Shown piece after piece: positions 1-64,000 of a stretch of DNA of 64,000 nucleotides; the first letter of the stretch is position 1; each line of letters starts with the position of its first letter. The notes below the pieces were generated by a model that saw only the letters and a list, made by a program, of their open reading frames with translations, searched no databases and was not told the origin of the DNA. Source of the DNA: Microlunatus phosphovorus NM-1 (GTDB lineage Bacteria; Actinomycetota; Actinomycetes; Propionibacteriales; Propionibacteriaceae); assembly GCF_000270245.1 (NCBI RefSeq), contig NC_015635.1, positions 4,278,001-4,342,000 on the forward strand. The letters run 5' to 3'. A program made the position numbers and the translations under genes.

Positions 1-48
1 GCCACTCACGGCACACGCCGAGGGACCGCTGCCCTGGGAGGACGAGCA

Positions 49-603
49 GTGAGCCACCGAGAAGTGAGCCACGGGGAAGCGAACCATCGGCAAGACGTGA
101 AGCGTCGGGAACCGAAACACCAGGAGTCGCCGCCGTTCGACAGTGAACTGGTCACCGAGCGACCCAAGTCCCGACGTCCACGGGCAGCGCACCGCTCCCC
201 CGCCAATATCGCTCTGGTTGCCGCGGGCGGTGCCATCGGCACCGGTCTGCGCTATGGCCTGATGTTGCTCATGCCACCGGTCGCCGGGGTGCCCGTCGCA
301 ATCCTCACCGTCAATCTCGTGGGCGCCTTCCTCCTTGGCCTGCTCTTGGAGGCCTTGTCGGAGTTCGGCCCCGATCACGGTTGGAGCCGCCGGCTCCGGC
401 TGGGGATCGGCACCGGTGTGATCAGCGGGTTCACGACCTACTCCACCTTGGCCGCGGACAGCGTCACGCTGGCGCTGGCCAGCCCGGTGATCGCCGTGGC
501 GTACGGCGTCGGCACAGTGATCATCGGTGGGCTGGCGTCGGTTGCCGGCATCGCCACCGCTCGTCATCTGGTGCGCCCGCGGATCGCGAGGTCGGCCTCA
601 TGA
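49..603 (+). CDS. crcB: Fluoride exporter CrcB/FluC, first subunit
   Basis: Small four-helix membrane protein of the CrcB/Fluc family, which exports fluoride across the cytoplasmic membrane. The first 50 residues are a charged extension unusual for the family. The core then follows: a glycine-rich GGAIGTGLRY helix near residue 60, the pore motif TVNLVGAF near residue 88 and the GFTTYST signature near residue 127. The GTG start is supported by GGGAGGA seven bases upstream. The stop overlaps the start of the second crcB gene by 4 bp, so the two are probably translationally coupled, as expected where two different subunits form a heterodimer. The true promoter lies before the window. Confidence 0.93.
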   Translation: MSHREVSHGEANHRQDVKRREPKHQESPPFDSELVTERPKSRRPRAAHRSPANIALVAAGGAIGTGLRYGLMLLMPPVAGVPVAILTVNLVGAFLLGLLLEALSEFGPDHGWSRRLRLGIGTGVISGFTTYSTLAADSVTLALASPVIAVAYGVGTVIIGGLASVAGIATARHLVRPRIARSAS

Positions 604-974
604 TCCTCGAGTTCCTGGCAGTCTGCGTAGCCGGCGGCATCGGCGCGGCGCTGCGCTTCATCGTCGACGGCGCAGTCCGACACCGCACACCGCCGAGCTT
701 CCCGTACGCGACCATGATCATCAACATCACCGGGTCCCTGGTGCTTGGGCTGCTCGTCGGGCTCGTCCTGGGTCAGGTGGCCTCGCACTACTGGCAGTTG
801 ATCGTCGGGACCGGGATGATGGGCGGCTACACGACCTTCAGCACAGCGAGTGTGGAAACGGTGCGCCTGGTCGAGGAAGGCCGGTGGCGGGCCGGCTTGA
901 TCAACGGTTTCGGCATGCTGGTGCTGTGTACGGGCGCCGCCGCCGGCGGTCTCGCGCTCGGGCTCAGTCTGTAG
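600..974 (+). CDS. crcB: Fluoride exporter CrcB/FluC, second subunit
   Basis: A 124-residue second CrcB/Fluc subunit without the hydrophilic extension of its partner. It carries GGIGAALRF near the N-terminus, the conserved asparagine in INITGSLVLG near residue 40 and GGYTTFST near residue 75. Paired non-identical crcB genes are common in Gram-positive bacteria and are known to give dual-topology or heterodimeric fluoride channels. The ATG lies inside the stop of the upstream gene (ATGA). The following 160 bases contain no gene. Confidence 0.93.
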   Translation: MILEFLAVCVAGGIGAALRFIVDGAVRHRTPPSFPYATMIINITGSLVLGLLVGLVLGQVASHYWQLIVGTGMMGGYTTFSTASVETVRLVEEGRWRAGLINGFGMLVLCTGAAAGGLALGLSL

Positions 975-1134
975 TCGGGCTTGGCAAGCGGCCTCGATCG
1001 GGGCATCCCCGGGAGAAGAACCGCCACCGCGGTGGTCCAGAGCCGGATGCGATCACCCTGGATGCCTTCGGCCGACCCATTCCAGAAGCCGACCCCTTCC
1101 AGAAGACTGAGCGCTTCCCCCTCTCGGCGGGAGG

Positions 1135-2403
1135 TCAGCGCGGCGAGACCGGCGGACGGCGCAGCGTCCGCACCAACAGCACGAGTGCGATCAGCTGCGT
1201 GGCGGCGACGTACGCGATCAGTGCGGGTGTCGAGTGGTCGTACAAGGCACCGGCGATGACACCGCCGAGGACGGCCGCACCCCCTTGGACGGCGGCGAAG
1301 AGTCCGTACGCCGTGCCTCGTCGCGGCGCCGGCACGAGGTCCGCGACGAGGGCTTTGACGGTCGAGTCCTGGAGTCCGCTGGCCGCTCCCCAGGCCAGGA
1401 CGCCGACCATGACCAAGGGCAGCGCGTCGGCGAAGGCGAACACCGGCACCGCCGCCACCAGGAGCGGCAGCACGAGCAGCACCCGGGCATGGATCCGGTC
1501 GAACAGGAAGCCGGTACCCAGCGCGGCAACCCCGGCGGCGGCCATCGCCGCGGCATAGATCACCGGTACGAGCGCAGCACTGGTCACCCGTCCGTCGACC
1601 AGGTGGTAGCCGATGACAGCGAACGTCACCAAGCCCGCTGTCGTGGCCCCGGCGGCTGCGGCGAAGGTCCAGAACTCGCTCGGCAGTCGATGCCGTGGGA
1701 GTGGCTGCGCGGTCGGGGTGGCACTCGGGATCGGCATGGCACTCGGGTTGGACACAACACCTGGGGTCGGACTGTCCGGCCCGTTGCTGGCCGTCCCGGT
1801 GTCGTTGCTGGCGCGGCGGAGCACCAGCAAGACGATGATCGACAGCGCACCGGGAATCGCGAGCACGACAAGTCCCGACCAGAGCGCGCCGGTCAGGCTG
1901 ATCACGGCGGCGACCAGCAGCGGACCGGCGAAAGCACCGAGTTGGTCGAGTGCCTTGTGCACGCCGAAGCCGCGGCCAAGCCCCACGACGCCCGAGGCTT
2001 GGGCGAGCAGCACCGACTTCGCGGGGCTCCGAACCGCCTTGCCGAAGCGCTCGGCGATGATCAGCAGGCAGCCCACCACCAGACCGGCCGCGCCGAGGAA
2101 CGGTGTGATCGCAAGCGCCGGCACTGAGACGGCCGTGATCGCGTACCCGGCGATCGTCCAGCGCCAGTAGCGTCCCGATCGATCGGCCCATGAACCCGAC
2201 ACGAGTCGGAGGAGGAGAGATACAGCTTCACCGAGTCCACTGACCAGACCGACGACTGCAGCGGTCGCGCCGAGCGAGGCCAGCAGCGGCCCGGTGATCG
2301 CCCGCGCCCCTTCGTAGACCATGTCCGCGGTCAGACTGACCAACCCGAAACCGACCACCAGACTCCACGCCGTACGGCGGGTCGAGGTCTGCTGCGCGGT
2401 CAC
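1135..2403 (-). CDS. Major facilitator superfamily transporter
   Basis: A 422-residue polytopic membrane protein with about 12 predicted helices. The cytoplasmic loop motif after helix 2 reads SGSWADRSGR, a typical MFS motif A. A long proline/serine/threonine-rich central loop (about residues 205-240) separates the two halves. The GTG start overlaps the stop of the upstream ChrB-domain gene by 4 bp (GTGA), so the two form an operon. The substrate cannot be read from the sequence. The pairing with a ChrB-N-domain protein suggests efflux of a toxic anion or drug, which is inference. Confidence 0.88.
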   Translation of the reverse strand: MTAQQTSTRRTAWSLVVGFGLVSLTADMVYEGARAITGPLLASLGATAAVVGLVSGLGEAVSLLLRLVSGSWADRSGRYWRWTIAGYAITAVSVPALAITPFLGAAGLVVGCLLIIAERFGKAVRSPAKSVLLAQASGVVGLGRGFGVHKALDQLGAFAGPLLVAAVISLTGALWSGLVVLAIPGALSIIVLLVLRRASNDTGTASNGPDSPTPGVVSNPSAMPIPSATPTAQPLPRHRLPSEFWTFAAAAGATTAGLVTFAVIGYHLVDGRVTSAALVPVIYAAAMAAAGVAALGTGFLFDRIHARVLLVLPLLVAAVPVFAFADALPLVMVGVLAWGAASGLQDSTVKALVADLVPAPRRGTAYGLFAAVQGGAAVLGGVIAGALYDHSTPALIAYVAATQLIALVLLVRTLRRPPVSPR

Positions 2404-2951
2404 GTCAGCCCGCCGAGAGCGGCGTAGACCTGGTCCGCGTACCCGTCGAACTCCTCCTCACAACGACGCAGTGCTGCCACACCCTCGGCCGAGCGCGAGG
2501 GATCCAAGAGATCACGACCGCGAAGTTCGCGGCACCAGCGACGTAGCCGGTCCAGGCTCTGTTCTTCCTCTTCCAGCTCGGCCAGGGTGAACTTGCGGAT
2601 CCGGATCTCCTTCGCCAGCTCGGCCAGATACTTGTCGCAGTCGGCCAAGAACTCCGACCATTCGTCGCTGCGCGCTTCCCCGTACAGATCCTGGAGCCGC
2701 TGACGCTGTGCGTCATCCCAGCCGTCGGCCCGCAACACGAGCAGCGAGCCCTTGGCCTGGTCGGCGAGCTCCGCGACTCGATCAATCAGCGACTGGACCA
2801 CGGGTGTGTCGGGCAGCGCCCACGCACCCTGTCCGATCGAGATGGCCCCCGAGCGGCGCAGTTCACGCCAGACCGCCATCCGATGCTTCGCCGGATCAGC
2901 CGGCAGCCGCACCAACAGCACAACCCAAACTCGAGCCGGCTCGTCAGTCAC
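2400..2951 (-). CDS. ChrB N-terminal-domain protein
   Basis: A 183-residue soluble protein resembling the N-terminal domain of ChrB, known from chromate-responsive loci. The region around RLPADPAKHRMAVWRELRR (residues 14-32) and the following SGA-GAWALPD segment fit this family. The C-terminal catalytic-like domain of full ChrB is absent. The second half is rich in Glu/Arg and probably helical. The frame opens with GTG and is followed with a 4-bp overlap by an MFS gene, so it may act as a regulator or accessory factor of that transporter. No chrA gene is present. Confidence 0.75.
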   Translation of the reverse strand: MTDEPARVWVVLLVRLPADPAKHRMAVWRELRRSGAISIGQGAWALPDTPVVQSLIDRVAELADQAKGSLLVLRADGWDDAQRQRLQDLYGEARSDEWSEFLADCDKYLAELAKEIRIRKFTLAELEEEEQSLDRLRRWCRELRGRDLLDPSRSAEGVAALRRCEEEFDGYADQVYAALGGLT

Positions 2952-3020
2952 ATCCGAACTCCATCACTCGTAACGACAGAACTTCACGATCTGTGACGAG
3001 TGTAACGACTTGCTTGGTCC

Positions 3021-3207
3021 GGTCGCCTTTGGCCCGCGGGCGCCGGATGTCCGGGCGCTACGCGGTACCGATGTCGTTCGTGGCCCGGTGGCGCAAACCG
3101 TCCGAGCCCTCTGCTCGATTCGCGGTCGTTTGTGGCCCGGGGGCGCGAGGCGTACTCCGTGCGGCCCAACTACCGGTCGCCTATGGTCCCGCGGCGTCAA
3201 GCGATCG
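3021..3207. repeat. Degenerate 51-52-bp tandem repeat, array 1
   Basis: Four units, each with the core TGGCCC followed by roughly GGNGGCGC, start at 3030, 3081, 3133 and 3184, giving periods of 51, 52 and 51 bases (the last reads TGGTCC). A second conserved block (GGTCGYYT) lies just before each core. The array fills most of the gap between the ChrB-like gene and the GNAT gene. A related array lies near 8.2 kb. The function is unknown; the period and lack of unique spacers do not fit CRISPR. Confidence 0.75.
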
Positions 3208-3219
3208 CGTTTCCAGGGT

Positions 3220-3741
3220 TCAGCCAGTCGTACGCAGTTTGGTCAGGAAGACGGCCCCGCTGATGTGACCCGGTCCATCGGGATCCCAAGCATGGATCAA
3301 TCGATACCCGGAGCGCTCGTACAAGGCGATGTTCCGAAGACTCTTGGCGCCGGTGAACAAGGCGAACTCGGTGACGTTGTCGGGTGCGAGAGACTCGATC
3401 ACTGCGAGCAGTCTCGACCCGATGCCACGACCCGCGAGGTCGGGCGCCACCATCAGCCGCCCGATCTCCCAGCTCATCCCCTCTCGCCGCCCGCGGACTG
3501 CCGCGACGAGCCGACCCTCCGCGCGGACGACCAACGTCGTCCAGGCAGTGGCCCAAGCCAGCACCTCATCCTGAGTCTCGTGCAACGCAGGGATGTCGAG
3601 CGTCGAGTTCACGATCGCCTCCGACACCCAGCAGCAACGCTGCAGGACGACCAGTTCCGCGAGATCAGGAGATGCAAACAAGCCCAACGTGGACCCGGGC
3701 AGCACCTCTGCCAGAGCACCGGCGGGAACTAGGTTCGGCAC
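3220..3741 (-). CDS. GNAT family N-acetyltransferase
   Basis: About 173 residues with the acetyl-CoA-binding motif A of GNAT enzymes (VAPDLAGRGIGSRLL, near residue 110) and the downstream IALYERSGY segment that closes the fold. It is expected to transfer an acetyl group from acetyl-CoA to an amine; the acceptor is unknown. The reading frame is open much further upstream, but homology begins around the GTG chosen here (VPNLVPAG); a TTG four codons earlier is possible. It is separated from the next upstream gene by a long hairpin, so it is probably transcribed alone. Confidence 0.85.
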   Translation of the reverse strand: MPNLVPAGALAEVLPGSTLGLFASPDLAELVVLQRCCWVSEAIVNSTLDIPALHETQDEVLAWATAWTTLVVRAEGRLVAAVRGRREGMSWEIGRLMVAPDLAGRGIGSRLLAVIESLAPDNVTEFALFTGAKSLRNIALYERSGYRLIHAWDPDGPGHISGAVFLTKLRTTG

Positions 3742-3797
3742 GGTTCGCAACGTAACGGATCTGCCCGCACCCGGCACCCGGATTTCTCGTGGCCCGC

Positions 3798-3869
3798 CGG
3801 ATCTGCTCGATCTTGTCGGTTCTGCTCGGTCTGCAGATCGAGCAAGACCGACGAACCCGAGCAGATCCG
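3798..3869 (-). terminator. Long imperfect hairpin, probable terminator
   Basis: The outer arms CGGATCTGCTCG and CGAGCAGATCCG are perfectly complementary. An inner pair (GTCGGTTCTGCTCG against CGAGCAAGACCGAC) extends the palindrome to about 72 bp. It sits just after the stop of the membrane-protein gene on the minus strand. There is no clear U tract, so a role as a mobile palindrome is also possible. Confidence 0.55.
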
Positions 3870-3878
3870 CGGACGGCG

Positions 3879-4583
3879 TCAGCGGTGGCCAGGTCGCCCG
3901 GACGACAGCAGCCGAACCGCGGTGCCGACCAACCAGACGTCGATGAACAACTGGCCCGGGAAGAGAGCCGAGACCGCCGGGTTGCCGGTGATGGCCAACA
4001 GCGGCGACGCCGCCCCGAAGGTGACCGCGCCGAGGAGCGCAAAACCGGCCAGCACCCAGGCCACCGCTGTACGCGCGTGTCGGGCGAGCTGGATCGCGAA
4101 CAGCGCAGTGATGACCGCCAGCAGCGGCGTGGTGATGGTCGACAGCAGCACATGCGCATCGGTCATCGGGGTCGGACCACCGGAGACGTGAGCGGCGTGT
4201 TCGCCACCCGCGAGCAGATGCGGCACCGTCTCGACCGCGGCGAGCGACCAAGTGACGATCACCAGCGTCAGCCACCGCCGCAACGACGCCCCCAGCACGT
4301 CGGACCGTCGGACCAGCACGAACCCGGCGATACCGATGATCAACCCGGCCAGCACCAGCAGGTGGGACAGGTTCCACAGCGGGGAAGCGAGCATGCCACC
4401 CAACGCCTCGTCGACGGTGTCGCCGGACCCGTGTGGGTGCAACAGCCCTCCGGCAGCCATCGAGATTCCCGCGATGGCCAGCAGAGCCGCGCCAACTCGC
4501 CCGCCCGGCTCCCCCACGCGTGCCGCACCAGTCCCCGTCAGCCGCAAGTCGGTCGACTCCACGGACTCCACCGCCCGGCTCAC
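3879..4583 (-). CDS. Six-helix integral membrane protein, unknown function
   Basis: A 234-residue protein with six hydrophobic segments (about residues 28-46, 68-90, 102-123, 141-166, 171-195 and 205-225) and no extracytoplasmic domain. I do not recognise a specific family. The GTG start overlaps the stop of the SnoaL-like gene (GTGA), so the two are one operon running away from a divergent TetR gene. A histidine-rich loop (EHAAH) follows helix 3. The frame is open upstream of the chosen start, but that part overlaps the neighbouring gene in another frame and is probably not translated. Confidence 0.75.
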   Translation of the reverse strand: MSRAVESVESTDLRLTGTGAARVGEPGGRVGAALLAIAGISMAAGGLLHPHGSGDTVDEALGGMLASPLWNLSHLLVLAGLIIGIAGFVLVRRSDVLGASLRRWLTLVIVTWSLAAVETVPHLLAGGEHAAHVSGGPTPMTDAHVLLSTITTPLLAVITALFAIQLARHARTAVAWVLAGFALLGAVTFGAASPLLAITGNPAVSALFPGQLFIDVWLVGTAVRLLSSGRPGHR

Positions 4584-4996
4584 AGCGCACCAACCAGCGT
4601 GTTGTGAGTCGCCGCGATCTGCCACTGCCCCGCCGTACGGACCAGCATCGACGTCGACATCGCGGCATGCCGCCCCTCGAGCGGCCCAACGGGTGCGGTC
4701 AGCACGTTCCGCGACACCACCACCACAACACCGTCGGCGATCTCGCGAGTTGCGATCAGCTCCATCCGATTGACGCTGCCGGCATGCGTGGTCGCGAAGA
4801 TCGCCGCATGGCCGGCGGCGATCGCATCTCGACCCACGGCGTAGTCCCCGCGAATGGTCACGAACGTCGCGTCCTCGGCGTACATCGCCCCGAACGCCGG
4901 TCCGTCGCCGCGGTTCCAGCTGTGCTCCAGTCGTTGCAGCACGTCCCGCGCGACGACATCTGCCGCCGATGTCTCGGCCGGTGCGATCAAGCCCAT
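4580..4996 (-). CDS. SnoaL/DUF4440-like (SgcJ/EcaC type) protein
   Basis: A 138-residue NTF2-fold protein. The early segment around NRGDGPAFGAMYAEDATFV (residues 28-46) followed by GDYAVGRDAI is characteristic of SgcJ/EcaC-type SnoaL-like proteins, which form small cone-shaped barrels with a ligand pocket. Some relatives are cyclases or isomerases, many have no known reaction. The ATG has AAAGGGGAAG seven bases upstream. It is the first gene of a two-gene operon with a membrane protein and lies divergently from a TetR regulator, which probably controls it. Confidence 0.82.
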   Translation of the reverse strand: MGLIAPAETSAADVVARDVLQRLEHSWNRGDGPAFGAMYAEDATFVTIRGDYAVGRDAIAAGHAAIFATTHAGSVNRMELIATREIADGVVVVVSRNVLTAPVGPLEGRHAAMSTSMLVRTAGQWQIAATHNTLVGAL

Positions 4997-5020
4997 GGCT
5001 TCCCCTTTGAGTGAGTGGTC

Positions 5021-5036
5021 ATCATTCATTGATGAT
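5021..5036. promoter_or_regulatory. Palindromic operator candidate between SnoaL-like and tetR genes
   Basis: ATCATTCATTGATGAT has inverted ATCAT/ATGAT arms and lies in the 118-bp divergent intergenic region, 25 bases from the SnoaL-like start. This is the usual place for a TetR operator. The assignment rests on position and symmetry only. Confidence 0.4.
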
Positions 5037-5114
5037 CCATCAGTTAATATAGACCCTCTCACCGGAGATGTACAGTGGTCGCGTGAAACCGGCATCGACG
5101 GAAGGAACGAGAGG

Positions 5115-5741
5115 ATGACGGCCGAGGTGAGCGGACGGCCATATCGCTCGGCACTGCGGGAGGAGCAGGCCGAGCAGACCCGGATGCGCATCGCCCGGGC
5201 CGCTCGCGATCGTTTCGTCGAGCGTGGGTGGGCCGGCACCAGCGTGCGTTCGGTCGCCGTGGCCGCTGGCGTGTCGGAAGCGACGGTGTACGCGGTCTAC
5301 GGCAGCAAGGCGGGACTCGCCAGCTCTCTGGTTGACAGCGCCGACGCCGACGCGGACGCCGGCCGGGCAGTCGCCGACCTCGATGCCGCCGAGGGCGATC
5401 CTCACGGCCAGCTCGCAGCCTTCGTCCGGTTCGAGCGACGGCTGTTCGAGAACGCCGGCGAGCTCATCCGGGTGATCGCCGAGGGACGCCGGAACGAGCC
5501 TGCCCTCCAGGCCGCGTACGCCGAGGGGCGCGGTCGCGGCGACCGGGTCCGCCGCGAGGTGTTCCAGACTTGGCCACCGGAAGCCTTTCGGCCTGGGATC
5601 ACGCTGGACCGGGCTCTCGACATCTTTGCCATCACCGTCGCCATCGAGACCTACGACTTCGCCACCCGCGAACGCGGCTGGACCCCGGATGCCGTGGAGA
5701 ACTGGTGGATCGAACTGCTCAGCCAGGCCCTACTCAACTGA
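5115..5741 (+). CDS. TetR family transcriptional regulator
   Basis: A 208-residue regulator with an N-terminal TetR helix-turn-helix: TRMRIARAARDRFVERGW leads into TSVRSVAVAAGVSEATVYAVY (about residues 21-62). The C-terminal part is helical and would bind an unknown ligand. The ATG was chosen because it follows GAAGGAACGAGAGG and leaves a normal arm before the HTH; the frame is open upstream. It is divergent from the SnoaL-like/membrane operon and likely represses it and itself. Confidence 0.88.
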   Translation: MTAEVSGRPYRSALREEQAEQTRMRIARAARDRFVERGWAGTSVRSVAVAAGVSEATVYAVYGSKAGLASSLVDSADADADAGRAVADLDAAEGDPHGQLAAFVRFERRLFENAGELIRVIAEGRRNEPALQAAYAEGRGRGDRVRREVFQTWPPEAFRPGITLDRALDIFAITVAIETYDFATRERGWTPDAVENWWIELLSQALLN

Positions 5742-5941
5742 CGGTCTCCTACGCACACACCCTCGGGACCGCACATCTGCCGACCTGATCGAGCACGAGA
5801 ATGTCCGGCGTGTGGACGCAGCACAGCTACTGGAAGCGGCTGTTCGGGCCGCTGTGGCCGCGGCTCACGTGTCACCACACGGGCATCCCGAGCAAGTCCG
5901 GGGCAACGGCGCCCGATTTCAACCGATGGCGCCCGAACGGC

Positions 5942-7144
5942 TCATGGCTGCGTCGGTGATTCCGGCCCGGGCACGGAATCGACCTCGGTCCGGTCGGTCG
6001 GCCTGGGCTGGGGTCGCAGCACACTGCGGACGCGTCGGGCGAGGTGATGCGCCGGACGTTCGACCAGCCGATAGAAGACCTCGGTGGCCGCGAACGATGC
6101 CGCCAGACACACCGGGAACAACAGCCAGAACCGATCGGCACCGATGGCCGCGGCCAGCACGGTCACGACCGGCAGATGCACCAGGTAGAGGCTGTACGAG
6201 CGGGCGCCGAGGAAGCGCGCCGTTCTCCTGGAGAGGACAGCAGCCGCCGGCTCCCAGGCCAGAGCGCTCACCACGATCAGGGTCACCCCCAGAATCGACC
6301 AGACCGTCGCCACCAGCAGCAGCGGACCTTCGCTGGCGGTCAGGCCCAGCACCGACCAGCGTGCTGTGGTCAGCACGACGCCGATGAGCAGCAATGCCGG
6401 CATGGCTCCGGGCACTCGCCTCGCCAGCCACCCGCAGGCTCCGCGGACATCGTCCAGCCGGAACGCGATCACCACGCCGATCATGAACACCGGCATGAAC
6501 TGCAGCACGCCGAGTCCGGAGCGCAGCCCGAACGCGATGAGACCGAAGCAGGCCACGAGCACGACGGCGGTCCAGATCTGACGCCGGATCAACCGGGCCG
6601 CGGCGACGTACACGGGCAACAGCAACGAGAACCACAGTTCCCACTTCAGGGACCACAGCGGAAGGTTCAGCGAGCCGGTGCCGAAGAGCGCCAGGCTGTG
6701 CCACAGCATGGCGCCCAACGTGTGATGGTCGGCGTCGTACGGCAGTCCCGGCGGCAGGTTCTCCGGGTAGCTGATCGCCTGCACCAAGACCAGCGCCAAC
6801 AGCAGTGACGCCCAGATGGGCAGGTACAGGCGCAGCAACCGACTGGGATAGTAGGAACGCCAGTAGCCCTCCGGCGTTCGTCCGCCGGATCCCGCCTGCA
6901 CGAACGGCAGCGCCAGGACGAACCCGCTGAGGACGAAGAACAGATAGACGGCCTCGGTGCCCAACCACCACAGATGCAGCGGCGAGTAGGTCAGCCAGTC
7001 CTGCGGCAGCGACAGGGGTTGGTGCCACTCCTCCCGGGTGACCACGTGCAGGGACGGCGCCAGCGGTACGAGGTGGCTGAACAGAACGGCCAGGGCCGCG
7101 AAGCCGCGCAGGCCGTCGAGTGCTGCATATCGGCGGTGCTGCAT
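5942..7144 (-). CDS. Acyltransferase 3 family membrane protein
   Basis: A 400-residue integral membrane O-acyltransferase of the acyltransferase-3 (OafA/NodX-like) family, with about ten hydrophobic segments. The N-terminus shows the family hallmark RYAALDGLRGFAALAVLFSH, in which an Arg-Gly pair and a His in helix 1 are conserved, and a later FFVLSGFVLALPF segment also matches. Such enzymes acylate cell-surface polysaccharides or small molecules. The ATG at this position starts six codons before the conserved block; a TTG six codons further upstream is the alternative. The neighbouring 200 bases downstream hold no gene. Confidence 0.88.
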   Translation of the reverse strand: MQHRRYAALDGLRGFAALAVLFSHLVPLAPSLHVVTREEWHQPLSLPQDWLTYSPLHLWWLGTEAVYLFFVLSGFVLALPFVQAGSGGRTPEGYWRSYYPSRLLRLYLPIWASLLLALVLVQAISYPENLPPGLPYDADHHTLGAMLWHSLALFGTGSLNLPLWSLKWELWFSLLLPVYVAAARLIRRQIWTAVVLVACFGLIAFGLRSGLGVLQFMPVFMIGVVIAFRLDDVRGACGWLARRVPGAMPALLLIGVVLTTARWSVLGLTASEGPLLLVATVWSILGVTLIVVSALAWEPAAAVLSRRTARFLGARSYSLYLVHLPVVTVLAAAIGADRFWLLFPVCLAASFAATEVFYRLVERPAHHLARRVRSVLRPQPRPTDRTEVDSVPGPESPTQP

Positions 7145-7309
7145 GCTGCGTGAAGGGAGCAAAGCGGGTGCCTAGTCTTGGTCAAGTCTTGGTCGGGGCC
7201 GGGCGGCCAGCAATATGGCAACAGCATGCTTGCATATTTCGGCGACCGCGTCGGCGGTGTTCCGCGACCAGGTGACCTGGCTGCGACGTCGCCAGTAACG
7301 CGACCTACC

Positions 7310-7870
7310 TCAGGAGAGCAACTCGCCTGGCAGCAGACCATAGACGAGGCTGTCACGCCGTCCGCCCTTGAAGGCCATATGGGACCTCAGCAGGCCCTCC
7401 AGACGAAACCCGCAGCGAACCGCCACACCCTGAGAACCCGGGTTGTCGGGACCACACGTGAGTTCGAGCCGGAGGAGTCCGAGCTCATCGAAAGCCCACC
7501 TCGCAATCAGGCGGACGGCACGGGACGCCAGACCACGGCCACGTGCGGCCGGGCTGAGCCAGTAGCCGACGCTGGCTCGTTGGTTGGTGTCGTCGATGCC
7601 TGAAAGGGCTACCTCGCCCAGTGCGTGCGACGGAGTATCGGGGTGAGTGATCGCCAGGTGGATGCCGAGGCCGTTCTCGCGCGCCCGCTCGACCTCTTGC
7701 AGGCGATCCACGAGCTGGTCACGCGTGTCTGGCGCCCAGTCGGAGAACCGTACGAAGACAGGATCCGCGAATGCAGCCAACTGATCGTCGACATCGTCGA
7801 TCCCCCAGGGCCGGAGCGCAACGACGCCGTCAGTCAAGGTCGGATAGCTCAGGCCGGGCACAAGCTTCAC
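7310..7870 (-). CDS. GNAT acetyltransferase, RimJ/RimL type
   Basis: About 186 residues matching the RimJ/RimL-like GNAT branch: a TDGVVALRPW start strand, the VGYWLSPAARGRGLASRAV acetyl-CoA-binding motif near residue 110, and the late NPGSQGVAVRCGFRLEG segment. The acceptor may be a ribosomal protein or a small molecule. The GTG before KLVPGLSY was chosen because homology starts there; the open frame extends 36 codons further with unlikely sequence. It stands alone. Confidence 0.85.
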   Translation of the reverse strand: MKLVPGLSYPTLTDGVVALRPWGIDDVDDQLAAFADPVFVRFSDWAPDTRDQLVDRLQEVERARENGLGIHLAITHPDTPSHALGEVALSGIDDTNQRASVGYWLSPAARGRGLASRAVRLIARWAFDELGLLRLELTCGPDNPGSQGVAVRCGFRLEGLLRSHMAFKGGRRDSLVYGLLPGELLS

Positions 7871-7953
7871 CGTAGCCACCGTGAGGCCGACGCGAAGTCC
7901 AACTGCGGGTGGGATCGAGGGACTCGCCGAGGGTCTTCGGGCATGGTTGTCAT

Positions 7954-8289
7954 ATGCCCTGGTCGCCGGATTGGCCACCGACCTCCGATCCGCGCCTCGA
8001 TCTCTATCGTGATCAGGTCGCGGTCTTGGAACGTGACGGGAGCACGGTCGGACACGTGCTGATTCTCACCGAGAGCTTCAGCACCCGAGTCGGCGGCCTG
8101 CTGTTGGCGAGCTCCTGCCGGACCCACACCGGCAAAGGTCCGGCGCGCCCGCCGTCGGCGGTCATTGGTGGCCCGGTGGCGCGAAACGCTCGCCCGATCC
8201 ACCCGGCTCGCGTTCCTTTGTGGCCCCAGGGCGTCAGGCGTACGCGCCCCACGCTGGGTTCGCGAGCGTACGTGGCCCGGCGGCGCTAA
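7954..8289 (+). pseudogene. Short unrecognised ORF that runs into tandem repeat array 2
   Basis: About 55 codons after the ATG look protein-like (MPWSPDWPP, then VAVLERDGSTVGHVLILTE), but I do not recognise a family. The frame then continues through the 52-bp repeat array, whose period is not a multiple of three, giving an arginine- and proline-rich tail. The simplest reading is a gene truncated or overrun by the array. It could equally be a non-coding stretch. Confidence 0.35.
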
Positions 8290-8291
8290 AC
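8169..8291. repeat. Degenerate 52-bp tandem repeat, array 2
   Basis: Three units with core TGGCCC start at 8169, 8221 and 8273, exactly 52 bases apart, and each continues with a GGCGY-block followed by an A/G-rich stretch. A weak fourth unit may start near 8117. Units resemble those of array 1 near 3.1 kb more closely than random high-GC sequence would. It occupies the gap between a GNAT gene and the reductase gene. Confidence 0.72.
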
Positions 8292-8389
8292 ACACCAGGG
8301 CGTGCTGCCTTGGCTAGATCAGCAGGTGTGAGGGTCACTACTGGCCGAGAAGGTGACCGTCCTGTGCCTCGTGCACGGCTTGCCACTCA

Positions 8390-9034
8390 CTACCCCTGCG
8401 TGATGGTCAAAGTGCCGGATCTGAAAGGTACGGCGGTGGCAACATCGACGAGCGTCTGGGCGAGGAGCCGGCGACTGACTTTGCGGGTGCCCCGAAGCGG
8501 CTCGTCCCACGACATCCGCAACGTCCGACCCGCCGTACCGTTGGTCAGCATCGGCGGTCGCACCACCGCCCACTCGAGGTCGTCGGCTGCCGCCAGTTCA
8601 GACTCCATGAGCCGAAGGTCGCGGTAGCACCCACCGAAGACGCGCCACAGGATCGGATGAAGCACGACCCGCTCGAAGGAGGTCTTCTCGCTCGGCGCCG
8701 AGACCGGAACGGCGCTCACCGCGACAATCCGCCGTACGCCTACCAGACGCATCTGCCGAATGATTGTCCGCATCCCCTGAGAGCACACCTCAGTCGGCTG
8801 CCGACCATTGTCCGGACCGAGGGTGGAGATCACCGCATCAGCGTCATCCAGCACCTTCGCCATCGATGCTGGATCGAGCACGTCTGCTCCGCGCACGTCG
8901 ACATCGAAGGCAAGGCCCGACAGCTTCGCCGGGTCACGGCAGATGCCGATCACCTGGTGGCCAGCAGCCACGGCATGTCGCAGAACCTCCATCCCGGTAC
9001 GTCCGCTGGCACCGAACACTGCGAGCCGAGCCAT
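8390..9034 (-). CDS. NAD(P)-binding protein, NmrA/atypical SDR type
   Basis: A 214-residue single-domain Rossmann protein. The N-terminus carries the dinucleotide-binding glycine pattern FGASGRTGMEVLRHAV, followed by RDPAKL, an arginine often associated with NADP preference, and AVISTLGPD. The later ADDLEWAVVRPPMLTNG segment is typical of NAD(P)H-binding NmrA-like proteins. The ATG is preceded by GTGGGAGAA at good spacing, and the upstream open frame is not needed. The substrate is unknown; relatives include flavin or quinone reductases and redox sensors. Confidence 0.85.
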   Translation of the reverse strand: MARLAVFGASGRTGMEVLRHAVAAGHQVIGICRDPAKLSGLAFDVDVRGADVLDPASMAKVLDDADAVISTLGPDNGRQPTEVCSQGMRTIIRQMRLVGVRRIVAVSAVPVSAPSEKTSFERVVLHPILWRVFGGCYRDLRLMESELAAADDLEWAVVRPPMLTNGTAGRTLRMSWDEPLRGTRKVSRRLLAQTLVDVATAVPFRSGTLTITQG

Positions 9035-9080
9035 CGCTGTTCTCCCACTGTGTCGAGGACAAGCCTGATTCGCCTGCTGT

Positions 9081-9557
9081 TCATGCACCGAGCGGGCGCG
9101 AGGTCCAACCTAACCAGCGCGGCACGGTGGAGCTGTAGATATCCCACGCGTCACCGAACTGAGCCTGCAAGGCTGCTTCTTCGGCGGGGATCTGCAGGCG
9201 ATCGATCCAGGTCAGGTAGCCGGCAAGAGGCAACAGCGTCAGCGGCGAGCCGCGATACACGGCGTGCGCCAGGAGGGCCACACCGAAACCCACGTAGATC
9301 GGGTTCCGCGTCAGTCGGTACACGCCGGTGGTGACCAGCGCCGTGCTCCGCTCCGGGTGGTGCGGATCGACGGTCGTGCCGGCAGACCGGAAGAGTCCGG
9401 CGGCGGACCCGGCGAGACCGGCGGCGGCACCCACCATGGTGAGAGCCGCGACTCGGCGAAGCGGGCCCGGCCGATTGCCGTTCCGGCTGAGCAGTCGCTG
9501 TGCGCCGGCGGCGGCCAGGACGATGACCGGCGGCGGGACGGAGGGTGCGGTCGTCAT
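9081..9557 (-). CDS. Isoprenylcysteine methyltransferase-like membrane protein
   Basis: A 158-residue membrane protein of the ICMT/phospholipid-methyltransferase-like group. The diagnostic segment TGVYRLTRNPIYVGFGVAL near residue 77 (arginine and Asn-Pro-x-Tyr) is followed by hydrophobic helices and the EEAALQAQFGDAWDIY block near residue 125, which contributes the S-adenosylmethionine site in related enzymes. The substrate is unknown. It starts about 80 bases after the stop of the AraC gene upstream on the same strand, so joint transcription is possible. Confidence 0.82.
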   Translation of the reverse strand: MTTAPSVPPPVIVLAAAGAQRLLSRNGNRPGPLRRVAALTMVGAAAGLAGSAAGLFRSAGTTVDPHHPERSTALVTTGVYRLTRNPIYVGFGVALLAHAVYRGSPLTLLPLAGYLTWIDRLQIPAEEAALQAQFGDAWDIYSSTVPRWLGWTSRPLGA

Positions 9558-9639
9558 CCCTCGATTGTCTCCCCGCCTTCTCGCACTCGCTACAGCCGAG
9601 TGCTGAGGATTCGGGCGACGCTGGCCGGCGACGGCTCGT

Positions 9640-10560
9640 TCACTGGTCCGCCTGGGCAGCTCGGCGGTAGGCGCCCGGTGTGGTGCCGACCTCGCGTTTG
9701 AAGGCTGCGGCGAAGGCCACATCGGAGGTGTAGCCGACCCGCGTGGCAACCGCGGCCACCGTTGCTCGCTGATCACGCAGCATCGACCTTGCCCGCTGCA
9801 TTCGCAACGAGAGCAGATATTGCATCGCCGGCTGACCGACCCGCTCGGTGAAGCGGGCAGCGAAGGCGGCCCGCGACAAGCCGACGGCGCGAGCGAGCGA
9901 GGCCAGGGTCCATGGTCGGGCTGGGTCCTCGTGCAGGAGCCGGAGCGCGACGGCGACGTACGGGTCGCGCAGTCCGGACAGCCACCCCGAGCCGCCGCCG
10001 CTCTCGCCGTGGTGGCGCAGGGCCCGGACCAACAGCGCATCCGATAAGCGCGCCATGACCAGGTCACTGCCGGCCTCACCCTCGAACGCCTCGGTGGCCA
10101 GCGCCGAGACATACGGAGCGAGCCAGGCCGGCGGCCGACCGTCGACCCCAGGCACCCGGATGAGGTGCGGCAGGCCGAGCAGCGCCGGGTGATGCATCTC
10201 CCGGACGACGAACGCCCCGCACACGACGACGGTGCGCGCGCCTGAGCCGCCTGCTCGGAGCCTGGTTCCAGGCGTGCGCATCGCCAGGTCGAACCCGGAT
10301 TCCAGACGACCCCCACGCTCGGCGGAGCGGATCTCGTGCGCATCGCCCCGCGGGAGCAGCACCAGGTCACCGGCGTCCAGTCGCACGACCGAACCCTCGG
10401 CGGTGACGAGTTCGCACCCTCCCTCGACAACGATGTGGACGCCGCGAAGACCCGGCTCGTCGAATCCGATGCGGAATGGCGCTCCGAGCTCGAGCCAGCG
10501 ATAGGCGGCGCTCTCGAACCGCAGCTCACGGAGCACAGACGCCAAGACGTCAGTGTTCAA
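9640..10560 (-). CDS. AraC family transcriptional regulator
   Basis: About 306 residues: an N-terminal cupin-type ligand-binding domain of the cupin_6 kind (LDAGDLVLLPRGDAHEI near residue 75) and a C-terminal AraC double helix-turn-helix (WTLASLARAVGLSRAAFAAR, then ATRVGYTSDVAFAAAFKREVG). The start is uncertain. TTG at LNTDVLASVL matches the family N-terminus; a GTG 17 codons upstream would leave only 21 bases to the divergent VOC gene. It probably controls that VOC gene or the downstream methyltransferase-like gene. Confidence 0.82.
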   Translation of the reverse strand: MNTDVLASVLRELRFESAAYRWLELGAPFRIGFDEPGLRGVHIVVEGGCELVTAEGSVVRLDAGDLVLLPRGDAHEIRSAERGGRLESGFDLAMRTPGTRLRAGGSGARTVVVCGAFVVREMHHPALLGLPHLIRVPGVDGRPPAWLAPYVSALATEAFEGEAGSDLVMARLSDALLVRALRHHGESGGGSGWLSGLRDPYVAVALRLLHEDPARPWTLASLARAVGLSRAAFAARFTERVGQPAMQYLLSLRMQRARSMLRDQRATVAAVATRVGYTSDVAFAAAFKREVGTTPGAYRRAAQADQ

Positions 10561-10632
10561 CGAGACGGACGCTGGGGTTTCGCGGACGCTCACACATGGA
10601 GTGTCCACCACAACCGCCCTACCGTCGACAGC

Positions 10633-11133
10633 ATGACTACAACAACCGAAGCACCACTCGGCACCGGGATCGGCGGGCTCGACCGCATCGCCCAGGTCAA
10701 GCTGCCGGTCACCGACCTGGCGCGCAGCGTGCGCTGGTATCGACGATTCCTCGATCTGCGACTCTGGTTCGAGATCATCGAGGACGGCGTGCTGCGGGGA
10801 GCTGGTCTGATCGACCCGCAGCAGCGCTTCAACGTCGCGCTGCGAGACCGGTCAGTGTGCGCGAGCCAACCCGACCTCGAAGGATTCGATGTCGTCGCAT
10901 TCCTGCCCGCCGATCGGACCGTCCTCGAAGACCTGACGAAGCGCTGCGACCGCCTCGGCATCCACCACAGCGAGATCCAGGACGGGCCGGAGGGATCCCG
11001 CCTCGACGTGCCCGACCCAGACGGGACGGTCCTGCGCTTCTATCACTTCACCGCGCCGACCAGCGGCTTCACCGGAGTCGAGTATCGGGATGGACAGCTC
11101 ATCGGCTCGTACGAGTCGCCGCGGCTGAGCTGA
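10633..11133 (+). CDS. VOC (glyoxalase/dioxygenase superfamily) protein
   Basis: A 166-residue vicinal-oxygen-chelate protein with the two beta-alpha-beta-beta-beta modules of the fold: AQVKLPVTDLARSVRWYRRF near residue 20 and a C-terminal RLDVPDPDGTVLRFYHF near residue 130. Such proteins bind a metal and act on or sequester small hydrophobic compounds. It is divergent from an AraC regulator that may respond to its substrate. Confidence 0.85.
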   Translation: MTTTTEAPLGTGIGGLDRIAQVKLPVTDLARSVRWYRRFLDLRLWFEIIEDGVLRGAGLIDPQQRFNVALRDRSVCASQPDLEGFDVVAFLPADRTVLEDLTKRCDRLGIHHSEIQDGPEGSRLDVPDPDGTVLRFYHFTAPTSGFTGVEYRDGQLIGSYESPRLS

Positions 11134-11209
11134 CTCCAGCGGTCCTGCCGGAGCACTTCACTCAGGGGCAGTCCTGCCGGCAGGTTGACCCGCGCGGCGC
11201 GGACGAGAG

Positions 11210-12348
11210 TCAGGGTTTCGCAGCAGCGCTCAGCGTGCTGGTGAACTCATCGATGGTCCACGGCCAGGAGAGCGCCGTCGGCGGCGACACAGCGGCCACG
11301 TTGGCAGCCCCGACGACGGAGGCGATTCGGCCGTCCCGGAGTCGGGGTGACAAGACCCGTGCGGCCGGTCCGGACTCAAAGTCCTGGCGTGCCTCGCCGT
11401 CCGGGAAGTACATCAGCAGCACGTCCGAGCCGATGGTGTCGGCCTTCTCGAAGCTGAGTTCGTGCACGGTGTCGCTCGATCCGTACGAGTCGACGGTGAA
11501 CCCCAACTGGGTCAACAGCTTGCCCCGGGGCTCGGCCGCGGTATAGATCAAGAACTCACCTTCGTACACCTCCGCCACCGTGATGCTGCGTCCCTTGAAT
11601 TCAGGGTGCGCCGCTGCGGACGCGGCGGTCTTGGCATCGAGGTCACGCAGCACTTGCTCGGCCTCGGCCTCCTTGCCGAGCGCACGCCCGGAGATCGCGA
11701 TGGTGTCGCGCCATGGGGTTTCCCACGCCTCGCCCGGGTGCGCGATCGTCGGGGCCATCGCGGACAGGGTGTCGTACTGCTTCCGGGTCAGACCCGCCTC
11801 GGTCGCCAGGATGAGGTCCGGCTCGTACGTGAGGATCTCCTCGAATGGCGGCGGGTCGCCCGCGTTGGTCGAGAGCACCTCCGGCAGCGGCTGTTGCGTG
11901 CGCGCGAAGTACTCCCGCACCCAGGGTGGTAGCCCTCCTTGTCGCCGCCGTTCCCGGTGCCGCGCGGGATGGCCACCGGAACGACGCCCACAGCCAGTGC
12001 GGCCTCGGTCGGGCCCCATCCCAGCGTCACCACCCTGCTCGGTGTCTTGGTAACCTCGGTCGATCCGAAGGCGTGCTGGATCACGATGGGCTCAGGCAAT
12101 ACGTCCGAGGTGACGGGCGTGGGTTGCGTGGCCTGCTCCTGTTGCCCGCAACCAACGAGTGCGGCCAATGCGAGGCCGCCCGCCCCGATGGTGAATCGAC
12201 GCCTGCTGATGCGTTCGGCCAGCCTGATCTGCTGGAGTGCAATCCGACAGGGGCGGGCCGGTGGGAGGAGTTGACAGGGCAACTCGAGCGGCTCAGTTCC
12301 CGACTGATGGACCGGCGAAACCGGCCTCTCCAACAAGGTCACATTCAT
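11210..12348 (-). pseudogene. Iron-siderophore ABC transporter substrate-binding lipoprotein, frameshifted
   Basis: The first 140 codons encode a long N-terminal arm, a twin-arginine-like signal (SRRRFTIGAGGLALAALVGC) with lipobox cysteine, and the start of a FecB/FepB-like periplasmic-binding domain (TLGWGPTEAALAVGVVPVA). The rest of the domain (EEILTYEPDLILATEAGLT through TIDEFTSTLSA) is in another frame. The switch lies at 11925-11935, in CACCCTGGGTGCGGG, where one missing base would join YHP to WVREYF. GGGAGG precedes the ATG and an iron box lies 26 bases upstream. No permease or ATPase follows. It is either a recent pseudogene or an assembly error. Confidence 0.82.
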
Positions 12349-12373
12349 GGCTAAGCCTCCCGACGCCGGTGAT

Positions 12374-12387
12374 TTAGGTCACCCTAA
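12374..12387. promoter_or_regulatory. IdeR/DtxR-type iron box
   Basis: TTAGGTCACCCTAA is an interrupted palindrome close to the actinobacterial iron-box core (TTAGG...CCTAA arms). It lies 26 bases before the ATG of the siderophore-binding lipoprotein, where a bound IdeR/DmdR repressor would block transcription under iron sufficiency. Sequence and position agree; binding is inferred. Confidence 0.65.
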
Positions 12388-12470
12388 CCCAGCCGGCACG
12401 CGCGGCGGCAGCGCGGCAGTCAGGTCGTTCCGACCAGGCGAGGTCCTCGTCCGATCGATATGGTCGGGCA

Positions 12471-12956
12471 GTGGATGAGTGGCGCTCAGATCGGATCGGG
12501 TCAGCCCTGCGTGGGGAGAATCCGACGGTGATGGCGCGTCTCCCCGGCGCCTTCGCGGTCATCGGCGACGTGCAATGGCTGCCGGGATACTGCGTGCTGT
12601 TGGTCGATCGCGAGGGCGTCGGCAGTCTCACTGATCTCGAACCCGACGAACGTCTGCAGTATCTGGCCAGCATGGCGACGCTGGGCGGGGCGGTGGAGTC
12701 GGCGTGCCGCACCACCGACGGCGGTTTCCGGCGTCTCAACTTCGAGATCCTGGGCAACACCGATGAGTTTCTCCACGCCCACGTGTGGCCCCGCTACGAC
12801 TGGGAGCCGGCCGAACGTGTGACGAAGCCGGTGTGGCTGTATCCCGCGGAGTTCTGGACACTCCCCTCGCTGCGGTTGGGGCCCCAGCATGACCGATTGC
12901 GCAGCATGATCACCACTGAACTCGTACGCCGTGGCGCCGCCGCCGTAAGCCACTGA
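12471..12956 (+). CDS. HIT-like family hydrolase
   Basis: A 161-residue histidine-triad superfamily protein. The early segment PTVMARLPGAFAVIGDVQWL and the later FLHAHVWPRYDWEP (HxH, third histidine of the classical triad not evident) match actinobacterial HIT-like proteins, which hydrolyse or transfer nucleotide phosphates. Opens with GTG; an internal ATG at MARLPG would lose conserved sequence. It lies upstream of a Nudix gene on the same strand, with a 108-bp gap. Confidence 0.75.
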   Translation: MDEWRSDRIGSALRGENPTVMARLPGAFAVIGDVQWLPGYCVLLVDREGVGSLTDLEPDERLQYLASMATLGGAVESACRTTDGGFRRLNFEILGNTDEFLHAHVWPRYDWEPAERVTKPVWLYPAEFWTLPSLRLGPQHDRLRSMITTELVRRGAAAVSH

Positions 12957-13064
12957 CCGGTCGACGCCTGCTGCGCGGGGGCGACCCCGTTGGACGGGCG
13001 AGGACTGACCGCTGCGCGCCCGTAGGGTCACGTCTTGCCGTCGCATCGAGGCGAGAATGGCGCG

Positions 13065-13655
13065 GTGAGTCTGGCTGATCGCTTTCCGCTCTTGCATCAA
13101 CCCGACCGGTGGGACTGGGCGGCGATCACCATGCAGTTCGCTACGGAGATTCCCGACGAGGCGCTGGTCGTGAGCACTCATGTGGTCGCCTTCGTCGACG
13201 AGCGCGTCCTGCTCTGCCGAATCGATCGAGAGGACGTGTGGATCCTGCCGGGCGGCACTCGGGAACCAGGGGAATCAGTCCTCGAATCGCTCAGTCGCGA
13301 ACTGCTCGAGGAGGCTGGCGCGCGTCTGCTGAGCGACTTCCATCCCATCGGCGCCCACCTCGGCCGTACGGACGCCTCCCAGCCGTACCGCCCGCACCTG
13401 CCGCATCCAGATCAGGCCTGGCTATGGGGCTGGGCTGACGCTGAAGTCGTCGGTCCTCCGATGAACCCGACCGATGGTGAGGTGATCGCCGAGGTCGAGG
13501 CATTTCCCGTACCTGAGGCGGTCGAGCGAGTGACGAACGGCCCCAAGTGGACTGGCGAACTGATCCTCCTCGCCGCCGAGCGGCGTGCTCTCGCGAAGTC
13601 CACGCCGAGAACCATTGACCATCACCATCGAACTGGCGGAAATCAAACAACCTGA
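13065..13655 (+). CDS. Nudix hydrolase
   Basis: A 196-residue Nudix enzyme. The Nudix box is complete: GGTREPGESVLESLSRELLEEAGARL, from about residue 64, has the metal-binding REx2EE core (RELLEE). It would hydrolyse a nucleoside diphosphate linked to another moiety. The GTG start follows GAGGCGAG; the N-terminal stretch LADRFPLLHQPDRWDW is matched by a remnant on the minus strand near 57.0 kb. The N-terminal 35 residues precede the fold and are typical of this actinobacterial subgroup. Confidence 0.9.
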   Translation: MSLADRFPLLHQPDRWDWAAITMQFATEIPDEALVVSTHVVAFVDERVLLCRIDREDVWILPGGTREPGESVLESLSRELLEEAGARLLSDFHPIGAHLGRTDASQPYRPHLPHPDQAWLWGWADAEVVGPPMNPTDGEVIAEVEAFPVPEAVERVTNGPKWTGELILLAAERRALAKSTPRTIDHHHRTGGNQTT

Positions 13656-13682
13656 ACGGCACGAGAAGCTCCCAGGACGCCC

Positions 13683-13946
13683 ATGGTCTAGCTCATCCTG
13701 GTCCGTCACCGGCCTGAACGGCGTGACCCCAAAGGAAGCTGTGCGATTCTGCCGGGAGTTCGCGGCAAGACCGCGCAGCCTCTGCCAGTCTCTTGCGACT
13801 TGGTTACGACCTTCTGGGATGAACACGACTACGTCTGGCCGGCTGACACGCTCCACGACGAATCCGGCGAGCCTCGGCTCGTCTCGGTCGCGGCTCTTCG
13901 CCTGTATCGGAACCACCGACCCCCACCGAAGGCCGATCAGAGCTGA
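13683..13946 (+). pseudogene. Unrecognised coding remnant with in-frame amber codon
   Basis: The frame reads ATG GTC TAG and then stays open for 84 codons (LILVRHRPERRDPKG ... TFWDEHDYVWPADTLHD ... LRLYRNH) with protein-like composition. The amber codon directly after the second codon would prevent expression unless another start is used, and none is evident. It fills most of the 410-bp gap after the Nudix gene; the rest of that gap shows nothing else. I do not recognise the family. Confidence 0.45.
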
Positions 13947-14065
13947 AGCGGCGACTCGATGGCGGACGCCCGATCAAGCGCCGAATCCATGAAGACCCAG
14001 GGCTGCGCTGCGCGCATGCGCACATCGCGGCAACTACGGACAGGGCGAGAAGTGATCTCCGGAGG

Positions 14066-14767
14066 TTAGCGTTGGGGACGACGGAGGCGGAGAGCCAGCA
14101 GGGACGGCTGCTGGTTGAGATCCTCAAACACTTCCGGGTTCTTCTCGCGCAGGGCGTCGGCGGGCCGGGATTCCACCAGCCGTTCGAGGACGAATCCGGC
14201 GGACAACAACTCCCCAAGGATTGTCTCCAGTGACATCCGCTGATAGCGGATCGAGTGCTTGCCGTCTCGCATCATCAACTCCACCCACTCTTGTGAGAAG
14301 TACGGGTCTCCGAAGTGCTTCCAGTCGGAGGCTGGATGGGTCGTCGACAGAACGAACCAGCCGCCCGGCCGCAGCACACGGAACACCTCACTCAGGAACT
14401 GTGATCGGGCGCGGAGGTGATGCAGCACGAGAGCGCACACCACACCGTCGAGGTCCGCATCCGCGAGCAGGTCGAGTGGAGTATCCAGGTCGTGCTGGAC
14501 GACGTCGGCCTGGTCACCGAGCCTGTGACGCGCATGAGCAACGAGCACAGCGCTGCCGTCCAAGCCCAGCACCGATGCACCCCGCTCGACCAAAGCTGCT
14601 GCGTAGTGCCCTGCGCCGCAACCTGCATCGAGCACCCTCTGCCCTGAGACGTCGCCGAGCAGGGCGAGCATGGTCGGTCGATCGACGTAGGAGTTCCAGA
14701 TACCGGCGTCGGCGTGCTCGGCGAAATAGTCACCATGGGAGCCGTGGTAGGCCAGATTGGAGGTCAC
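14066..14767 (-). CDS. Class I SAM-dependent methyltransferase
   Basis: A 233-residue methyltransferase. Motif I is VLDAGCGAGHYAAAL near residue 46, acidic motif II LGLDGS follows, and motif IV DGVVCALVLHHL and the post-IV FRVLRPGGWFVLSTT are intact. The substrate is unknown. The GTG start is only 3 bases inside the end of a sigma-factor remnant, so a promoter within that remnant is likely. It resembles ubiquinone/menaquinone-type and small-molecule methyltransferases generally, without a specific match. Confidence 0.88.
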   Translation of the reverse strand: MTSNLAYHGSHGDYFAEHADAGIWNSYVDRPTMLALLGDVSGQRVLDAGCGAGHYAAALVERGASVLGLDGSAVLVAHARHRLGDQADVVQHDLDTPLDLLADADLDGVVCALVLHHLRARSQFLSEVFRVLRPGGWFVLSTTHPASDWKHFGDPYFSQEWVELMMRDGKHSIRYQRMSLETILGELLSAGFVLERLVESRPADALREKNPEVFEDLNQQPSLLALRLRRPQR

Positions 14768-14997
14768 ACCGAGGAGTCTTGTCGATGGCAGGCAGGAGCG
14801 ACAGCCTGGTCTGCGCTGGACTGACTGGTCCCGCCGATAGCTACGCCCGGAAGCAATCGCGCTCCCTCCTGAGCCAGGTCTTCGGCGGCAACCAGGTCAC
14901 CGGTGATGGCGTACGCACAGGCGACCGTACGGCTCCAGGTGGCGTCATAGAAGGCGGTGAAATCTGGCGACAAGTCAGTCTTCGATCCTCCTGGCAT
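14764..14997 (-). pseudogene. ECF sigma factor, 5'-end remnant
   Basis: The first 45 codons encode the start of sigma region 2 in the style of actinobacterial SigE-like ECF factors (FTAFYDATWSRTVACAYAIT, then GDLVAAEDLAQE). Homology then stops, and neither region 2.4 nor region 4 follows. GGAGG lies before the ATG. The remnant is cut at the methyltransferase gene. Confidence 0.7.
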
Positions 14998-15084
14998 CGA
15001 CCCTCCTGGTGTCCCTGACGGCGCCTCACCGTCTCCTTGCTTTGGACACGCGCATCCCGCGGAACCGGTTGTACCGTGATTGCG

Positions 15085-15879
15085 TCAGGTCGACTTCCAC
15101 GGTTCGATGAGGTCGGCTGTGTCCTGGGCCAGCTGCGCCACCGCCGTACGCAGCGAGTCGGCCACTCCCGACACGAGCATGCGCTGAAAGACAGGATCTC
15201 CACCACGGGCAGTGCGCTCGATACCGTCCACCGAGGCCAACACCCGAGCTTGCACAGTGCTTAGGAACGCGCCAAGGTCACCAGTCCAGCCATACTCAGC
15301 GAGAAAGAGCCGAAGCCGCCGACCACGGTCGGCGAAGTCCGTGAAGCCCTCGGCCTCGACGACATGGCGAGCATGCAGCGGAACCCAGGCGAAAGCGGTG
15401 AAGGCAAGATCCCAGTCGCGGCTGACCGGAGCGGCAAAGTCCCAGTCGAAGAAGCCGACGAACTGCCCTTGGTCATCCCACGCCGCGTTGTATGGTGCTG
15501 CGTCGTTCTGGCCGACAATCAGACCCGGCTGCCACTTCCCGCCCTCGCGCCAGATGGCGTCCGCCGGAGGTATGAAGTCCGCCACGGCGACGTGATAGTC
15601 CCTCAGCCAATGGGCAACCTGGACCAGCGCCTCATCGGAGTGCACCCAGGCTGGCCAAGGCCGGCTGGCACCCACCGTGTTGCCTGGAAGATAGGACAGC
15701 ACTTCACGTTGCTGGTCGTCGATGCCGAGCGGCCTTGGTGCCCGCGTGAAACCGACCTCGTGGAGATGCTGCAACAGCGCGTGCACCGATGGCGTCCACG
15801 GTCCGCAGGCCCGGCGGACCGTGTCTCCTACCCGGACCGCACCTCCCGCGTTTCCACCCTCCAGTCGCCGCTCACTCAC
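15085..15879 (-). CDS. Aminoglycoside phosphotransferase (APH)-fold kinase
   Basis: A 264-residue APH/choline-kinase-fold protein. The catalytic loop reads VGQNDAAPYN near residue 155, where the usual His-Gly/Asn-Asp becomes Gln-Asn-Asp; the catalytic aspartate and the later asparagine are kept. The DFG-equivalent is FFDWDFAAP. It would phosphorylate a hydroxyl on a small molecule with ATP or GTP. GTG at VSERRLEGG was chosen because the open frame upstream is not protein-like. Immediately upstream is a HIT-protein remnant. Confidence 0.83.
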   Translation of the reverse strand: MSERRLEGGNAGGAVRVGDTVRRACGPWTPSVHALLQHLHEVGFTRAPRPLGIDDQQREVLSYLPGNTVGASRPWPAWVHSDEALVQVAHWLRDYHVAVADFIPPADAIWREGGKWQPGLIVGQNDAAPYNAAWDDQGQFVGFFDWDFAAPVSRDWDLAFTAFAWVPLHARHVVEAEGFTDFADRGRRLRLFLAEYGWTGDLGAFLSTVQARVLASVDGIERTARGGDPVFQRMLVSGVADSLRTAVAQLAQDTADLIEPWKST

Positions 15880-15883
15880 GGCC

Positions 15884-15964
15884 CTATCTTGCCGTCGAGG
15901 TGGTGTGCGGAACGGCGAGATCACAATAGAAGTCGTCCTCGGTGTAGTTCCAGTCGGTCACCAT
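15884..15964 (-). pseudogene. HIT family protein, 26-codon 5' remnant
   Basis: A 26-codon frame starting with ATG encodes TDWNYTEDDFYCDLAVP, which resembles the very start of actinobacterial HIT proteins, then ends at a stop 5 bases before the downstream kinase gene. The histidine triad is absent. The match is from memory of the family and is short. The 120 bases upstream hold only a repeat motif. Confidence 0.4.
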
Positions 15965-16088
15965 GTCGATGGTGGGCGGCGGTCGCGGTGTCGGGGCTCC
16001 ACAACTGCACGTGGCCGGTCAGACGACACAGACTCGTGCTCTCCTCTGGTTCCTCCGTCACGGACCATTTCCCGGAGTGAGTGCGCAC

Positions 16089-16158
16089 TCACTGGTGCGC
16101 CGGGGTTGCTTCGCGGTAATCCGTAGCAACAATTGCGCACCAGTCGATGAGCTCATCG
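16089..16158. repeat. Inverted pair of ACTGGTGC-GTTGCT motifs
   Basis: ACTGGTGCGCCGGGGTTGCT on the plus strand faces ACTGGTGCGCAATTGTTGCT on the minus strand, about 20 bases apart, forming an imperfect palindrome. Single or separated copies occur near 36.44, 37.82 and 47.88 kb. On the minus strand the motif can be read as IDWC...VAT, so it may be a decayed coding end rather than a regulatory element. Confidence 0.5.
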
Positions 16159-16164
16159 GACCGT

Positions 16165-16767
16165 TCAGCGTCGGAACGCAGTGATCGCCGCATGCGGGCG
16201 CCGTCCTGGCTCTTGACGCCGTTCGACATGAGTGACGCGAAAGCCGGCATCCTCGAGGATCTCGCTGAGAGCATCCACCGACCAGTAGTAGGCCGTCGTG
16301 ATCGCGTGCGCGAACGGCTGCCTCGCCTCACCTTCGAAGAACCCCAGACAAATCCCGCCGCCTGGCGCCAGAATTCGGCGGAACTCCGCGAACTGCCCCG
16401 CCAACTCCGAGGGCGGAGTGTGGATGAGTGAGTACCACGAAAGAACCCCGCTGACCGCTCCATCGGGCAGTCCGGTCTGAGCGAGGGACGCGACACGAAA
16501 CCGCACGGACGGATAGCGCCGGCATGCATGAGCAATGAACTCGGGAGTCAGATCGATGCCCTCGACCTCGCGGCCCCGCCCGGCCAGGTACGCCGTCCAC
16601 ACTCCCGGACCGCAACCCGCGTCGAGTATCAGTCCTTCCGTCAGACCATCTGACCAGTCCGCGATCAGCTGTCGGTCAGCCTCGTCCAGTTGCTCGAGCG
16701 ATCCGAACAACTCGACATACTCGTCAGCTCGCGCGCCGTACGCTTCGAGCACCCGGGCCTCCGTCAC
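16165..16767 (-). CDS. Class I SAM-dependent methyltransferase
   Basis: A 200-residue methyltransferase with motif I LILDAGCGPGVWTAYLAGRG near residue 47, VEGIDLTPEFI as motif II, and a FRRILAPGGGICLGFFEGE motif post-IV near residue 130. It is compact, with few extra elements, so the acceptor is probably a small molecule. GTG start; the first residues MTEARVLEAYGARADEYVELFG match this subgroup's N-terminus, which supports the choice. Confidence 0.88.
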   Translation of the reverse strand: MTEARVLEAYGARADEYVELFGSLEQLDEADRQLIADWSDGLTEGLILDAGCGPGVWTAYLAGRGREVEGIDLTPEFIAHACRRYPSVRFRVASLAQTGLPDGAVSGVLSWYSLIHTPPSELAGQFAEFRRILAPGGGICLGFFEGEARQPFAHAITTAYYWSVDALSEILEDAGFRVTHVERRQEPGRRPHAAITAFRR

Positions 16768-16859
16768 CCGAGAAGACTAGACAGCGCATCCCGAGTCCGG
16801 GCACCGGTCGTCGACTGGATCCTCGAGCCCTCGGTCGCGTGGGTGGCGGCCTTCGCCAG

Positions 16860-17170
16860 CCGTCAACCGGTCCAGAAGTCCTCAGGCCGGCGACCAGGTC
16901 CCAGGAGAATTCACTGCCTGCGAGTGCATGCCGCCGAAACGCCGACAGCGACGTGACGCCGACATCGAAGCCGGGCTCCCGCCTGGCTTCCCCAGCCAGG
17001 TTCGACACCTGGTCATCGGCGGTGACGATCAGCACGTCGAAGTCGGAGCGCTCTGTCGCCATTCCCTGACGCGCCTGCGAGCCGGACAACACCACCCCGA
17101 CGACTCGCTCGTCATCTCGCAGCCGATCGAGCAGGGCTCGGTAGTCCGCTCGCAGCTTCGCCTGGTCCAC
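16860..17170 (-). pseudogene. Nucleotidyltransferase-domain protein, C-terminally degraded
   Basis: The N-terminal domain is recognisable: VVGVVLSGSQARQGMATERS with the GS motif and the metal-binding pair in DFDVLIVT, as in DNA-polymerase-beta-like small nucleotidyltransferases. After FSWDLVAGLRTSGPVDGW the frame continues with arginine/proline-rich sequence up to 16724 that is not protein-like. It is probably a truncated resistance- or antitoxin-type nucleotidyltransferase. Starts with GTG. Confidence 0.65.
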
Positions 17171-17250
17171 CCGGGTAGCTTGCCAGAAGCAGCGATCATC
17201 CGATCAGCTGCGGCTTCGCCGATACCACCGCGTCCATTCACGATTCCGAA

Positions 17251-17799
17251 TCAAAGAATCGGTAGTGATGGCCAACGCTCGGAGGCCCAGTGGGACCAGG
17301 TCGCATACCCGCGCGGAACGGTTGGGATCTGGGCGCCGCGCAGTTCGGCGGAATCCGGCACTTCGAATTGCAGGCGCCACTGCTTCAGGTCATCGTCACT
17401 CATCTGGAATTGACCGGGCGCCGTGGTGCTCCGCGCGGTGATACGCCGCCGCTGCTCCTCGTCGTCGATCGGCAGATAAATGACCTCGGCGCGTACGCCC
17501 AGCGAGTCTGCGATCGAGCGGAGCGCCGAACGCTCGTCCTTGCCCCAGAACCCGAAGTCGAGGACGACGTTGACGCCCGACCCTGCGACTCGCATACCGA
17601 CCTCCACGAGCTTGCCTTCGATCCGGTCGCGCTGCTCCACACGTTCCCGCGAGCGCCACTGGGTCGAATGATCGCGATGAAACACCGCCATGAGCCAGTC
17701 ATCCGGCGTCAGGCGGAGCGCGGACTCACTGATCTCCAGTTCCTTGGCCCGCGTCGTCTTCCCCGCTCCGGGCAGTCCGACGATGAGATAGATGGTCAC
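17251..17799 (-). CDS. P-loop kinase, zeta-toxin/AAA_33 type
   Basis: A 182-residue P-loop NTPase beginning almost directly with the Walker A motif (IYLIVGLPGAGKTT, residues 3-16). LDFGFWGKDER near residue 80 fits the Walker B/lid region and RRRITAR a lid arginine, as in AAA_33 and zeta-toxin-like small-molecule kinases. GTG at VTIYLIV is chosen because the open frame upstream has low coding quality. The substrate is unknown. It is divergent from a frameshifted methyltransferase gene. Confidence 0.82.
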   Translation of the reverse strand: MTIYLIVGLPGAGKTTRAKELEISESALRLTPDDWLMAVFHRDHSTQWRSRERVEQRDRIEGKLVEVGMRVAGSGVNVVLDFGFWGKDERSALRSIADSLGVRAEVIYLPIDDEEQRRRITARSTTAPGQFQMSDDDLKQWRLQFEVPDSAELRGAQIPTVPRGYATWSHWASERWPSLPIL

Positions 17800-17947
17800 C
17801 TGAGCGACGCTAGCCACAACGCCCGCGGCACGCACGGAAGCCCCTCCCGGCGATCTCGGGATCAGTGCCGAATCACGGCCGGCCAACTCATGGTCGCTGC
17901 CGAAATTCGCGTGCCGTGGCGCACGATCCTGGTCTAGCGTCACAGCC

Positions 17948-18876
17948 GTGATCTACCACCACCCGCTCGCGTACCTGCTGGGTGTCGAGGGTCTGGCCCT
18001 TCTGCGCGCGTGGGCTGGCGAGGGCGACCACGACAAGCCGTTCGTTCGGCGACGAATCGAGGCGATCCGCCAACTGTTGGCCGATCCAGAGCTGGCGGCG
18101 GTCCCGGGCGTATCGGTCGAGCGGGATGCGACCGCATCGGCCTATGCGCAGTGGGCGCCCAGCTACGACGACCCGAGCAACGGCCTGTTCGCCATGGACG
18201 AGCCCATTATCGATGAGATCCTGGATGGGCTACCGGTCGGCAACGCCTTGGATGCCGCCTGTGGGACGGGGAGGCTGATGGCTCGGCTGGCCGCCCGGGG
18301 GTTCCAGATGACGGGCGTCGACGGTCGGCGGAAATGCTCGAGCTGGCGAGGACGCGGGTTCCCCACGGCGAATTCTCCGTGGGCGATCTCGCGTCGTTGC
18401 CCGTGCCGGACGACGCGGTGGATCTGGTGACCAACGCGCTGGCGCTGACTCACGTACCCGATCTGATGCCGGCGTACGCGGAGTTCGCCCGGGTGTTGCG
18501 GCCGGGAGGCGACTTGATCATCTCCGACGTCCACCCGGAGCTGGTTCTGCTCGGATCTACGGTGAAGGCAACCGGCCCGGACGGTGCCGCGCAGCTGGCG
18601 ACGACCCACCGGCACGGGTTGGGCGACCACCTCCGCGCGGCCTTGGCAGCGCGGTTCACGGTGATCCGTTGCGAGGAGTATCCGAGACCGGCACCGCCCA
18701 CCGAGCCGTTGCCCGAGCCGACCCGCGACATCGGTGAATGGTCGATCTGGCCATGGACCTTGCTGGGTTGGGATCCCGAGGCCTCCCGGAGCGCTTGGAA
18801 CAACCCGGCGATCACGGTGTGGCACTTCCGGCTACGTGATCACCGACCCGATGGGGGAACTGGCCGCAATCGATAG
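17948..18876 (+). pseudogene. SAM-dependent methyltransferase, frameshifted
   Basis: Two frames together make one full-length protein of about 308 residues. The first holds the N-terminal domain (HHPLAYLLGVEGLALLRAW) and motif I (ALDAACGTGRLMARLAARG). The second resumes at MLELARTRVPHGEFSVGD and includes the post-I to post-IV motifs (FARVLRPGGDLIISDVHPE). The switch is at about 18325-18333, in GACGGTCGGCGG, where one missing base would restore GVDGSAEMLELA. Either a recent pseudogene or a sequencing error. Confidence 0.82.
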
Positions 18877-18965
18877 GTGCGCAGATGCTGTTTCGTTTCG
18901 CTCCAAACGACATCCACGCACCTTTGAATCGCGGCGTCGTCACGAGAAGGGCTTCTCAGCCCGGC

Positions 18966-19430
18966 TCAGGTGATCTGGACGGCGAGTGATGCGCCACCCG
19001 CGCGAAGCTCGGCGGGGCCTGCCGCGACATCATCGGGGATGGACACGTTCCACGAGATCGCGTACTGCTGCTCTCGGTCGGTGGCGTCGGCGGTGCCGAG
19101 CACCCACGTACGGTCGCCCTGGGCCAGGGTGAGCTCGACGCCGGTCAGCGGCGACTGCGGGTCGCTGGGCGGCACTGCCCGGCAGCCCAGGAAAGACGAC
19201 GACCCAGTGTCCTCACAGCCGGCGTGGAAGAAGATCCCGGACACGGTCGTCGACTGTCCACGGACCAAAGCGACCGCGCTGCTCGGCGATGGCCCCGGTT
19301 CAGACGGTCCGCCGACCGCAAGAGTTGGGCCGACACAGCCAGCGACAGCACCCGGAGAACGTACGAGCCCGAGCAGGCTCACGCTGACGGTCGCCGACAC
19401 CACCAGGATGAGCAGCCGCCGGATCCGCAT
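18966..19430 (-). CDS. Secreted lipoprotein-like protein, unknown function
   Basis: About 154 residues. The N-terminus has basic residues (MRIRR), a hydrophobic stretch and AVAGC, a lipobox-like cleavage site. The mature part contains cysteines at FHAGCED and LGCRAVPP that could form a disulfide and a beta-rich C-terminus. No family is recognised. The ATG at MRIRR was preferred over one 17 codons earlier because the signal peptide then starts normally. Confidence 0.65.
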   Translation of the reverse strand: MRIRRLLILVVSATVSVSLLGLVRSPGAVAGCVGPTLAVGGPSEPGPSPSSAVALVRGQSTTVSGIFFHAGCEDTGSSSFLGCRAVPPSDPQSPLTGVELTLAQGDRTWVLGTADATDREQQYAISWNVSIPDDVAAGPAELRAGGASLAVQIT

Positions 19431-19545
19431 CTGGCCACGGTCCGACCTCGTCCGGCCGACGTCAACCAGGTACGCCGGCATCGTGCTCAGATCGTTGCCG
19501 CGGATCGGGCCCTCGAGAGGATCGGGCCTTTGAAAGGATCAATCC

Positions 19546-20280
19546 ATGGGATGGGACGCGCTCCGGCAGTGGGACCCCGACGCGACCAGGCTGGAACCAC
19601 TCACCGGCGGAGTGGCGAATCAGGTCTGGACGGTGCGTGTCAACGGCCGGCTCGCGGTCGGGCGTCTCGGATCACGCAGCGACGCAGACCTTGCCTGGGA
19701 GACCGATCTGCTGCGCTATCTCAACCGCGAGGGACTGGCCGTACCGGCACCGATCCCGACGATGGACGGCCGACTGTTCGCCGACGGTCTGGTGGTCATG
19801 ACCTTCATGGAGGGCGAACCGGCTAAGACGGATGCGGACTGGCGTCGAGTGGCCGATGTCCTTCGCCGGCTGCACCAGCTGACGCGAGACTGGCCGCAGC
19901 GCCCTGGTTGGCGCTCGTCCACCGATCTGCTGCACGAGCAGCACGGTACGAGGGTCGACCTGACGGCCATGCCCGCCGAAGGGGTCGCCCGATGCCGAGC
20001 CGCGTGGGCTCGGCTATCGGGTCGGCAGACCTGCGTTGTCCACGGAAACCCCACCAATCCGCACAACATCCGCGTCACCGCCGAGCGGATCGCGCTGCTC
20101 GACTGGGACGAGTCGCACGTCGACGTCGCTGATCTCGATCTCGTCCTGCCCGGCAATGCCGGTGAGTTCGACGACACGACGTACGACATCCCCGCCCAAG
20201 CGTCGGCCGCCTGGGAGGCGGCGGTCTGCTGGGACGACGATCACGCCAAGCAGCGGCTTGCCCTGGTTCGGCCGGTATGA
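19546..20280 (+). CDS. APH-fold kinase with Asp-to-Asn change in the catalytic loop
   Basis: A 244-residue aminoglycoside-phosphotransferase-fold protein. GGVANQVWTVRVNG (residues 21-34) is the nucleotide loop. The catalytic loop reads VVHGNPTNPHN near residue 170: the position of the catalytic Asp in HGD is Asn (codon AAC). The metal-binding segment IALLDWDES is intact. ATG follows AAAGGATC. The gene is followed by a perfect 23-bp-stem hairpin. The protein may be inactive as a kinase, use another base, or bind without catalysis. Confidence 0.83.
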   Translation: MGWDALRQWDPDATRLEPLTGGVANQVWTVRVNGRLAVGRLGSRSDADLAWETDLLRYLNREGLAVPAPIPTMDGRLFADGLVVMTFMEGEPAKTDADWRRVADVLRRLHQLTRDWPQRPGWRSSTDLLHEQHGTRVDLTAMPAEGVARCRAAWARLSGRQTCVVHGNPTNPHNIRVTAERIALLDWDESHVDVADLDLVLPGNAGEFDDTTYDIPAQASAAWEAAVCWDDDHAKQRLALVRPV

Positions 20281-20292
20281 GCGCCGACCACC

Positions 20293-20340
20293 ACAAGCTG
20301 AAGGATGATCCCCGATGTCGGGGATCATCCTTCAGCTTGT
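20293..20340 (+). terminator. Perfect palindromic hairpin (23-bp stem), CCGATGTCGG loop family
   Basis: The left arm begins ACAAGCTGAAGGATGATC and the right arm is its exact complement, with a two-base loop inside CCCCGATGTCGGGG. It starts 12 bases after the kinase stop, so it can terminate transcription there and, from the other side, after the toxin gene. Two related hairpins lie near 42.4 and 43.5 kb. Confidence 0.8.
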
Positions 20341-20376
20341 CGTCTCGGGTCAGCCTGACCGAACAGGTCGGGACAC

Positions 20377-20718
20377 CTATGCCGGTCGCGGAGGCGCGAT
20401 CCCTTGCACGCCGAGGTAATGAGCCAGCGCCAGCTCGACCTGGGCGAGCCGGTCGCAAGTGAGGTAGTCGACGGGCTCCCCGATGACATAGTCGGTGTCG
20501 ATCGAGCGGATCTGGTCGACCAGCAACCGAGTAGACCGACCCGCGATCTCGAGCTTAGGGCGGTGGATGGACGGACGGGCGGACGTCGACGTTGGAATCA
20601 CGGTCACAACCGAAAGTGGCGAGTCTGGCGGTGACATCACCAGCCCCAGGCGCTTGCCACCCTGCTCATGACCACGGGGCCGTCCGAGGTCTATTCGATA
20701 CACGGCTCCGCGGATCAC
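20377..20718 (-). CDS. MazF/PemK-like toxin (mRNA interferase)
   Basis: A 113-residue protein of the MazF/PemK family. IRGAVYRIDLGRPRGHEQGGKR at the N-terminus carries the RG-V-L/D pattern and the nucleotide-contacting basic residues, followed by the central LGLVMSPPDSPLSVVTVIPTS strand pair and a C-terminal TCDRLAQVELAL helix. Such toxins cleave mRNA when the antitoxin is degraded. Its ATG overlaps the stop of the antitoxin gene by 4 bp, the standard type II arrangement. Confidence 0.85.
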   Translation of the reverse strand: MIRGAVYRIDLGRPRGHEQGGKRLGLVMSPPDSPLSVVTVIPTSTSARPSIHRPKLEIAGRSTRLLVDQIRSIDTDYVIGEPVDYLTCDRLAQVELALAHYLGVQGIAPPRPA

Positions 20719-20915
20719 CAGGCATCCGGCTCCGCATTGAGGTCCTCGTCCTTGAGCGCCTCCGCATCCGCCCGAAACTGGCTCAGCCAGTGTTCGTGGT
20801 CCAAGAGCCGCAGCGCCCTGCGCAAGGTCTCTGACGTGCTCTCGCCCGGCAGAGCAGCCTCGCGCAGAATTCGCTCGTCCTCGAGCGTCGGACGAAATCC
20901 GATCGATGCAGCCAT
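20715..20915 (-). CDS. Antitoxin of the MazEF-like pair
   Basis: A 66-residue acidic protein upstream of and overlapping the toxin gene. It begins with SIGFRPTLEDERILREAAL, followed by a helix pair (STSETLRRALRLLDHEHWL) that suggests a ribbon- or helix-type DNA-binding dimer, and ends with an acidic tail suited to bind the toxin. The family is not recognised beyond its genetic context. Confidence 0.75.
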   Translation of the reverse strand: MAASIGFRPTLEDERILREAALPGESTSETLRRALRLLDHEHWLSQFRADAEALKDEDLNAEPDAW

Positions 20916-20931
20916 GCCCGCAATGCTAGCC

Positions 20932-20944
20932 CTTGTTCTACAAG
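20932..20944. promoter_or_regulatory. Palindrome upstream of the toxin-antitoxin pair
   Basis: CTTGTTCTACAAG is a perfect inverted repeat with a 3-base centre, and a second GTTCTACA block follows within 11 bases. It lies 17 bases upstream of the antitoxin start, the expected site for autoregulation by the antitoxin or toxin-antitoxin complex. Confidence 0.45.
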
Positions 20945-21043
20945 TGTTCTACAGCCCCTTCCCCAGAAGAGCGAGACAAGATCAACACGCGCGTGCAGCA
21001 AGGGCCGCTGCACGCTCACCGCCTGATCGGCCAGAATCCAGGA

Positions 21044-21655
21044 ATGCGTTTATATCTCGCGTCATTCCGACTCGGGCCGCATCACGAACGGCTGCGCAGG
21101 CTCGCGGGCGGTGGTCGGCGAACCGCGCTCATTCCGAACGCCGTCGAGCACGTACCGACCGAGGATCGAATCGTCGGGCTGCGCCGTGACGTTGACGAGC
21201 TCGAGGCCACCGGGCTCGAGGTGACACTGCTCGACTTGAGGGAGCCTGGCGCGGTGGATCGGCTCGCCGACTTCGACATCGTCTGGGTTCGGGGCGGCAA
21301 TGTCTTTGTGCTCAGACGAGCCTTGGCCGATACCGGTGCCGACTCCCGGCTGATCAATCTGTTGGAGCGAGATGTCGTGGTTTACGGCGGATACAGCGCG
21401 GGACCGTGCGTACTTGGCCCCGATCTCACTGCACTGCGACGCGTCGACGATCTCGATGCCGTTGCCGAGCCGATCACGGACGGGCTGGGTCTCCTCGATC
21501 GCCCGTTCGTCCCGCATGTCAGATCCCCCGCGCACCCAGAGTCTGCAGGCTGCGATGCCGTTGCCGCTGACTACCAGACCCGCGGACAGGCGCACTGGGC
21601 GTTGCGGGATGGTCAGGTGCTGATCATCGACGGCGACGAAATGACCCTGCTGTGA
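21044..21655 (+). CDS. Peptidase S51 (dipeptidase E-like)
   Basis: About 203 residues of the S51 serine peptidase family, related to alpha-aspartyl dipeptidase. The nucleophile elbow is VYGGYSAGPCVLGP near residue 115 (Ser in YSAG); FDIVWVRGGNVFVLRRAL comes before it, and a histidine lies in FVPHVRSPAHPE. ATG at MRLYLASF begins with the first beta strand of the fold. The frame is open back into the toxin-antitoxin promoter but without protein character. Confidence 0.85.
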   Translation: MRLYLASFRLGPHHERLRRLAGGGRRTALIPNAVEHVPTEDRIVGLRRDVDELEATGLEVTLLDLREPGAVDRLADFDIVWVRGGNVFVLRRALADTGADSRLINLLERDVVVYGGYSAGPCVLGPDLTALRRVDDLDAVAEPITDGLGLLDRPFVPHVRSPAHPESAGCDAVAADYQTRGQAHWALRDGQVLIIDGDEMTLL

Positions 21656-21734
21656 CTCTGCGCCGATCGACAAGCACGCCTGTCACCGGATGTACGCGAC
21701 CTAGGGTCCAACCACCCACATCAGCCATGCGGAG

Positions 21735-22402
21735 CTATCCGGACGATCGTGAGAGCCCGCGGTCCAGCAACGAGCCGAGGCCAGACCAGTCCGGCTCGTA
21801 ACACGGGTCCAACTGGCGCCGCCAGCGACCGTACAACTCGACCGTGCGCTCCACGATGTTGGGACGAGGCAGAACCGCGACTCGGCGACGGAGCAGTGCC
21901 GAGACATCGTCACGAGGGCGTCGCGCTCCGACCCGAACCGATGCACGGTGGTTCCAGCGTCGCCGTCTCGAAGCCGCATGGCCAGCACCAGACACGACCG
22001 CATCAGCTCCAACGTGAGATGAAGCCCGATGAGATGGTCGCCCCGACCCATCTTCGCCGCCGCCACTGCAGCGACAAAGCGGATGTCGTTGTCGCTCGCT
22101 AACGGAGGCACCGCGACAACTCCGCCGTCCACCACCATGTCAAGACGCCGCCCGTCTCGGAGGACGATCCGCAGCACCTGACTCTCTGTGGAGCGAACGT
22201 CAGAGACAGCCCACGCGTCGAAGCCGGCCAACAGGTCAACCTGGCCGGGCCTCGTCAGCGTGATCATCACATCCAGATCGCTCCACCCGTCGGTGATGAC
22301 AGCAGGGTCTGCGGCCGAGCCGACCAGCTCGACCTGTCCGATGCCCGTGAGGCGCAACGCCAACTCGTCGAACAGCTCAGCCTGCCAGCTCACGCCGAAC
22401 AT
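21735..22402 (-). pseudogene. Nucleotidyltransferase-like protein, frameshifted
   Basis: The first part encodes a small-nucleotidyltransferase fold (VELVGSAADPAVITDGWSDL with the DLDVMI metal pair) and an extended helical region. At about 21893-21903 the frame changes: MSRHC would become MSALLRRRVAVL in the second frame, which continues to PNIVERTVELYGRWRRQLDP and a stop. The combined protein would be about 222 residues, resembling lincosamide/aminoglycoside-type nucleotidyltransferases. Either decayed or an assembly error. Confidence 0.72.
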
Positions 22403-22623
22403 CGTCCCACCGGCCACCGAACCCGTCAGCCGACCGGTCCACGATCATCTCCACCGACACCTGAGCTCACGGCGAAATGCGCTCGACCGCCTCTGGCGTA
22501 CGCACTCGCGGCCTACCACGGATACCGTTCAGGGCGCTCGCAGCATGAGCGGCTCCTCGCTTGCCCAGCGAACCTCGGATTGCGCCGCGACGTCGGCGAT
22601 CGGCACCTGGATAGGCGCCTCGG

Positions 22624-23541
22624 TCAACGTCGCCTTTCTTGCGACCGATACTGGCTGGGCGTAACGCCATGCTGTCGTCGGAACTGCCGGTTGAAGTTGG
22701 AGAGGTTCGTATAGCCGACCCGGTCACAGACCGCGGCGATGGGCAGGTCGGTGTCCCTCAGTAGCTTGCACGCCTCTGCGAGGCGGAGCTTGCGGACGGT
22801 GTCGCTGAACGTCTGGCCGCTCGTGCGCTTGAAAGTGCGAGAGAACGCGGAGTCGGACATGCCGACCACGGCTGCGGTGGCACTGAGACTGAGGTCAGCG
22901 CGCAGGTGCTGGAGGATGAAGCCGAAGGCTCGGTCGATGATCTCCGCCCCGGCATGATTGTCCGTAGGCGGCAACCAGGCGTTGCCCAGTGTCCGATACT
23001 CGCTGCGGGGCGCGGAGGCCAGGACTGCCAGCAGGGCGAAGACGTGCTGCAGCCGTTTGGCCCCGGAGGTCTCGCCGATGGCCTCGACTTCCTCAGCGCC
23101 GGCGCGGGCCGTTGCACCGAGGAACTCGATCCCGCAGGCGGACCGCTTGAGCAGAGTGTTGACATCCACGAGTTCGGGCAGCACCACCTGGCACTGACGG
23201 ATCCAGTCCGCGTGAAACTGGAACACCACATCCCGGTCCTCGATCACCTCTCCGGGTTGAAGGTCGCTGATCCAGTGGTGCGGCACATTCGAGCCGACCA
23301 GGACCAGTTGCCCAGCGACAAAGGTGTCGATGTGATCACCGACGATGTAGCGCCCGGTGCCGACCCGAATCAGGTGCACCTCGTACTCAGGGTGATAGTT
23401 CCACCGCGAGTACGGACTGGGCACGCCGTGCCGATGCCAGCGACCCGACAGCTCGGGATCGCTAGGAACCAGTTCGCGCGCGGCGGGGGTCGACGACAGA
23501 CGATTGACTGCCGCGGCTGCCTTCTGTCGTTGCATGCTCAC
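22624..23541 (-). CDS. AraC family transcriptional regulator
   Basis: A 305-residue regulator with an N-terminal cupin sensory domain (WNYHPEYEVHLIRVGTGRY, then FVAGQLVLVGSNVPHHW) and a C-terminal AraC DNA-binding domain (LSLSATAAVVGMSDSAFSRT; VCDRVGYTNLSNFNRQFRRQ). The sequence is typical of sugar- or polyol-responsive AraC proteins. It is divergent from the polyol dehydrogenase gene with 141 bp between them and probably activates it. Start GTG, or ATG two codons later. Confidence 0.88.
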   Translation of the reverse strand: MSMQRQKAAAAVNRLSSTPAARELVPSDPELSGRWHRHGVPSPYSRWNYHPEYEVHLIRVGTGRYIVGDHIDTFVAGQLVLVGSNVPHHWISDLQPGEVIEDRDVVFQFHADWIRQCQVVLPELVDVNTLLKRSACGIEFLGATARAGAEEVEAIGETSGAKRLQHVFALLAVLASAPRSEYRTLGNAWLPPTDNHAGAEIIDRAFGFILQHLRADLSLSATAAVVGMSDSAFSRTFKRTSGQTFSDTVRKLRLAEACKLLRDTDLPIAAVCDRVGYTNLSNFNRQFRRQHGVTPSQYRSQERRR

Positions 23542-23682
23542 GCTTGACCTCTTCCACTGATTGGCAAGAAAGTACCAGGAGTGAGCATCGGACGTGCTAT
23601 CTCGGAGCTGGTTTGCTGCCTAGTCTCATACCTATCCACCCGTCGGTACAGCGTCTCGAACGCCTTGCAGTCAAGGATGATC

Positions 23683-24726
23683 ATGCAGAATCTCAGCGCC
23701 GTCCTCTCATCGGGCTCTCGCCTCACCATTGAGGATCGACCAGCTCCGGAGCCCGGTCACCGCGAAGTACTGGTACGAATCGGAGCGGTCGGGATCTGTG
23801 GATCAGACGTCCACTACTACGAGCACGGACGAATCGGCGACCACGTGGTGAAGGAGCCGATGGTGGTCGGACACGAGGCAGCCGGCACGATCGTTGCCCT
23901 CGGCAGGGACGTAGAAGGCCGGGCCGTGGGCGAGCGGGTCGCGCTCGAGCCTGGCGTCCCGTGTCGCAACTGCGTGCAGTGCCTGTCGGGGCGCTACAAC
24001 CTCTGCCCCGACGTCGTGTTCTTCGCAACCCCGCCCGTCGACGGCGCGATCGCTCAACTGGTGACCATCGACGCCGCCTTCGCCCATCCGGTGCCCGATG
24101 GCTTGAGCCACGAACAGGCCGCGATGGCAGAACCGGTGTCGGTGGGCGTCTGGGCGGCGCGCCGGGCCGGGATCACCGCCGGGGATCGGGTGTTGGTGAC
24201 CGGCGCTGGACCGATCGGGCTGTGGGCTGCGCAGGTTGCGCGGGCGTTCGGAGCGGTGGACGTGACTGTCACTGATCTGAGCGACTTCCGGCTGTTGGTT
24301 GCCCGCGATCTCGGCCTGGACGCGCGCCGCGTGGATGAACCGATGACCTCGGAGTACGACGTGCTGCTGGAATGCTCGGGTGTTCAGCCCGCCGTGACGT
24401 CCGGCATGGCCGCGCTCGCTCGAGGCGGCCGCATGGTGTTGATCGGGATGGGCACCGACAGGGTCAGCATCGATCTGCCGCTGTTGCAGAACCGCGAGAT
24501 CACGATCACCGGCACATATCGGTACGCGAACACGTACCCGCTGGCGTTGAGCCTGCTTGCCTCGGGTGTCGTTCGGGTCGAGGAGATCATCACCCACCGC
24601 TTCGGAATCGAAGAGACGGAGGCCGCGCTCACCCTCGCGCGACGCGACCCGCAGTCGCTGAAAGCGATTGTCTGCCCGCAGGTGGCCGGCGCAGTCGTTG
24701 CCGGCACCGCACCCGTCGCCTTCTGA
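23683..24726 (+). CDS. Zinc-dependent polyol/L-iditol (sorbitol) dehydrogenase-like MDR enzyme
   Basis: A 347-residue medium-chain dehydrogenase. The catalytic zinc ligands sit in VGICGSDVHYYEHG and VGHEAAGTI, the structural zinc cysteines in CRNCVQCLSGRYNLC, and the NAD-binding glycines in VLVTGAGPIGLWAAQ. The GSDVHYYEHGRIG segment is characteristic of sorbitol/xylitol dehydrogenases, so it probably oxidises a polyol to a ketose with NAD. ATG at MQNLSAVL begins the fold; the divergent AraC regulator supports a catabolic, inducible role. No sugar transporter lies beside it. Confidence 0.9.
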   Translation: MQNLSAVLSSGSRLTIEDRPAPEPGHREVLVRIGAVGICGSDVHYYEHGRIGDHVVKEPMVVGHEAAGTIVALGRDVEGRAVGERVALEPGVPCRNCVQCLSGRYNLCPDVVFFATPPVDGAIAQLVTIDAAFAHPVPDGLSHEQAAMAEPVSVGVWAARRAGITAGDRVLVTGAGPIGLWAAQVARAFGAVDVTVTDLSDFRLLVARDLGLDARRVDEPMTSEYDVLLECSGVQPAVTSGMAALARGGRMVLIGMGTDRVSIDLPLLQNREITITGTYRYANTYPLALSLLASGVVRVEEIITHRFGIEETEAALTLARRDPQSLKAIVCPQVAGAVVAGTAPVAF

Positions 24727-24768
24727 GCGATGGGTCCCGTGTCACTACCCTGCCAGCGGAGCTTCCGC

Positions 24769-24999
24769 ATGCGCCTCGGCCTCGGCGACGTACCTGCGAG
24801 CGTCGAGGAGGTCCTGGTCGAGATCGGTGACCGACTGGACGACTACCAGCCGCGCCTGGCCACGCGCCGGGATGGGAGCCTCGTCTTGGGGCTGACAGTC
24901 GTTGCGGCCGACCTCTGGCTCGCTTTGCTGATCGCCATGTCCGCTGTCAGCGGCACGGGCTATCCACCGACCTGGGTCGAGGCCAAGCCAGCGCCGTGA
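24769..24999 (+). CDS. Small protein of unknown function
   Basis: A 76-residue protein starting after GCGGAGCTTCCGC. It has an N-terminal strand and helix (GDVPASVEEVLVEIGDRLDDY), a strand with DGSLVLGLTVVAADLW, and a hydrophobic helix (LALLIAMSAVSG). The pattern resembles small actinobacterial proteins of about 70 residues with no assigned role. Follows the dehydrogenase by 42 bases on the same strand. Confidence 0.55.
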   Translation: MRLGLGDVPASVEEVLVEIGDRLDDYQPRLATRRDGSLVLGLTVVAADLWLALLIAMSAVSGTGYPPTWVEAKPAP

Positions 25000-25188
25000 A
25001 GGCACACTACGTGCCGTTGCCGTTCAAGGGCTGCATCGCCGCCGGCGAAGAACCCAACGCAAACCCGCTTGGCCATCCTGCGGGGTCGTCTTGCCGCTTC
25101 CGTTCGGGGCGTCGATGGCAGCGAGAGCACGCGACCCCGGGAGGAGCCGTCCCACAAGTTCGGCGACACCTTCGATCCCTGCCTCCAT
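25000..25188 (-). pseudogene. Uridine-kinase-like P-loop protein, 5' remnant
   Basis: An ATG-initiated frame encodes VGRLLPGSRALAAIDAPNGS and the Walker A end GSGKTT, as at the start of small nucleoside kinases. After GKTT the frame is lost; a neighbouring frame may hold a few further codons. No Walker B or lid follows. Confidence 0.5.
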
Positions 25189-25329
25189 GTGGTCAGCATC
25201 GCTCAGGGCTGGAGCGGCGCCGGTCACCCCTTTAGGTTCGGCGTCGGGTGTCGCAAACTGGGCCGCCACATCTCGATGACGACCCCGCCCGCGTTGCCCA
25301 CTGCAGGTGGATGCTGGAACCATGATCAC

Positions 25330-25947
25330 GTGCCTTCTCTCGTGGTACCAGTAGTTGCGCCTGGCCAGTTGTCGGGCACTTCTCAACCGACGCTGCAGAC
25401 GGGCTCGATCCTGCTACGCCCATGGACCGCGAAGGACGCTCGCGCGGTGGTGGCGGCATATCAGGAGCCGGAGATTCAACGCTGGCATGCCCGATCGATG
25501 ACGCTCACTGAAGCGGAACAGTGGATTGTCGACGCTGGAATTGCCTGGGCTCAGGAGAGTGGTGTCAGCTGGGCCGTCGACCTCGAGGGGCAGCTGGCTG
25601 GGCGGATGACGCTCAAGTTCTATCTCGCGGACGCGGGAGCAGGTGTGGGGTACTGGACGCGCCAAGCAGCTCGGGGCCAGGGCGTCGCTTCCCAGGCTCT
25701 GCTCGTAGCGACTCAGTGGGCATTCGATCACGGAATTCACCGGGTCCAGCTCGAGCACTCAACACAGAACCCGGCATCGTGTCGAGTCGCAGCGAAGGCT
25801 CGGTTTGCCGGCGAGGGCATCCGTCGCAGCGCGGCGCTGCACGCCGACGGCTGGCACGATATGCACCTGCACGGCCGAGTCAACAAGATGCAGGCCGAGC
25901 TTGAAAGCGAGCGCTCTCCGGTGACTACTGCGCCAGGAGCCGACTGA
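25330..25947 (+). CDS. GNAT acetyltransferase, RimJ/RimL type
   Basis: About 205 residues. ILLRPWTAKDARAVVAAYQEPE opens the fold, VGYWTRQAARGQGVASQALL near residue 120 is the acetyl-CoA motif A, and NPASCRVAAKARFAGEG near residue 150 is the late conserved segment. GTG before PSLVVPVV was chosen; an unrelated N-terminal stretch of about 20 residues remains. Its end overlaps the convergent GNAT gene by 23 bp. Confidence 0.83.
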   Translation: MPSLVVPVVAPGQLSGTSQPTLQTGSILLRPWTAKDARAVVAAYQEPEIQRWHARSMTLTEAEQWIVDAGIAWAQESGVSWAVDLEGQLAGRMTLKFYLADAGAGVGYWTRQAARGQGVASQALLVATQWAFDHGIHRVQLEHSTQNPASCRVAAKARFAGEGIRRSAALHADGWHDMHLHGRVNKMQAELESERSPVTTAPGAD

Positions 25948-26827
25948 GGTATCGGGCACGCGTCCCGTAGCTGGCGAAGCCCAGTCGCCGATAGAGGTCT
26001 TCGGCCGGGTTGTTCACGTTGACGCACAGCCACATCTCCCCCGCCCCCTCGGCCTGCAGCGACCGCAGACTCTCGGCCACCAGGTACGCGCCGAGCCCAC
26101 GACCGCGCCAGGCCGGCACGACCCCGACCTGATCGAGCCAGGTGCCGAGCACGTTGACGAACGCGATCGGTACACGCTGCTCGTCCCGGATCAACAGCGA
26201 CAGGTCCCGACGCCATTCGTCGTCATCGCGAAGCTCGGCCAGCCACTCTCCGGCATCGGGCTCGACGAAGCCCGGACGATCCTCGAAGGAGCGGCGGTAG
26301 GCATCGAACAGGTCCTGCTCGGCCACGCCCGACACGGGAGCAACCTGAACGCCGTCCGGAAGCGCGACGGCCGGTACGGTCTGCAGGTCGTGACGCATCA
26401 CCGTCTCGGCAAAGGTTCGGAACAGGCCATGCCGGGCATACAGCGCGTCGGCGTCACGGGAGCAGGACTCGGTATCGACCCGCAGCGCAGCGTTACCCGC
26501 TTCCGCGATGGCCCAGCGCAGCAGTCGATCGCCGACTCCCTGTCGGCGCATCGACGGATGCACCATCCCCGTGGTGACCGCCTCGTCCCCGCCGAGGCTG
26601 ATCCCCGCGGCCGCCACCAGCGTGCCGTCGGGGCCGTCGCAGCCGTCGGGAAGGCGGAGGCCGATGGCCCGGTCACGGAGCATCCGGGAATCCAGCATCG
26701 CCTCCCCGGCGAACATCGGAAGTCCCCCGTCACGCTCCAGGCACGCCCGAGCCAGGCGCTGGAGATCAGGTAGGTCGGCGGGGGTCAGCTCGGCAGGACT
26801 CAGCTCGACAGGGACCGGAGGTGTCAC
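25925..26827 (-). CDS. Double-domain GNAT acetyltransferase, mycothiol synthase-like
   Basis: A 300-residue protein with two GNAT modules: the first with VTTGMVHPSMRRQGVGDRLL near residue 85, the second with LDQVGVVPAWRGRGLGAYLV near residue 235 and CVNVNNPAEDLYRRLGF near residue 270. This two-domain plan is that of mycothiol synthase MshD and its many uncharacterised relatives. The match to MshD is one of architecture, so the substrate is left open. GTG at VTPPVPVELS begins the first strand. Confidence 0.83.
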   Translation of the reverse strand: MTPPVPVELSPAELTPADLPDLQRLARACLERDGGLPMFAGEAMLDSRMLRDRAIGLRLPDGCDGPDGTLVAAAGISLGGDEAVTTGMVHPSMRRQGVGDRLLRWAIAEAGNAALRVDTESCSRDADALYARHGLFRTFAETVMRHDLQTVPAVALPDGVQVAPVSGVAEQDLFDAYRRSFEDRPGFVEPDAGEWLAELRDDDEWRRDLSLLIRDEQRVPIAFVNVLGTWLDQVGVVPAWRGRGLGAYLVAESLRSLQAEGAGEMWLCVNVNNPAEDLYRRLGFASYGTRARYLSRLLAQ

Positions 26828-26927
26828 CCGCCCAGTCTCGCCGAGCCGAGCTGCTGCCGTCGTAAGGGTCACCCAGTAAACCCGACTCGTCCGATCAGTT
26901 CCGCACGCGCGAACTGTCCGTGGTACT

Positions 26928-27022
26928 CGAAAAGGAGATGACGACCTCGAGAAGGCGCACTTACATCCCAGATCTGCGAATCCACCTGTAACTGCGCCTT
27001 CTCGGTGAGCGTTGCTCACTGT
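26928..27022. repeat. Palindromic dispersed element, copy A
   Basis: Arms GAGAAGGCGCACTTACA (26949-26965) and TGTAACTGCGCCTTCTC (26987-27003) are near-complementary; a preceding GAAAAGGAGATG and a following GGTGAGCGTTGCTCACTGTC are shared with copy B near 30.6 kb. The element supplies the stop codon of the MFS gene on the minus strand. No coding capacity. Confidence 0.75.
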
Positions 27023-28389
27023 CCTGGTGCTCGGTACGCGCGCACAATCACCGGGATCAGGACCAGAAGGAAGGCTGCGGCACCGATGAAGTTGGCTCGG
27101 AGACCGGTGAGGAACTGAGGCTGCAGGACCAGCACAGCTCCGAAGATCGCGACGCCGAGCGCCCCACCCAGCTGGCGGGCGGTGCTGAGCACCCCGCTGG
27201 CAGTGCCGGCCAGAGCACCGGGGATCTGGTCCATGATCATGGCGGTGACCGCCGGGACCGTGAAGGAGCCGCCGACGCCGATCGGGATCATGAGCATGGC
27301 AACGGCCAAGACCGGCGCGTCGGACGGGAGGAGAGTGAGGCCGAGCAGGCCCGCGGCCATGACGAGCAGACCTCCGACAACGGGAACGAGCTGGCCGTAC
27401 CGGTTCATGGTTCTCGCGATGAACGGGTTCACGACGGCCACCACAACTGTCATCGGCAGGAACAGCAGTCCCGTGGCCAGCGGCTCGATGCCCCGCAGCT
27501 GTTGGAAGTAGAGGCTCTGGACGAACACCATGCCGTAGAAGGCCGCCATGTATCCGGCACCGACGAGCAGCGCGGCCGGCACGATCGGCGACTCGAACAG
27601 GACCGGCGGCACCATCGAGTGCCGACCACGTACCTGGGCGAGGACAAAGATCCCAGCACCGGCCAGCGCGAGTCCGAACATGGCCAGGATCCGCGGGGCG
27701 GTGTAGCCGAGGTCGGCGCCCTCGATGATGGCGTACGTCAACCCGCCGAGGGCGACCACCGCACTGAACTGCCCGACCCAGTCGAACGGGACCGCGCGGC
27801 GGGGCGAGGGCGGAACACGACGGAGCGCCGCGAACGCCACGCCGGCGACAGGAATGTTGATCAGGAAGATCAGCCGCCAGTCGAGCTGGGTGAAAGCGCC
27901 ACCCACGACCGGCCCCGCCGCAGTGGCCACTGCCCCACCGAGCGCCCAGTAGGTGATGGCTCGGCTGCGGGCTACAGGGTCGACGAATGCTCCTCGGATC
28001 AAGGCGAGAGACGCCGGAGTGATCATGGCGGCACCTGCACCTTGGACGACCCGAGCCGCGACCAGGGCAGGCAGGTTCGGCGCCGCGGCACAGGCCGCCG
28101 AGGAGATCACGAAGATGGTCATGCCGACGCCGTACACGCGACGAGAGCCGGATCGGTCAGCGAGAGCACCGGCGAACAGCTGCAGCGAGGCGAACATCAA
28201 GGTGTAGCCGGTGAGCACCCACTGCAGTCCAGAGAGGCCGCCGCCCAGGGAGGTACGGATCTCTGGCAGCGCCACATTGACGATCTGAGCGTCCAGTGCG
28301 ACGACGAAGAACCCGAGCACGGCCAGCATCAGCGCGGCCCGTTGCCCGGAATCGGACGGCTGAGCCTGAGCGCGGTAGGTAGACGACAC
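27016..28389 (-). CDS. MFS drug:H+ antiporter, DHA2 (14-helix) type
   Basis: About 457 residues with 14 hydrophobic segments. Helix 1 carries VALDAQIVNVALPEI, the family's acidic LDxxIVNVALP motif; motif A after helix 2 reads AGALADRSGSRRVYG, and GPVVGGAFTQLDWRLIFLINIP is the DHA2 motif C region. Expected to export drugs or dyes with proton exchange. GTG at VSSTYRAQAQ was preferred because GAGG lies 4 bases upstream; an ATG 11 codons earlier has no such site. It ends within a palindromic repeat. Confidence 0.87.
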   Translation of the reverse strand: MSSTYRAQAQPSDSGQRAALMLAVLGFFVVALDAQIVNVALPEIRTSLGGGLSGLQWVLTGYTLMFASLQLFAGALADRSGSRRVYGVGMTIFVISSAACAAAPNLPALVAARVVQGAGAAMITPASLALIRGAFVDPVARSRAITYWALGGAVATAAGPVVGGAFTQLDWRLIFLINIPVAGVAFAALRRVPPSPRRAVPFDWVGQFSAVVALGGLTYAIIEGADLGYTAPRILAMFGLALAGAGIFVLAQVRGRHSMVPPVLFESPIVPAALLVGAGYMAAFYGMVFVQSLYFQQLRGIEPLATGLLFLPMTVVVAVVNPFIARTMNRYGQLVPVVGGLLVMAAGLLGLTLLPSDAPVLAVAMLMIPIGVGGSFTVPAVTAMIMDQIPGALAGTASGVLSTARQLGGALGVAIFGAVLVLQPQFLTGLRANFIGAAAFLLVLIPVIVRAYRAPGQ

Positions 28390-28489
28390 AAAACCTCGAA
28401 GTCGGGGACGGCGGGCTCTCATTCAAGCAGCGCCCAATCAAGCAGCGCAGTCAAGCAGCGATGGCTGCTGCAGGAGTACGTTCGAGGCT

Positions 28490-29851
28490 GTGGGGACTCC
28501 GACGATCAGCGACCAGCGTCCACACCCCAGCCCTCCACAGCGATCGACCAACAATCGGCTGCCGCTGGTGATCGTCGGCTCGTTGCTGGCTGGGCTGGCG
28601 GTCGCTGCAGTGCTCGTGGTCGTCCCGATTCTGCCGGCCCAGGAGAACGTCCTCACCGGAGCGGCGCTGCTGGGATTCGCTCTCGGCTGGGCGTTGTTGG
28701 CGGTGCTGTCGGTTCGGTTGACCGACCAACCGCAGCGCTGGGCGGCGGTGCCGGCTACCTTCCTGGCAGTGTCAGGGATCGTGGCTATCGGCGGGTCCGA
28801 TCCCGTCGAAGCAGTGTTCGCGTGGTTGTAGCCGCCAGCGCTGTTGGTGCTGGTGGTCTGGATGTTCCGGCGGATCGGTCGGCAGGTAGCCAGTCGAGGA
28901 GCTCGCTGGCTGCTGTACCCGATCACGATGGTGCTGGCGGTGGCCGCGATCGGCGGCGGCTACGAGACGGTCCGGGAGGCGCTGGACGCCCGTGCCTATC
29001 CCCCACCAGGCGAGTTGGTCGACATCGGCGGACATCGACTTCATCTGTCCTGCGTCGGCGCCGGCAGCCCGACCGTCATCCTGGAACCAGGTCTGGGTGC
29101 CTCGTCCGCCGATATGAGCTGGATCGCCCCGGTCGTCGCCCGTGACACCAGAGTCTGTGTGTACGACCGTGCCGGCCGCGGTTGGAGCGATCCGGTCGAC
29201 GAACCCCAGGACGCCGACCATATCGCTGCGGACCTGCACACCTTGCTGACCGAGGCCCACGTCGATGGGCCGTACGTCTTGGCTGGTCACTCCTTCGGAG
29301 GCCTGTACGTCCGGGACTTCGCGGCCCAATTCCCCGATCAGGTCGCCGGGCTGGTGTTGCTGGACTCGACCGCGTCCAGGGTCAGGCCGTCCGCGGTGAA
29401 CGCGCAAGCTCCCACCGTCGGCCGCGTCCTCACGGTCGTACCGGCCGTCGCGCATCTCGGGGTCGGGCGGATTATCGCCAGCTCCGACTATGAAAGCCTG
29501 CCGCCGGATATCCAAGCCGAGGCACGGGCGAACGCGTCGACCTCCCGACAACTGGCCAGCACGCTGCAGGAATATCGCGAGGGCGCCACCTCCGTACAGC
29601 AGGCGTCAGCGCTAACCGATCTCGGCGACAAGCCGTTGATCGTGCTGACCGCCGGCACCGGGCACAACCCGACCTGGCAATCCGCCCAGGACCGCTTGGC
29701 CACCCTGTCGACCAACGCTCTCCATCGGACCGCCGCCGACACCACCCACGTGTCGATGCTCCAGGACCAGGCCGACTCCGCCGCGGCAAGCCAGGCGGTC
29801 CGCGACGTCGTCGCCTCCGTACGCAGCGGCAAGCCGCTCCCCACTCGTTGA
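28490..29851 (+). pseudogene. Membrane-anchored alpha/beta hydrolase with in-frame amber codon
   Basis: A single frame of 453 codons is interrupted only by TAG at 28829-28831. Before it lie three hydrophobic helices; after it a fourth helix and a complete alpha/beta-hydrolase domain: HLSCVGAGSPTVILEPGLG, nucleophile GHSFGG with its Ser, and the late catalytic His in DTTHVSML. The stop lies between FAWL and PPALLV, where family members have WLWPP-like sequence, so a Trp (TGG) to TAG change is the likely cause. Re-initiation at the TTG at 28844 could make a truncated protein. Preceded by DHA2 transporter in opposite orientation. Confidence 0.75.
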
Positions 29852-29901
29852 GCGTTGCGCCCTCCCCACGCAAGAAGAAGGAGCGCGAACGGGGTCGACA
29901 C

Positions 29902-30498
29902 TCAGGGCTTCACGCAATCGGTGGCCGGGAACCGCTCCAAGTCACGCACCATCACGGCGGATTCGCGAGGGTTCGCGTCGGCGTAGTAGGAGTACGTGCG
30001 TTGCAGCGCATCCAGCACCAAGTCCTTGCCCTCCGTGTCGATGTGCCCGGTGAACAGGATCAGCGCGAAACCGGTGCCGATGATGAACCCGTCGACGTCG
30101 GGGCCGTTGCTTTGCGGATCGCCGAGGGCAGCAGCCGGGTCGTCTTGCTCGAACATCCAGCGCAACGTCGTACACGTCGTCAGCTCAGCGCGACGCGTAC
30201 CCCAATACCAGAGCGTGTCCGAGCCCTCGTCGCTACCGAACGGCGCGAACTCCTCGACCTGGTCGGCATAAAGCGGGTCGGTGAAGTGGGCAACGAAGAT
30301 CTTGTGCGGGGCTGGGAATTCAGCCTCTGGCGGATCCGCCGGAGGCGTCGGCTGGTCAGCAGCGTCCGACGGGATCGACACCGACGGCGCAGGCCCACCA
30401 CCTGGCGCCGGAATACCCGGAATGAGCGTTCCAGGTGCGGCGCAGGAGGCAGCGAACAACACGATCACCGCAACGAGCGGCTTGAGACGTCCGAGCAC
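29902..30498 (-). CDS. Secreted lipoprotein, unknown function
   Basis: A 198-residue protein with a lipoprotein signal: basic start, hydrophobic stretch and lipobox FAASC with the modified cysteine near residue 19. A proline/serine-rich linker of about 40 residues follows, then a globular domain (HKIFVAHFTDPLYADQVEEF ... TDCVKP at the end) with no family I recognise. Two cysteines (TTCTT and DCVKP) may form a disulfide. Begins with GTG. The neighbours offer no clue. Confidence 0.68.
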   Translation of the reverse strand: MLGRLKPLVAVIVLFAASCAAPGTLIPGIPAPGGGPAPSVSIPSDAADQPTPPADPPEAEFPAPHKIFVAHFTDPLYADQVEEFAPFGSDEGSDTLWYWGTRRAELTTCTTLRWMFEQDDPAAALGDPQSNGPDVDGFIIGTGFALILFTGHIDTEGKDLVLDALQRTYSYYADANPRESAVMVRDLERFPATDCVKP

Positions 30499-30586
30499 CT
30501 GCGTAACGCTGCCATCGAGTCGCCCAACTCGCGGCAGTCCTGACTCATTCGTTATCCAAAGCGATCCATCTCTTGTGTCAGGGCGA

Positions 30587-30684
30587 GTCGAGAAGGAGAT
30601 GGCGACCTCGAGAAGGCGCAGTTACAGGCAAAATCGGCCGTTTTGGGTGTAACTGCTCCTTCTCGGTGAGCCTGACTCACTGTC
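30587..30684. repeat. Palindromic dispersed element, copy B
   Basis: Arms GAGAAGGCGCAGTTACA (30610-30626) and TGTAACTGCTCCTTCTC (30648-30664) face each other across a 21-base centre. The flanks GAGAAGGAGATGGCGACCTC and GGTGAGCCTGACTCACTGTC match copy A near 27 kb. Confidence 0.78.
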
Positions 30685-30748
30685 ATTCTCGCGGAATCGC
30701 TACCGAGCCGAACTGGACTGCCGGAGGAATGGCCGGGATCCTGAGCTG

Positions 30749-31688
30749 GTGATCCTCGAAGGCCCACCTGGCTTGCCCGCCACTGCCTTACGGTGGGCAA
30801 TCTCGATGGCCCCCGAGTCGGTGGTCGGCGTCGAGCCGGTGGGTGGCGGCATCACCCACACCAAATGGGGTCCTCGCCCTAGCCAGCGGAGAGCGGCTTG
30901 TCATGCGGTGGGCAGATCCAGCGAGGTGGGGCCAGGTCGGTCGCGAACATGTGAAGCGGGAGACTCTGGCCTGTCAGTTGCTCGTCGATTCTGGCCTGCC
31001 GGTGCCCGTACTGATCGGCAGTGACCCAGACGGGACCGTCGCCGGCGGCCCGGCGAACCTGTTGACCTGGCGTCCCGGCCACTCTCGGCTGGACCCGCTG
31101 AGTCCCTCCGCGGTCGACGCTCTCGCCCGTGCAGCGGTGGCCATCCACCAGCAACCGGTGCCGCGAAGCGACCGACCACCCGTCTTCACCTTCCGAGGAC
31201 CGGGCGGTCCGCAGGTGCCCGAGTGGTCCAACCGGCCCGGGCTCTGGCGACGAGCCATCGGCATCTTCCACGCCGGTGTCCCGCCGACCCCGTACGGACT
31301 CCTGCACCGAGACTTCCACCTCGGCAACATTCTGTGGCAGAACGATCAGGTCTCCGGGCTCATCGACTGGGCCGAGACCTCGTGGGGACCGCCAGATCTC
31401 GACGTAGCGCACATGTGCTCCGACTTCGCGATGATGCACTCTCCCGCAGCCGCTGACGTCTTTCGGACCGCCTACCTGCGAGCGGGCGGCCAGCTTGATC
31501 CCGATCCCGACGCAGCCGCCTTCTGGACCGTCAGCGACATCCTGGGATTCCTTCCCGACCCCGCCCACATCCTCGCCGCGGTACAACCGGCCCGACCCGA
31601 TCTGACCGCCCCACGGATCCGAGCTGGGCTGGAGAACCTCCTCGCGGTTGCCCTCGCGCCGGGGCGCCGCTCCTCCCCCATCACTTGA
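30749..31688 (+). pseudogene. APH-fold kinase, frameshifted near the N-terminus
   Basis: The first 40 codons (ALRWAISMAPESVVGVEPVG, then GGGITHTKW) encode the N-terminal nucleotide loop. The frame changes at about 30868, in AAATGGGGTCC, and continues as VLALASGERLVMRWADPARW with the rest of the kinase: LLHRDFHLGNILW catalytic loop and SGLIDWAETSWG metal-binding segment, all intact. The shift occurs at a run of four G residues, where sequencing errors are common. Full length would be about 312 residues. Confidence 0.78.
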
Positions 31689-31804
31689 TCCTCGCGCGCA
31701 CGGTCACCGCGCCCTTGCAAGACCGACCCGTCGCAAGGACCTTCGGGATGCGAGCCCACTTGCTGACCGCCGGGCCGAAGTTGGCCACCGCTACGGTCGG
31801 TGTC

Positions 31805-32354
31805 GTGCGATTCCTTGAGGTGCGTCGGCACTCGCTGACCAAGAAGGGCCCGGCCCGGGAGATCGGATCCCTGTTATCCCGTGAAGGCGTGGCTCGCGCG
31901 CGCATCGGGCGATCTGCTCCCACCGGCCGGCTACGTGCTGACCGGACCTGATCGACGACACGTCGAGACCGCAATCGCGATGGGCTATCCCGTCGATGAA
32001 ACGGTGTTATGGCCGTCGGGATATGTGAGCGGAGTCGTTGAGCATCACGATCAGTGGCGGTGGGAGTATCCGTTCCAGCGGTACGCCGAATTGCTTCTGT
32101 CTAGCCCAGAGCTGCACGGGGTTGCGCAGACGCACCTCAACCATTGGCTGCGTGCTCTCGATCAGATCGATGATGGCGCAACGGCTCTGGTGATCTCCTC
32201 AGGAGGGTCGATCGAGCCCGTCCTCGTCGCCGCACTGCCAGATTGCGACCATGCCGAGTGGGGTGCCGCCCTACACCAGCTCGAGGGCGCAACGCTGACC
32301 TTCGTCGGCGGCAAGTGCACCGCAGTGAGCATCCGCCGACCGCCAGTGCGCTAG
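31805..32354 (+). pseudogene. Histidine-phosphatase-like protein, frameshifted
   Basis: The first frame encodes VVRFLEVRRHSLTKKGPAR, resembling the RHG-bearing first strand of phosphoglycerate-mutase-like enzymes with RRHS instead of RHG. After SREG a frame change in the GCGCGCGC tract at about 31895-31902 leads to GDLLPPAGYVLTGPDRRHVE and the remaining domain, ending VSIRRPPVR. The combined length is about 183 residues. A catalytic role is doubtful even when repaired because of the altered RHG motif. Confidence 0.6.
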
Positions 32355-32417
32355 ATCGGTCATCTGGGACTCTCGTTGTAGGTTCGACCCGACCTGACGA
32401 CCAACCAGATCCTCTGC

Positions 32418-32883
32418 TCAATGAGTCCCCTTGCACCGCAGCTGGTCCAAGGCCGACTCGATCCACCCAGCTGGATCACCGGCTACCGGTGCCATCATCA
32501 GCGAGTACCAAAGCACGAGGGGCCTCCACCAACTCATCTCGGTCGGGGTCAGCGGTCGGTGAGACTCGTAACCTTCGACAAGGCCTGCGTGCACCTCGCC
32601 GGGCACCGGACCCCAGTCGTGGAAACGGGTGCCGAGCAGGACCGCCGAGCGCGCCAACTCGACCACCCGGTGATCGACTCTGGCTTCCTCGAAGTCGATG
32701 ACAGCAATGATGCTGGTCTCGTTCACCAAGATGTTGGCGGACCGATAGTCGCCGTGGACCAACTGCGTCGGCAGATTGCCCGGGACAGCCTCGGGAATCA
32801 GGCGACGCAGGCCGTCTAGAGCCGCCGTCGGGACGTGGTCAGGGGCGGAGTCAAGCCAGTCCGTGATCTGGGAGGACAGCGAC
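32418..32883 (-). pseudogene. APH-fold kinase, C-terminal part, split by ISAs1-type element
   Basis: This is the 3' part of a kinase gene whose 5' part lies on the other side of the insertion (34231-34752). It carries the catalytic loop LVHGDYRSANILV and metal-binding IIAVIDFEEARVD. The insertion duplicated 10 bp (GGACAGCGAC). With the element and one copy removed, the frame passes through TTASLSSQITDWLDS without a break and gives a protein of 325 residues. Confidence 0.9.
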
Positions 32884-34230
32884 CAGGGTCAATTCAAAGT
32901 TGATTCTGTTGTGACTGGTGTGACCTGGGCGTGATCGATCAGGTCGAGCAGTTGGCCGGTTTGGCGACCGAGGCTGCGGGTCGCGGCGGCGATGTTGGTG
33001 TGTTTCCCGCGGAGTCGGAGGAGTCCGATCGCAGTGTTGCGCAGGGTTGCCATCAGCTGGGGCAGGGTGCCGGTGCGCACGGTGGAGTGGTCCTCGTCGA
33101 AGGTGAGATCACGCACCCAATGCACCTTGTTCTCGATGCTCCAATGACCACGGACCAAGGTCGCGAGGTCGGCCGGGGCGATGTCTGACCAGCCGAGACT
33201 GGTGACCACATAGACGATCTCCTGCGTGGTCTCGCCGGTGGCGGTCTCGGTCCGGTTCCGCACGATCCGGCCGACGAGCCGGGCGTGCGGGAACCCGATC
33301 CCGGCCCGGACACCGGTCAGCTGCAGGGTACGGGACTCCCGTCGCCCATGCCCTTTCTCCACCACACGATGAGCGACCGGCACCTTGCTCCACGGGAGCC
33401 CGGCGAGCTGGTCGTACAAGGTGGGCTGGTTCCGTTTCACCACGAAGACGTACCGGCCGCCGTGCCGGTGCAGATAGTGGGCATGGCCACGTTGCGTGTG
33501 GAGAGCATCGGCGGTGACGATGACGCCGTTGAGGTTGATCCGGTCCAACACCGCCGCGAACGCGGCGATCTCATGATCTTTCCCGCCGGCGTTGACCTGC
33601 CCCAACGGCACCCCGGTGGCATGGTCGACGATCGAGAACAGATGCACCCTCGACCCATCCACACCGCGGGCGCCGCGGCAGGTCTTGCCATCCACCGCGA
33701 CCGCCCGCCACCGCGACGAGACCGGTGTCAGCGTGGCCAGCCAGGCGTGCAGGACCGCGTCCACCACCTCCGGGTCGACCCGCAACAGCACCCGGCGGAT
33801 CGTCGACAGGCTCGGCGGCCGCCGGGTGATCCCCAACCGTGGCCAATGCCAGGTGGGCAGATCCGCTGCCCATCCGGCGATCGAAGCCAGACTCCGTGAT
33901 CCGCCGACCACCGCGGCCAACGCGACCACCAGCACGGTGGCCAGCTCATACCGGCGGCCCCGCCGGCCCCGCGGATCGGTGATGATCGACAACACCTCCC
34001 ACACCTCGACCGGAACACCGTGACCGGGTTCGACCTGATGGGCGCGCAGCGCATCAGCGGCCGGGATGAGAGAAGATACGGGTGCGGGCACGGCAGGACT
34101 CCGATCGATCGGCAGTGGACGTCAAGCACCCACCACGATCCCGGTATCCACCGTGCCCGCCCGGCTTATACCTCACCCATGGCGTGTCAACCCGACACCA
34201 CGCCGCAACCACGACTTTGAACAAGCCCTG
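32884..34230 (-). mobile_element. ISAs1-family insertion sequence, complete
   Basis: A 1347-bp element with imperfect terminal inverted repeats: CAGGGTCAATTCAAAGTTG at the left and CAGGGCTTGTTCAAAGTCG at the right end (read inward). The target duplication GGACAGCGAC is present at 32874-32883 and 34231-34240. It holds one intact transposase gene, so it may still be active. The identical duplications show the insertion is recent. Confidence 0.93.
32889..34091 (-). CDS. ISAs1-family transposase (DDE type)
   Basis: A 400-residue transposase fills the element. The N-terminal part ([20 protein letters not shown]) and the catalytic domain segments [39 protein letters not shown] and [20 protein letters not shown] fit the H-repeat/ISAs1 family, with acidic catalytic residues at VDGK, TADA and IENK. 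Starts with GTG and ends 5 bases from the left terminal repeat. Confidence 0.93.
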
Positions 34231-34752
34231 GGACAGCGACGCGGTCGTGACAGCTATATCGGGAATCTGGCCCGGGTATTCCGCGAGAGCGTCATGCAGT
34301 TGGCCCAGGACCACGCCGGCTTCACTGACCTGATCAGGCTGGGTGATGTCGAGAAGTCCACCGTCGATCCGACGCTGCAGGCACAGCGAGACTCCGTCGA
34401 GCTCCACCTGAAAGTCACCCTCGAGCGTGGCGATCGGCAACGAGACTGGCAGGCCCTTCCTGGCCAGCCAGTCGGTGAGCCGGGCCAGCGCATCGAGGCG
34501 TGGAAACTGCGCCGTCGCTATCGACCACTTCAGGACCATGGGACCTGCTGGAGTCGCGACCCAAGCCAGCGCATTGTGATCGCTCATCACGATCCGCTCG
34601 CAAGCGTCCACGTTAAGGCCCCACCGCGCCTCCAGCGTGCTGGTCACCCAGCGCGCGACTGCGTCCGCGTCGTGGTGCCCGAAGCGGGTCGCGATCACCC
34701 CGTACGGGTCGCATGTCTCCCACAGCATCTGCAGCGTTGGCGTACGCGTCAC
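34231..34752 (-). pseudogene. APH-fold kinase, N-terminal part, split by ISAs1-type element
   Basis: The 5' part of the interrupted kinase gene: PTLQMLWETCDPYGVIATRF, the nucleotide-binding beta sheet (MSDHNALAWVATPAGPMVLK) and the hinge (ARLTDWLARKGLPVSLP). It runs up to the target duplication and then into the element. The start codon (ATG/GTG at MTRTPTL) is 60 bases from the cytidine deaminase gene. That gap also holds a 17-codon remnant beginning MTDPGFADECRLAHL that resembles a methyltransferase N-terminus. Confidence 0.88.
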
Positions 34753-34812
34753 GTCGCTAGTCCATCAGATGAGCCAGCCGGCACTCGTCGGCGAAACCTG
34801 GATCGGTCATGA

Positions 34813-35238
34813 TCAACGTCCCGCCGAGACGAGCGGCCCCGGCCACAGGTTCCGTGGCAGCAGCTGGCTGACTGGTACGCATTCCTGCTCGCCGAGCACG
34901 ACCATCGTCTCGTGTCCGGTCGGCGCGAGCTGGCTGATGAACTCGCGACACCAGCCGCACGGAGGCACCACATGTGCATCGTCACCACCTCGTGGACGCC
35001 ATACGGCGACGACCTTGGCTGCCACATACTCGCCTGCCGTAGCCATCGCACCGAAAGCCATCTTCTCTGCGCAAATCTGAGCAGCACCCGCGGGAGTGAA
35101 CAGGTTCACGCCTCGATAGATCCGTTCGTTGCTAGAGGCCACGGCGGCCGATACGTTGCCGAACTTCACGCCGTCATCTCGGCGCAGCGGATGCAGGGAT
35201 TCCAGGGCAGCATCAATGAGTTCGCGATTGGTCACCAT
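34813..35238 (-). CDS. Cytidine/blasticidin-type deaminase
   Basis: A 141-residue zinc-dependent deaminase. The zinc ligands and proton-shuttle Glu lie in QICAEKMAFGAM (Cys-Ala-Glu) and PPCGWCREFISQ (Cys-x-x-Cys). The N-terminus FGNVSAAVASSNERIYRGVN matches the small CDA fold. It may deaminate cytidine or an aminonucleoside antibiotic. ATG start; it stands alone but shares the strand of the disrupted kinase. Confidence 0.85.
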   Translation of the reverse strand: MVTNRELIDAALESLHPLRRDDGVKFGNVSAAVASSNERIYRGVNLFTPAGAAQICAEKMAFGAMATAGEYVAAKVVAVWRPRGGDDAHVVPPCGWCREFISQLAPTGHETMVVLGEQECVPVSQLLPRNLWPGPLVSAGR

Positions 35239-35312
35239 CGCCGAAACGGTAGTGCAGGTGCGCCCGGTTCAGGGACGGGCCCACCTCGACCAGTGACTGA
35301 TAGGAATGGGCA

Positions 35313-36368
35313 ATGAGTCAGGGACAGGCACTGGCCGCCGGCTTCTATCGCGACGTGGTAGCTGGTCTGGTGGACGTACCGCACGCGGCCGCCCTGGTCG
35401 GCGAAGGCTCGGAGGTCTTGGGTTTCGACGACGGCCAGTCGACCGATCATGCTTGGGGACCGCGGCTGCACGTCTTCGTCAAGGCCGATGTGGTTGAGGA
35501 GACCACTCGCCGCATCGATGACGGTCTGCCTGATATCTACCAGTCAGTGCCGGTCCGGTTCTACGCCTGGCAAGACCAGCGGGTACGTCACCACGTAGCG
35601 GTCACCACCGTTGAGGAATGGGTGCAGTCCGAGCTCGGCGGTCCCGCGCCCACCGGCAGCGCATCGTGGCTCGGTATGCCGCAGCAACGGCTACTCCAGG
35701 TGACCGCCGGGGTGGTGTTCCACGACGACAGAGGCGACCTCACCCGGGTACGACATCAGCTCACCTACTACCCGGATGACGTCTGGTGGTGGATGCAGGC
35801 CAGCCAGTGGCAGCTCATCGCGAGCGCGGAGGCTCTGCCCGGTCGGCTCGCCGGGGCCGGCGACTCCCGAGGCGCCCAGATGATCGCTGCCCTCCTCGTA
35901 CGTCTTCTGATGGAGCTCACCTTCTTGCAGCGACGCCGGTACTGGCCCTACCTGAAATGGCTCAGCACAGCGTTCGCTCAACTCGAAGGGACCGAGCAAC
36001 TCGGCCCATTGCTTGACCAGTTGATGGGCGCCCGGACTCCGCAAGACCGCGAGGCTGCGCTTGTCGCATCCCTGGTGATAGCAGCCGCTGAGCACAACCG
36101 CCTCGACTCGGAACAGCCACTCGATCCAACCTGCAAGCCGTTCGAGGTCGGCATCAACGATGCCCGCCGGCCATACCGAGTGCTCAATGCCGAACGGTTT
36201 GCACAGGCCTGTCTCCGCAAGGTCTCGGACTCAGAGCTGCGTCAGCTGGCCCCGGTCGGAGCCATCGACCAACTGACCCATTCCAGCGACCAACTGACCA
36301 ACTTCAGCCGATGGCCTTCGTCCCTCGCGAGGGTCTACGACGATCTCCTCAAGCACTCGCAGCGCTGA
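35313..36368 (+). CDS. DUF4037 protein, nucleotidyltransferase-like
   Basis: A 351-residue protein of the DUF4037 group. Near residue 30 the nucleotidyltransferase-like motif reads GEGSEVLGFDDGQSTDHAWG followed by PRLHVFV, in which a Gly-Ser and spaced acidic residues would hold metal and nucleotide. The rest is helical with a tryptophan-rich centre (YYPDDVWWWMQASQWQLI). Related genes are often found with antibiotic-modifying enzymes; the reaction is unproven. ATG start at good context. Confidence 0.8.
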   Translation: MSQGQALAAGFYRDVVAGLVDVPHAAALVGEGSEVLGFDDGQSTDHAWGPRLHVFVKADVVEETTRRIDDGLPDIYQSVPVRFYAWQDQRVRHHVAVTTVEEWVQSELGGPAPTGSASWLGMPQQRLLQVTAGVVFHDDRGDLTRVRHQLTYYPDDVWWWMQASQWQLIASAEALPGRLAGAGDSRGAQMIAALLVRLLMELTFLQRRRYWPYLKWLSTAFAQLEGTEQLGPLLDQLMGARTPQDREAALVASLVIAAAEHNRLDSEQPLDPTCKPFEVGINDARRPYRVLNAERFAQACLRKVSDSELRQLAPVGAIDQLTHSSDQLTNFSRWPSSLARVYDDLLKHSQR

Positions 36369-36433
36369 AGACCCGCGATTTGGACCAAGGTCCGAGTCGG
36401 CGCGACACTGGCTCCCGGCCCAAGTGTGCGGTC

Positions 36434-36462
36434 GCTCACTGGTGCGCCAGGGTTGCTTCGTC
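36434..36462. repeat. ACTGGTGC-GTTGCT motif, single copy beside IS30
   Basis: GCTCACTGGTGCGCCAGGGT followed by TGCTTCG matches the plus-strand half of the pair near 16.1 kb at nearly every base. A minus-strand copy lies just beyond the other end of the IS30 element (37812-37840), so the element may have inserted into a pair like that at 16.1 kb. Confidence 0.5.
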
Positions 36463-36482
36463 GCAGGCGGTCTCAAGGAGTG

Positions 36483-37795
36483 GACGCAACGATACAAGTA
36501 ACATTACCATATTCCCTTACAGGGTTGGGAATTAGGCGGCCCGCAGCGTGTCGTAGAAGACCTCCCGAGGGGTCTTCCAGCCCAGCACCTTGCGGGGCCG
36601 GTCGTTGATCTCGGCGGCCACGAAGGCCAGCTCCTCGGGGTCATGGACCGACAGATCGGTGCCCTTCGGGAAGTACTGACGCAGCAGCCCGTTGTGGTTC
36701 TCGTTGGTCGGTCGCTGCCACGGCGAGGCCGGGTCGCAGAAGAAGATCTTGACGTCGGCGTCGATGGCGAGCTGGGCATGGTTGGCCATCTCGATGCCCT
36801 GGTCCCAGGTCAGGGTCTGGGCCTTCAGCTGGTCGGGCAGCTGCTTGAGCTGGGCGGCGACCGCGGCCGCGACCGAGGCCGCGGTGTGATCGGTCGGCAG
36901 ATGCGCCAACAGCATGAACCGGGACCGCCGCTCCACAATGGTCGCGATCGCCGAGCCGTTGTGCGCACCCAGGATCAGGTCGCCCTCCCAATGGCCCGGC
37001 ACCGCCCGATCCTCCGCCGCCGGCGGCCGCTCACTGATCGAGACCCCACCACACCGCGGCGTCGCCTCGACCCTAGGCCGGCGAGGCTTCCGCAGCTGCC
37101 GGCCGGTCCGCAAACACTTGGTGAGCTCCCTAGCCAACGCCCCTTTGCCCTGAATATAGAGGCCTCGATACACCGTCTCGTGCGACACCCACATCTCCGC
37201 ATCGTCGGGGAAGGCGACCTTCAGCCGGGCAGCGATCTGCTGCGGACTGTGCCGCTTCTTCAACCGAGTCTGCACCTCCGCCCGCAACCGCGGACACGAC
37301 GCCAGCTTCGACGTCTTCGGCCGCCGCCGACCAGCCTCGGCCCGCGCATCAGCCTTCGCCGGGCAATAGTTCAACACCCGCGGCAGACGACCCCACCACG
37401 CGGCGTCTCCCGGCCGACCGGCTCGGCCCGCGGCCGCGTCGGCCGGACCTTGTACAAGTCCAGCTCCCGCGTCACCGTCGATGTCGACCGACCCAACCCA
37501 CGAGCAATCTGGGCATAACTGTTCCCCAACTGCAAACCCGCGAAGATCTCGATCCGCTCCGGCAACGTCAGATAACGCGACGACTCAGACGGCTCGCTCA
37601 ACGACATCGGAGGCATCCCGCCAGCCTCACGGAACCACCGCCGCCCCGCCGACGCCGACACGCCCGCACGAACCGCCGCCTCCTCCCGCGACAACCCAGC
37701 CCGGACACCCAACCAAAACACCCGACGAACAGCCCGACGAACCGGCAACCCACCAGTAGACATAAGCCCCTTCTCTCAAGACCTGGGGTTGCGTC
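36483..37795 (-). mobile_element. IS30-family insertion sequence (ends approximate)
   Basis: Short inverted repeats GACGCAAC at both ends bracket an IS30 transposase. No target duplication could be fixed, so the boundaries are approximate. The transposase carries a frame change and the element is probably unable to move itself. Confidence 0.65.
36532..37763 (-). pseudogene. IS30-family transposase, frameshifted
   Basis: The N-terminal frame has the helix-turn-helix domain (LTLPERIEIFAGLQLGNSYA, then QIARGLGRSTSTVTREL). The catalytic frame carries HWEGDLILGAHNGSAIATIV (first Asp), AQTLTWDQGIEMANH (second Asp) and PWQRPTNENHNGLLRQYFPK (Glu), all typical of IS30. The two frames overlap at 37371-37377, and the region between REL and YCPAKADARAEAG is out of register, so the product is interrupted. 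Programmed frameshifting cannot be ruled out. Confidence 0.85.
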
Positions 37796-37875
37796 GATCC
37801 TGTGAGCCCGCGCGAAATCAAGCAGCAACAGGGCACCAGTCGATGGAGCTGGTCGACGGTCGGGCGACATCCAGA

Positions 37876-38493
37876 TCAGCAATCGCTCTGATCATCGCTG
37901 GCGGTGAACTCGACAGGAGCCTTGCCCGACACTCGAAGGCTGTATTCCCCGGAATCGCGGCTTGATGACACGACTGCGACATTCGGTCCTTCCGCGCTCA
38001 CGGTGGAGTCCTTGGGCATCCTGAGCAGATATCCATCTGGAACGAGCACGACATCGAGTCGGCAGTTCACCTGCGTGGCGCTCACGCTCATCCAGTCAAC
38101 GTCGCTTGCCGCAACGAACCGTCTGCCGGATAGGCAGTCGCCCGTGGCGCGCTGCGCAGCCTGGTCAATGGCGACCAGGCAAGCACTGGACTGCGTGCCG
38201 GCTATGAAACCTGGACCCCTGGGGTGGCGACTGCCAGACGGGCCGAATCGACAGGTGCCGTCCGCATCTGAGCAGCGGCCCATGCCGGTAGCAGATCCCG
38301 ATCAGTCTTCGGCTGGTCAAGAACCGAGACTCTCACCGGTCGCCGCCAGTCATCGACAGCCTCGTGAACGAGGGCCTCGCGGTAGTTGACGGAGGAGCTG
38401 CAGCCGGCCGTTGAGCCAAGTCACGATTCAGCGCCGAAATGGACCCGGAAACGAACACCAGCGCCGCGGCGGCCAGCACGACGAGCATCGAGC
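37876..38493 (-). pseudogene. Membrane-anchored secreted protein, remainder after IS3 insertion
   Basis: The part next to the IS3 end encodes a signal-anchor helix (SMLVVLAAAALVFVSGSIS) continuing from the 5' piece on the other side of the element; that frame stops at 38333. Further protein-like sequence lies in other frames (REALVHEAVDDWRRPVRVSV), and a 135-codon frame from 38283 ends EYSLRVSGKAPVEFTASD. The original gene probably encoded an anchor plus an exported beta-rich domain and has since acquired frameshifts. The 135-codon frame could be a separate gene. Confidence 0.55.
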
Positions 38494-38528
38494 GGGGCCT
38501 ACCCCCGGTTCTTGGACACGGGGGTTGA

Positions 38529-39434
38529 TTACGCAGCGGTTGGGAGCGTAGCGGCCCAGCGGGCCTCGTAGGTGGACGGGGACTGGTATCGGCACCAGGA
38601 GTGGCGCCGCTTGGTGTTGTAGCGGGTCAGCCACCTGAAGAGCTGCCGGCGGCAGATGAGCTCGTCGGGCCAGCAGGCGGCGTCTTGGAGGACCTCTCGT
38701 TTGAGGGTGGCGTTGAACGACTCCGCGAGCGCGTTGTCGGCCGACGTGCCCACGGCACCCATCGACTGGGTCACGCCGAGGCGCGCGCAGAGCTTGGCGT
38801 AGTCCTTCGAGGTGTAGACCGACCCGTGGTCGCTGTGGAAGATGGCCCCTGCCAGCCCACCTGAGCCGCCGCGGGTCGCAGCTGCTGCGGTGAGGGCGTC
38901 CTCGACGAGGCTGGTGCGCATGTGGTCCGCGACCGCCCAGCCGGCGAGCCGTCTGCTGTAGCAGTCGATGACGGTGGCCAGGTACAGGTTCGTCCCGTCG
39001 GCCAGCGGCAGGTAGGTGATGTCGCCGACATAGCGTCGCCCCGGCGCATCCGCGGTGAAGTCCCGCTTCAGCAGGTCGGGGATCAACTGATCCGACGGTT
39101 CGGGAATCGTGGTCCGCACACGGCGCTTCTTGACGTAGCCGGCTATCCCAGCCGCACGCATGACCCGCGCGACGCGTTTGTGGTTGACCCGCTCCCCGGC
39201 AGGGACACCGTCGTTGAGCTCCGCGGTCACCCGTGGCGCGCCGACGGTGTTGTCGGCCTCGTGGATCACCCGGATCCGTTCGGCCAACTCCGCATCCGCG
39301 GCAGCACGGTCGGTACGGGCTGGCGCTCCAGCCTTCCAGGCGTAGTAGGAGGAGCGCTCGATCTCGACGAGTGCACACAGTCGCTTCACCTCGAAGGTGG
39401 CGGAGTTGTCGGCGACGAACTGGAAGCGACTCAC
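38529..39434 (-). CDS. IS3-family transposase OrfB (integrase core)
   Basis: A 301-residue rve-type catalytic subunit. Catalytic residues are seen in RRYVGDITYLPLADG (Asp), GAIFHSDHGSVYTSKDY (Asp) and DNALAESFNATLKRE (Glu). The N-terminus begins after the overlap with orfA (GTGA), so a fusion protein may form by frameshifting or the two may be coupled. The HTH_21-like segment IRVIHEADNTVGAPRVTAEL precedes the core. Confidence 0.93.
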   Translation of the reverse strand: MSRFQFVADNSATFEVKRLCALVEIERSSYYAWKAGAPARTDRAAADAELAERIRVIHEADNTVGAPRVTAELNDGVPAGERVNHKRVARVMRAAGIAGYVKKRRVRTTIPEPSDQLIPDLLKRDFTADAPGRRYVGDITYLPLADGTNLYLATVIDCYSRRLAGWAVADHMRTSLVEDALTAAAATRGGSGGLAGAIFHSDHGSVYTSKDYAKLCARLGVTQSMGAVGTSADNALAESFNATLKREVLQDAACWPDELICRRQLFRWLTRYNTKRRHSWCRYQSPSTYEARWAATLPTAA

Positions 39435-39799
39435 CAGCGCGTCTCCCCGGCGAAATACTTGGCCGCCCGCTGGAGGATCTCCCGCTCGGTGGTCAACTTC
39501 GTCGTCTCTGCCCGCAGGGCCGCGTTCTCTGTTTCGAGCCGCGCGATCCGCTGTTCCTGTGTCTCATCGACAGGCCCTGACGGAGGCGTCATCGGCGGCT
39601 TGGCGTGCAGTGGGCTGGAGGTCAGCGTCCCGTCGGCGGCGGTCTTCTTGCCGGTCCCGTACGCCTCGAGCCAGTGCCGCAGCGTGCCACGCACGATGCC
39701 CAGGTCCTCAGCAATGCCGCGGACCGTGGCCCCCGGTGTGGACTCATACAAGTCGACGGCCTGACGACGGAACTCCTCGGAGTAGTTCTTCCTGGCCAT
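39431..39799 (-). CDS. IS3-family transposase OrfA (HTH and leucine zipper)
   Basis: A 122-residue DNA-binding subunit: NYSEEFRRQAVDLYESTPGA and VRGIAEDLGIVRGTLRHWLE form the helix-turn-helix, and the coiled coil RIARLETENAALRAETTKL is typical of IS3 OrfA. ATG start close to the right terminal repeat. Confidence 0.93.
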   Translation of the reverse strand: MARKNYSEEFRRQAVDLYESTPGATVRGIAEDLGIVRGTLRHWLEAYGTGKKTAADGTLTSSPLHAKPPMTPPSGPVDETQEQRIARLETENAALRAETTKLTTEREILQRAAKYFAGETRW

Positions 39800-39878
39800 G
39801 ATTCTCGGATCATCTCGCTCACTCCCTGCCCATCACGGGTGCGGGATTCGGCGTGTCCAAGAACTGGGGTCAGGCCCC

Positions 39879-39960
39879 AGCGGAGCAGTTGCCGTCGCTG
39901 TCGCGGGCTCAGTTCCGCAGGACCAGCCTCAAGGCGGTCAATGTCCGGATCAATGGCCAC
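39879..39960 (-). pseudogene. 5' piece of the gene split by the IS3 element
   Basis: From GTG at 39960 the frame reads VAIDPDIDRLEAGPAELSPR, then QRRQLLR, a basic cytoplasmic arm that joins the hydrophobic anchor SMLVVLAAAALVF beyond the element when it and one AGC copy are removed. The frame is open a further 24 codons upstream to a TTG, so the true start is uncertain. Confidence 0.65.
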
Positions 39961-40181
39961 AAGTCCATTCTTGCCGACTCTCGGTCCAGTGCGATGAGCC
40001 ACCTCAGCACTGCCCCGGGAGATCCGTGACAAACGCGTGGCTCAACGGCCTCCCATGCCGCGACACGCCGGACTGCGTCGATTGAGCCGCAGGTATGGCA
40101 CAGATTCGGCATGGCTACAGATCTCGCGCCGAGGTCGCGGTCGGCACCGCCTACCGGCGACCAGTTCCATCGACCGGAGCC

Positions 40182-40694
40182 CTAGTCGTCCTCCAGGAGC
40201 TTGCCCATCACCTGACCGGTTGGCGACTGCTTACCCAGACGACGCCAGCCACGGCTGAGGTACAGGCGTACGGCTGCGCTGGTCGCGTCGTCATCGGTGC
40301 CGAGCAACGCGCGCTTGTGCGGCAGCCCGGCTAGGAGCAGGTCATGCAGCCTGCCGCCGACACCCTGCCCACGCACGCTGGGAAGCACCGCAAGCTCGAC
40401 GAACTCGAAGTGCCCGCCAACCCACTCCTGCACCGCAGGGCCGAGCTTGTCGAGGATGAAGTCAGACCAGTACTGGCCCGGTTGCCCCGTGTAGCCCCAA
40501 CTGAATCCGACCAGGCGGTCATCGTCGTAGGCAGTCGCCAAGCGGAAGTCCGCACGGGCCCGGTGCCGGTCCCACACCGTGTCTTGCCATACGGAGGCGT
40601 CGCCGACCCTCCCGAAGGTCTCGTTCCAAACGTGGAGAACGCCCTCCCGATGCTCGGCAGCCGCGTCGCTATTGTGGAGCGCAATGTGGACCAT
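40182..40694 (-). CDS. GNAT family N-acetyltransferase
   Basis: A 170-residue acetyltransferase. FVELAVLPSVRGQGVGGRLH near residue 105 is the acetyl-CoA motif A, and DATSAAVRLYLSRGWRRLGK the closing segment. ATG at MVHIALHNSD starts shortly before the fold; an upstream in-frame start would add 15 arginine-rich residues. The acceptor is unknown. Confidence 0.86.
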   Translation of the reverse strand: MVHIALHNSDAAAEHREGVLHVWNETFGRVGDASVWQDTVWDRHRARADFRLATAYDDDRLVGFSWGYTGQPGQYWSDFILDKLGPAVQEWVGGHFEFVELAVLPSVRGQGVGGRLHDLLLAGLPHKRALLGTDDDATSAAVRLYLSRGWRRLGKQSPTGQVMGKLLEDD

Positions 40695-40871
40695 CGCCCC
40701 ATTGTGGCGGCCGGTTCGGACGAGCCTCGCAGCGAGCACACCAGCGACCGTTGAAGCCTCTGGTCGCGGCGTTCCGCCTCCGTTGGTCCGGCCCGTTGAC
40801 CCCCGGCTCGGGTACGAGGGTCAACGGACCGCGGATCGGTCAGCGGTGTCGTGATGACACCGATCGGTCGA

Positions 40872-41942
40872 TCATCCGTCGATGCTGACCGCCTCACAGC
40901 CGACGGTCAGGTCCGGATCGGCGGCACTGCGGACACAGGTGTCGTTGCCGTCCTCGCCGGCGATCTGGTCTTTGGCGCCATCGGCGTTCGGGAGGGAGGT
41001 GAACAGGTTAAACACGTTCCCACCGAGGATGTCGTCACCGTCACCGCCGACAACGATGTCCTTGCCCTTGCCGCCGAAGATGAGATCATTCCCACCCCTG
41101 CCGAGCAGGTTGTTGTCGCCCTCGTTGCCGTTGAGGATGTCGTCGCCTTCGCCGCCCATGACGTTCTCGACACCCGTGAGGATGCTGTCGCCCTCGCCGC
41201 TCTCACCATTGTCCGCTGCCGTGGACGACAGGTTGACGAACACCGGGTTCGAGCGGGTGTTGTAGAGCACGATGTCGAGCTTGCCGGGGCCGCCGTCGAG
41301 CTGATCGGCACCGGATCCGCCGTCGAGATCGTCGGAGTCGCCGTCGCCACCGAACAGCTTGTCGTTCCCGTCGCCGCCGAACAGGTTGTCGTCACGGCCC
41401 GGCCCGCCCTCGAGAGTGTCGTCGCCGCCGCCGCCCTTCAGCGTGTCGGTATTGTCACCGCCCCGCAATACGTCGTTGCCGGTCGAGCCGTTGATCTCGT
41501 CGAGGCCGGGGCCGCCGTTCACCACGTCGTTCCCAGGGCCTGCATTGACGATCATCGGGATGGCCGCACCGGTCCCGTGGGCGATCAGATCGTCGCCGCT
41601 GAGGCCGAAGATACTGATCTTCTTCACCTGTCCGTTGACCAACGGCAGGTCGCACAAGGCCCGGGTCGGGTCGCCAACGACGGCGACACAGCCAGCCCCA
41701 ACGCTGATGGGCTTGTCGGCGTCGAAATGGACCTTCGGAGCGCTTTCCGTGCCAGCCCGGGTGAAGACGATCTTGTCCGCACCATCGGTACCGACGAACT
41801 TGACCCCCACCGACGGCGAGGAACTGACCGTGGCGACCGCGGCCGCCTGAGCTGTCGACACCGGCAACATGGCCAAGGCGGCGGCCGTCGCTGCCACACC
41901 GGTAAGCAGACCACGTACCAGGGTCTGTGTCTGAAACTGCAT
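40872..41942 (-). CDS. Secreted RTX-like calcium-binding repeat protein
   Basis: A 356-residue exported protein. An N-terminal signal peptide (TLVRGLLTGVAATAAALAML, cleavage after TAQA) is followed by a short beta domain and then about eight nonapeptide repeats of the GGxGxDxLx type (for example GGGGDDTLEGGPGRD, FGGDGNDKLFGGDGD, GGEGDDILNGNEG and GGDGDDILGG), which form calcium-binding parallel beta rolls. Two cysteines near the C-terminus (DTCVRS, VGCEAV) may be bridged. No hydrolase or adhesin domain is fused. ATG follows AAGGGAT. Confidence 0.88.
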   Translation of the reverse strand: MQFQTQTLVRGLLTGVAATAAALAMLPVSTAQAAAVATVSSSPSVGVKFVGTDGADKIVFTRAGTESAPKVHFDADKPISVGAGCVAVVGDPTRALCDLPLVNGQVKKISIFGLSGDDLIAHGTGAAIPMIVNAGPGNDVVNGGPGLDEINGSTGNDVLRGGDNTDTLKGGGGDDTLEGGPGRDDNLFGGDGNDKLFGGDGDSDDLDGGSGADQLDGGPGKLDIVLYNTRSNPVFVNLSSTAADNGESGEGDSILTGVENVMGGEGDDILNGNEGDNNLLGRGGNDLIFGGKGKDIVVGGDGDDILGGNVFNLFTSLPNADGAKDQIAGEDGNDTCVRSAADPDLTVGCEAVSIDG

Positions 41943-42036
41943 GAGGGAGATCCCTTCGTGCTGGACAGCCCGGTTGGCTGTCGAGATGCACGTTGAGAGG
42001 CCGGTCTCTCCAAACGCGGACTCAGTAGTGCTACCG

Positions 42037-42285
42037 ATGTTCGCCGCGGCCACTACGGAGCCCTGCGACTACAGGTATGGCTTTCGACAGTCGGCGCAGG
42101 GACGGGGCCCGCTCCCGGCGGTCGTCCTCCTGCTGTTCGCCAGCGCGCTGGCCCTGCCTAGTGCCGAGCCGGCCTGGCTGCGGATCATCGTGAACACGGC
42201 CGTCACCGCCGGCTTGAGCCTGACAGCCGCCGTGGGCATTGCTGTTCGCCCAGTCCAAGCGGCGTCTTCGAGAGACGGATCCTAG
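42037..42285 (+). CDS. Small membrane protein, uncertain
   Basis: An 82-codon frame with two hydrophobic segments (LPAVVLLLFASALALPS and RIIVNTAVTAGLSLTAAVGI) and a short polar tail. It could be the end of a larger membrane protein that has been lost, or a small real gene. It is divergent from the RTX-like gene. The remaining gap to 42.35 kb holds nothing recognisable. Confidence 0.35.
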   Translation: MFAAATTEPCDYRYGFRQSAQGRGPLPAVVLLLFASALALPSAEPAWLRIIVNTAVTAGLSLTAAVGIAVRPVQAASSRDGS

Positions 42286-42351
42286 GGCTAACGGACTCGC
42301 CTGCAGAGGGCCCAGGCCGGCACCCCGAGCGGCGCATCGATCACCCTGGCG

Positions 42352-42427
42352 AGAACTGGTTCAACGAATCGGCCACTAGCTGAAGGTTCGTCACCGATGT
42401 CGGTGACGAGCCTTCACCTTGTCCTGG
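42352..42427. repeat. 75-bp duplicated segment with CCGATGTCGG hairpin, copy 1
   Basis: AACTGGTTCAACGAATCGGC begins a segment almost identical to one at 43504-43572. Inside, GAAGGTTCGTCACCGA (42382-42397) pairs with TCGGTGACGAGCCTTC (42400-42415) across a 2-base loop with one mismatch. It lies just after the stop of the GNAT gene and can act as its terminator. Confidence 0.75.
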
Positions 42428-42450
42428 GCAGCATCGCTTTGCGCTCGGTG

Positions 42451-43383
42451 TCATCGACGGTGGAGCGTGGTGCTGCGGGTGAACGGCGCGAACCCGGCTC
42501 TCCGGTACGCGCGGTAGGGCGCCGGGTACGTCTCGGAGGGCCCAGTGTTAATGAAGACATCATGGCCGCCCAATCGGGAGACCCGTCGTGCGACCTCGGC
42601 GCACAAGGCGAGGGACAGGCCCCTTCGGCGGTAGGCCGGCACGACGCCAAGGGGCTCGATCTCTGCCCACCCGGTGGCGGGATCCAGCCAGCCGATGCAG
42701 CAGCCCGCGAGTGATCCGTCCGGAGCGACGGCGACAAGGTCGAGGCTGCTGTCGTACAGGCCCATGGATCGCACCCGGCGATAGGTCTCCACGGTGAACG
42801 AGCTGGTCCAGGATTCATCCATGTCCGGGCGATGGTCCGGGTGGAAGGGCAGGTCGGCCGGTCGCCAGGCGGAGCGATGCACAGCGACACGGTCGTCCTC
42901 CTCGTCGGGACGCATATGGCGAATGGTGAAGCCGCCCGGGGACTCGGCCATCAGCTGGTCGGCGCGGGCGTGGAGCCCCGGCTGGCCCATCCGGTAGTAG
43001 CCAAAAGGAGGAGACACCGGTTCGAGCCCGACGGCTTTCAAGTCGTCGACCGTGTCTTGGTCGAACGCGTCGACGGTGAGCTCTGGGCCATCGGCGGTGC
43101 CGATCAGCCACTCAATGAGGTCGGAACGCACGTCTGATCTCCCTGCCGCGACCTGCAGCGCCAGCGACCCCGGCTGAGTTACGCCGGCCCATCCCAGCAG
43201 TTCTCCATCGACACCGTCGACCAGGACGATCTTCTCCGCCAACTGATCAGTCGCCTGGGACCAGCCCAATCCACCCGGGTGCAGCCCGCCTGGCCAACAC
43301 CGACTCGCCAGAGCCTGCATGGCCAAGGTGTCCGCGGCACCGGACCACGCTCGCAAACCAGAACTCACTCGACGATCGTTCAT
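42451..43383 (-). CDS. Double-domain GNAT acetyltransferase
   Basis: A 310-residue protein. The C-terminal GNAT domain is intact: AEIEPLGVVPAYRRRGLSLA near residue 235 is motif A and TYPAPYRAYRRAGFAPF near residue 285 is the end of the fold. The N-terminal half (WPGGLHPGGLGWSQATDQLA and a degenerate strand order) is a reduced first GNAT module. Whether both bind acetyl-CoA is not evident. It is bracketed by two copies of a 75-bp repeat. Confidence 0.84.
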   Translation of the reverse strand: MNDRRVSSGLRAWSGAADTLAMQALASRCWPGGLHPGGLGWSQATDQLAEKIVLVDGVDGELLGWAGVTQPGSLALQVAAGRSDVRSDLIEWLIGTADGPELTVDAFDQDTVDDLKAVGLEPVSPPFGYYRMGQPGLHARADQLMAESPGGFTIRHMRPDEEDDRVAVHRSAWRPADLPFHPDHRPDMDESWTSSFTVETYRRVRSMGLYDSSLDLVAVAPDGSLAGCCIGWLDPATGWAEIEPLGVVPAYRRRGLSLALCAEVARRVSRLGGHDVFINTGPSETYPAPYRAYRRAGFAPFTRSTTLHRR

Positions 43384-43442
43384 GACTGCGACCGGTTCCG
43401 CACCTCGTTTCCTGTCCGTCAGCGTTTCGACCTCATCGATCG

Positions 43443-43508
43443 GTGTGCAACGTCCTGTCGGCCCGGCAGTTCTACGAACGGCTCGGCTTCACCTCGGTGG
43501 GGAACTGG
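43443..43508 (+). pseudogene. GNAT C-terminal remnant
   Basis: About 20 codons read VLSARQFYERLGFTSVGNW, the characteristic last helix and strand of a GNAT protein. No upstream fold is present in this frame. It ends at the second 75-bp repeat copy. Confidence 0.5.
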
Positions 43509-43572
43509 TCAACGAATCGACCACTAGCTGAAGGCTCGTCACCGATGTCGGTGACGAGCCTTCACCTTGTTC
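43504..43572. repeat. 75-bp duplicated segment with CCGATGTCGG hairpin, copy 2
   Basis: AACTGGTCAACGAATCGACC begins the segment; the hairpin arms GAAGGCTCGTCACCGA (43530-43545) and TCGGTGACGAGCCTTC (43548-43563) are perfectly complementary. It follows the stop of the oxidoreductase gene on the minus strand and is a suitable terminator. The GNAT gene between the two copies could be lost by recombination. Confidence 0.75.
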
Positions 43573-43643
43573 CTGATCTCCCGCCTCGACCCGCTCTGAC
43601 AGCCGTCGGCCTGGCCGGACCCTCCACCGACTGCTCGGTCCAG

Positions 43644-44474
43644 CTAGGTTTGGTTCTTCTCATCTCGCCACCGCAGCCATTCCCGCACGGCCGAGAGGTC
43701 ATAATCCGGCCCCGAGATCCCGACCGTGAACAACGTGGCGCCGAGCGCGTGCAGCTGGTCGGCAACGTCGACCGTGTGACGAGAGACGTCGGTCGAGATC
43801 TCGATCTCGGCCACATCGCGCCCCACCGCCTGCCCGTGATCGGCCAGCACGCCGAGCTTGCGCTCGAGAGTGGCTGCATCTCCGAAGCTGTGCCAGATAT
43901 CAGCGTGCTTCGCCACGATTCGAAGGGTCTTCTTCTCACCGCCCCCACCGATCAGCACCGGGATCTTCCGGGTTGGTGGCGGGTTGAGCTGAGTCCAGCG
44001 CTGCTTGATGATCGGCAGGTTGTCGGCAAGGGAATCCAGCCGGCTGCCGGCGGTGCCGAACTCGTAGCCGTACTCGTCGTAGTCGCGCTGGAACCAACCC
44101 GAACCGATGGCGAAGATGAACCGTCCTCTCCCACCCTTGGCACTGATGTGGTCGATCGTGCGGGCCATGTCTGCCTGCAGGTTCGGGTTGCGGTAGCTGT
44201 TGCAGTTCACGAGCGCACCGATCTCGACCCGGCTCGTCTGTTCGGCAAGAGCGGCCAGCATGGTCCACGACTCGAAGTGCAGGCCGTCCGGCTCACCCGA
44301 GAGCGGGAAGAAGTGGTCCCAGTTGAACAGCGCGTCGACCCCCATTGCCTCCAGCTCTGCTGCGGTCTGGCGAATCTGCTCGTACGCCGCGTGCTGCGGC
44401 GCGATCTGGACTGCAAGGCGAACAGGCCTGCGAGGCGCGGACCGGGTCGTCGCCGCTGATGGTGTCGACGTCAT
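43644..44474 (-). CDS. LLM-class (F420-dependent) oxidoreductase
   Basis: A 276-residue luciferase-like monooxygenase-fold protein. PVRLAVQIAPQHAAYEQIRQ starts the barrel, VDALFNWDHFFPLSG gives the substrate-side strand, and RFIFAIGSGWFQRDYDEYGY with the later KIPVLIGGGGEKKTLRIVA is diagnostic of actinobacterial F420-dependent members. It probably transfers hydride between coenzyme F420 and an unknown compound. ATG at MTSTPSAA was chosen; a longer frame adds arginine-rich residues. Confidence 0.87.
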   Translation of the reverse strand: MTSTPSAATTRSAPRRPVRLAVQIAPQHAAYEQIRQTAAELEAMGVDALFNWDHFFPLSGEPDGLHFESWTMLAALAEQTSRVEIGALVNCNSYRNPNLQADMARTIDHISAKGGRGRFIFAIGSGWFQRDYDEYGYEFGTAGSRLDSLADNLPIIKQRWTQLNPPPTRKIPVLIGGGGEKKTLRIVAKHADIWHSFGDAATLERKLGVLADHGQAVGRDVAEIEISTDVSRHTVDVADQLHALGATLFTVGISGPDYDLSAVREWLRWRDEKNQT

Positions 44475-44522
44475 GACCGCCAGGCTCCGGCGACAGCGTG
44501 GCAAAGTCAAGGTTGCGGCACC

Positions 44523-44813
44523 TCAGGACCTGGTTACCCAGCCGACCGGCCGCGACCCGGGGGGGTCGCTCCCCCGGTCGCTGCCGCCGCTGGTGGCCGT
44601 CAGCTGATAGGTGAATGCGGCGCTGGTGGCGATCAGGGTTGGCTCCGCGCTCACCCGCAGCGGGCTGAAACGGGCCCCTGGGATGATCGTCGACATTCGG
44701 GGAGCTGCAACAGTTCGACCCGAGATTCTTCCCGCGGGGGTACGACGGGCCTCCACCGCGAGGAGATGTCTGCCGGCGGGAGCGAGCTGACGATCCGGAG
44801 CCGACGCGAAAGC
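44523..44813 (-). other. Uncertain open frame between oxidoreductase and phosphatase genes
   Basis: A frame of about 96 codons (AFASAPDRQLAPAGRHLLAV ... RVSAEPTLIATSAAFTYQLT) fills much of a 362-bp gap. Composition is partly protein-like in the first 80 codons, but no family is recognised and no ribosome-binding site is evident. It may be the remnant of a flavoprotein-like gene; this is a guess. Confidence 0.25.
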
Positions 44814-44836
44814 CATCGAGAAGTCGCCGTACGGCG

Positions 44837-45403
44837 TCAGAGTCGGCCCCATCGGTGACTGATGGTCTGTGTGCCGAGGTCCAGAATGCACAGATCAGGA
44901 GTCCGCAGCCTGGTCCAGGCATTCAGGTCCGGCTCGCGACCGGTGATCTCAGAGATCAGCAGCGTCCACGCTGTGCCATGTCCAACAAGCACGAGATCGT
45001 CACTCTCCTGGCCGACCAGTTGGACGACGGCTTCACTGATGCGTCGACGCGTCTGGTCGAGTGGCTCCCACCCGGGCCGAGCAGGCCGATCCGGCCGGCT
45101 GAACGCATCGAGGACGACTGCGCGGAACTCCTCATGAGTCTCGAACCAGTCCGATCGGTGCGCCTCTCGCAGTGTGGGCAACACTCGAACGGGACCGGTT
45201 GTCAGCAGACGTGCCGTGGCGACTGCCTTCGGCTCGTCCGAGCTGAACCACGCCGCTGTCGGAGCCCGGTCCTCCAAGAGGCTCCCCAGCCGATGCATCT
45301 CTTCGGTGTTCGCCGACGGGTCGAGCGGCCAGGTGCTCGCAGCTCGACCTGGCTGGATCTGAGGCCGGCCATGCCGGACCAGGTGAAGCAGCACCTGACC
45401 CAT
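44837..45403 (-). CDS. Histidine phosphatase superfamily protein
   Basis: A 188-residue phosphoglycerate-mutase-like enzyme. The catalytic His lies in LLHLVRHGRPQ near residue 10. The second essential His is in VLVGHGTAWTLL near residue 143, and the substrate-contact arginine in LREAHRSDWFETHEEF follows the expected order. It likely removes phosphate from a small metabolite. ATG start; single gene. Confidence 0.88.
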   Translation of the reverse strand: MGQVLLHLVRHGRPQIQPGRAASTWPLDPSANTEEMHRLGSLLEDRAPTAAWFSSDEPKAVATARLLTTGPVRVLPTLREAHRSDWFETHEEFRAVVLDAFSRPDRPARPGWEPLDQTRRRISEAVVQLVGQESDDLVLVGHGTAWTLLISEITGREPDLNAWTRLRTPDLCILDLGTQTISHRWGRL

Positions 45404-45466
45404 TCAACCGCAGTGGCACTCGACAAGTTGCTGGCGCATCCCCGATGACGGAGGATCAGCCAGCAA

Positions 45467-45853
45467 CTAACCGAGCGAGGCCGGGAGTTCCTGCACCGTG
45501 CTCTTGAGCAGGCAGAACTCGTTGCCTTCAGGGTCTGCAAGCACGGTCCAGCTGACGTCTGTGTCTTGGCCGATGTCGACCTTGCGCGCTCCCAGCGCCA
45601 GCAGTCTTTCGAGCTCCTCCTCGGTGCTCACCCCGTCGGCCCGCAGGTCCAGATGCAGACGGTTCTTTCCCGACTTCGCGTCCGGAGTCGGTCCTACGTC
45701 GATGCCCGGCCAGCTCCCGTCAGCGGGACCGATGCACCACACGATGTCGTCCTCGACGTCATGGACGACCCAGCCGAGCACCGCACACCAGAACTCGGCG
45801 ACCACTTGTGGCTGCTCTGCATCGATGGCCACCTGAGCGATTCGACTTGGCAT
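45467..45853 (-). CDS. VOC (glyoxalase-like) protein
   Basis: A 128-residue VOC protein: RIAQVAIDAEQPQVVAEFWC begins the first module and NRLHLDLRADGVSTEEELE the second; WTVLADPEGNEFCLLKS is the closing strand with the conserved Asp-Pro-Glu-Gly-Asn-Glu. Such single-chain proteins form dimers that bind hydrophobic drugs or act as dioxygenases. ATG at MPSRIAQV. Confidence 0.87.
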   Translation of the reverse strand: MPSRIAQVAIDAEQPQVVAEFWCAVLGWVVHDVEDDIVWCIGPADGSWPGIDVGPTPDAKSGKNRLHLDLRADGVSTEEELERLLALGARKVDIGQDTDVSWTVLADPEGNEFCLLKSTVQELPASLG

Positions 45854-45942
45854 AACCGCAGAATAGGCGGGCCGTACGCAGGTTGCGCCTGCGAGCGGCG
45901 CCGGCGCGCGACCGCTCTGTAGCGTGATCTCGACAAGGCCAG

Positions 45943-46785
45943 TCATCCCTCATCCAGGAGACACAGGAGCCGTCCGGCCTGCTTGGCGAGCGTCTCAGGG
46001 TGGTTTCGTGGCCGATCGCTCAGCAAGTCGCTGATCAGGATCCGCAGCCACGCACTTGCATGCATCCGCCGACATTCAAGTAGACGGTCTTGCTCGGCCC
46101 GGTTGAGGTCGAACAGGCATGTCAGTGACGTTGGGCTGAATCCGGCCTCATGCCAGAAGGCGATGTGTTCGACGATCTCGGCGAGTTCACAGGGGCGGTC
46201 GCTGCGACCGCAGTCCTCGAAGTCGACGATCTGTACGCGGCTACCGTCGTAGAGGTAGTTCGCCAGATTGCCGTCGCCGTGACCGAACACGGTTTGGCAG
46301 TCCAATGGGCCCTCGATCAGGGATGTTTTGGTCGCCCATTCCTGGCTCAGCCGCAGGGCCTGGACGACTGGTCTGGGAAGGTCGACGCCCGAGCCGATCG
46401 GCTCGTGCAGACGCGGGAGGACGTGCTCGGGGCGCGACCGGGCAAGCTCAAGGTCAGCGATTGCAGTCAAGGGCGGCGCGTACATGAGCGAGTTCAGCGC
46501 CGGGGCGAGGGCCGCCAGGTGAGTCTCGGACAGTTCCAAGCCCCGCAGTGGCTGTCCGACAAGCCTCTCCATCGAGATGACGGCCACCTCGCTGCTGACG
46601 TCTTCGCGGACTGGTCGTGGGGCCAGCCCGGGCGCATGCTCCAGCAAGAGATGCAGTCCCGCCCATTCGCGTCGCGCCCCATCGCGACAGCCGGACTGGA
46701 AACGCTTCACAACGACCTCGGCCTCAGCGTCGGTCGCATGAGTAGACCAGACGACTCCCATCCGCGCAGTCTGACATCTCGACAT
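45943..46785 (-). CDS. APH-fold kinase
   Basis: About 280 residues. The catalytic loop VFGHGDGNLANYLYDGS and the metal-binding strand QIVDFEDCGRSDRP are intact, followed by the choline/aminoglycoside kinase C-lobe (ELAEIVEHIAFWHEAGFSP). The N-lobe seems short: the lysine strand VVVKRF comes about 25 residues from the ATG chosen, and the glycine-rich loop is not obvious. The start may lie further upstream in the open frame. Confidence 0.8.
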   Translation of the reverse strand: MSRCQTARMGVVWSTHATDAEAEVVVKRFQSGCRDGARREWAGLHLLLEHAPGLAPRPVREDVSSEVAVISMERLVGQPLRGLELSETHLAALAPALNSLMYAPPLTAIADLELARSRPEHVLPRLHEPIGSGVDLPRPVVQALRLSQEWATKTSLIEGPLDCQTVFGHGDGNLANYLYDGSRVQIVDFEDCGRSDRPCELAEIVEHIAFWHEAGFSPTSLTCLFDLNRAEQDRLLECRRMHASAWLRILISDLLSDRPRNHPETLAKQAGRLLCLLDEG

Positions 46786-46854
46786 CGCCGAACGCCGAGA
46801 GCGGCCGTATCCCGCGTCCCCTTGCGGCCGCCCCGAGCACGTAGCGTTGGTGCG

Positions 46855-47676
46855 ATGTCGACGGGGAACACAGCGGGAGCCACCCAGGTGCTGGGGATAT
46901 CTGTCACCGATCGGCTCATATCGCGCTGGCGAGGTTGGTTCGCCCCACCCGAGCAGCCCTTCCGCACCGATCTGCTGAGTCCGGACCTGCAGGCCGCGAT
47001 CCCCCAGCGTAAGAAGGAACCAACCGACGAGTGGCGCGACACGTTCTTCGTGTACGCGGGAACCTGGACCTGGCTGACGGAGGCCGAGTTCATGGACCTT
47101 CGCCCGGGCAAGCGCAGGTCGCTGCTGGCGGTCCGACGAAGGACGGTCCATCCGAAGCCCCTACCGGTCTGGCCGTCGGAACTCGCAACCGCCGGCGACA
47201 GGCTGATGTTCGACTGGATTGCCACCGGCGCGGTCCGACCCAGCCGACACCGCGCCGTCCCTGGACCCGTTTGGGAACGGGCAGCACATCGCCTACCCCG
47301 CGCACAGCAGTTGGCCGGGACCTTTCCGCACACCGGGTCAGGGCCGAACTGTCTCGGCACCGTTGTGGCGGCGACAGGCGCGGCCGATGCCGACAACAGG
47401 CAAGTCGCGCCACGAGAATTCAAGACCTGGCTCGAGCAACACGCCGAGCCGATCACCGGCACCTCACAGGACAACGAGCCAGGCGTCGTCTTCGTCTGGA
47501 CGGAACACGGCGAGCTGGCACACGCAACCGTGACCATCGGTGATGGCTGGATGCTCACCAAGCCATCGCAAGCCTGGTCGAGCCCCCGCATGATCTGGAC
47601 CGTACGGGAAGCCGTCAACTCCTGGCGATACCCCGACACCCGGCTGCTCCGGTATCGACTGTCCGACGGAAACTAG
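46855..47676 (+). CDS. Unrecognised protein with possible cysteine-protease-like Cys/His pair
   Basis: A 273-residue cytoplasmic protein without a signal peptide. The N-terminal block LGISVTDRLISRWRGWFAPP recurs in a remnant near 56.6 kb. The C-terminal half has a Cys in PHTGSGPNCLGTVVAATG (C166) and a His in HGELAHATVTIGDGWMLTKP (H223), a spacing and local context like NlpC/P60-fold amidases. The middle is rich in basic residues. The family is unknown to me, and catalysis is inference. ATG start. Confidence 0.7.
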   Translation: MSTGNTAGATQVLGISVTDRLISRWRGWFAPPEQPFRTDLLSPDLQAAIPQRKKEPTDEWRDTFFVYAGTWTWLTEAEFMDLRPGKRRSLLAVRRRTVHPKPLPVWPSELATAGDRLMFDWIATGAVRPSRHRAVPGPVWERAAHRLPRAQQLAGTFPHTGSGPNCLGTVVAATGAADADNRQVAPREFKTWLEQHAEPITGTSQDNEPGVVFVWTEHGELAHATVTIGDGWMLTKPSQAWSSPRMIWTVREAVNSWRYPDTRLLRYRLSDGN

Positions 47677-47772
47677 CGGCGGAGCGCGTCCCGTCGAAGG
47701 GTGGCAAGTCCCAGCCGAGCGCCGTTCGTCCGCGCCCTCGACGGACTCAAGGGATGGTCGCCGGTGCTGGTT

Positions 47773-47850
47773 TCGTCGATAAGGAGCAGTTACATCCCAG
47801 GGTCGCGGTTTGGCATGTAACTGCGCCTTTTCGGTGAGGGCTGCTCCTTT
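47773..47850. repeat. Palindromic dispersed element, copy C
   Basis: Arms GATAAGGAGCAGTTACA (47778-47794) and TGTAACTGCGCCTTTTC (47816-47832) match copies A and B near 27 and 30.6 kb, with GGTGAGGGCTGCTCC following as in copy A. The upstream GAGAAGGAGATG block is missing. Confidence 0.72.
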
Positions 47851-47867
47851 CGATGCTGCACTTAAGC

Positions 47868-47896
47868 AGTAGCAACGCACCAGTCGATGACGCCAG
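47868..47896. repeat. ACTGGTGC-GTTGCT motif, minus-strand copy
   Basis: GCAACGCACCAGTCGATGA on the plus strand matches the minus-strand motif of the pair near 16.1 kb and the copy beside the IS30 element, with the spacer removed. It follows copy C of the palindromic element by 18 bases. Confidence 0.5.
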
Positions 47897-47953
47897 CGAG
47901 GCAAGCACGCCGGGACTCCAGAGTCGCCTACCTCCTGAACCACCGACGTCTCG

Positions 47954-49408
47954 CTACGCCGGCTCTTCAGTGGCATGAGAGTCGGTGAGGGTGAAGGCGC
48001 CGACTGTGGCGATGAGGCCGACCACGACAGCGAGCAGCGCATAGCTGATCCGCTCGCCGTGGAAGAACGACTGGACGAGATCGCTGCTCCAGACACCGGC
48101 CGGCAGCTGAGCGGTGACGAGTGCGGCGATCATGGTGCCGATCATCGCGGTGCCGACGCTGGTGCCGACCTCCTGGGCGGTGTCGTTGAGCGCAGCACCG
48201 ATCGAGGTGCGGTTGTCGGGCATCGCATCCACGAGGGCGACTGCGCAGATCGTCATCACCGTTCGCATGCCGATGGTCATGGCGACCATGCAGACGGCAA
48301 TGGCAACGTATCCGTGGTCGACGGCCAACGCCATGCCAGCGAGGGAGCCGGCCAGGAAGACGGCGCCGACCAGGCAAGCGATCCGATGACCGAACCGGTG
48401 CGCGAGCCACTCGGAGAAGGGCGTAGCGGCGATCATCGTCACAATCATCGGCAGGTTAGCCAGACCGGCACGGACGGGACTCCACCCGTACGCGTACTGG
48501 AAGTGCAGGATCAGCCCGAACATCACGCTGGCCATGGCGATCGAGGTGCCAATTTGGGCAATGGCCGCACCCCGCACGGTGCCATTGGAGAACAGGCTCA
48601 GGTCCAGCATGGGTGCTGCGCTGCGACGCTCGTGCCAGACGAAGAGGACTGCAGCAGCAATAGCGCCGATGACTGACGCGATGGTGATCACCGAAAGCCA
48701 GCCGTGTTCGACGCCGCTGGTCAGCGCATAGCAGGCGAAGCCGATGGCAAGCAGACTCAACGCGGCGCCTGGCAGGTCGAGTGCATCGTGGGTGAGATCT
48801 TCGGGCCGGTCAGCAGGCACGCCGAAGCGGACGCCGAGGCACGCGATCAGCGCGATCGGGGCATTCACCAGCAGCAGCCACTCCCATCGCACGTGGGCCA
48901 AGGCCGTACCGCCGAGCAGCGGTCCGAGGACGAAGCCGGCCATGCCGACCACGATCATCACCGTCATCGCCCGCATCCGTACCTGGTTGTCGTCGAAGAG
49001 GCGGAAGACCAACGAGTTGGTGATCGGAGCCATCGCCGCCGCAGCAATACCCAAGGCGGCCCGCAGAGCAATGAGCTCCCCGGTGGTGGTGACCGCGATG
49101 ACGCACAGACTGAGCAGCCCGAAGACAGCGAGCCCTATCAAGAGCATGCGACGGCGGCCGAACCGGTCGGCCATGGATCCCGCGGTGAGCAGCAGCCCGC
49201 CGAAGGTCAGCGAATACGCGCCGACGACCCACTGCAGCGACGTCGTTCCACCGCCGAGATCTCGGCCGATGGTGGGCAGCGCGATGGACAACAAGGTGTT
49301 GTCGACCATCTCGACGAAGAAGGCCAGGCACAGAGCCGCCAGCGGGATCCAGGCAGCACGGAGAGACGGGTAGCTGCGGGACGGAACATGAGTGGCTAAA
49401 GCGCTCAT
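47954..49408 (-). CDS. MFS exporter, DHA2 type
   Basis: A 484-residue transporter with 14 hydrophobic segments. Helix 1 has the acidic motif FVEMVDNTLLSIALPTIG; motif A reads AGSMADRFGRRRMLLIGL. Proline/glycine-rich motif C is GFVLGPLLGGTALAHVRWEW. ATG at MSALATHVPS follows GGGAGGTTTCGCC. It is divergent from a TetR gene, and three palindromes lie between them, so it is probably an inducible drug exporter. Confidence 0.9.
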   Translation of the reverse strand: MSALATHVPSRSYPSLRAAWIPLAALCLAFFVEMVDNTLLSIALPTIGRDLGGGTTSLQWVVGAYSLTFGGLLLTAGSMADRFGRRRMLLIGLAVFGLLSLCVIAVTTTGELIALRAALGIAAAAMAPITNSLVFRLFDDNQVRMRAMTVMIVVGMAGFVLGPLLGGTALAHVRWEWLLLVNAPIALIACLGVRFGVPADRPEDLTHDALDLPGAALSLLAIGFACYALTSGVEHGWLSVITIASVIGAIAAAVLFVWHERRSAAPMLDLSLFSNGTVRGAAIAQIGTSIAMASVMFGLILHFQYAYGWSPVRAGLANLPMIVTMIAATPFSEWLAHRFGHRIACLVGAVFLAGSLAGMALAVDHGYVAIAVCMVAMTIGMRTVMTICAVALVDAMPDNRTSIGAALNDTAQEVGTSVGTAMIGTMIAALVTAQLPAGVWSSDLVQSFFHGERISYALLAVVVGLIATVGAFTLTDSHATEEPA

Positions 49409-49422
49409 GGCGAAACCTCCCA

Positions 49423-49476
49423 TCGAATGCTGTTCGAGTATCGATCAACGTTCGATACGATAGAACAACGTTCGAT
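49423..49476. promoter_or_regulatory. Three operator-like palindromes between the exporter and tetR genes
   Basis: ATCGAATGCTGTTCGA (49423-49438), ATCGATCAACGTTCGAT (49440-49456) and ATAGAACAACGTTCGAT (49460-49476) share an ATCGAA...TTCGAT arm pair with a 5-6-base centre. They lie end to end in the 97-bp divergent region, 15 to 68 bases from the exporter ATG. This is the expected binding region for the TetR protein. Confidence 0.6.
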
Positions 49477-49505
49477 GTGGGGCAAGATCTGGTTGGATGT
49501 GAGGC

Positions 49506-50252
49506 ATGGCACAGTCCGGACTGGCACGATCTCGGCCGGCGCAGGCACGATCCCGATCGGGGCGATCCCGACCGTCTCAGGGACGTCGCCGCGCCTCGCA
49601 CTCGATGGACGCCGTTCTCACCGAGGCGGTCGCCCTGCTCGATGAGGCAGGGGAAGCCGCTCTCACGTTTCGGGCGCTCGCGGACCGCCTGGGCGGCGGT
49701 GCAGCCAGCATCTACTGGTACGTCTCCAACAAGGACGAGTTGCTTGATCGCGCCACCGACCACGTCGTCGGTGCGGTACTGGCCGACATCGAGAAGCACG
49801 CGGCCACCGACGACCCCATCGCAGACCTCCGGGCGATAGCCACGACGCTCTTTGACGCCATCGTGCAACAACCATGGCTGGGCACGTACTTCATGCGCAA
49901 CACCGATCTCCAGGTCAACGCACTGCGACTCTACGAACACATCGGCCAGCAGACTCTTCGCCTTCAGCTCACCCCGAAGCAGCGGTTCCACGCCGTGTCC
50001 GCCATCGTCGGCGTGGTGATCGGCAGCGCCGTCGACCTGGCTCAGGAGCCGCCGCCGGAGGTGCGGGAAGGGGCGGTGGATCGCGAGGAGTACCTCCATC
50101 GGTGGGCCCAGTCCTGGCGAGAGCTCGATCCCGAGGCCTTCCCGTTCGTCCACGAGATCATCGACGAGTTCGACGGCCACGACGACGCCGACCAGTTCCG
50201 CGCCGCCCTCGATCTCACCCTGGCAGGCCTGCGACTCCAGGCCGGAGCCTGA
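49506..50252 (+). CDS. TetR family regulator of the divergent exporter
   Basis: A 248-residue regulator. A basic Ser/Arg-rich N-terminal arm of about 33 residues precedes the HTH: DAVLTEAVALLDEAGEAALT and FRALADRLGGGAASIYWYVS. The C-terminal domain (HAATDDPIADLRAIATTLFD and ERFHAVSAIVGVVIGSAVDL-like core) belongs to the TetR_C group. The ATG opens the frame; a second ATG at MDAVLTEAV would remove the arm. It probably represses itself and the exporter. Confidence 0.88.
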   Translation: MAQSGLARSRPAQARSRSGRSRPSQGRRRASHSMDAVLTEAVALLDEAGEAALTFRALADRLGGGAASIYWYVSNKDELLDRATDHVVGAVLADIEKHAATDDPIADLRAIATTLFDAIVQQPWLGTYFMRNTDLQVNALRLYEHIGQQTLRLQLTPKQRFHAVSAIVGVVIGSAVDLAQEPPPEVREGAVDREEYLHRWAQSWRELDPEAFPFVHEIIDEFDGHDDADQFRAALDLTLAGLRLQAGA

Positions 50253-50256
50253 ACTC

Positions 50257-50349
50257 CTAACCAAGTCGTCGCGTGATGCAGCGTCGGCGCCAAACACCGA
50301 CTGCGCCCTCGGCAGCCGCGACCTCGATGATCAGTCCGGTGCGCGTCAT
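50257..50349 (-). pseudogene. 2'-5' RNA ligase family, 30-codon 5' remnant
   Basis: An ATG-initiated frame encodes TRTGLIIEVAAAEGAVGVWR, resembling the first strand and helix of actinobacterial 2'-5' RNA ligase-like proteins, then reaches a stop after 30 codons. The catalytic HxT motifs are missing. The 230 bases upstream of it hold nothing recognisable. Confidence 0.4.
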
Positions 50350-50582
50350 CGCCAAATCGTAGAGTGTCAAGCACAGTAGGTGCGCTCGACCCAGCGGGGC
50401 AGCCGCCCCACGGTGAGCATGACGGGTTGATCTACTGGCGCAACCTCGCTGCCGTCAGCCCAAGTAGCCATCGGCACGATTGTTAAGACATCCCAAGTGC
50501 GTGAGCAACGCGCCGCCGCAGGAACCGTCGGCCGGCGGACCGGTGATCATCCGCGTCAGCGGATGATGGACGATGTCGAGTC

Positions 50583-51335
50583 ATGACTGTGCCACTGCAC
50601 GTACCGTGCTGGATCGAGTCGGATGGCGTTGAGGTCTGGCTCGTCGCCGGTCCTGGCCGGGGTCGGATTCCAGATCTTGTCGAGGCTGAACGTGTCGCCT
50701 CGGCCAGTGCCCGTCTGGGTGCCGTCCTGGCTGCGAACGCGGATGCCGACGACCCGGAGCGGGTCGGACAGCTGATGTCATCCGGTTACCGCCGGGTGTT
50801 CTCCATGGTCGAACTCGAGCGCGACACCGCACCCCTGGCCACCGTCTCAGCGCCGGGATCGATCGTCGCCGTGACGGACAACGACGCCGACGCGATGCAC
50901 CAACTGACAACAGTGGTCTGGGCAGGGCGGCCCTTCTTCGCGATGCCAACTCTGGAGTCGTACCGCAGCTGGGTGCGAAACGCCGATCCTCGGCTGATGC
51001 TGCTCGCCTGGCATGACGCGGCGCTGATCGGCTACGTCGCCGTCAAAGAGGACCCCACCCGAGTGGAGGTCGTCGATATCCAGGTGCACCCACACCACCA
51101 GCGCCGCGGGGTCGCGACTGCTCTGTTGGCGCAGGTAGTGCAAGAGGCCCGACATCGCTGCAGCCCCCGCGTGTGGCTGGAGACGGAGGGGGACGACCCG
51201 GTCGGCGCGAGACGGTTTTACGAGCAACTCGGCTTTCGCCTCGCTGCCGAGCACCTCAGATTTCGCAAGCCCGCGGATACCACCGCAGACCCGGCGGCGG
51301 GACTCCCGGTCCTAGCAGAGCGAGGCGCCGGCTAA
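50583..51335 (+). CDS. GNAT family N-acetyltransferase
   Basis: A 250-residue protein with the catalytic GNAT domain in the C-terminal half: EVVDIQVHPHHQRRGVATALL near residue 165 is motif A and DPVGARRFYEQLGFRLAAE near residue 207 is the end of the fold. The first 85 residues are a degenerate partner module. Acceptor unknown. Its 3' end overlaps the convergent methyltransferase gene by 24 bp. Confidence 0.86.
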   Translation: MTVPLHVPCWIESDGVEVWLVAGPGRGRIPDLVEAERVASASARLGAVLAANADADDPERVGQLMSSGYRRVFSMVELERDTAPLATVSAPGSIVAVTDNDADAMHQLTTVVWAGRPFFAMPTLESYRSWVRNADPRLMLLAWHDAALIGYVAVKEDPTRVEVVDIQVHPHHQRRGVATALLAQVVQEARHRCSPRVWLETEGDDPVGARRFYEQLGFRLAAEHLRFRKPADTTADPAAGLPVLAERGAG

Positions 51336-52109
51336 GACGTAGATCACCGGCACAAATCGGCCGAGGAACTGATGGAGTCCCCATTGCAGACTGGCCTCGG
51401 CCGTGCGGTAGGCGTCCTGACCATAGCGCTCGATGACACAGTCTCGGCTGCGGCGCAGCCGAGCCAGACGCAGCAGTTCGTGCGATACGACCTGGTTTCG
51501 TTCCTCGATGTACTCACGCCATTCGGTGCCGATGACATGCTTCCTGACGACCACGAAGCCCGCTGCATCGAAACCGGCTTCGAGGTCGCCCTCGACGAGA
51601 TTGGCCACGACGTTGCCGAGGGGTTCATGGATCGAGGCCGTCTCGACAGGGTCGATGGGTCCGTGCAGGACATTGGTGTAGGCGATCAAGTGTCCGTCCG
51701 CGCGGAGCACTCGGCGCATCTGAGTCAGGGCGGTCGGGAGGTCGGGCAGTACCTCGATCACATCGCGGCACCAGATGACATCGACGCTGGCCGGCGCCTC
51801 GGCCAGGTTCTCGGCGACTCCACATCGGATCGTGATCCGGTCGGTCAGGCTGGCTTCCTCCACTGCGGTCTGGGCTCGCTGGACATGCCACGGCACCGGG
51901 TCCACGCCGATTCCGTACGCGTCGTAGCGGCGGACCAGCTCGATCAAGTGACGCGCGTCTCGACAGCCAACATCAAGGATTCGGTGGCCGACGCGAAGGT
52001 AGTCATCGGCGACGTCGTAGAGCTGATCGGGCCCGACCGGGTTGAGACTCGAGTCGAGATCTTCGAACAGACTCCAGAAGGTCTTGCTGTAGATCTCGGC
52101 CATATCCAT
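51312..52109 (-). CDS. Class I SAM-dependent methyltransferase
   Basis: A 265-residue enzyme with motif I RILDVGCRDARHLIELVRR near residue 42 (an Asp-Ala-Arg replaces the usual Gly-x-Gly end), motif II YGIGVDPVPWHV, DVIWCRDVIEVLPD as motif IV and LRADGHLIAYTNVLHG as post-IV. The first 30 residues (AEIYSKTFWSLFEDLDSSL) form the usual lid helix. ATG at MDMAEIY; another ATG two codons in and one four codons before are alternatives. Confidence 0.86.
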   Translation of the reverse strand: MDMAEIYSKTFWSLFEDLDSSLNPVGPDQLYDVADDYLRVGHRILDVGCRDARHLIELVRRYDAYGIGVDPVPWHVQRAQTAVEEASLTDRITIRCGVAENLAEAPASVDVIWCRDVIEVLPDLPTALTQMRRVLRADGHLIAYTNVLHGPIDPVETASIHEPLGNVVANLVEGDLEAGFDAAGFVVVRKHVIGTEWREYIEERNQVVSHELLRLARLRRSRDCVIERYGQDAYRTAEASLQWGLHQFLGRFVPVIYVLAGASLC

Positions 52110-52269
52110 GGAGCCCAGCATCCACGATGTGAGCTTCCAATCCCAGGGCGGCGCATCAGCCCGAGCCACGGCAGTGATCGACGTGGTCGCGTACGATCCC
52201 GGTTGGCCGAATGCGGCGACCGGAACAAATGGGCTGCGTGGAGCGGGCTGCGGTGGTGTGATCGTTTGC

Positions 52270-53160
52270 ATGGCCACCGAGTTGAGCATTCCGGACCCCA
52301 GCGAGCTTGACGATGTCGTGGGCACCCTCCGCAGCTGGCAGCGCGACGAAGCTCCGATCCAGCTGCACCCAGGAGACCTCGGCTGGCACTGGCGGTTCGG
52401 TGCAGATGAGCTGGCGAGTACGGTGCGAACCTGGAGTCGGAACGGTGAGATCTGTGCGATCGGATTCCTGGACGGCCCGGATGTGCTGCGCATGACTGTT
52501 GCACCCGAGGTCTGGCTTGACGACGAACTGGCCCACGACGTGGTAACAGATCTGTCCGCCCCCGAGCGCGGCGTCCTGCCCGCCGGAAAGGTGTCGGTCG
52601 AGGTGCCCGACAGCACCCGAATCCAGGACCTGCTCTCGGAGTATGCATGGACTGCGGGCGATCCGTGGACGCCGTTGCACTTAGGGCTGACCGGACGTGT
52701 GGCCCAGACGGATCCGCGGATCGAGGTGGTCGATTCCGCCGAGCAGGTATCTGAGTGCACGGCGGTCCATCGGTCGGCTTGGGGATCTGAGGGTTTCACC
52801 GACGAGCAGTGGTACGCGATGGCGGACGGGTCACCCTTCGCCGAGGCTCGGTGTCTGCTCGGACGTGACGACCAGGGCATCGCGGTGGCCACGGTGACAG
52901 TCTGGGCGGCCGGACCGGGCAGACCGGGTCTGCTCGAGCCGCTGGGCGTGCACGCCAACCATCGACGGCGCGGATACGGTGCGGCAATCTGCATGGCTGC
53001 GGCCGCGGCGCTTCGGGAGCTGGGCTCGTCGAGCGCGCTCGTCTGCACGCCGAGCTCGCTTCAGAGCGCTGTCAGGACCTACGAGGCGGCAGGGTTCGAA
53101 ACACGCTCCGAGCGTCTGGACCGGACGCGCGACGCCACGACCAAGCCTCTACTGCCGTAG
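52270..53160 (+). CDS. Double-domain GNAT acetyltransferase
   Basis: A 296-residue protein. The C-terminal module is complete: LEPLGVHANHRRRGYGAAIC near residue 225 is motif A, and LQSAVRTYEAAGFETRSE near residue 265 the late segment. The N-terminal module (DLGWHWRFGADELASTVRTW) has lost motif A. It resembles the genes near 42.5 and 50.6 kb in layout. ATG after GTTTGC; the frame runs further upstream without coding character. Confidence 0.85.
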   Translation: MATELSIPDPSELDDVVGTLRSWQRDEAPIQLHPGDLGWHWRFGADELASTVRTWSRNGEICAIGFLDGPDVLRMTVAPEVWLDDELAHDVVTDLSAPERGVLPAGKVSVEVPDSTRIQDLLSEYAWTAGDPWTPLHLGLTGRVAQTDPRIEVVDSAEQVSECTAVHRSAWGSEGFTDEQWYAMADGSPFAEARCLLGRDDQGIAVATVTVWAAGPGRPGLLEPLGVHANHRRRGYGAAICMAAAAALRELGSSSALVCTPSSLQSAVRTYEAAGFETRSERLDRTRDATTKPLLP

Positions 53161-53207
53161 CGGAATTGTGCGCTCCGGGAGGCACGGTTCTTGCCTAGGA
53201 TGGAACC

Positions 53208-53494
53208 ATGACGGCGCAGGCAAGGGCTATCGACCCGACCCCAGTGACCCCGCCGTGATCTTGGGCCTCCTTCCCGACCAGCACCACGCGCAGTTCTTGC
53301 GGAAGTACGCCATCGCCATCGAGCAGGCGAGACGGCCAGAGCAATATCGGATGCTCCAGGCGTTGCTTCAGCTGTGGCGACTTCGAGCGGTCGCCTACAG
53401 CGACCCTGCGTGCGCGTCCCGGCTTGGCTCGGCGGGCGCGGCAACAGCCGACGACGTACCGGCCGAGCGGCTCTTTCCCGGCTGGCCGGGGTGA
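53208..53494 (+). pseudogene. DUF6247-like antitoxin-type protein, frameshifted near the start
   Basis: ATG begins a frame that stops after 16 codons (MTAQARAIDP). A neighbouring frame carries the recognisable domain DPSDPAVILGLLPDQHHAQF, then EQARRPEQYRMLQALLQLWR and LRAVAYSDP, as in DUF6247 proteins found upstream of RelE-like toxins. One missing base near 53235-53245 would join them. A GTG inside the second frame could start a shortened protein. The stop overlaps the next frame by 4 bp (GTGA). Confidence 0.6.
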
Positions 53495-53640
53495 GCTACC
53501 GGGTCGTTCGCGCCGCAGGCGCCGCCACAGCCAGCCGGCTCGATCCTGTCGAGTTGCTCGGCGATGTCCACCAGCCGATCCTGGCACGCCTCGTCGTACG
53601 CCGCGGCTGGGGCCTGGTCACGTCGGCGCGCGAAGGCCTA
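53491..53640 (+). pseudogene. Possible RelE-like toxin remnant
   Basis: GTG overlapping the antitoxin stop opens a frame beginning VSYRVVRAAGAATASRLDPV, which resembles the start of RelE-like toxins in position and sequence. After about 45 codons the similarity is lost and the frame runs into the convergent gene. Support is mainly positional. Confidence 0.35.
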
Positions 53641-54892
53641 GCTGCTGGATGCCCTCGAGGTGCAGATCGGGCTTCGTGACCTTGCCGTCGGTGGGGTCGT
53701 AGAGGAACAGGCTTCCATCAAGGATGCCGACGAGCCGATCGTCGGGAAGCCACAGCAGGGAGCTCACGTCGCCGTACCCTCGCGAATCCGCAATGCGGGT
53801 GAGGACGTCACCGGTCCGAAGGTCCAGAATCCGCAGTTCGGCTGATCCGGACCGCGCCCAATTCCGCAGCACCGCATAGCGACCATCGCGGGACATGACG
53901 CCGCTCTCGTTGTCGTTGACCGGAGCGGGCCCGATCCGCCGCCGTACGCCGGTGTCGCGGTCGAGGAGGTACCGGCTGCAGCGCAATCTGTCGTCGCAGT
54001 CGGTGATGAGAATCGCGGACGTACCGACGGCCAAGACCTCACCGCGGGTGAGCCGCCGCGGACCGTTGGGTGTCATGACGTAGTAGCCGCCGGAACTGGA
54101 CAAGATCAGCCCACCGCGACCGTCGGTCTGGACAGCATCGGCCGGGTAGGACGACGGACCCCGATCGGCGTCGGCCGGTCGGCCCTCCAGGTCGGTCAGC
54201 CGAGTGGTCGGAACCTCGCCCCGATACGTGGTGACCCACAACCGGCCGGGCGGTCCGGGCCAGATGGTCTCCGGCGTTGCCAGTCCTTCGGGCAGGGCCT
54301 CAGGCCGTTTGCCGTCGTACACCCGGAAGCCGTCGGCAGCGTCGCCCCAATCCCGGACGATGATTTGACCGCGGTCCACGATGAAGATCTTTGGGCCGCC
54401 GGAGGACGAAGCCGGAGTGTCAATCGCGGTGACCAACTGCTTGGCGGTTTGGATGCGGTAGAGCCGGTTGTCCGATCGTGCGAATAGATCCAGGTTGGTG
54501 TCGTCGAGGAACCCTCGGATTCGCCACTGTTGACCCGGGGATGGTGATGACGTGGGCGTAGGCATTGCGCTCGGCGTCGGCAGGGGTTGATTGGTCGGCG
54601 TGGTCGACGGCGCGGGACTACTGGCAGGCTCGTGGTCTCTGGTGTTGTTGTAGATCGCCAGGCTCGTGATTATCACGACCGCGCCCGCAGCCACGGCGAC
54701 GAGACGTCCCCGCTTAGCGCCAGCGGGCCGAGACGGCGGACCGAGATCGAGCGACTCCACAAGGGTCAGTATCTGTCGACTGTCATACAAGACGACGCCG
54801 GGGCAGCTGGGCGCGTATGCCCGCAGCGGAGCGGCTCGAGTTCGACGAGATCGATATCCGCCAGGGTGCTCCATAAGCTCCGCGATGCGCAC
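53618..54892 (-). CDS. Membrane-anchored beta-propeller-like protein
   Basis: Up to 424 residues. A cytoplasmic arm ends in a single transmembrane helix (LVAVAAGAVVIITSLAIYNN, about residues 65-84), then a proline/serine/threonine-rich linker of about 40 residues leads to an exported domain with repeated beta strands, for example LYRIQTAKQLVTAID, GRLWVTTYRGEVP, GGLILSSSGGYYVM and DGRYAVLRNWARSGSAELRI, consistent with a WD40/YncE-like propeller. Start uncertain: GTG at the given position or a TTG about 34 codons later (LYDSRQILTLVESLDLG). No enzyme motif seen. Confidence 0.7.
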   Translation of the reverse strand: MRIAELMEHPGGYRSRRTRAAPLRAYAPSCPGVVLYDSRQILTLVESLDLGPPSRPAGAKRGRLVAVAAGAVVIITSLAIYNNTRDHEPASSPAPSTTPTNQPLPTPSAMPTPTSSPSPGQQWRIRGFLDDTNLDLFARSDNRLYRIQTAKQLVTAIDTPASSSGGPKIFIVDRGQIIVRDWGDAADGFRVYDGKRPEALPEGLATPETIWPGPPGRLWVTTYRGEVPTTRLTDLEGRPADADRGPSSYPADAVQTDGRGGLILSSSGGYYVMTPNGPRRLTRGEVLAVGTSAILITDCDDRLRCSRYLLDRDTGVRRRIGPAPVNDNESGVMSRDGRYAVLRNWARSGSAELRILDLRTGDVLTRIADSRGYGDVSSLLWLPDDRLVGILDGSLFLYDPTDGKVTKPDLHLEGIQQLGLRAPT

Positions 54893-55050
54893 CTCGACGA
54901 GGTGCTGGTCGGCGGGTACGAGCGCGGCGTACTGGTCGCAGGCGACGTCGACCCAGGTGAGGCATAGTCGGGCACGTCAGGCTTCAGCGTGCGGTTGAGG
55001 TGCGGCCAGCATGGACACCATTGCTCCCCGCAGGCTCGAGAGGAGACGTT

Positions 55051-55092
55051 ATGGGTGCTCCGAAGGGCTCGAAGCACAATTTCGATACCTAA
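55051..55092 (+). other. Possible 13-codon leader ORF before the lipoyl-like gene
   Basis: ATG preceded by GAGAGGAGACGTT, a strong ribosome-binding site, encodes MGAPKGSKHNFDT and stops. It lies 62 bases upstream of the lipoyl-like gene, in sequence of lower GC content than the surroundings. It may be a leader peptide or chance; no homology is known to me. Confidence 0.35.
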
Positions 55093-55154
55093 CTAAGCCT
55101 AACCCCACAATAGTCTCATATGCGTGCGTTGCGACTTAGGAGATGAAGTAATAG

Positions 55155-55436
55155 ATGAGTTCCGTAATCGAAGTCAAGGTGCCGGATATCGGCGACTACC
55201 AAAATCTACCGGTGATCGAAGTCGTCGTCAAGATTGGTGACACCGTCGATAAAGACGATCCTCTAATTACCCTTGAGTCGGACAACATGATGATCGAGGT
55301 GCCAAGCTCCGCCGCGGGAATGATCAAGGAAATTAAGACCAAGGTCGGCGATAACGTATCGGAGGGTTCTCTCATCCTCGTGTTGGACGCGTTGGACGCT
55401 ACACCTGTCTCGACCTACTCAGGTCAGCTGAGTTAG
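55155..55436 (+). CDS. Free-standing lipoyl/biotinyl-like domain lacking the acceptor lysine
   Basis: A 93-residue protein consisting of one lipoyl domain. It fits the E2-type domains of proteobacterial 2-oxoacid dehydrogenases: IEVKVPDIGDYQNLPVIEVV, then VKIGDTVDKDDPLITLES, the hairpin, and KVGDNVSEGSLILVLDA. The hairpin reads ESDNMMIEVPS where the modified Lys of ESDKA(T/S)M(E/D)VPS is expected; Lys is replaced by Asn (codon AAC). No E1, E2 catalytic or E3 gene is near. Codons are A/T-richer than the neighbours, which suggests recent transfer. AGGAG precedes the ATG. Confidence 0.88.
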   Translation: MSSVIEVKVPDIGDYQNLPVIEVVVKIGDTVDKDDPLITLESDNMMIEVPSSAAGMIKEIKTKVGDNVSEGSLILVLDALDATPVSTYSGQLS

Positions 55437-55467
55437 AGCCTGCGAGTCTGCTCAGGCGCCCGACTGT

Positions 55468-56475
55468 TCAAGTAGGCCGACGCCATCGGGGGTAGGTCTG
55501 CGGGGCGAGCAGCGCGCGTTCCAGTTCGACGGGTAGTCCGTGGGTGGGACGGTCTCCGCGTTGGGTCGGCCATCCGTCAGCTTGGAGCCACACCCAAGTG
55601 TCGGCAACCGTTTCTACGATCGGGCGGCACCGCAGACCTGCGGCGAGTGCTCGCGATGTGTCGGCCTCGAGGAAGCCGGCGAACTCACCGGCTTCGGGGA
55701 CCCAGCACGGTAACTGAGTCCACGGCTGAACGCCGACTGCTGCCAAGTCTGCCTCGGAGATCCAGTGGAACTCAGCGTCGGACCCGGTGGCGTCCTTGCA
55801 GCTGGACAGCAGTTGCTCCGTCGTTGCGTGGCCAGATTCGCTGATAACGTCGATCGGGCCCCGGAGGTCCGTGGTCAGCGCGTACAGCATCCAGCCGGCG
55901 AGGTCGCGGACGTCGACGTACTGCAGGGGTCGCCGTGGACGCCCAGGAGCCACGACGGCGCCGCCCTTGGCGATCCGCGCGAGCCACCACGGCAACCGCC
56001 CGACGTCCTCGTAAGGTCCGAGGATGAGCCCGGCCCGGGCCAAGACGGCGTCGGGAAACGCAGCGATCACGCCGAGCTCGGCTCCTCGCTTCGACGCCGG
56101 ACAATCGCCGTCGGCCGCACTGGCCTCACCGTCGACCAGCGGTGAGTCTTCATCTCGATGGGTGCCCCAGGCATAGACCGAACTGCTGGAGACGTAGGCG
56201 TAACGCTCAGCCGATCCGGCCAATGCTGCGGCTGCGGTCGTTGCCACTATCGGCGCCCCAGACCAGGTATCGATCACGGCGTCGAACGAGCGCCCGACGA
56301 GGGCAGCGCGCAACTGCTTCTCGTCGGTACGGTCTGCCACCAACGATGTCACCGCGGCAGGCAGGTCGCCGGTGAGGCCACGGTTGAGCGCGGTGACGTG
56401 CCAGCCGTGTGTCAACGCCTCGGTGAGGATGGCCCGCCCTACGAATCGGGTTCCACCCAGCACCAGTAGGTCCAC
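55468..56475 (-). CDS. NAD-dependent epimerase/dehydratase family protein
   Basis: A 335-residue extended SDR. The Rossmann start is LLVLGGTRFVGRAILTEALT, followed by ALNRGLTGDLP, an arginine position that favours NADP or nucleotide ligands, VSSSSVYAWGTHRDEDSP near residue 105 with the catalytic-type Tyr-less SSSVY, and GLILGPYEDVGRLPWW. It resembles actinobacterial reductases annotated as nucleotide-sugar epimerases; an active-site YxxxK is not evident, since CPASKRGAE occurs in its place. GTG at VDLLVLGG. Confidence 0.83.
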   Translation of the reverse strand: MDLLVLGGTRFVGRAILTEALTHGWHVTALNRGLTGDLPAAVTSLVADRTDEKQLRAALVGRSFDAVIDTWSGAPIVATTAAAALAGSAERYAYVSSSSVYAWGTHRDEDSPLVDGEASAADGDCPASKRGAELGVIAAFPDAVLARAGLILGPYEDVGRLPWWLARIAKGGAVVAPGRPRRPLQYVDVRDLAGWMLYALTTDLRGPIDVISESGHATTEQLLSSCKDATGSDAEFHWISEADLAAVGVQPWTQLPCWVPEAGEFAGFLEADTSRALAAGLRCRPIVETVADTWVWLQADGWPTQRGDRPTHGLPVELERALLAPQTYPRWRRPT

Positions 56476-56624
56476 GTCATCAGTCTGCGCCCCCAACCAC
56501 CACGAGTTGCACACCACTGCAAGCAGACCGTCCAGCGGGAAGTGAGATGTCGGTTCGAGCTATGGTCCAGCACGATCGGATCGGAGGTCCGCAAACTCGT
56601 CAAGGGACACCGGAAGGAGTGCGG

Positions 56625-56715
56625 GTGGTGGATGAGATCCTGGGAATTCCGCTGCGCAGCGACCTGGTCTCGACCTGGCGAGGATGGTTCGCCCCACCGG
56701 TGCAACCGTTCCTAG
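56625..56715 (+). pseudogene. Truncated paralogue of the 46.9-kb Cys/His protein
   Basis: GTG preceded by GGAAGGAG opens EILGIPLRSDLVSTWRGWFA and PPVQPF, matching the N-terminal block of the protein at 46.9 kb (LGISVTDRLISRWRGWFAPP). Similarity ends after about 30 codons. A ribosome-binding site and start codon are retained. Confidence 0.7.
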
Positions 56716-56982
56716 GTGTATTGACCTCGCCGTTCAGCCGCCAGCTTGATCGTTCACCGCCCCAAGCGTTGTCGCAGACCGCGAGGCGGACTGCGTCAGC
56801 GAGACTGAAGGTCTGCACCCCCCGACCTGCTCGCCATCGTCAGGATTCGTCGGCGGGCTCACCACTTCAACCTCGGCTCACGCCACAGCCATGCCTTCTT
56901 GGGATGCGGCAGGTGAGAGCGGTACAGGTGAGTACCGGCGTCAGCGATCCCGACATGTGCACCTAGACGATGAAAGGGCCCC
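56716..56982. other. Intergenic stretch with no recognisable gene
   Basis: No frame here shows family similarity or a convincing ribosome-binding site. It lies between two 5'-end remnants and is probably decayed coding sequence. Confidence 0.5.
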
Positions 56983-57054
56983 GAAAGTGATCGACGCCCA
57001 CTCCCACCGGTCAGGTCGGTGAAGCAAGGGGTAACGAGCCGCCGAGTCCCTCAC
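56983..57054 (-). pseudogene. Nudix protein, 24-codon 5' remnant
   Basis: GTG begins RDSAARYPLLHRPDRWEWAS, which aligns with LADRFPLLHQPDRWDWAAIT at the start of the intact Nudix protein at 13.1 kb (about 12 of 18 positions identical). No Nudix box follows. Confidence 0.65.
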
Positions 57055-57197
57055 CGGGACGCCCCAGACACATCGATCACCGAAGAACCCTAGCGGCCCC
57101 GGTTGGAGCGCCGATTGAGCAGGCAAGGTCGCCGCAAGTGGAACGCCGATCGGGACCTGATCATCGGACGCTGACTCTCTGCTGCTTAGGTTGAGGA

Positions 57198-57241
57198 GTG
57201 GAGGAGTTGGAGGTCACTCGCGCGAAGTCGGCGGCTATCTC
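57198..57241 (+). pseudogene. APH-fold kinase, first 14 codons, split by IS21
   Basis: GTG begins EELEVTRAKSAAIS; the frame is cut inside Ser-15 by the IS21 element. The rest of the gene resumes after the 6-bp target duplication at 59990. Removing the element and one TATCTC copy gives an uninterrupted frame of 289 codons, including the stop. Confidence 0.82.
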
Positions 57242-57361
57242 TGTCAAGGGCCAGCAGAACTTGACCACTGGCGGTCTTGATGGCTGACCGGTGGCGGTCA
57301 CGAGAAGTGCACGGTGGTGGCCATGGGTTCTGCCCGGGGTTGGCCACCGTCCGGCCTTGGT

Positions 57362-58171
57362 TCAGCTGCTCAAGGGGTTCACCCCCTGGCCGGCGAGTGC
57401 TTGGGTGAGGCGGACCGAGTCGCCGGTGGTCTGGCAGATGTGGGCGTGGTGGAGGAGCCGGTCGACGGTGGCGGTGGCCAGGGTCTTGGGCATGAGCTCG
57501 TCGAAGGCTGCTGGGTGCAGGTTCGACGAGATCGCGATGGAGCGTTTCTCGTAGCCGGCGTCGACCAGCCGGTAGAGGCCCTCGGTGGCGTCGGCGGCGA
57601 CCGGGAGCAGCCCGATGTCGTCGACCACGATCAGGTCGGCCCGTAGCACCCGGGCGATCGCTTTGGTGACGGTGTCGTCGGCGCGGTGCCGGCGCAGCAG
57701 CACCCCGAGGTCTTCCAGGGTGAACCAGGCGACTCGTAGTCCTTGTTCGACGGCGTGCTGGCCGAGTGCTTCGAGCAGGAACGTCTTCCCGGTGCCCGAC
57801 GGTCCGCAGACGACGAGGTTCTCGCGGCGGCCGATCCATTCCAGGGTGCGTAGCGCTTGCTGGGTTGGTGCTGGGATCGACGACAACTGGGGGTCCCAGC
57901 CGCCGAAGGTCTTGCCGGTGGGGAACCCGGCCGCGGTGCGGCGGGTGGCCAGGGCGGAGCGTTCCCGGCCGGCGACTTCCTCGGCGAGCAGGATCCGCAG
58001 CACCTCGACCGGTTCCCAGCGTTGTGCTCGGGCGGTGGCGATCACCTCCGGCGCGGCGCGGCGGATATGGGGCAGCCGCATCCGCCGCAGCAGCTGCTCG
58101 ACATCGGCCGGCAGCGGCGGCGGTAGCGGTGCCCCGGCTTTCGGGACCGCGGCAGTGGTGGTGGCGGTCAT
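57362..58171 (-). CDS. istB: IS21 helper ATPase IstB
   Basis: A 269-residue AAA+ protein of the DnaC-like IstB group. Walker A is LVVCGPSGTGKTFLLEAL near residue 120, Walker B LIVVDDIGLLP near residue 185. It assembles on target DNA and stimulates the IstA transposase. ATG overlaps the istA stop by 4 bp. Confidence 0.95.
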   Translation of the reverse strand: MTATTTAAVPKAGAPLPPPLPADVEQLLRRMRLPHIRRAAPEVIATARAQRWEPVEVLRILLAEEVAGRERSALATRRTAAGFPTGKTFGGWDPQLSSIPAPTQQALRTLEWIGRRENLVVCGPSGTGKTFLLEALGQHAVEQGLRVAWFTLEDLGVLLRRHRADDTVTKAIARVLRADLIVVDDIGLLPVAADATEGLYRLVDAGYEKRSIAISSNLHPAAFDELMPKTLATATVDRLLHHAHICQTTGDSVRLTQALAGQGVNPLSS

Positions 58172-59826
58172 CGGCCAACCCCCTGACTGCTGGTCACCGG
58201 GCTGCTGGTCATCACCTGGCTGTTGGTGACGGGTTGGCCGAGTTGTGCCCAGCTGAGGGTGCCCTGGGCCAGGGAGTGCTGGTCGCCGGCACGACGCGCC
58301 GCCGACGGCTGGTCGGGTCGGGGGTGGCGGGCGTGGTGGTCGAGGATGGAGGCCAGGTCGGCCTCGGCGAACCGGCCGTGGACGGCGGCGTGGCCGAGTG
58401 CCCAGTCCACGTCGCGGGCGTCGAACAGGCGGGACAGATCGACGGCCTGGGCCATCTTGACCCGCATCTTGCCCGTGCCGGCAGCTGCTGCCTCGCGCAG
58501 CCACAGCACCGCCCCGTCGCCGAGGGCGAGGAACGCTGACTCCGCCGGGTTCTTCGCTTTCGGGGCCCGGTCCAGCGGCCCGGCCGGGGCGGGCGGGAAA
58601 TGGCTGTCGTCGACCCGGGGGCTGCCGGGACGGGTGCGGTCGTGCCGGGCGATCTCGACCGGCCCCCGGGCCGGGTCGACATAGGTGATCACGACCTGCT
58701 CATCGACTCCGCCGACCCCATAGCCGCGGACCCACACCGTCTTGCCCAGCAGGCTGGTCCCGCCGAAAGGCTCCCCATCGGGGCCGGCCAGCCGGTAAGG
58801 CACCGAGTACTGGCCGCCCTCGAAAGTGACCATCGGCGTGTTCGCCGGCACGATCCGGGTCGTGCCGAACGCCACCGTGTAAGGGACAGCGGCGACCGGA
58901 TGCAGCCGGGCCCGTTCCTCGGCCAACATCTCCACCGGTGGCCGCCGGGTGATCCGGTGCGGGCGGGCGTTGACTCCGGTCTGGAACACTCCACAGGCCT
59001 TCCGCAGCTCAGCGAACGAGGCGTACTCGGGCAGCAGGTTCGCCTCCGTCGGCACCAGATCAGCCTTGCTGACCCGCACACTGGCCTCGCTGCCACCCTT
59101 CGACGCCGGATCCGCCGGCACACAGGTGTGCACGGTCACCGCGTAATGAGCCGCCCACGCGACCAGCTGCGCGTTACGGACCGGGATCCCGGCGATGTGG
59201 TCGGTGGTGACGGTCTTCTCATTGTCGGTCAGCACATAGGTCGGCACCCCACCCACCAGCCGGAACGTCTGGTCCAACGCGGCGAACACGCTCGGCAGCG
59301 TCTTGTCCCGCAACGCCAGCACGACCCGGAAACGGGACCAGGCCAGCCACGCGCAGAACAACACCGTGGCGACCCCGGCGACCATCGGGCCCTGCCCATA
59401 GTCGTACTGCAGCCACATCCCCGGCTCCGGGACCCATGGCCGGTGGACCCGTAACCGGCCATCACGGTAGGCCTGCTTCGCCTCCGCGACCGCGCGTCGG
59501 GTGGTCCGTTCCGACCCGGCATAGCCCATCGCGACCAGCTTGTCATGGGCCACATCCGCGCGGACCTTCCCGCGGGAACGCTCGACCAGCTCCTCCAGCT
59601 TCGGCAAAAACTCATCAATCAGCTGCGGCCGAACCACACCGTCGGCGACCGCACCACCCGCGGCGCGGGCCTCCACATAGCGTTTCACCGTGTTCGGCGA
59701 ACACCCCGCCAGCTCGGCGGCATCACGCAACGACCTGGTCAGGTCGTAGGCATCCAAAATCTTCATGATCTCCTCGGCAGACTTCAACTCATCCCTTCCT
59801 CGGGTAGCGATCGGGCGCATCAGCAC
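58168..59826 (-). CDS. istA: IS21 transposase IstA
   Basis: A 552-residue DDE transposase. An N-terminal HTH (LRDAAELAGCSPNTVKRYVE, about residues 33-52) is followed by the integrase core: LQYDYGQGPMVAGV (Asp), VPTYVLTDNEKTVTT (Asp) and ASKGGSEASVRVSKADLVPT (Glu), and a C-terminal beta domain. Start ATG close to the right end; an alternative two codons in. Confidence 0.95.
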   Translation of the reverse strand: MLMRPIATRGRDELKSAEEIMKILDAYDLTRSLRDAAELAGCSPNTVKRYVEARAAGGAVADGVVRPQLIDEFLPKLEELVERSRGKVRADVAHDKLVAMGYAGSERTTRRAVAEAKQAYRDGRLRVHRPWVPEPGMWLQYDYGQGPMVAGVATVLFCAWLAWSRFRVVLALRDKTLPSVFAALDQTFRLVGGVPTYVLTDNEKTVTTDHIAGIPVRNAQLVAWAAHYAVTVHTCVPADPASKGGSEASVRVSKADLVPTEANLLPEYASFAELRKACGVFQTGVNARPHRITRRPPVEMLAEERARLHPVAAVPYTVAFGTTRIVPANTPMVTFEGGQYSVPYRLAGPDGEPFGGTSLLGKTVWVRGYGVGGVDEQVVITYVDPARGPVEIARHDRTRPGSPRVDDSHFPPAPAGPLDRAPKAKNPAESAFLALGDGAVLWLREAAAAGTGKMRVKMAQAVDLSRLFDARDVDWALGHAAVHGRFAEADLASILDHHARHPRPDQPSAARRAGDQHSLAQGTLSWAQLGQPVTNSQVMTSSPVTSSQGVGR

Positions 59827-59983
59827 CGCTCATCGCACCCGAGGAAGGAGCCCAAACCCGGCAACCCGGGCAGGCAGACGACATCGTGTCGGGCAGATCC
59901 CATGACCGTCAGCGTTCAGTTCTCATGGCCGCCAACGATCAACTTCTTGGCCGTCTCCGTTCAGTTTCTCGTGGCCGCTGACA

Positions 59984-60812
59984 TATCTCCATCGCGGCGT
60001 CGCTTGGCCTGGCAGCGGACGAAGCGATCGTTCTCCATAGTTCGAACAGGCTGACGCTACGGGTGACGCCGTGCGACGTCCTCGCCCGGGTCACCCGCGT
60101 CGGCGAGGAGGACGCAGGTCTTGAGTTGCAGCGTGCACAACGACTCGCGGAGGCCGGATGCCCAGTCGGTGCCGTGGATCCGCGTGTGGATCCGCTGGTG
60201 TATGTGCGGGATGGTTACGCGGTGACGCTCTGGGCGTACTACGAGCTTGCGACGCCCACCGCGTTGCCCGAGGACTACGCCCGGGCGCTGACGCGCTTGC
60301 ACGCCGGCATGCGGACAGTAGATCTGCCCAGCCCGCGGTTCACAGATCGGATCGCGGAGGCGCACCACGTTGCGGCGAATCCCGCCCTGTCCCCAGAACT
60401 TGCCGGCACAGATCGCGAGCTCCTCGCCGGCCGGCTTGCCGACCTGCGGCGGAGGGTCGACCTGCCGGGTGCAACCCAGCAATTGCTTCACGGCGAGCCG
60501 CATCCCGGCAACGTGCTCGGCACGAAACAGGGCTCGGTCTTCATCGACTTCGAGACGATCTGCCGCGGACCGGTCGAGTTCGACCTCGCCCATGTTCCCG
60601 AGGCTGTCTGTGAGCACTACCCCGCCATCAACCAGGAGCTCCTGAACGCGTGCCGACAGCTCGTCCTTGCGATGGTCGCAGCCTGGCGTTGGAGGGTCGG
60701 CGACGAGTTCCCGAATCGACGGCGATGGGGGCAGGAGTTGCTGCGATCACTACGCGAGGGGCCTCCCTGGCCAACCCTCGACGCCTTGAGCAACCAACTC
60801 GAGGGCCCGTAA
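59984..60812 (+). pseudogene. APH-fold kinase, main part, split from its start by IS21
   Basis: Carries nearly the whole kinase: IVLHSSNRLTLRVTPCDVLA is the N-lobe strand, LLHGEPHPGNVLG the catalytic loop (HGE-type, common in this branch) and SVFIDFETICRGPVEFDLAH the metal-binding strand. GTG at 60063 could start a shortened product, but it would lack the first strands. The original start lies at 57198. Confidence 0.85.
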
Positions 60813-60860
60813 CTCAGCCCTCCAGCTCTGACCGCTCTGAGCGCTATCCAGGATGATGGG

Positions 60861-61640
60861 GTGGTGCCGGACATTGATGTGGAGCCATATCTCGAAGCTG
60901 TCGTGGAGACTGCCCGGGACGTGCTCGGCGCCGGGTTCGTCGGTGCGTACGCGGCTGGTTCGCTGGCTTTGGACGCCTTCCAACCTGGTCGCAGTGATAT
61001 CGACATCGCCGTGCTGTGCCGCGACCAGCTGAGCGAGGCGGCAAAGCGGGAGTTGATCGCTCGATTGCGACACGGCGCCCTGCCGTGTCCGGCGCGAGGG
61101 CTGGAACTGGTCGTCTACACCGTGGCGGCGGCACGGTCGGGCACCCCGGAACCGGGCTTCGAGCTCGAGTTGAACGACGGCGCGGCCATGCCGTTCCGGC
61201 AGACTCTTCATCCTGCGGACCGTCCGGCGGCTGACGGGACGTTCTGGTACGGGCTCGACCGCAGCATCCTGCATCAAAGCGGTCGGGTGCTGGCGGGCCC
61301 ACCAGCATCCGAGGCATTCGCCGATCTGGCGGCGGATGATCTGCGGAGTCTGCTTGTCGACTCGCTGCACTGGTGGATGGCGCTACCCGGTCCGACTGAC
61401 GATCGACCCACAGCCGGAGCCGAGGACGCGGTCCTCGGGGCATGCCGGGCGCTGGTCCGATACCGCTACGGGGAGTGGCTGTCCAAGGTCGACGCCGGCC
61501 GGCAGCTACTCTCGACCGGCTACCAGCCGGTCGAGGTGATCGAGCAATCGATTGCCGCCCGCTCCGGTGAGCCCTCACCCTCGAGCCGGCAAGCACGGGC
61601 CTTCCAGAACGGCGTCCTGAAAGACATCTCGACGTCCTGA
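60861..61640 (+). CDS. AadA-like nucleotidyltransferase
   Basis: A 259-residue protein with the nucleotidyltransferase motif AGFVGAYAAGSLALDAFQPG followed by RSDIDIAVL (Gly-Ser and Asp-x-Asp) near residue 30, and a C-terminal helical domain (ADDLRSLLVDSLHWWMALPG; CRALVRYRYGEWLSKVDAG) as in aminoglycoside adenylyltransferases (AadA/DUF4111). It may adenylylate streptomycin/spectinomycin-type compounds; no evidence for the actual substrate. Starts with one of two tandem GTG codons. Confidence 0.85.
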   Translation: MVPDIDVEPYLEAVVETARDVLGAGFVGAYAAGSLALDAFQPGRSDIDIAVLCRDQLSEAAKRELIARLRHGALPCPARGLELVVYTVAAARSGTPEPGFELELNDGAAMPFRQTLHPADRPAADGTFWYGLDRSILHQSGRVLAGPPASEAFADLAADDLRSLLVDSLHWWMALPGPTDDRPTAGAEDAVLGACRALVRYRYGEWLSKVDAGRQLLSTGYQPVEVIEQSIAARSGEPSPSSRQARAFQNGVLKDISTS

Positions 61641-61775
61641 GGTGTCGTTCGCGGATCCGCCTACAGCGGGCCGGGACTCGGGGATGTGCTCGGAGGGTAG
61701 ATTGATGGCGACTTTGAACCAGGCCTCACACACCGTCAGCTATCAGATGCGACCGTCAGCAGGAGATGTACGCCA

Positions 61776-62123
61776 GTGTCGATCAACGCCATCACCCTGA
61801 TCGTGGAGCAGCCCAGCACGATTGCCCGCCGCCTGCACGACGCGTTCGGCTGGACCATCACGCAGGACTTCGGCGCGTTCGCTGAGCTGACCACGGGGAA
61901 CGGCGCCGTCCTGTGGCTGAACGTCCCGAGCGGAAGCACGACCGCACTCCAGCAAGGGGTGCTTGTGCACTGCCGGGTCGACGACGTCACGAACGCTGTC
62001 AACAAGGCGCGCACCGCCGGCGCCACCATCCTGCGCGAGCCCACGGTCATGGACTATGGCATGGAATCGGCCTGGGCACAGGTCCAAGACGGACCGATCG
62101 TTGACCTCACCCGGCCCTTGTAA
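61776..62123 (+). CDS. VOC (glyoxalase-like) protein
   Basis: A 115-residue VOC protein: INAITLIVEQPSTIARRLHD and LVHCRVDDVTNAVNKARTAG mark the two modules, with MESAWAQVQDGPIVDLTRP closing. It is shorter than the others in the window. GTG is preceded by AGGAGATG. Substrate unknown. Confidence 0.85.
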   Translation: MSINAITLIVEQPSTIARRLHDAFGWTITQDFGAFAELTTGNGAVLWLNVPSGSTTALQQGVLVHCRVDDVTNAVNKARTAGATILREPTVMDYGMESAWAQVQDGPIVDLTRPL

Positions 62124-62217
62124 GCCGCGGCCGCCCCAATGCCGGCACTGAGACGCCCGCGCTGCCACTCGGTCGGTAGCACCTCCCGACGATGCTGGTA
62201 GTCCCGATCTTGCGGCG

Positions 62218-62865
62218 TCAGATGCGGCCGGTCTCGTGGGCCCACATGGCGACTTCGACGCGGTTCCGGGCGCCGAGCTTTCGCATCAGGCTGGCGAGGT
62301 GGGCTTTGACAGTGCTTGGGGTGATGTAGAGCTCACTGGCGATCTCACTGTTGGTGCGGCCCTGGGCTACCGGCACGAGGACTTCCTCCTCGCGGGCGGT
62401 GAGCGGTTCGATCGGCTGCCTCGGTGGTGTGGTCTGGGCGTGGGCGAACGCTGCGAGTAGTCGGACGGTCACGCTGGGTGCGATCAGTGCGTCTCCATCG
62501 GCGGCGGCGTGGATGGCCTGGGTCAGCAGGGCGGGTCCGGCGTCCTTGAGCAGGAATCCGCGGGCGCCAGCTTTGAGCGCTCCGTGGACGTACTCGTCGA
62601 GGTCGAAGGTGGTGATGATCACGATCGGCAGGGGGTCGGTGACCTCCGGACCGGCGAGGCGTCGGGTGGCCTCGATGCCGTCCATCAGCGGCATGCGGAT
62701 GTCGAACAGGCCGACGTCCGGGCGCAGCTGGAGCGCCAGGCGTACGGCCTCGCGCCCGTCTGCGGCCGCGCCGACCACCTCGATGTCGGGCTGGGCGTCG
62801 AGCAGCATCGTCAGCCCGGTACGCACGATGGGCTGGTCGTCGGCGATGAGGACCCTGATGCTCAT
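62218..62865 (-). CDS. NarL/FixJ-type response regulator
   Basis: A 215-residue response regulator. The receiver domain has IRVLIADDQPIVRTG (acidic pocket) and VGLFDIRMPLMDGIEATRRL with the phosphorylated Asp near residue 54. The LuxR-type HTH lies in LTAREEEVLVPVAQGRTNSE and IASELYITPSTVKAHLASLM. It is regulated by the kinase gene that overlaps its start by 4 bp. The target genes are not evident. Confidence 0.94.
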   Translation of the reverse strand: MSIRVLIADDQPIVRTGLTMLLDAQPDIEVVGAAADGREAVRLALQLRPDVGLFDIRMPLMDGIEATRRLAGPEVTDPLPIVIITTFDLDEYVHGALKAGARGFLLKDAGPALLTQAIHAAADGDALIAPSVTVRLLAAFAHAQTTPPRQPIEPLTAREEEVLVPVAQGRTNSEIASELYITPSTVKAHLASLMRKLGARNRVEVAMWAHETGRI

Positions 62866-64000
62866 TGCGACGTCCCGGTTCGGGGCAGGACCGCCTCGAC
62901 CCGCCAGCCCCGCTCGGCGGCGGGGCCGGCGTGGAAGGTGCCGCCGAGCAGTGAGGCACGTTCCCGCATGCCCACCAGGCCGTAGCCTGCTGCGGCACGG
63001 CCACCGGCGACGGAGCCGTCGTCGTCGATGGTCAGCCGTACCTGGTCGGCGTCGCCGGTGACGGCGACCGTGACCTGGGTCGCGTGGCGGGCGTGCCGTC
63101 GAGCGTTGGTGATGGACTCCTGGGCCAGGCGGTAGATCGCGGCCCCGACCGCCGGGCTGAGGTCGTCGAGCTCGCCGGAGAGCCTCACCTCGACGCAGGG
63201 ACGCGTCTGGTCATCGGTGGCGAGCTGCTCGACCTCGACTACGCCGGGCTGCGGCGCGAACTCCGTGTCCTGGGTGGCGCGGAGCACGCCGACGACGGCG
63301 CGCAACTCCGTCAGGGTCCGAGTCGCTGCATCTTCGATGACAGTCAGAGCCTCGACGGCACGCTCGGGGTGGGATGCCGCGACAGCCCGTCCTGCTTGGG
63401 CCTGGATGGCGATGCCCGAGACATGGTGAGCGACGGTGTCGTGGAGTTCACGAGCGAGCTGTTCACGTTCGCGGGCCTTGGCCTGGTCGATGTCGCGGAG
63501 GCGGACCTTCGCGCGATAGCGGACGGCGGCACCGAGCGCGGCGGCGGACAGGAAGACCGCGTACCCGGTGAGCGTCTCCCACAGGCTCATGGAGTCGGCG
63601 ACGCAGGTGATCGCCAGCCATCCCAGGATGATGCCGAGACCGCTTACGGCTTCCCGACCGGAGCCCCACCGGAACAGGGCGTACGCCAGGATCAGCACCG
63701 CGGCAACGCTGTTCAGCAGCACGCCCTGCGTGCCGGTGAGGATTCTGACGAGGTCGACGATCGTCAACGTGCCGAAGCAGACCGCCACCGCGACCAGCGG
63801 GTGCGTACGTCGCCACAGCAAGGGGCCGAGGACCGCGAGCACCGCGAGCAGCAGCAGCGGGAGTGGCGCCAAGTCCTGGAGAAGCACCACCTCCACCACG
63901 GACCAGCCGGCCAGTCCTGCGACCAGGACCCAGTCCCACAGACCCCGGTCAGAGGCACCGGTGGGCCGAGGTTCGGCCCACAGCGAGCGAAGTGCGTCGG
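62862..64000 (-). CDS. Sensor histidine kinase, DesK/HisKA_3 type (start outside window)
   Basis: The frame stays open to the window edge, so the true start is missing; an ATG/GTG at 63899 is only an internal possibility. Five or so transmembrane segments are followed by the dimerisation domain EREQLARELHDTVAHHVSGI with the phosphorylated His, and a HATPase domain (LAQESITNARRHARHATQVT; GYGLVGMRERASLLGG). The preceding sequence RSLWAEPRPTGASDRGLWDW is typical of the N-terminus of this kinase group. It forms a two-gene unit with the response regulator. Confidence 0.92.
   Translation of the reverse strand, partial: DALRSLWAEPRPTGASDRGLWDWVLVAGLAGWSVVEVVLLQDLAPLPLLLLAVLAVLGPLLWRRTHPLVAVAVCFGTLTIVDLVRILTGTQGVLLNSVAAVLILAYALFRWGSGREAVSGLGIILGWLAITCVADSMSLWETLTGYAVFLSAAALGAAVRYRAKVRLRDIDQAKAREREQLARELHDTVAHHVSGIAIQAQAGRAVAASHPERAVEALTVIEDAATRTLTELRAVVGVLRATQDTEFAPQPGVVEVEQLATDDQTRPCVEVRLSGELDDLSPAVGAAIYRLAQESITNARRHARHATQVTVAVTGDADQVRLTIDDDGSVAGGRAAAGYGLVGMRERASLLGGTFHAGPAAERGWRVEAVLPRTGTSQ

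Follow-up and report, generated by a model that had tools for sequence, protein, structure and literature searches.

Lipoyl domains belong to several described systems against which the small gene studied here, an open reading frame (ORF) for a single lipoyl domain in the actinobacterium Microlunatus phosphovorus NM-1, can be compared. The first lipoyl domain of the long-type AceF of Burkholderiales (TIGR01348) resembles it in sequence (up to 71% identity among the matches listed), start position, fold, Shine-Dalgarno-like leader, and a probable aceE end upstream. Unlike that domain, the ORF reads NMMI for KATM, has a linker of about 14 residues at most, lacks the binding domain and catalytic core, and stands alone in an actinobacterium. 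The N-terminal lipoyl domain of P64K-type LpdA, e.g., Neisseria 1gjx, is the top single-domain PDB match by sequence and fold, but P64K is described by its PDB title as an E3 chimera bearing a lipoyl domain, and the lysine is retained in its turn. LbpA of Hdr-like sulfur oxidation is likewise a single lipoyl domain as its own protein; unlike the ORF, it is GcvH-like, has a strictly conserved lysine, and is encoded in or near hdr clusters, as described in excerpts of PMC6067878. The plant BADC proteins are separate carrier-domain relatives without the modification motif; however, they are biotinyl and comprise three Arabidopsis isoforms with studied partners, whereas the ORF is one orphan lipoyl sequence (excerpts of PMC11926652). 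The roles of BADC proteins in acetyl-CoA carboxylase are given in those excerpts as inhibitors by some and assembly 'glue' by others.

The genome of M. phosphovorus NM-1, for which activated sludge is given as a source, has 5.7 Mb and 67.3% G+C (excerpts of PMC3534718); the assembly is a single contig of 5,683,123 bases, with completeness 100 and contamination 0.01. The features of the locus are listed in Table 1, in positions of the window, i.e., the whole stretch of 64,000 nucleotides that was analyzed.

Table 1. Features of the lipoyl locus in window positions
Feature	Positions	Strand	Description
Lipoyl ORF, 93 aa	55155..55436	+	First lipoyl domain of betaproteobacterial-type AceF, 12-14 extra residues, then stop
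Changed lipoylation turn	55284..55295	+	Codons 44-47 AAC ATG ATG ATC = NMMI, KATM expected
Low-G+C island, whole putative imported fragment	55072..55437		Two-segment likelihood change-point, likelihood ratio 41
Probable aceE remnant, last ~15 codons	55069..55115	+	S-K-H-N-F-D / P-N / K-P-N-P-T-I-V, two one-base frame shifts
Putative old aceE-aceF intergenic leader	55116..55154	+	Shine-Dalgarno-like AGGAG 55138-55142, 12 nt 5' of ATG

The bounds of the ORF are exact, with an ATG start, a TAG stop, and TAA TAG in frame immediately 5' of the ATG, and the product is MSSVIEVKVPDIGDY...LESDNMMIEVPS.... The original prediction that the protein follows the E2 lipoyl-domain consensus along its length was borne out by a PF00364 match over residues 6-77 (71.7 bits, 4.5e-20; Pfam cut-off 22.1) and by the near-invariant columns described below. 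The top NCBIfam model was the long-type AceF (TIGR01348), which matched residues 2-87 only; the score of 104.2 bits is far from the cut-off of 552.1 for a full-length protein with binding domain and catalytic core. The GCV_H score was 17.4 bits (cut-off 22.2), and the lysine of the GcvH type is absent. The nearest solved structures by sequence were lipoyl domains of E2 and E3. In agreement with PF00364, the AlphaFold model was a lipoyl barrel (mean pLDDT 79.9 in the best of five; residues 82-93 <50), and 1gjx was its best PDB match by Foldseek. The fold is predicted to be intact with moderate confidence, because the five models span 36 to 80 in pLDDT.

At the lipoylation turn, codon 44 (55284-55286) is AAC, and asparagine thus stands at the position of the lipoylated lysine in a stand-alone lipoyl domain, as had been claimed; the change extends over residues 44-47 (NMMI), where the relatives mostly read KATM or KATL. 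Lysine was found at this site in 273/278 tblastn rows from the collected loci (E up to 1e-8), the others being the query itself (three) and unreadable rows (two), and in 29 of the 32 rows from further loci (L140 onward), the remaining three again being the query. The check proposed earlier, an alignment of homologues at the hairpin in search of a clade with a conserved non-Lys residue, was run on 207 gap-free relatives and returned none without lysine; N44, M45, and M46 each occurred in 0/207 and I47 in 6/207. As the protein relatives are the best 80 of 479 confirmed, a rare lysine-less relative could be missed. The original prediction had also named an outcome that would speak against it, namely that homologues all keep the lysine and a single recent mutation removed it. 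The first half was observed, since all examined homologues (207/207) keep the lysine, but a single mutation does not fit four adjacent differing residues.

Codons 44-47 are at least 4 nt away from any of the 207 relatives and 5 nt from the commonest codons. The query has seven private residues (16, 18, 24, 44, 45, 46, and 62), and the run of three consecutive ones at 44-46 has P 0.0006 under random scatter, as computed with the site already known. Such clustering on the lipoyl turn is not what single-base drift would be expected to produce. As the private residues cluster at 44-46 and the relatives keep the lysine, the site-specific loss is real, a block change made by one complex mutation or by several. 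Because the lysine is the attachment point, no lipoylation of the domain is expected. Biotinylation motifs are of the MKM type, and MM occurs in some of them, which brought a putative biotinyl/lipoyl hybrid turn into consideration; the turn of the ORF reads SDNMM, and the MKM-type biotinyl carrier motif is absent. In Bacillus stearothermophilus, a lysine shifted by one place was not used for lipoylation; reductive acylation proceeded no more slowly with A43M beside the lysine but was slowed when the Asp was changed (PMC6270654). In excerpts of that paper, D43 and the loop joining strands 1 and 2 are E1-contact features; both are retained in the ORF, the loop as PDIGDY, and Met is present beside the Lys position. 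Since the Asp is kept and Met is tolerated in B. stearothermophilus, contact between the ORF protein and E1 is conceivable.

The ORF lies in an island of 49% G+C against 67% around it. The change-point fit placed the start within 55007-55085 and the end within 55336-55480, the best-fit end being one base beyond the ORF stop. The earlier observation that the gene is A/T-richer than its neighbors was confirmed: the 300-base stretch with the lowest G+C in the window (0.493) lies in the island, whereas the window averages 0.665 (sd 0.030) and the next unrelated stretch has 0.58, and position-3 G+C of the ORF is 0.667 versus 0.76-0.89 in 14 other ORFs measured. In the aligned part of the ORF, position-3 G+C is 0.69, and the mean of the relatives is 0.83. 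The piece therefore matches the composition of neither the neighboring ORFs nor the nearest sampled relatives. No convincing repeat pair bounding the island was found in a repeat scan, and no RNA family was found at the island, where integron sites were inspected by eye; simple scans of 54900-55600 gave no sigma-70-type promoter on the + strand and no terminator. A nine-base inverted pair, CGCAGGCTC / GAGCCTGCG at 55029-55037 / 55436-55444, was seen by eye to bracket the island without target duplication; the pair may be due to chance, because its core CAGGCTCG is also found at 54625 and 54659.

The statement that no dehydrogenase genes lie nearby held for the 10 flanking ORFs (47954-60812), none of which matched a dehydrogenase by Pfam, one of the ten having no family. 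There was no other PF00364 match within the window, and the nearest in a genome search was about 180 kb off. The island is adjoined by a 424-aa protein gene (53618-54892, - strand), in which no Pfam family was found. Some 2 kb away from the island, an IS21-type pair (an IstB match and an integrase-core match) occupies 57362-59826 (- strand); next comes an APH-family gene at 60063-60812. The epimerase gene adjoining the island had a 1e-60 match in 3/20 genus genomes, the host included; an empty insertion site could not be shown, because the two other genomes with the epimerase have different neighbors by ORF translations.

Upstream of the ORF, 39 nt before the ATG and in the correct orientation and place, a sequence like the AceE C-terminus was found; one frame gives TKPNPTIV, and another preceding it gives KHNFDT. 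The motif was first spotted by eye and the scoring was devised later, with equal freedom given to the controls. Among 55 AceE tails in the collected loci, most terminate in KPNPMTV, a few in KPNPTTV, and some are quite different (e.g., APWTV, KPNPARS). A frameshift-tolerant profile, in which each shift of frame carried a penalty, was built from 32 distinct tails among the 53/55 matching a KPNP-like pattern. It scored 34.5, ending at the last profile residue at 55115; this score was reached by 0/1000 shuffles (best 28.1) and 0/1326 stretches upstream of other ATGs in the window (best 28.2), and the junctions of 50 relatives, trimmed to 36 nt of aceE, scored 18.5 to 51.8. In a single-frame peptide test, the observed score was reached by 2/400 shuffles and 7/400 window stretches. 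DNA alignment of the leader with aceE-aceF junctions was not significant (58/1000 shuffles and 319/992 window stretches; P 0.06 and 0.32). For the 36 nt adjoining the ATG, the score against the leaders of relatives was reached by 16/1000 shuffles, 68/1326 window stretches, and 3/63 of those having GGAG, and this resemblance is suggestive only. The expected position of the aceE stop holds the sense codon TCA, and the aceE-to-aceF gap in relatives, where found, ranges from 9 nt (stop included) upward. An upstream remnant of the aceE 3' end, frameshifted, is well supported by these scores, if not proven, and its left edge may coincide with the junction. Where aceE precedes aceF in the operons of the relatives, the ORF has this frameshifted aceE-like tail only; the sole full AceE of the genome is encoded elsewhere.

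Consistent with an origin outside the host lineage, which had been proposed earlier as a transferred fragment and is upheld by the foreign composition and the probable aceE 3' remnant, the affinity of the ORF is to betaproteobacterial AceF. Protein identity reached 71% to its first lipoyl domain (Burkholderiales; best 80 of 479 confirmed relatives), and the nearest DNA among the collected loci was Paraburkholderia aceF (75% over 223 nt); the 115 to 170 nt on either side of the domain had a best E of 0.62 in these loci. In a tree of 106 rows picked from 219 domains, the query had the longest end branch (0.64) and was placed, with weak support and outside every starred set, among betaproteobacterial AceF/LpdA lipoyl domains. 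Its placement without a supported set could not separate AceF from LpdA; an AceF origin is preferred because the remnant upstream is aceE-like and not aceF-like.

Close matches are rare around the host. At E up to 1e-15, 2/198 family genomes had one (196/198 none): the host and a second genome (G014), in which the match opens an aceF-like frame behind aceE close to the contig end and retains the lysine. In the order sample, 19/391 genomes matched, and the 17 beyond these two belong to one genus and have long E2-like frames keeping the lysine. The class sample gave 3/394 and the phylum sample 12/396 at 1e-14, and the loci fetched keep the lysine. No further copy of the ORF was found in the host genome by DNA search, and no AceF-long match above the family cut-off was found elsewhere in it (best 206 versus 552 bits). 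The AceF-like lipoyl domains of the 17 same-order genomes (L122-L138), which lie near the betaproteobacterial ones in long frames, suggest that whole E2 genes moved separately into actinobacteria.

Against 158 relatives, the query deviates at K44, A45, and V57 only. Because relatives chosen by pattern bias such counts, the test was repeated with 78 domains containing none of the search patterns, all from loci up to L139; 21 of the 23 columns conserved at >=95% were kept, K44 and A45 being lost. Among leave-one-out controls, 64 domains lose none, nine lose one, and five lose two to four near-invariant columns. Two lost columns are thus within the control range, and the unusual feature of the query is which two are lost, not their number. 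The ORF aligns over 79 codons without stop, indel, or gap. Compared with its nearest relatives, dN is 0.178, dS 0.948, and dN/dS 0.19, and 35/55 differences are at position 3, although the synonymous component is overestimated owing to the lower G+C of the query at position 3. These differences look purifying, and in view of dN against dS constraint seems to have acted during most of the divergence, probably while the sequence was in the donor lineage; most of the conservation may predate the transfer. Position 3 held a mean share of 0.605 of the differences in 114 query pairs versus 0.533 in 3000 control pairs (91% of controls <= the query mean). Pure pseudogene drift for all of the ~30% divergence is unlikely, because this share is not below the control pairs, although the differing G+C favors the query. 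The frame shifts within ~45 nt of aceE-like tail, set against the 79 gapless lipoyl codons, may point to retention of the ORF, a contrast resting on one small tail.

On this evidence, the ORF is most probably a neutral relic, early in its decay, of a fragment from a proteobacterial aceE-aceF junction. Since an AceF-matching ORF stands behind an aceE-like tail, it is most likely a junction fragment cut at both ends and not a purpose-built gene. A fragment of some 0.37 kb from a Burkholderiales-like proteobacterial operon, spanning the aceE end to just past the first aceF lipoyl domain, would have been inserted into the actinobacterial chromosome. The aceF start codon and ribosome-binding leader would have been carried along with the fragment, and the single-domain ORF would therefore have survived by accident, the lysine being lost through a local block change at the turn. 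Neither the lysine nor the core of a working E2 domain is present, and a swinging-arm role is impossible, because the E2 core, the E1/E3-binding domain, and the modifiable lysine are all missing. We infer that the ORF is under no present selection. Decay, the other half of the earlier reading, is thus likely but partial: the aceE tail is frameshifted and lacks its stop at the expected place, and the lipoyl site is gone, whereas the lipoyl ORF carries no indel or stop.

A less probable reading, which we consider doubtful, is that the lysine-less domain was domesticated as a mimic that cannot be lipoylated and that would dock on E1 (AceE) or on the lipoyl-attaching enzymes as a decoy, assembly aid, or scaffold. 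By analogy, the best functional parallel would be the BADC proteins. In its strongest form, which is equally doubtful, the operon scrap would have been taken over, KATM rewritten to NMMI under selection, and the product turned into a BADC-like dominant regulator or scaffold of the host pyruvate dehydrogenase or lipoylation machinery. The intact predicted fold (pLDDT 79.9, 1gjx as best match), the retained E1-contact features D43 and PDIGDY, the A-to-M change tolerated beside the lysine in B. stearothermophilus, and the clustering of the change precisely on the turn are in its favor, and the genome encodes candidate partners, namely AceE, LipB, and an E2 with two lipoyl domains. However, a cut operon piece accounts for the origin, the foreign codon use shows no amelioration, and no lysine-less relative, second genome copy (by DNA), or conserved context was found. 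The ORF shares the missing modified lysine with BADC proteins but not their conservation in a lineage, the only other family genome with a match being K-bearing, and the BADC inhibitor model itself is disputed by the authors of PMC11926652, according to its excerpts. The suggestion of a recruited domain or new family accordingly fares poorly, with 0/207 relatives lacking the lysine and the close match in 2/198 family genomes including an AceE-AceF contig. If domestication were true, the ORF would be a bacterial counterpart of the lysine-less carrier-domain proteins of plants; a text search of open papers found no such counterpart, though one may still be in print.

A mobile, stand-alone lipoyl gene that had already lost its lysine in the donor and was imported whole as gene-sized cargo is improbable. 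The island is indeed of gene size (leader plus ORF), and the at least 4 differing nucleotides at the site point to a longer history, but an aceE-like tail lies immediately upstream, and no bounding repeat or RNA family was found. Among the 20 of 74 plasmid records listed, the annotation, where present, is lpdA, aceF, or another E2. Viral origin was considered and rejected: protein and alignment pattern scans of viral_contigs gave no confirmed relative, and there was no DNA match. Of four matching phage records, three carry an acetyltransferase E2 annotation and one carries none; the best PHROGs score was 15.3 bits (E 0.017), and PADLOC gave no match. Least credible of all is a sequencing or assembly artefact, arising from a read of contaminating DNA merged into the assembly or from wrong bases at the turn, since a short foreign stretch, although a classic contamination sign, here sits between ORFs of host-like composition in a complete single-contig genome with hardly any contamination, encodes a protein at least 29% different from every relative among those listed, and has four adjacent changed codons without a frame shift, unlike random errors.

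If the ORF is the relic described above, a stand-alone domain without its catalytic residue can arise without selection, because an operon junction cut at both ends leaves start, leader, and domain intact. An annotation pipeline could name such a scrap a biotin/lipoyl-containing protein, as was the case for a smaller one on a plasmid. Two Pandoraea oxalativorans plasmids, pPO70-1 (L147:4992-5060) and pPO70-2 (L148:3992-4060), both typed conjugative, carry an orphan 69-base scrap, EQALITLESDKATMEVPSSAAG-stop, which is a lipoyl turn keeping its lysine. On one plasmid it belongs to an annotated 32-aa 'biotin/lipoyl-containing protein', and on the other the annotation is a hypothetical protein.
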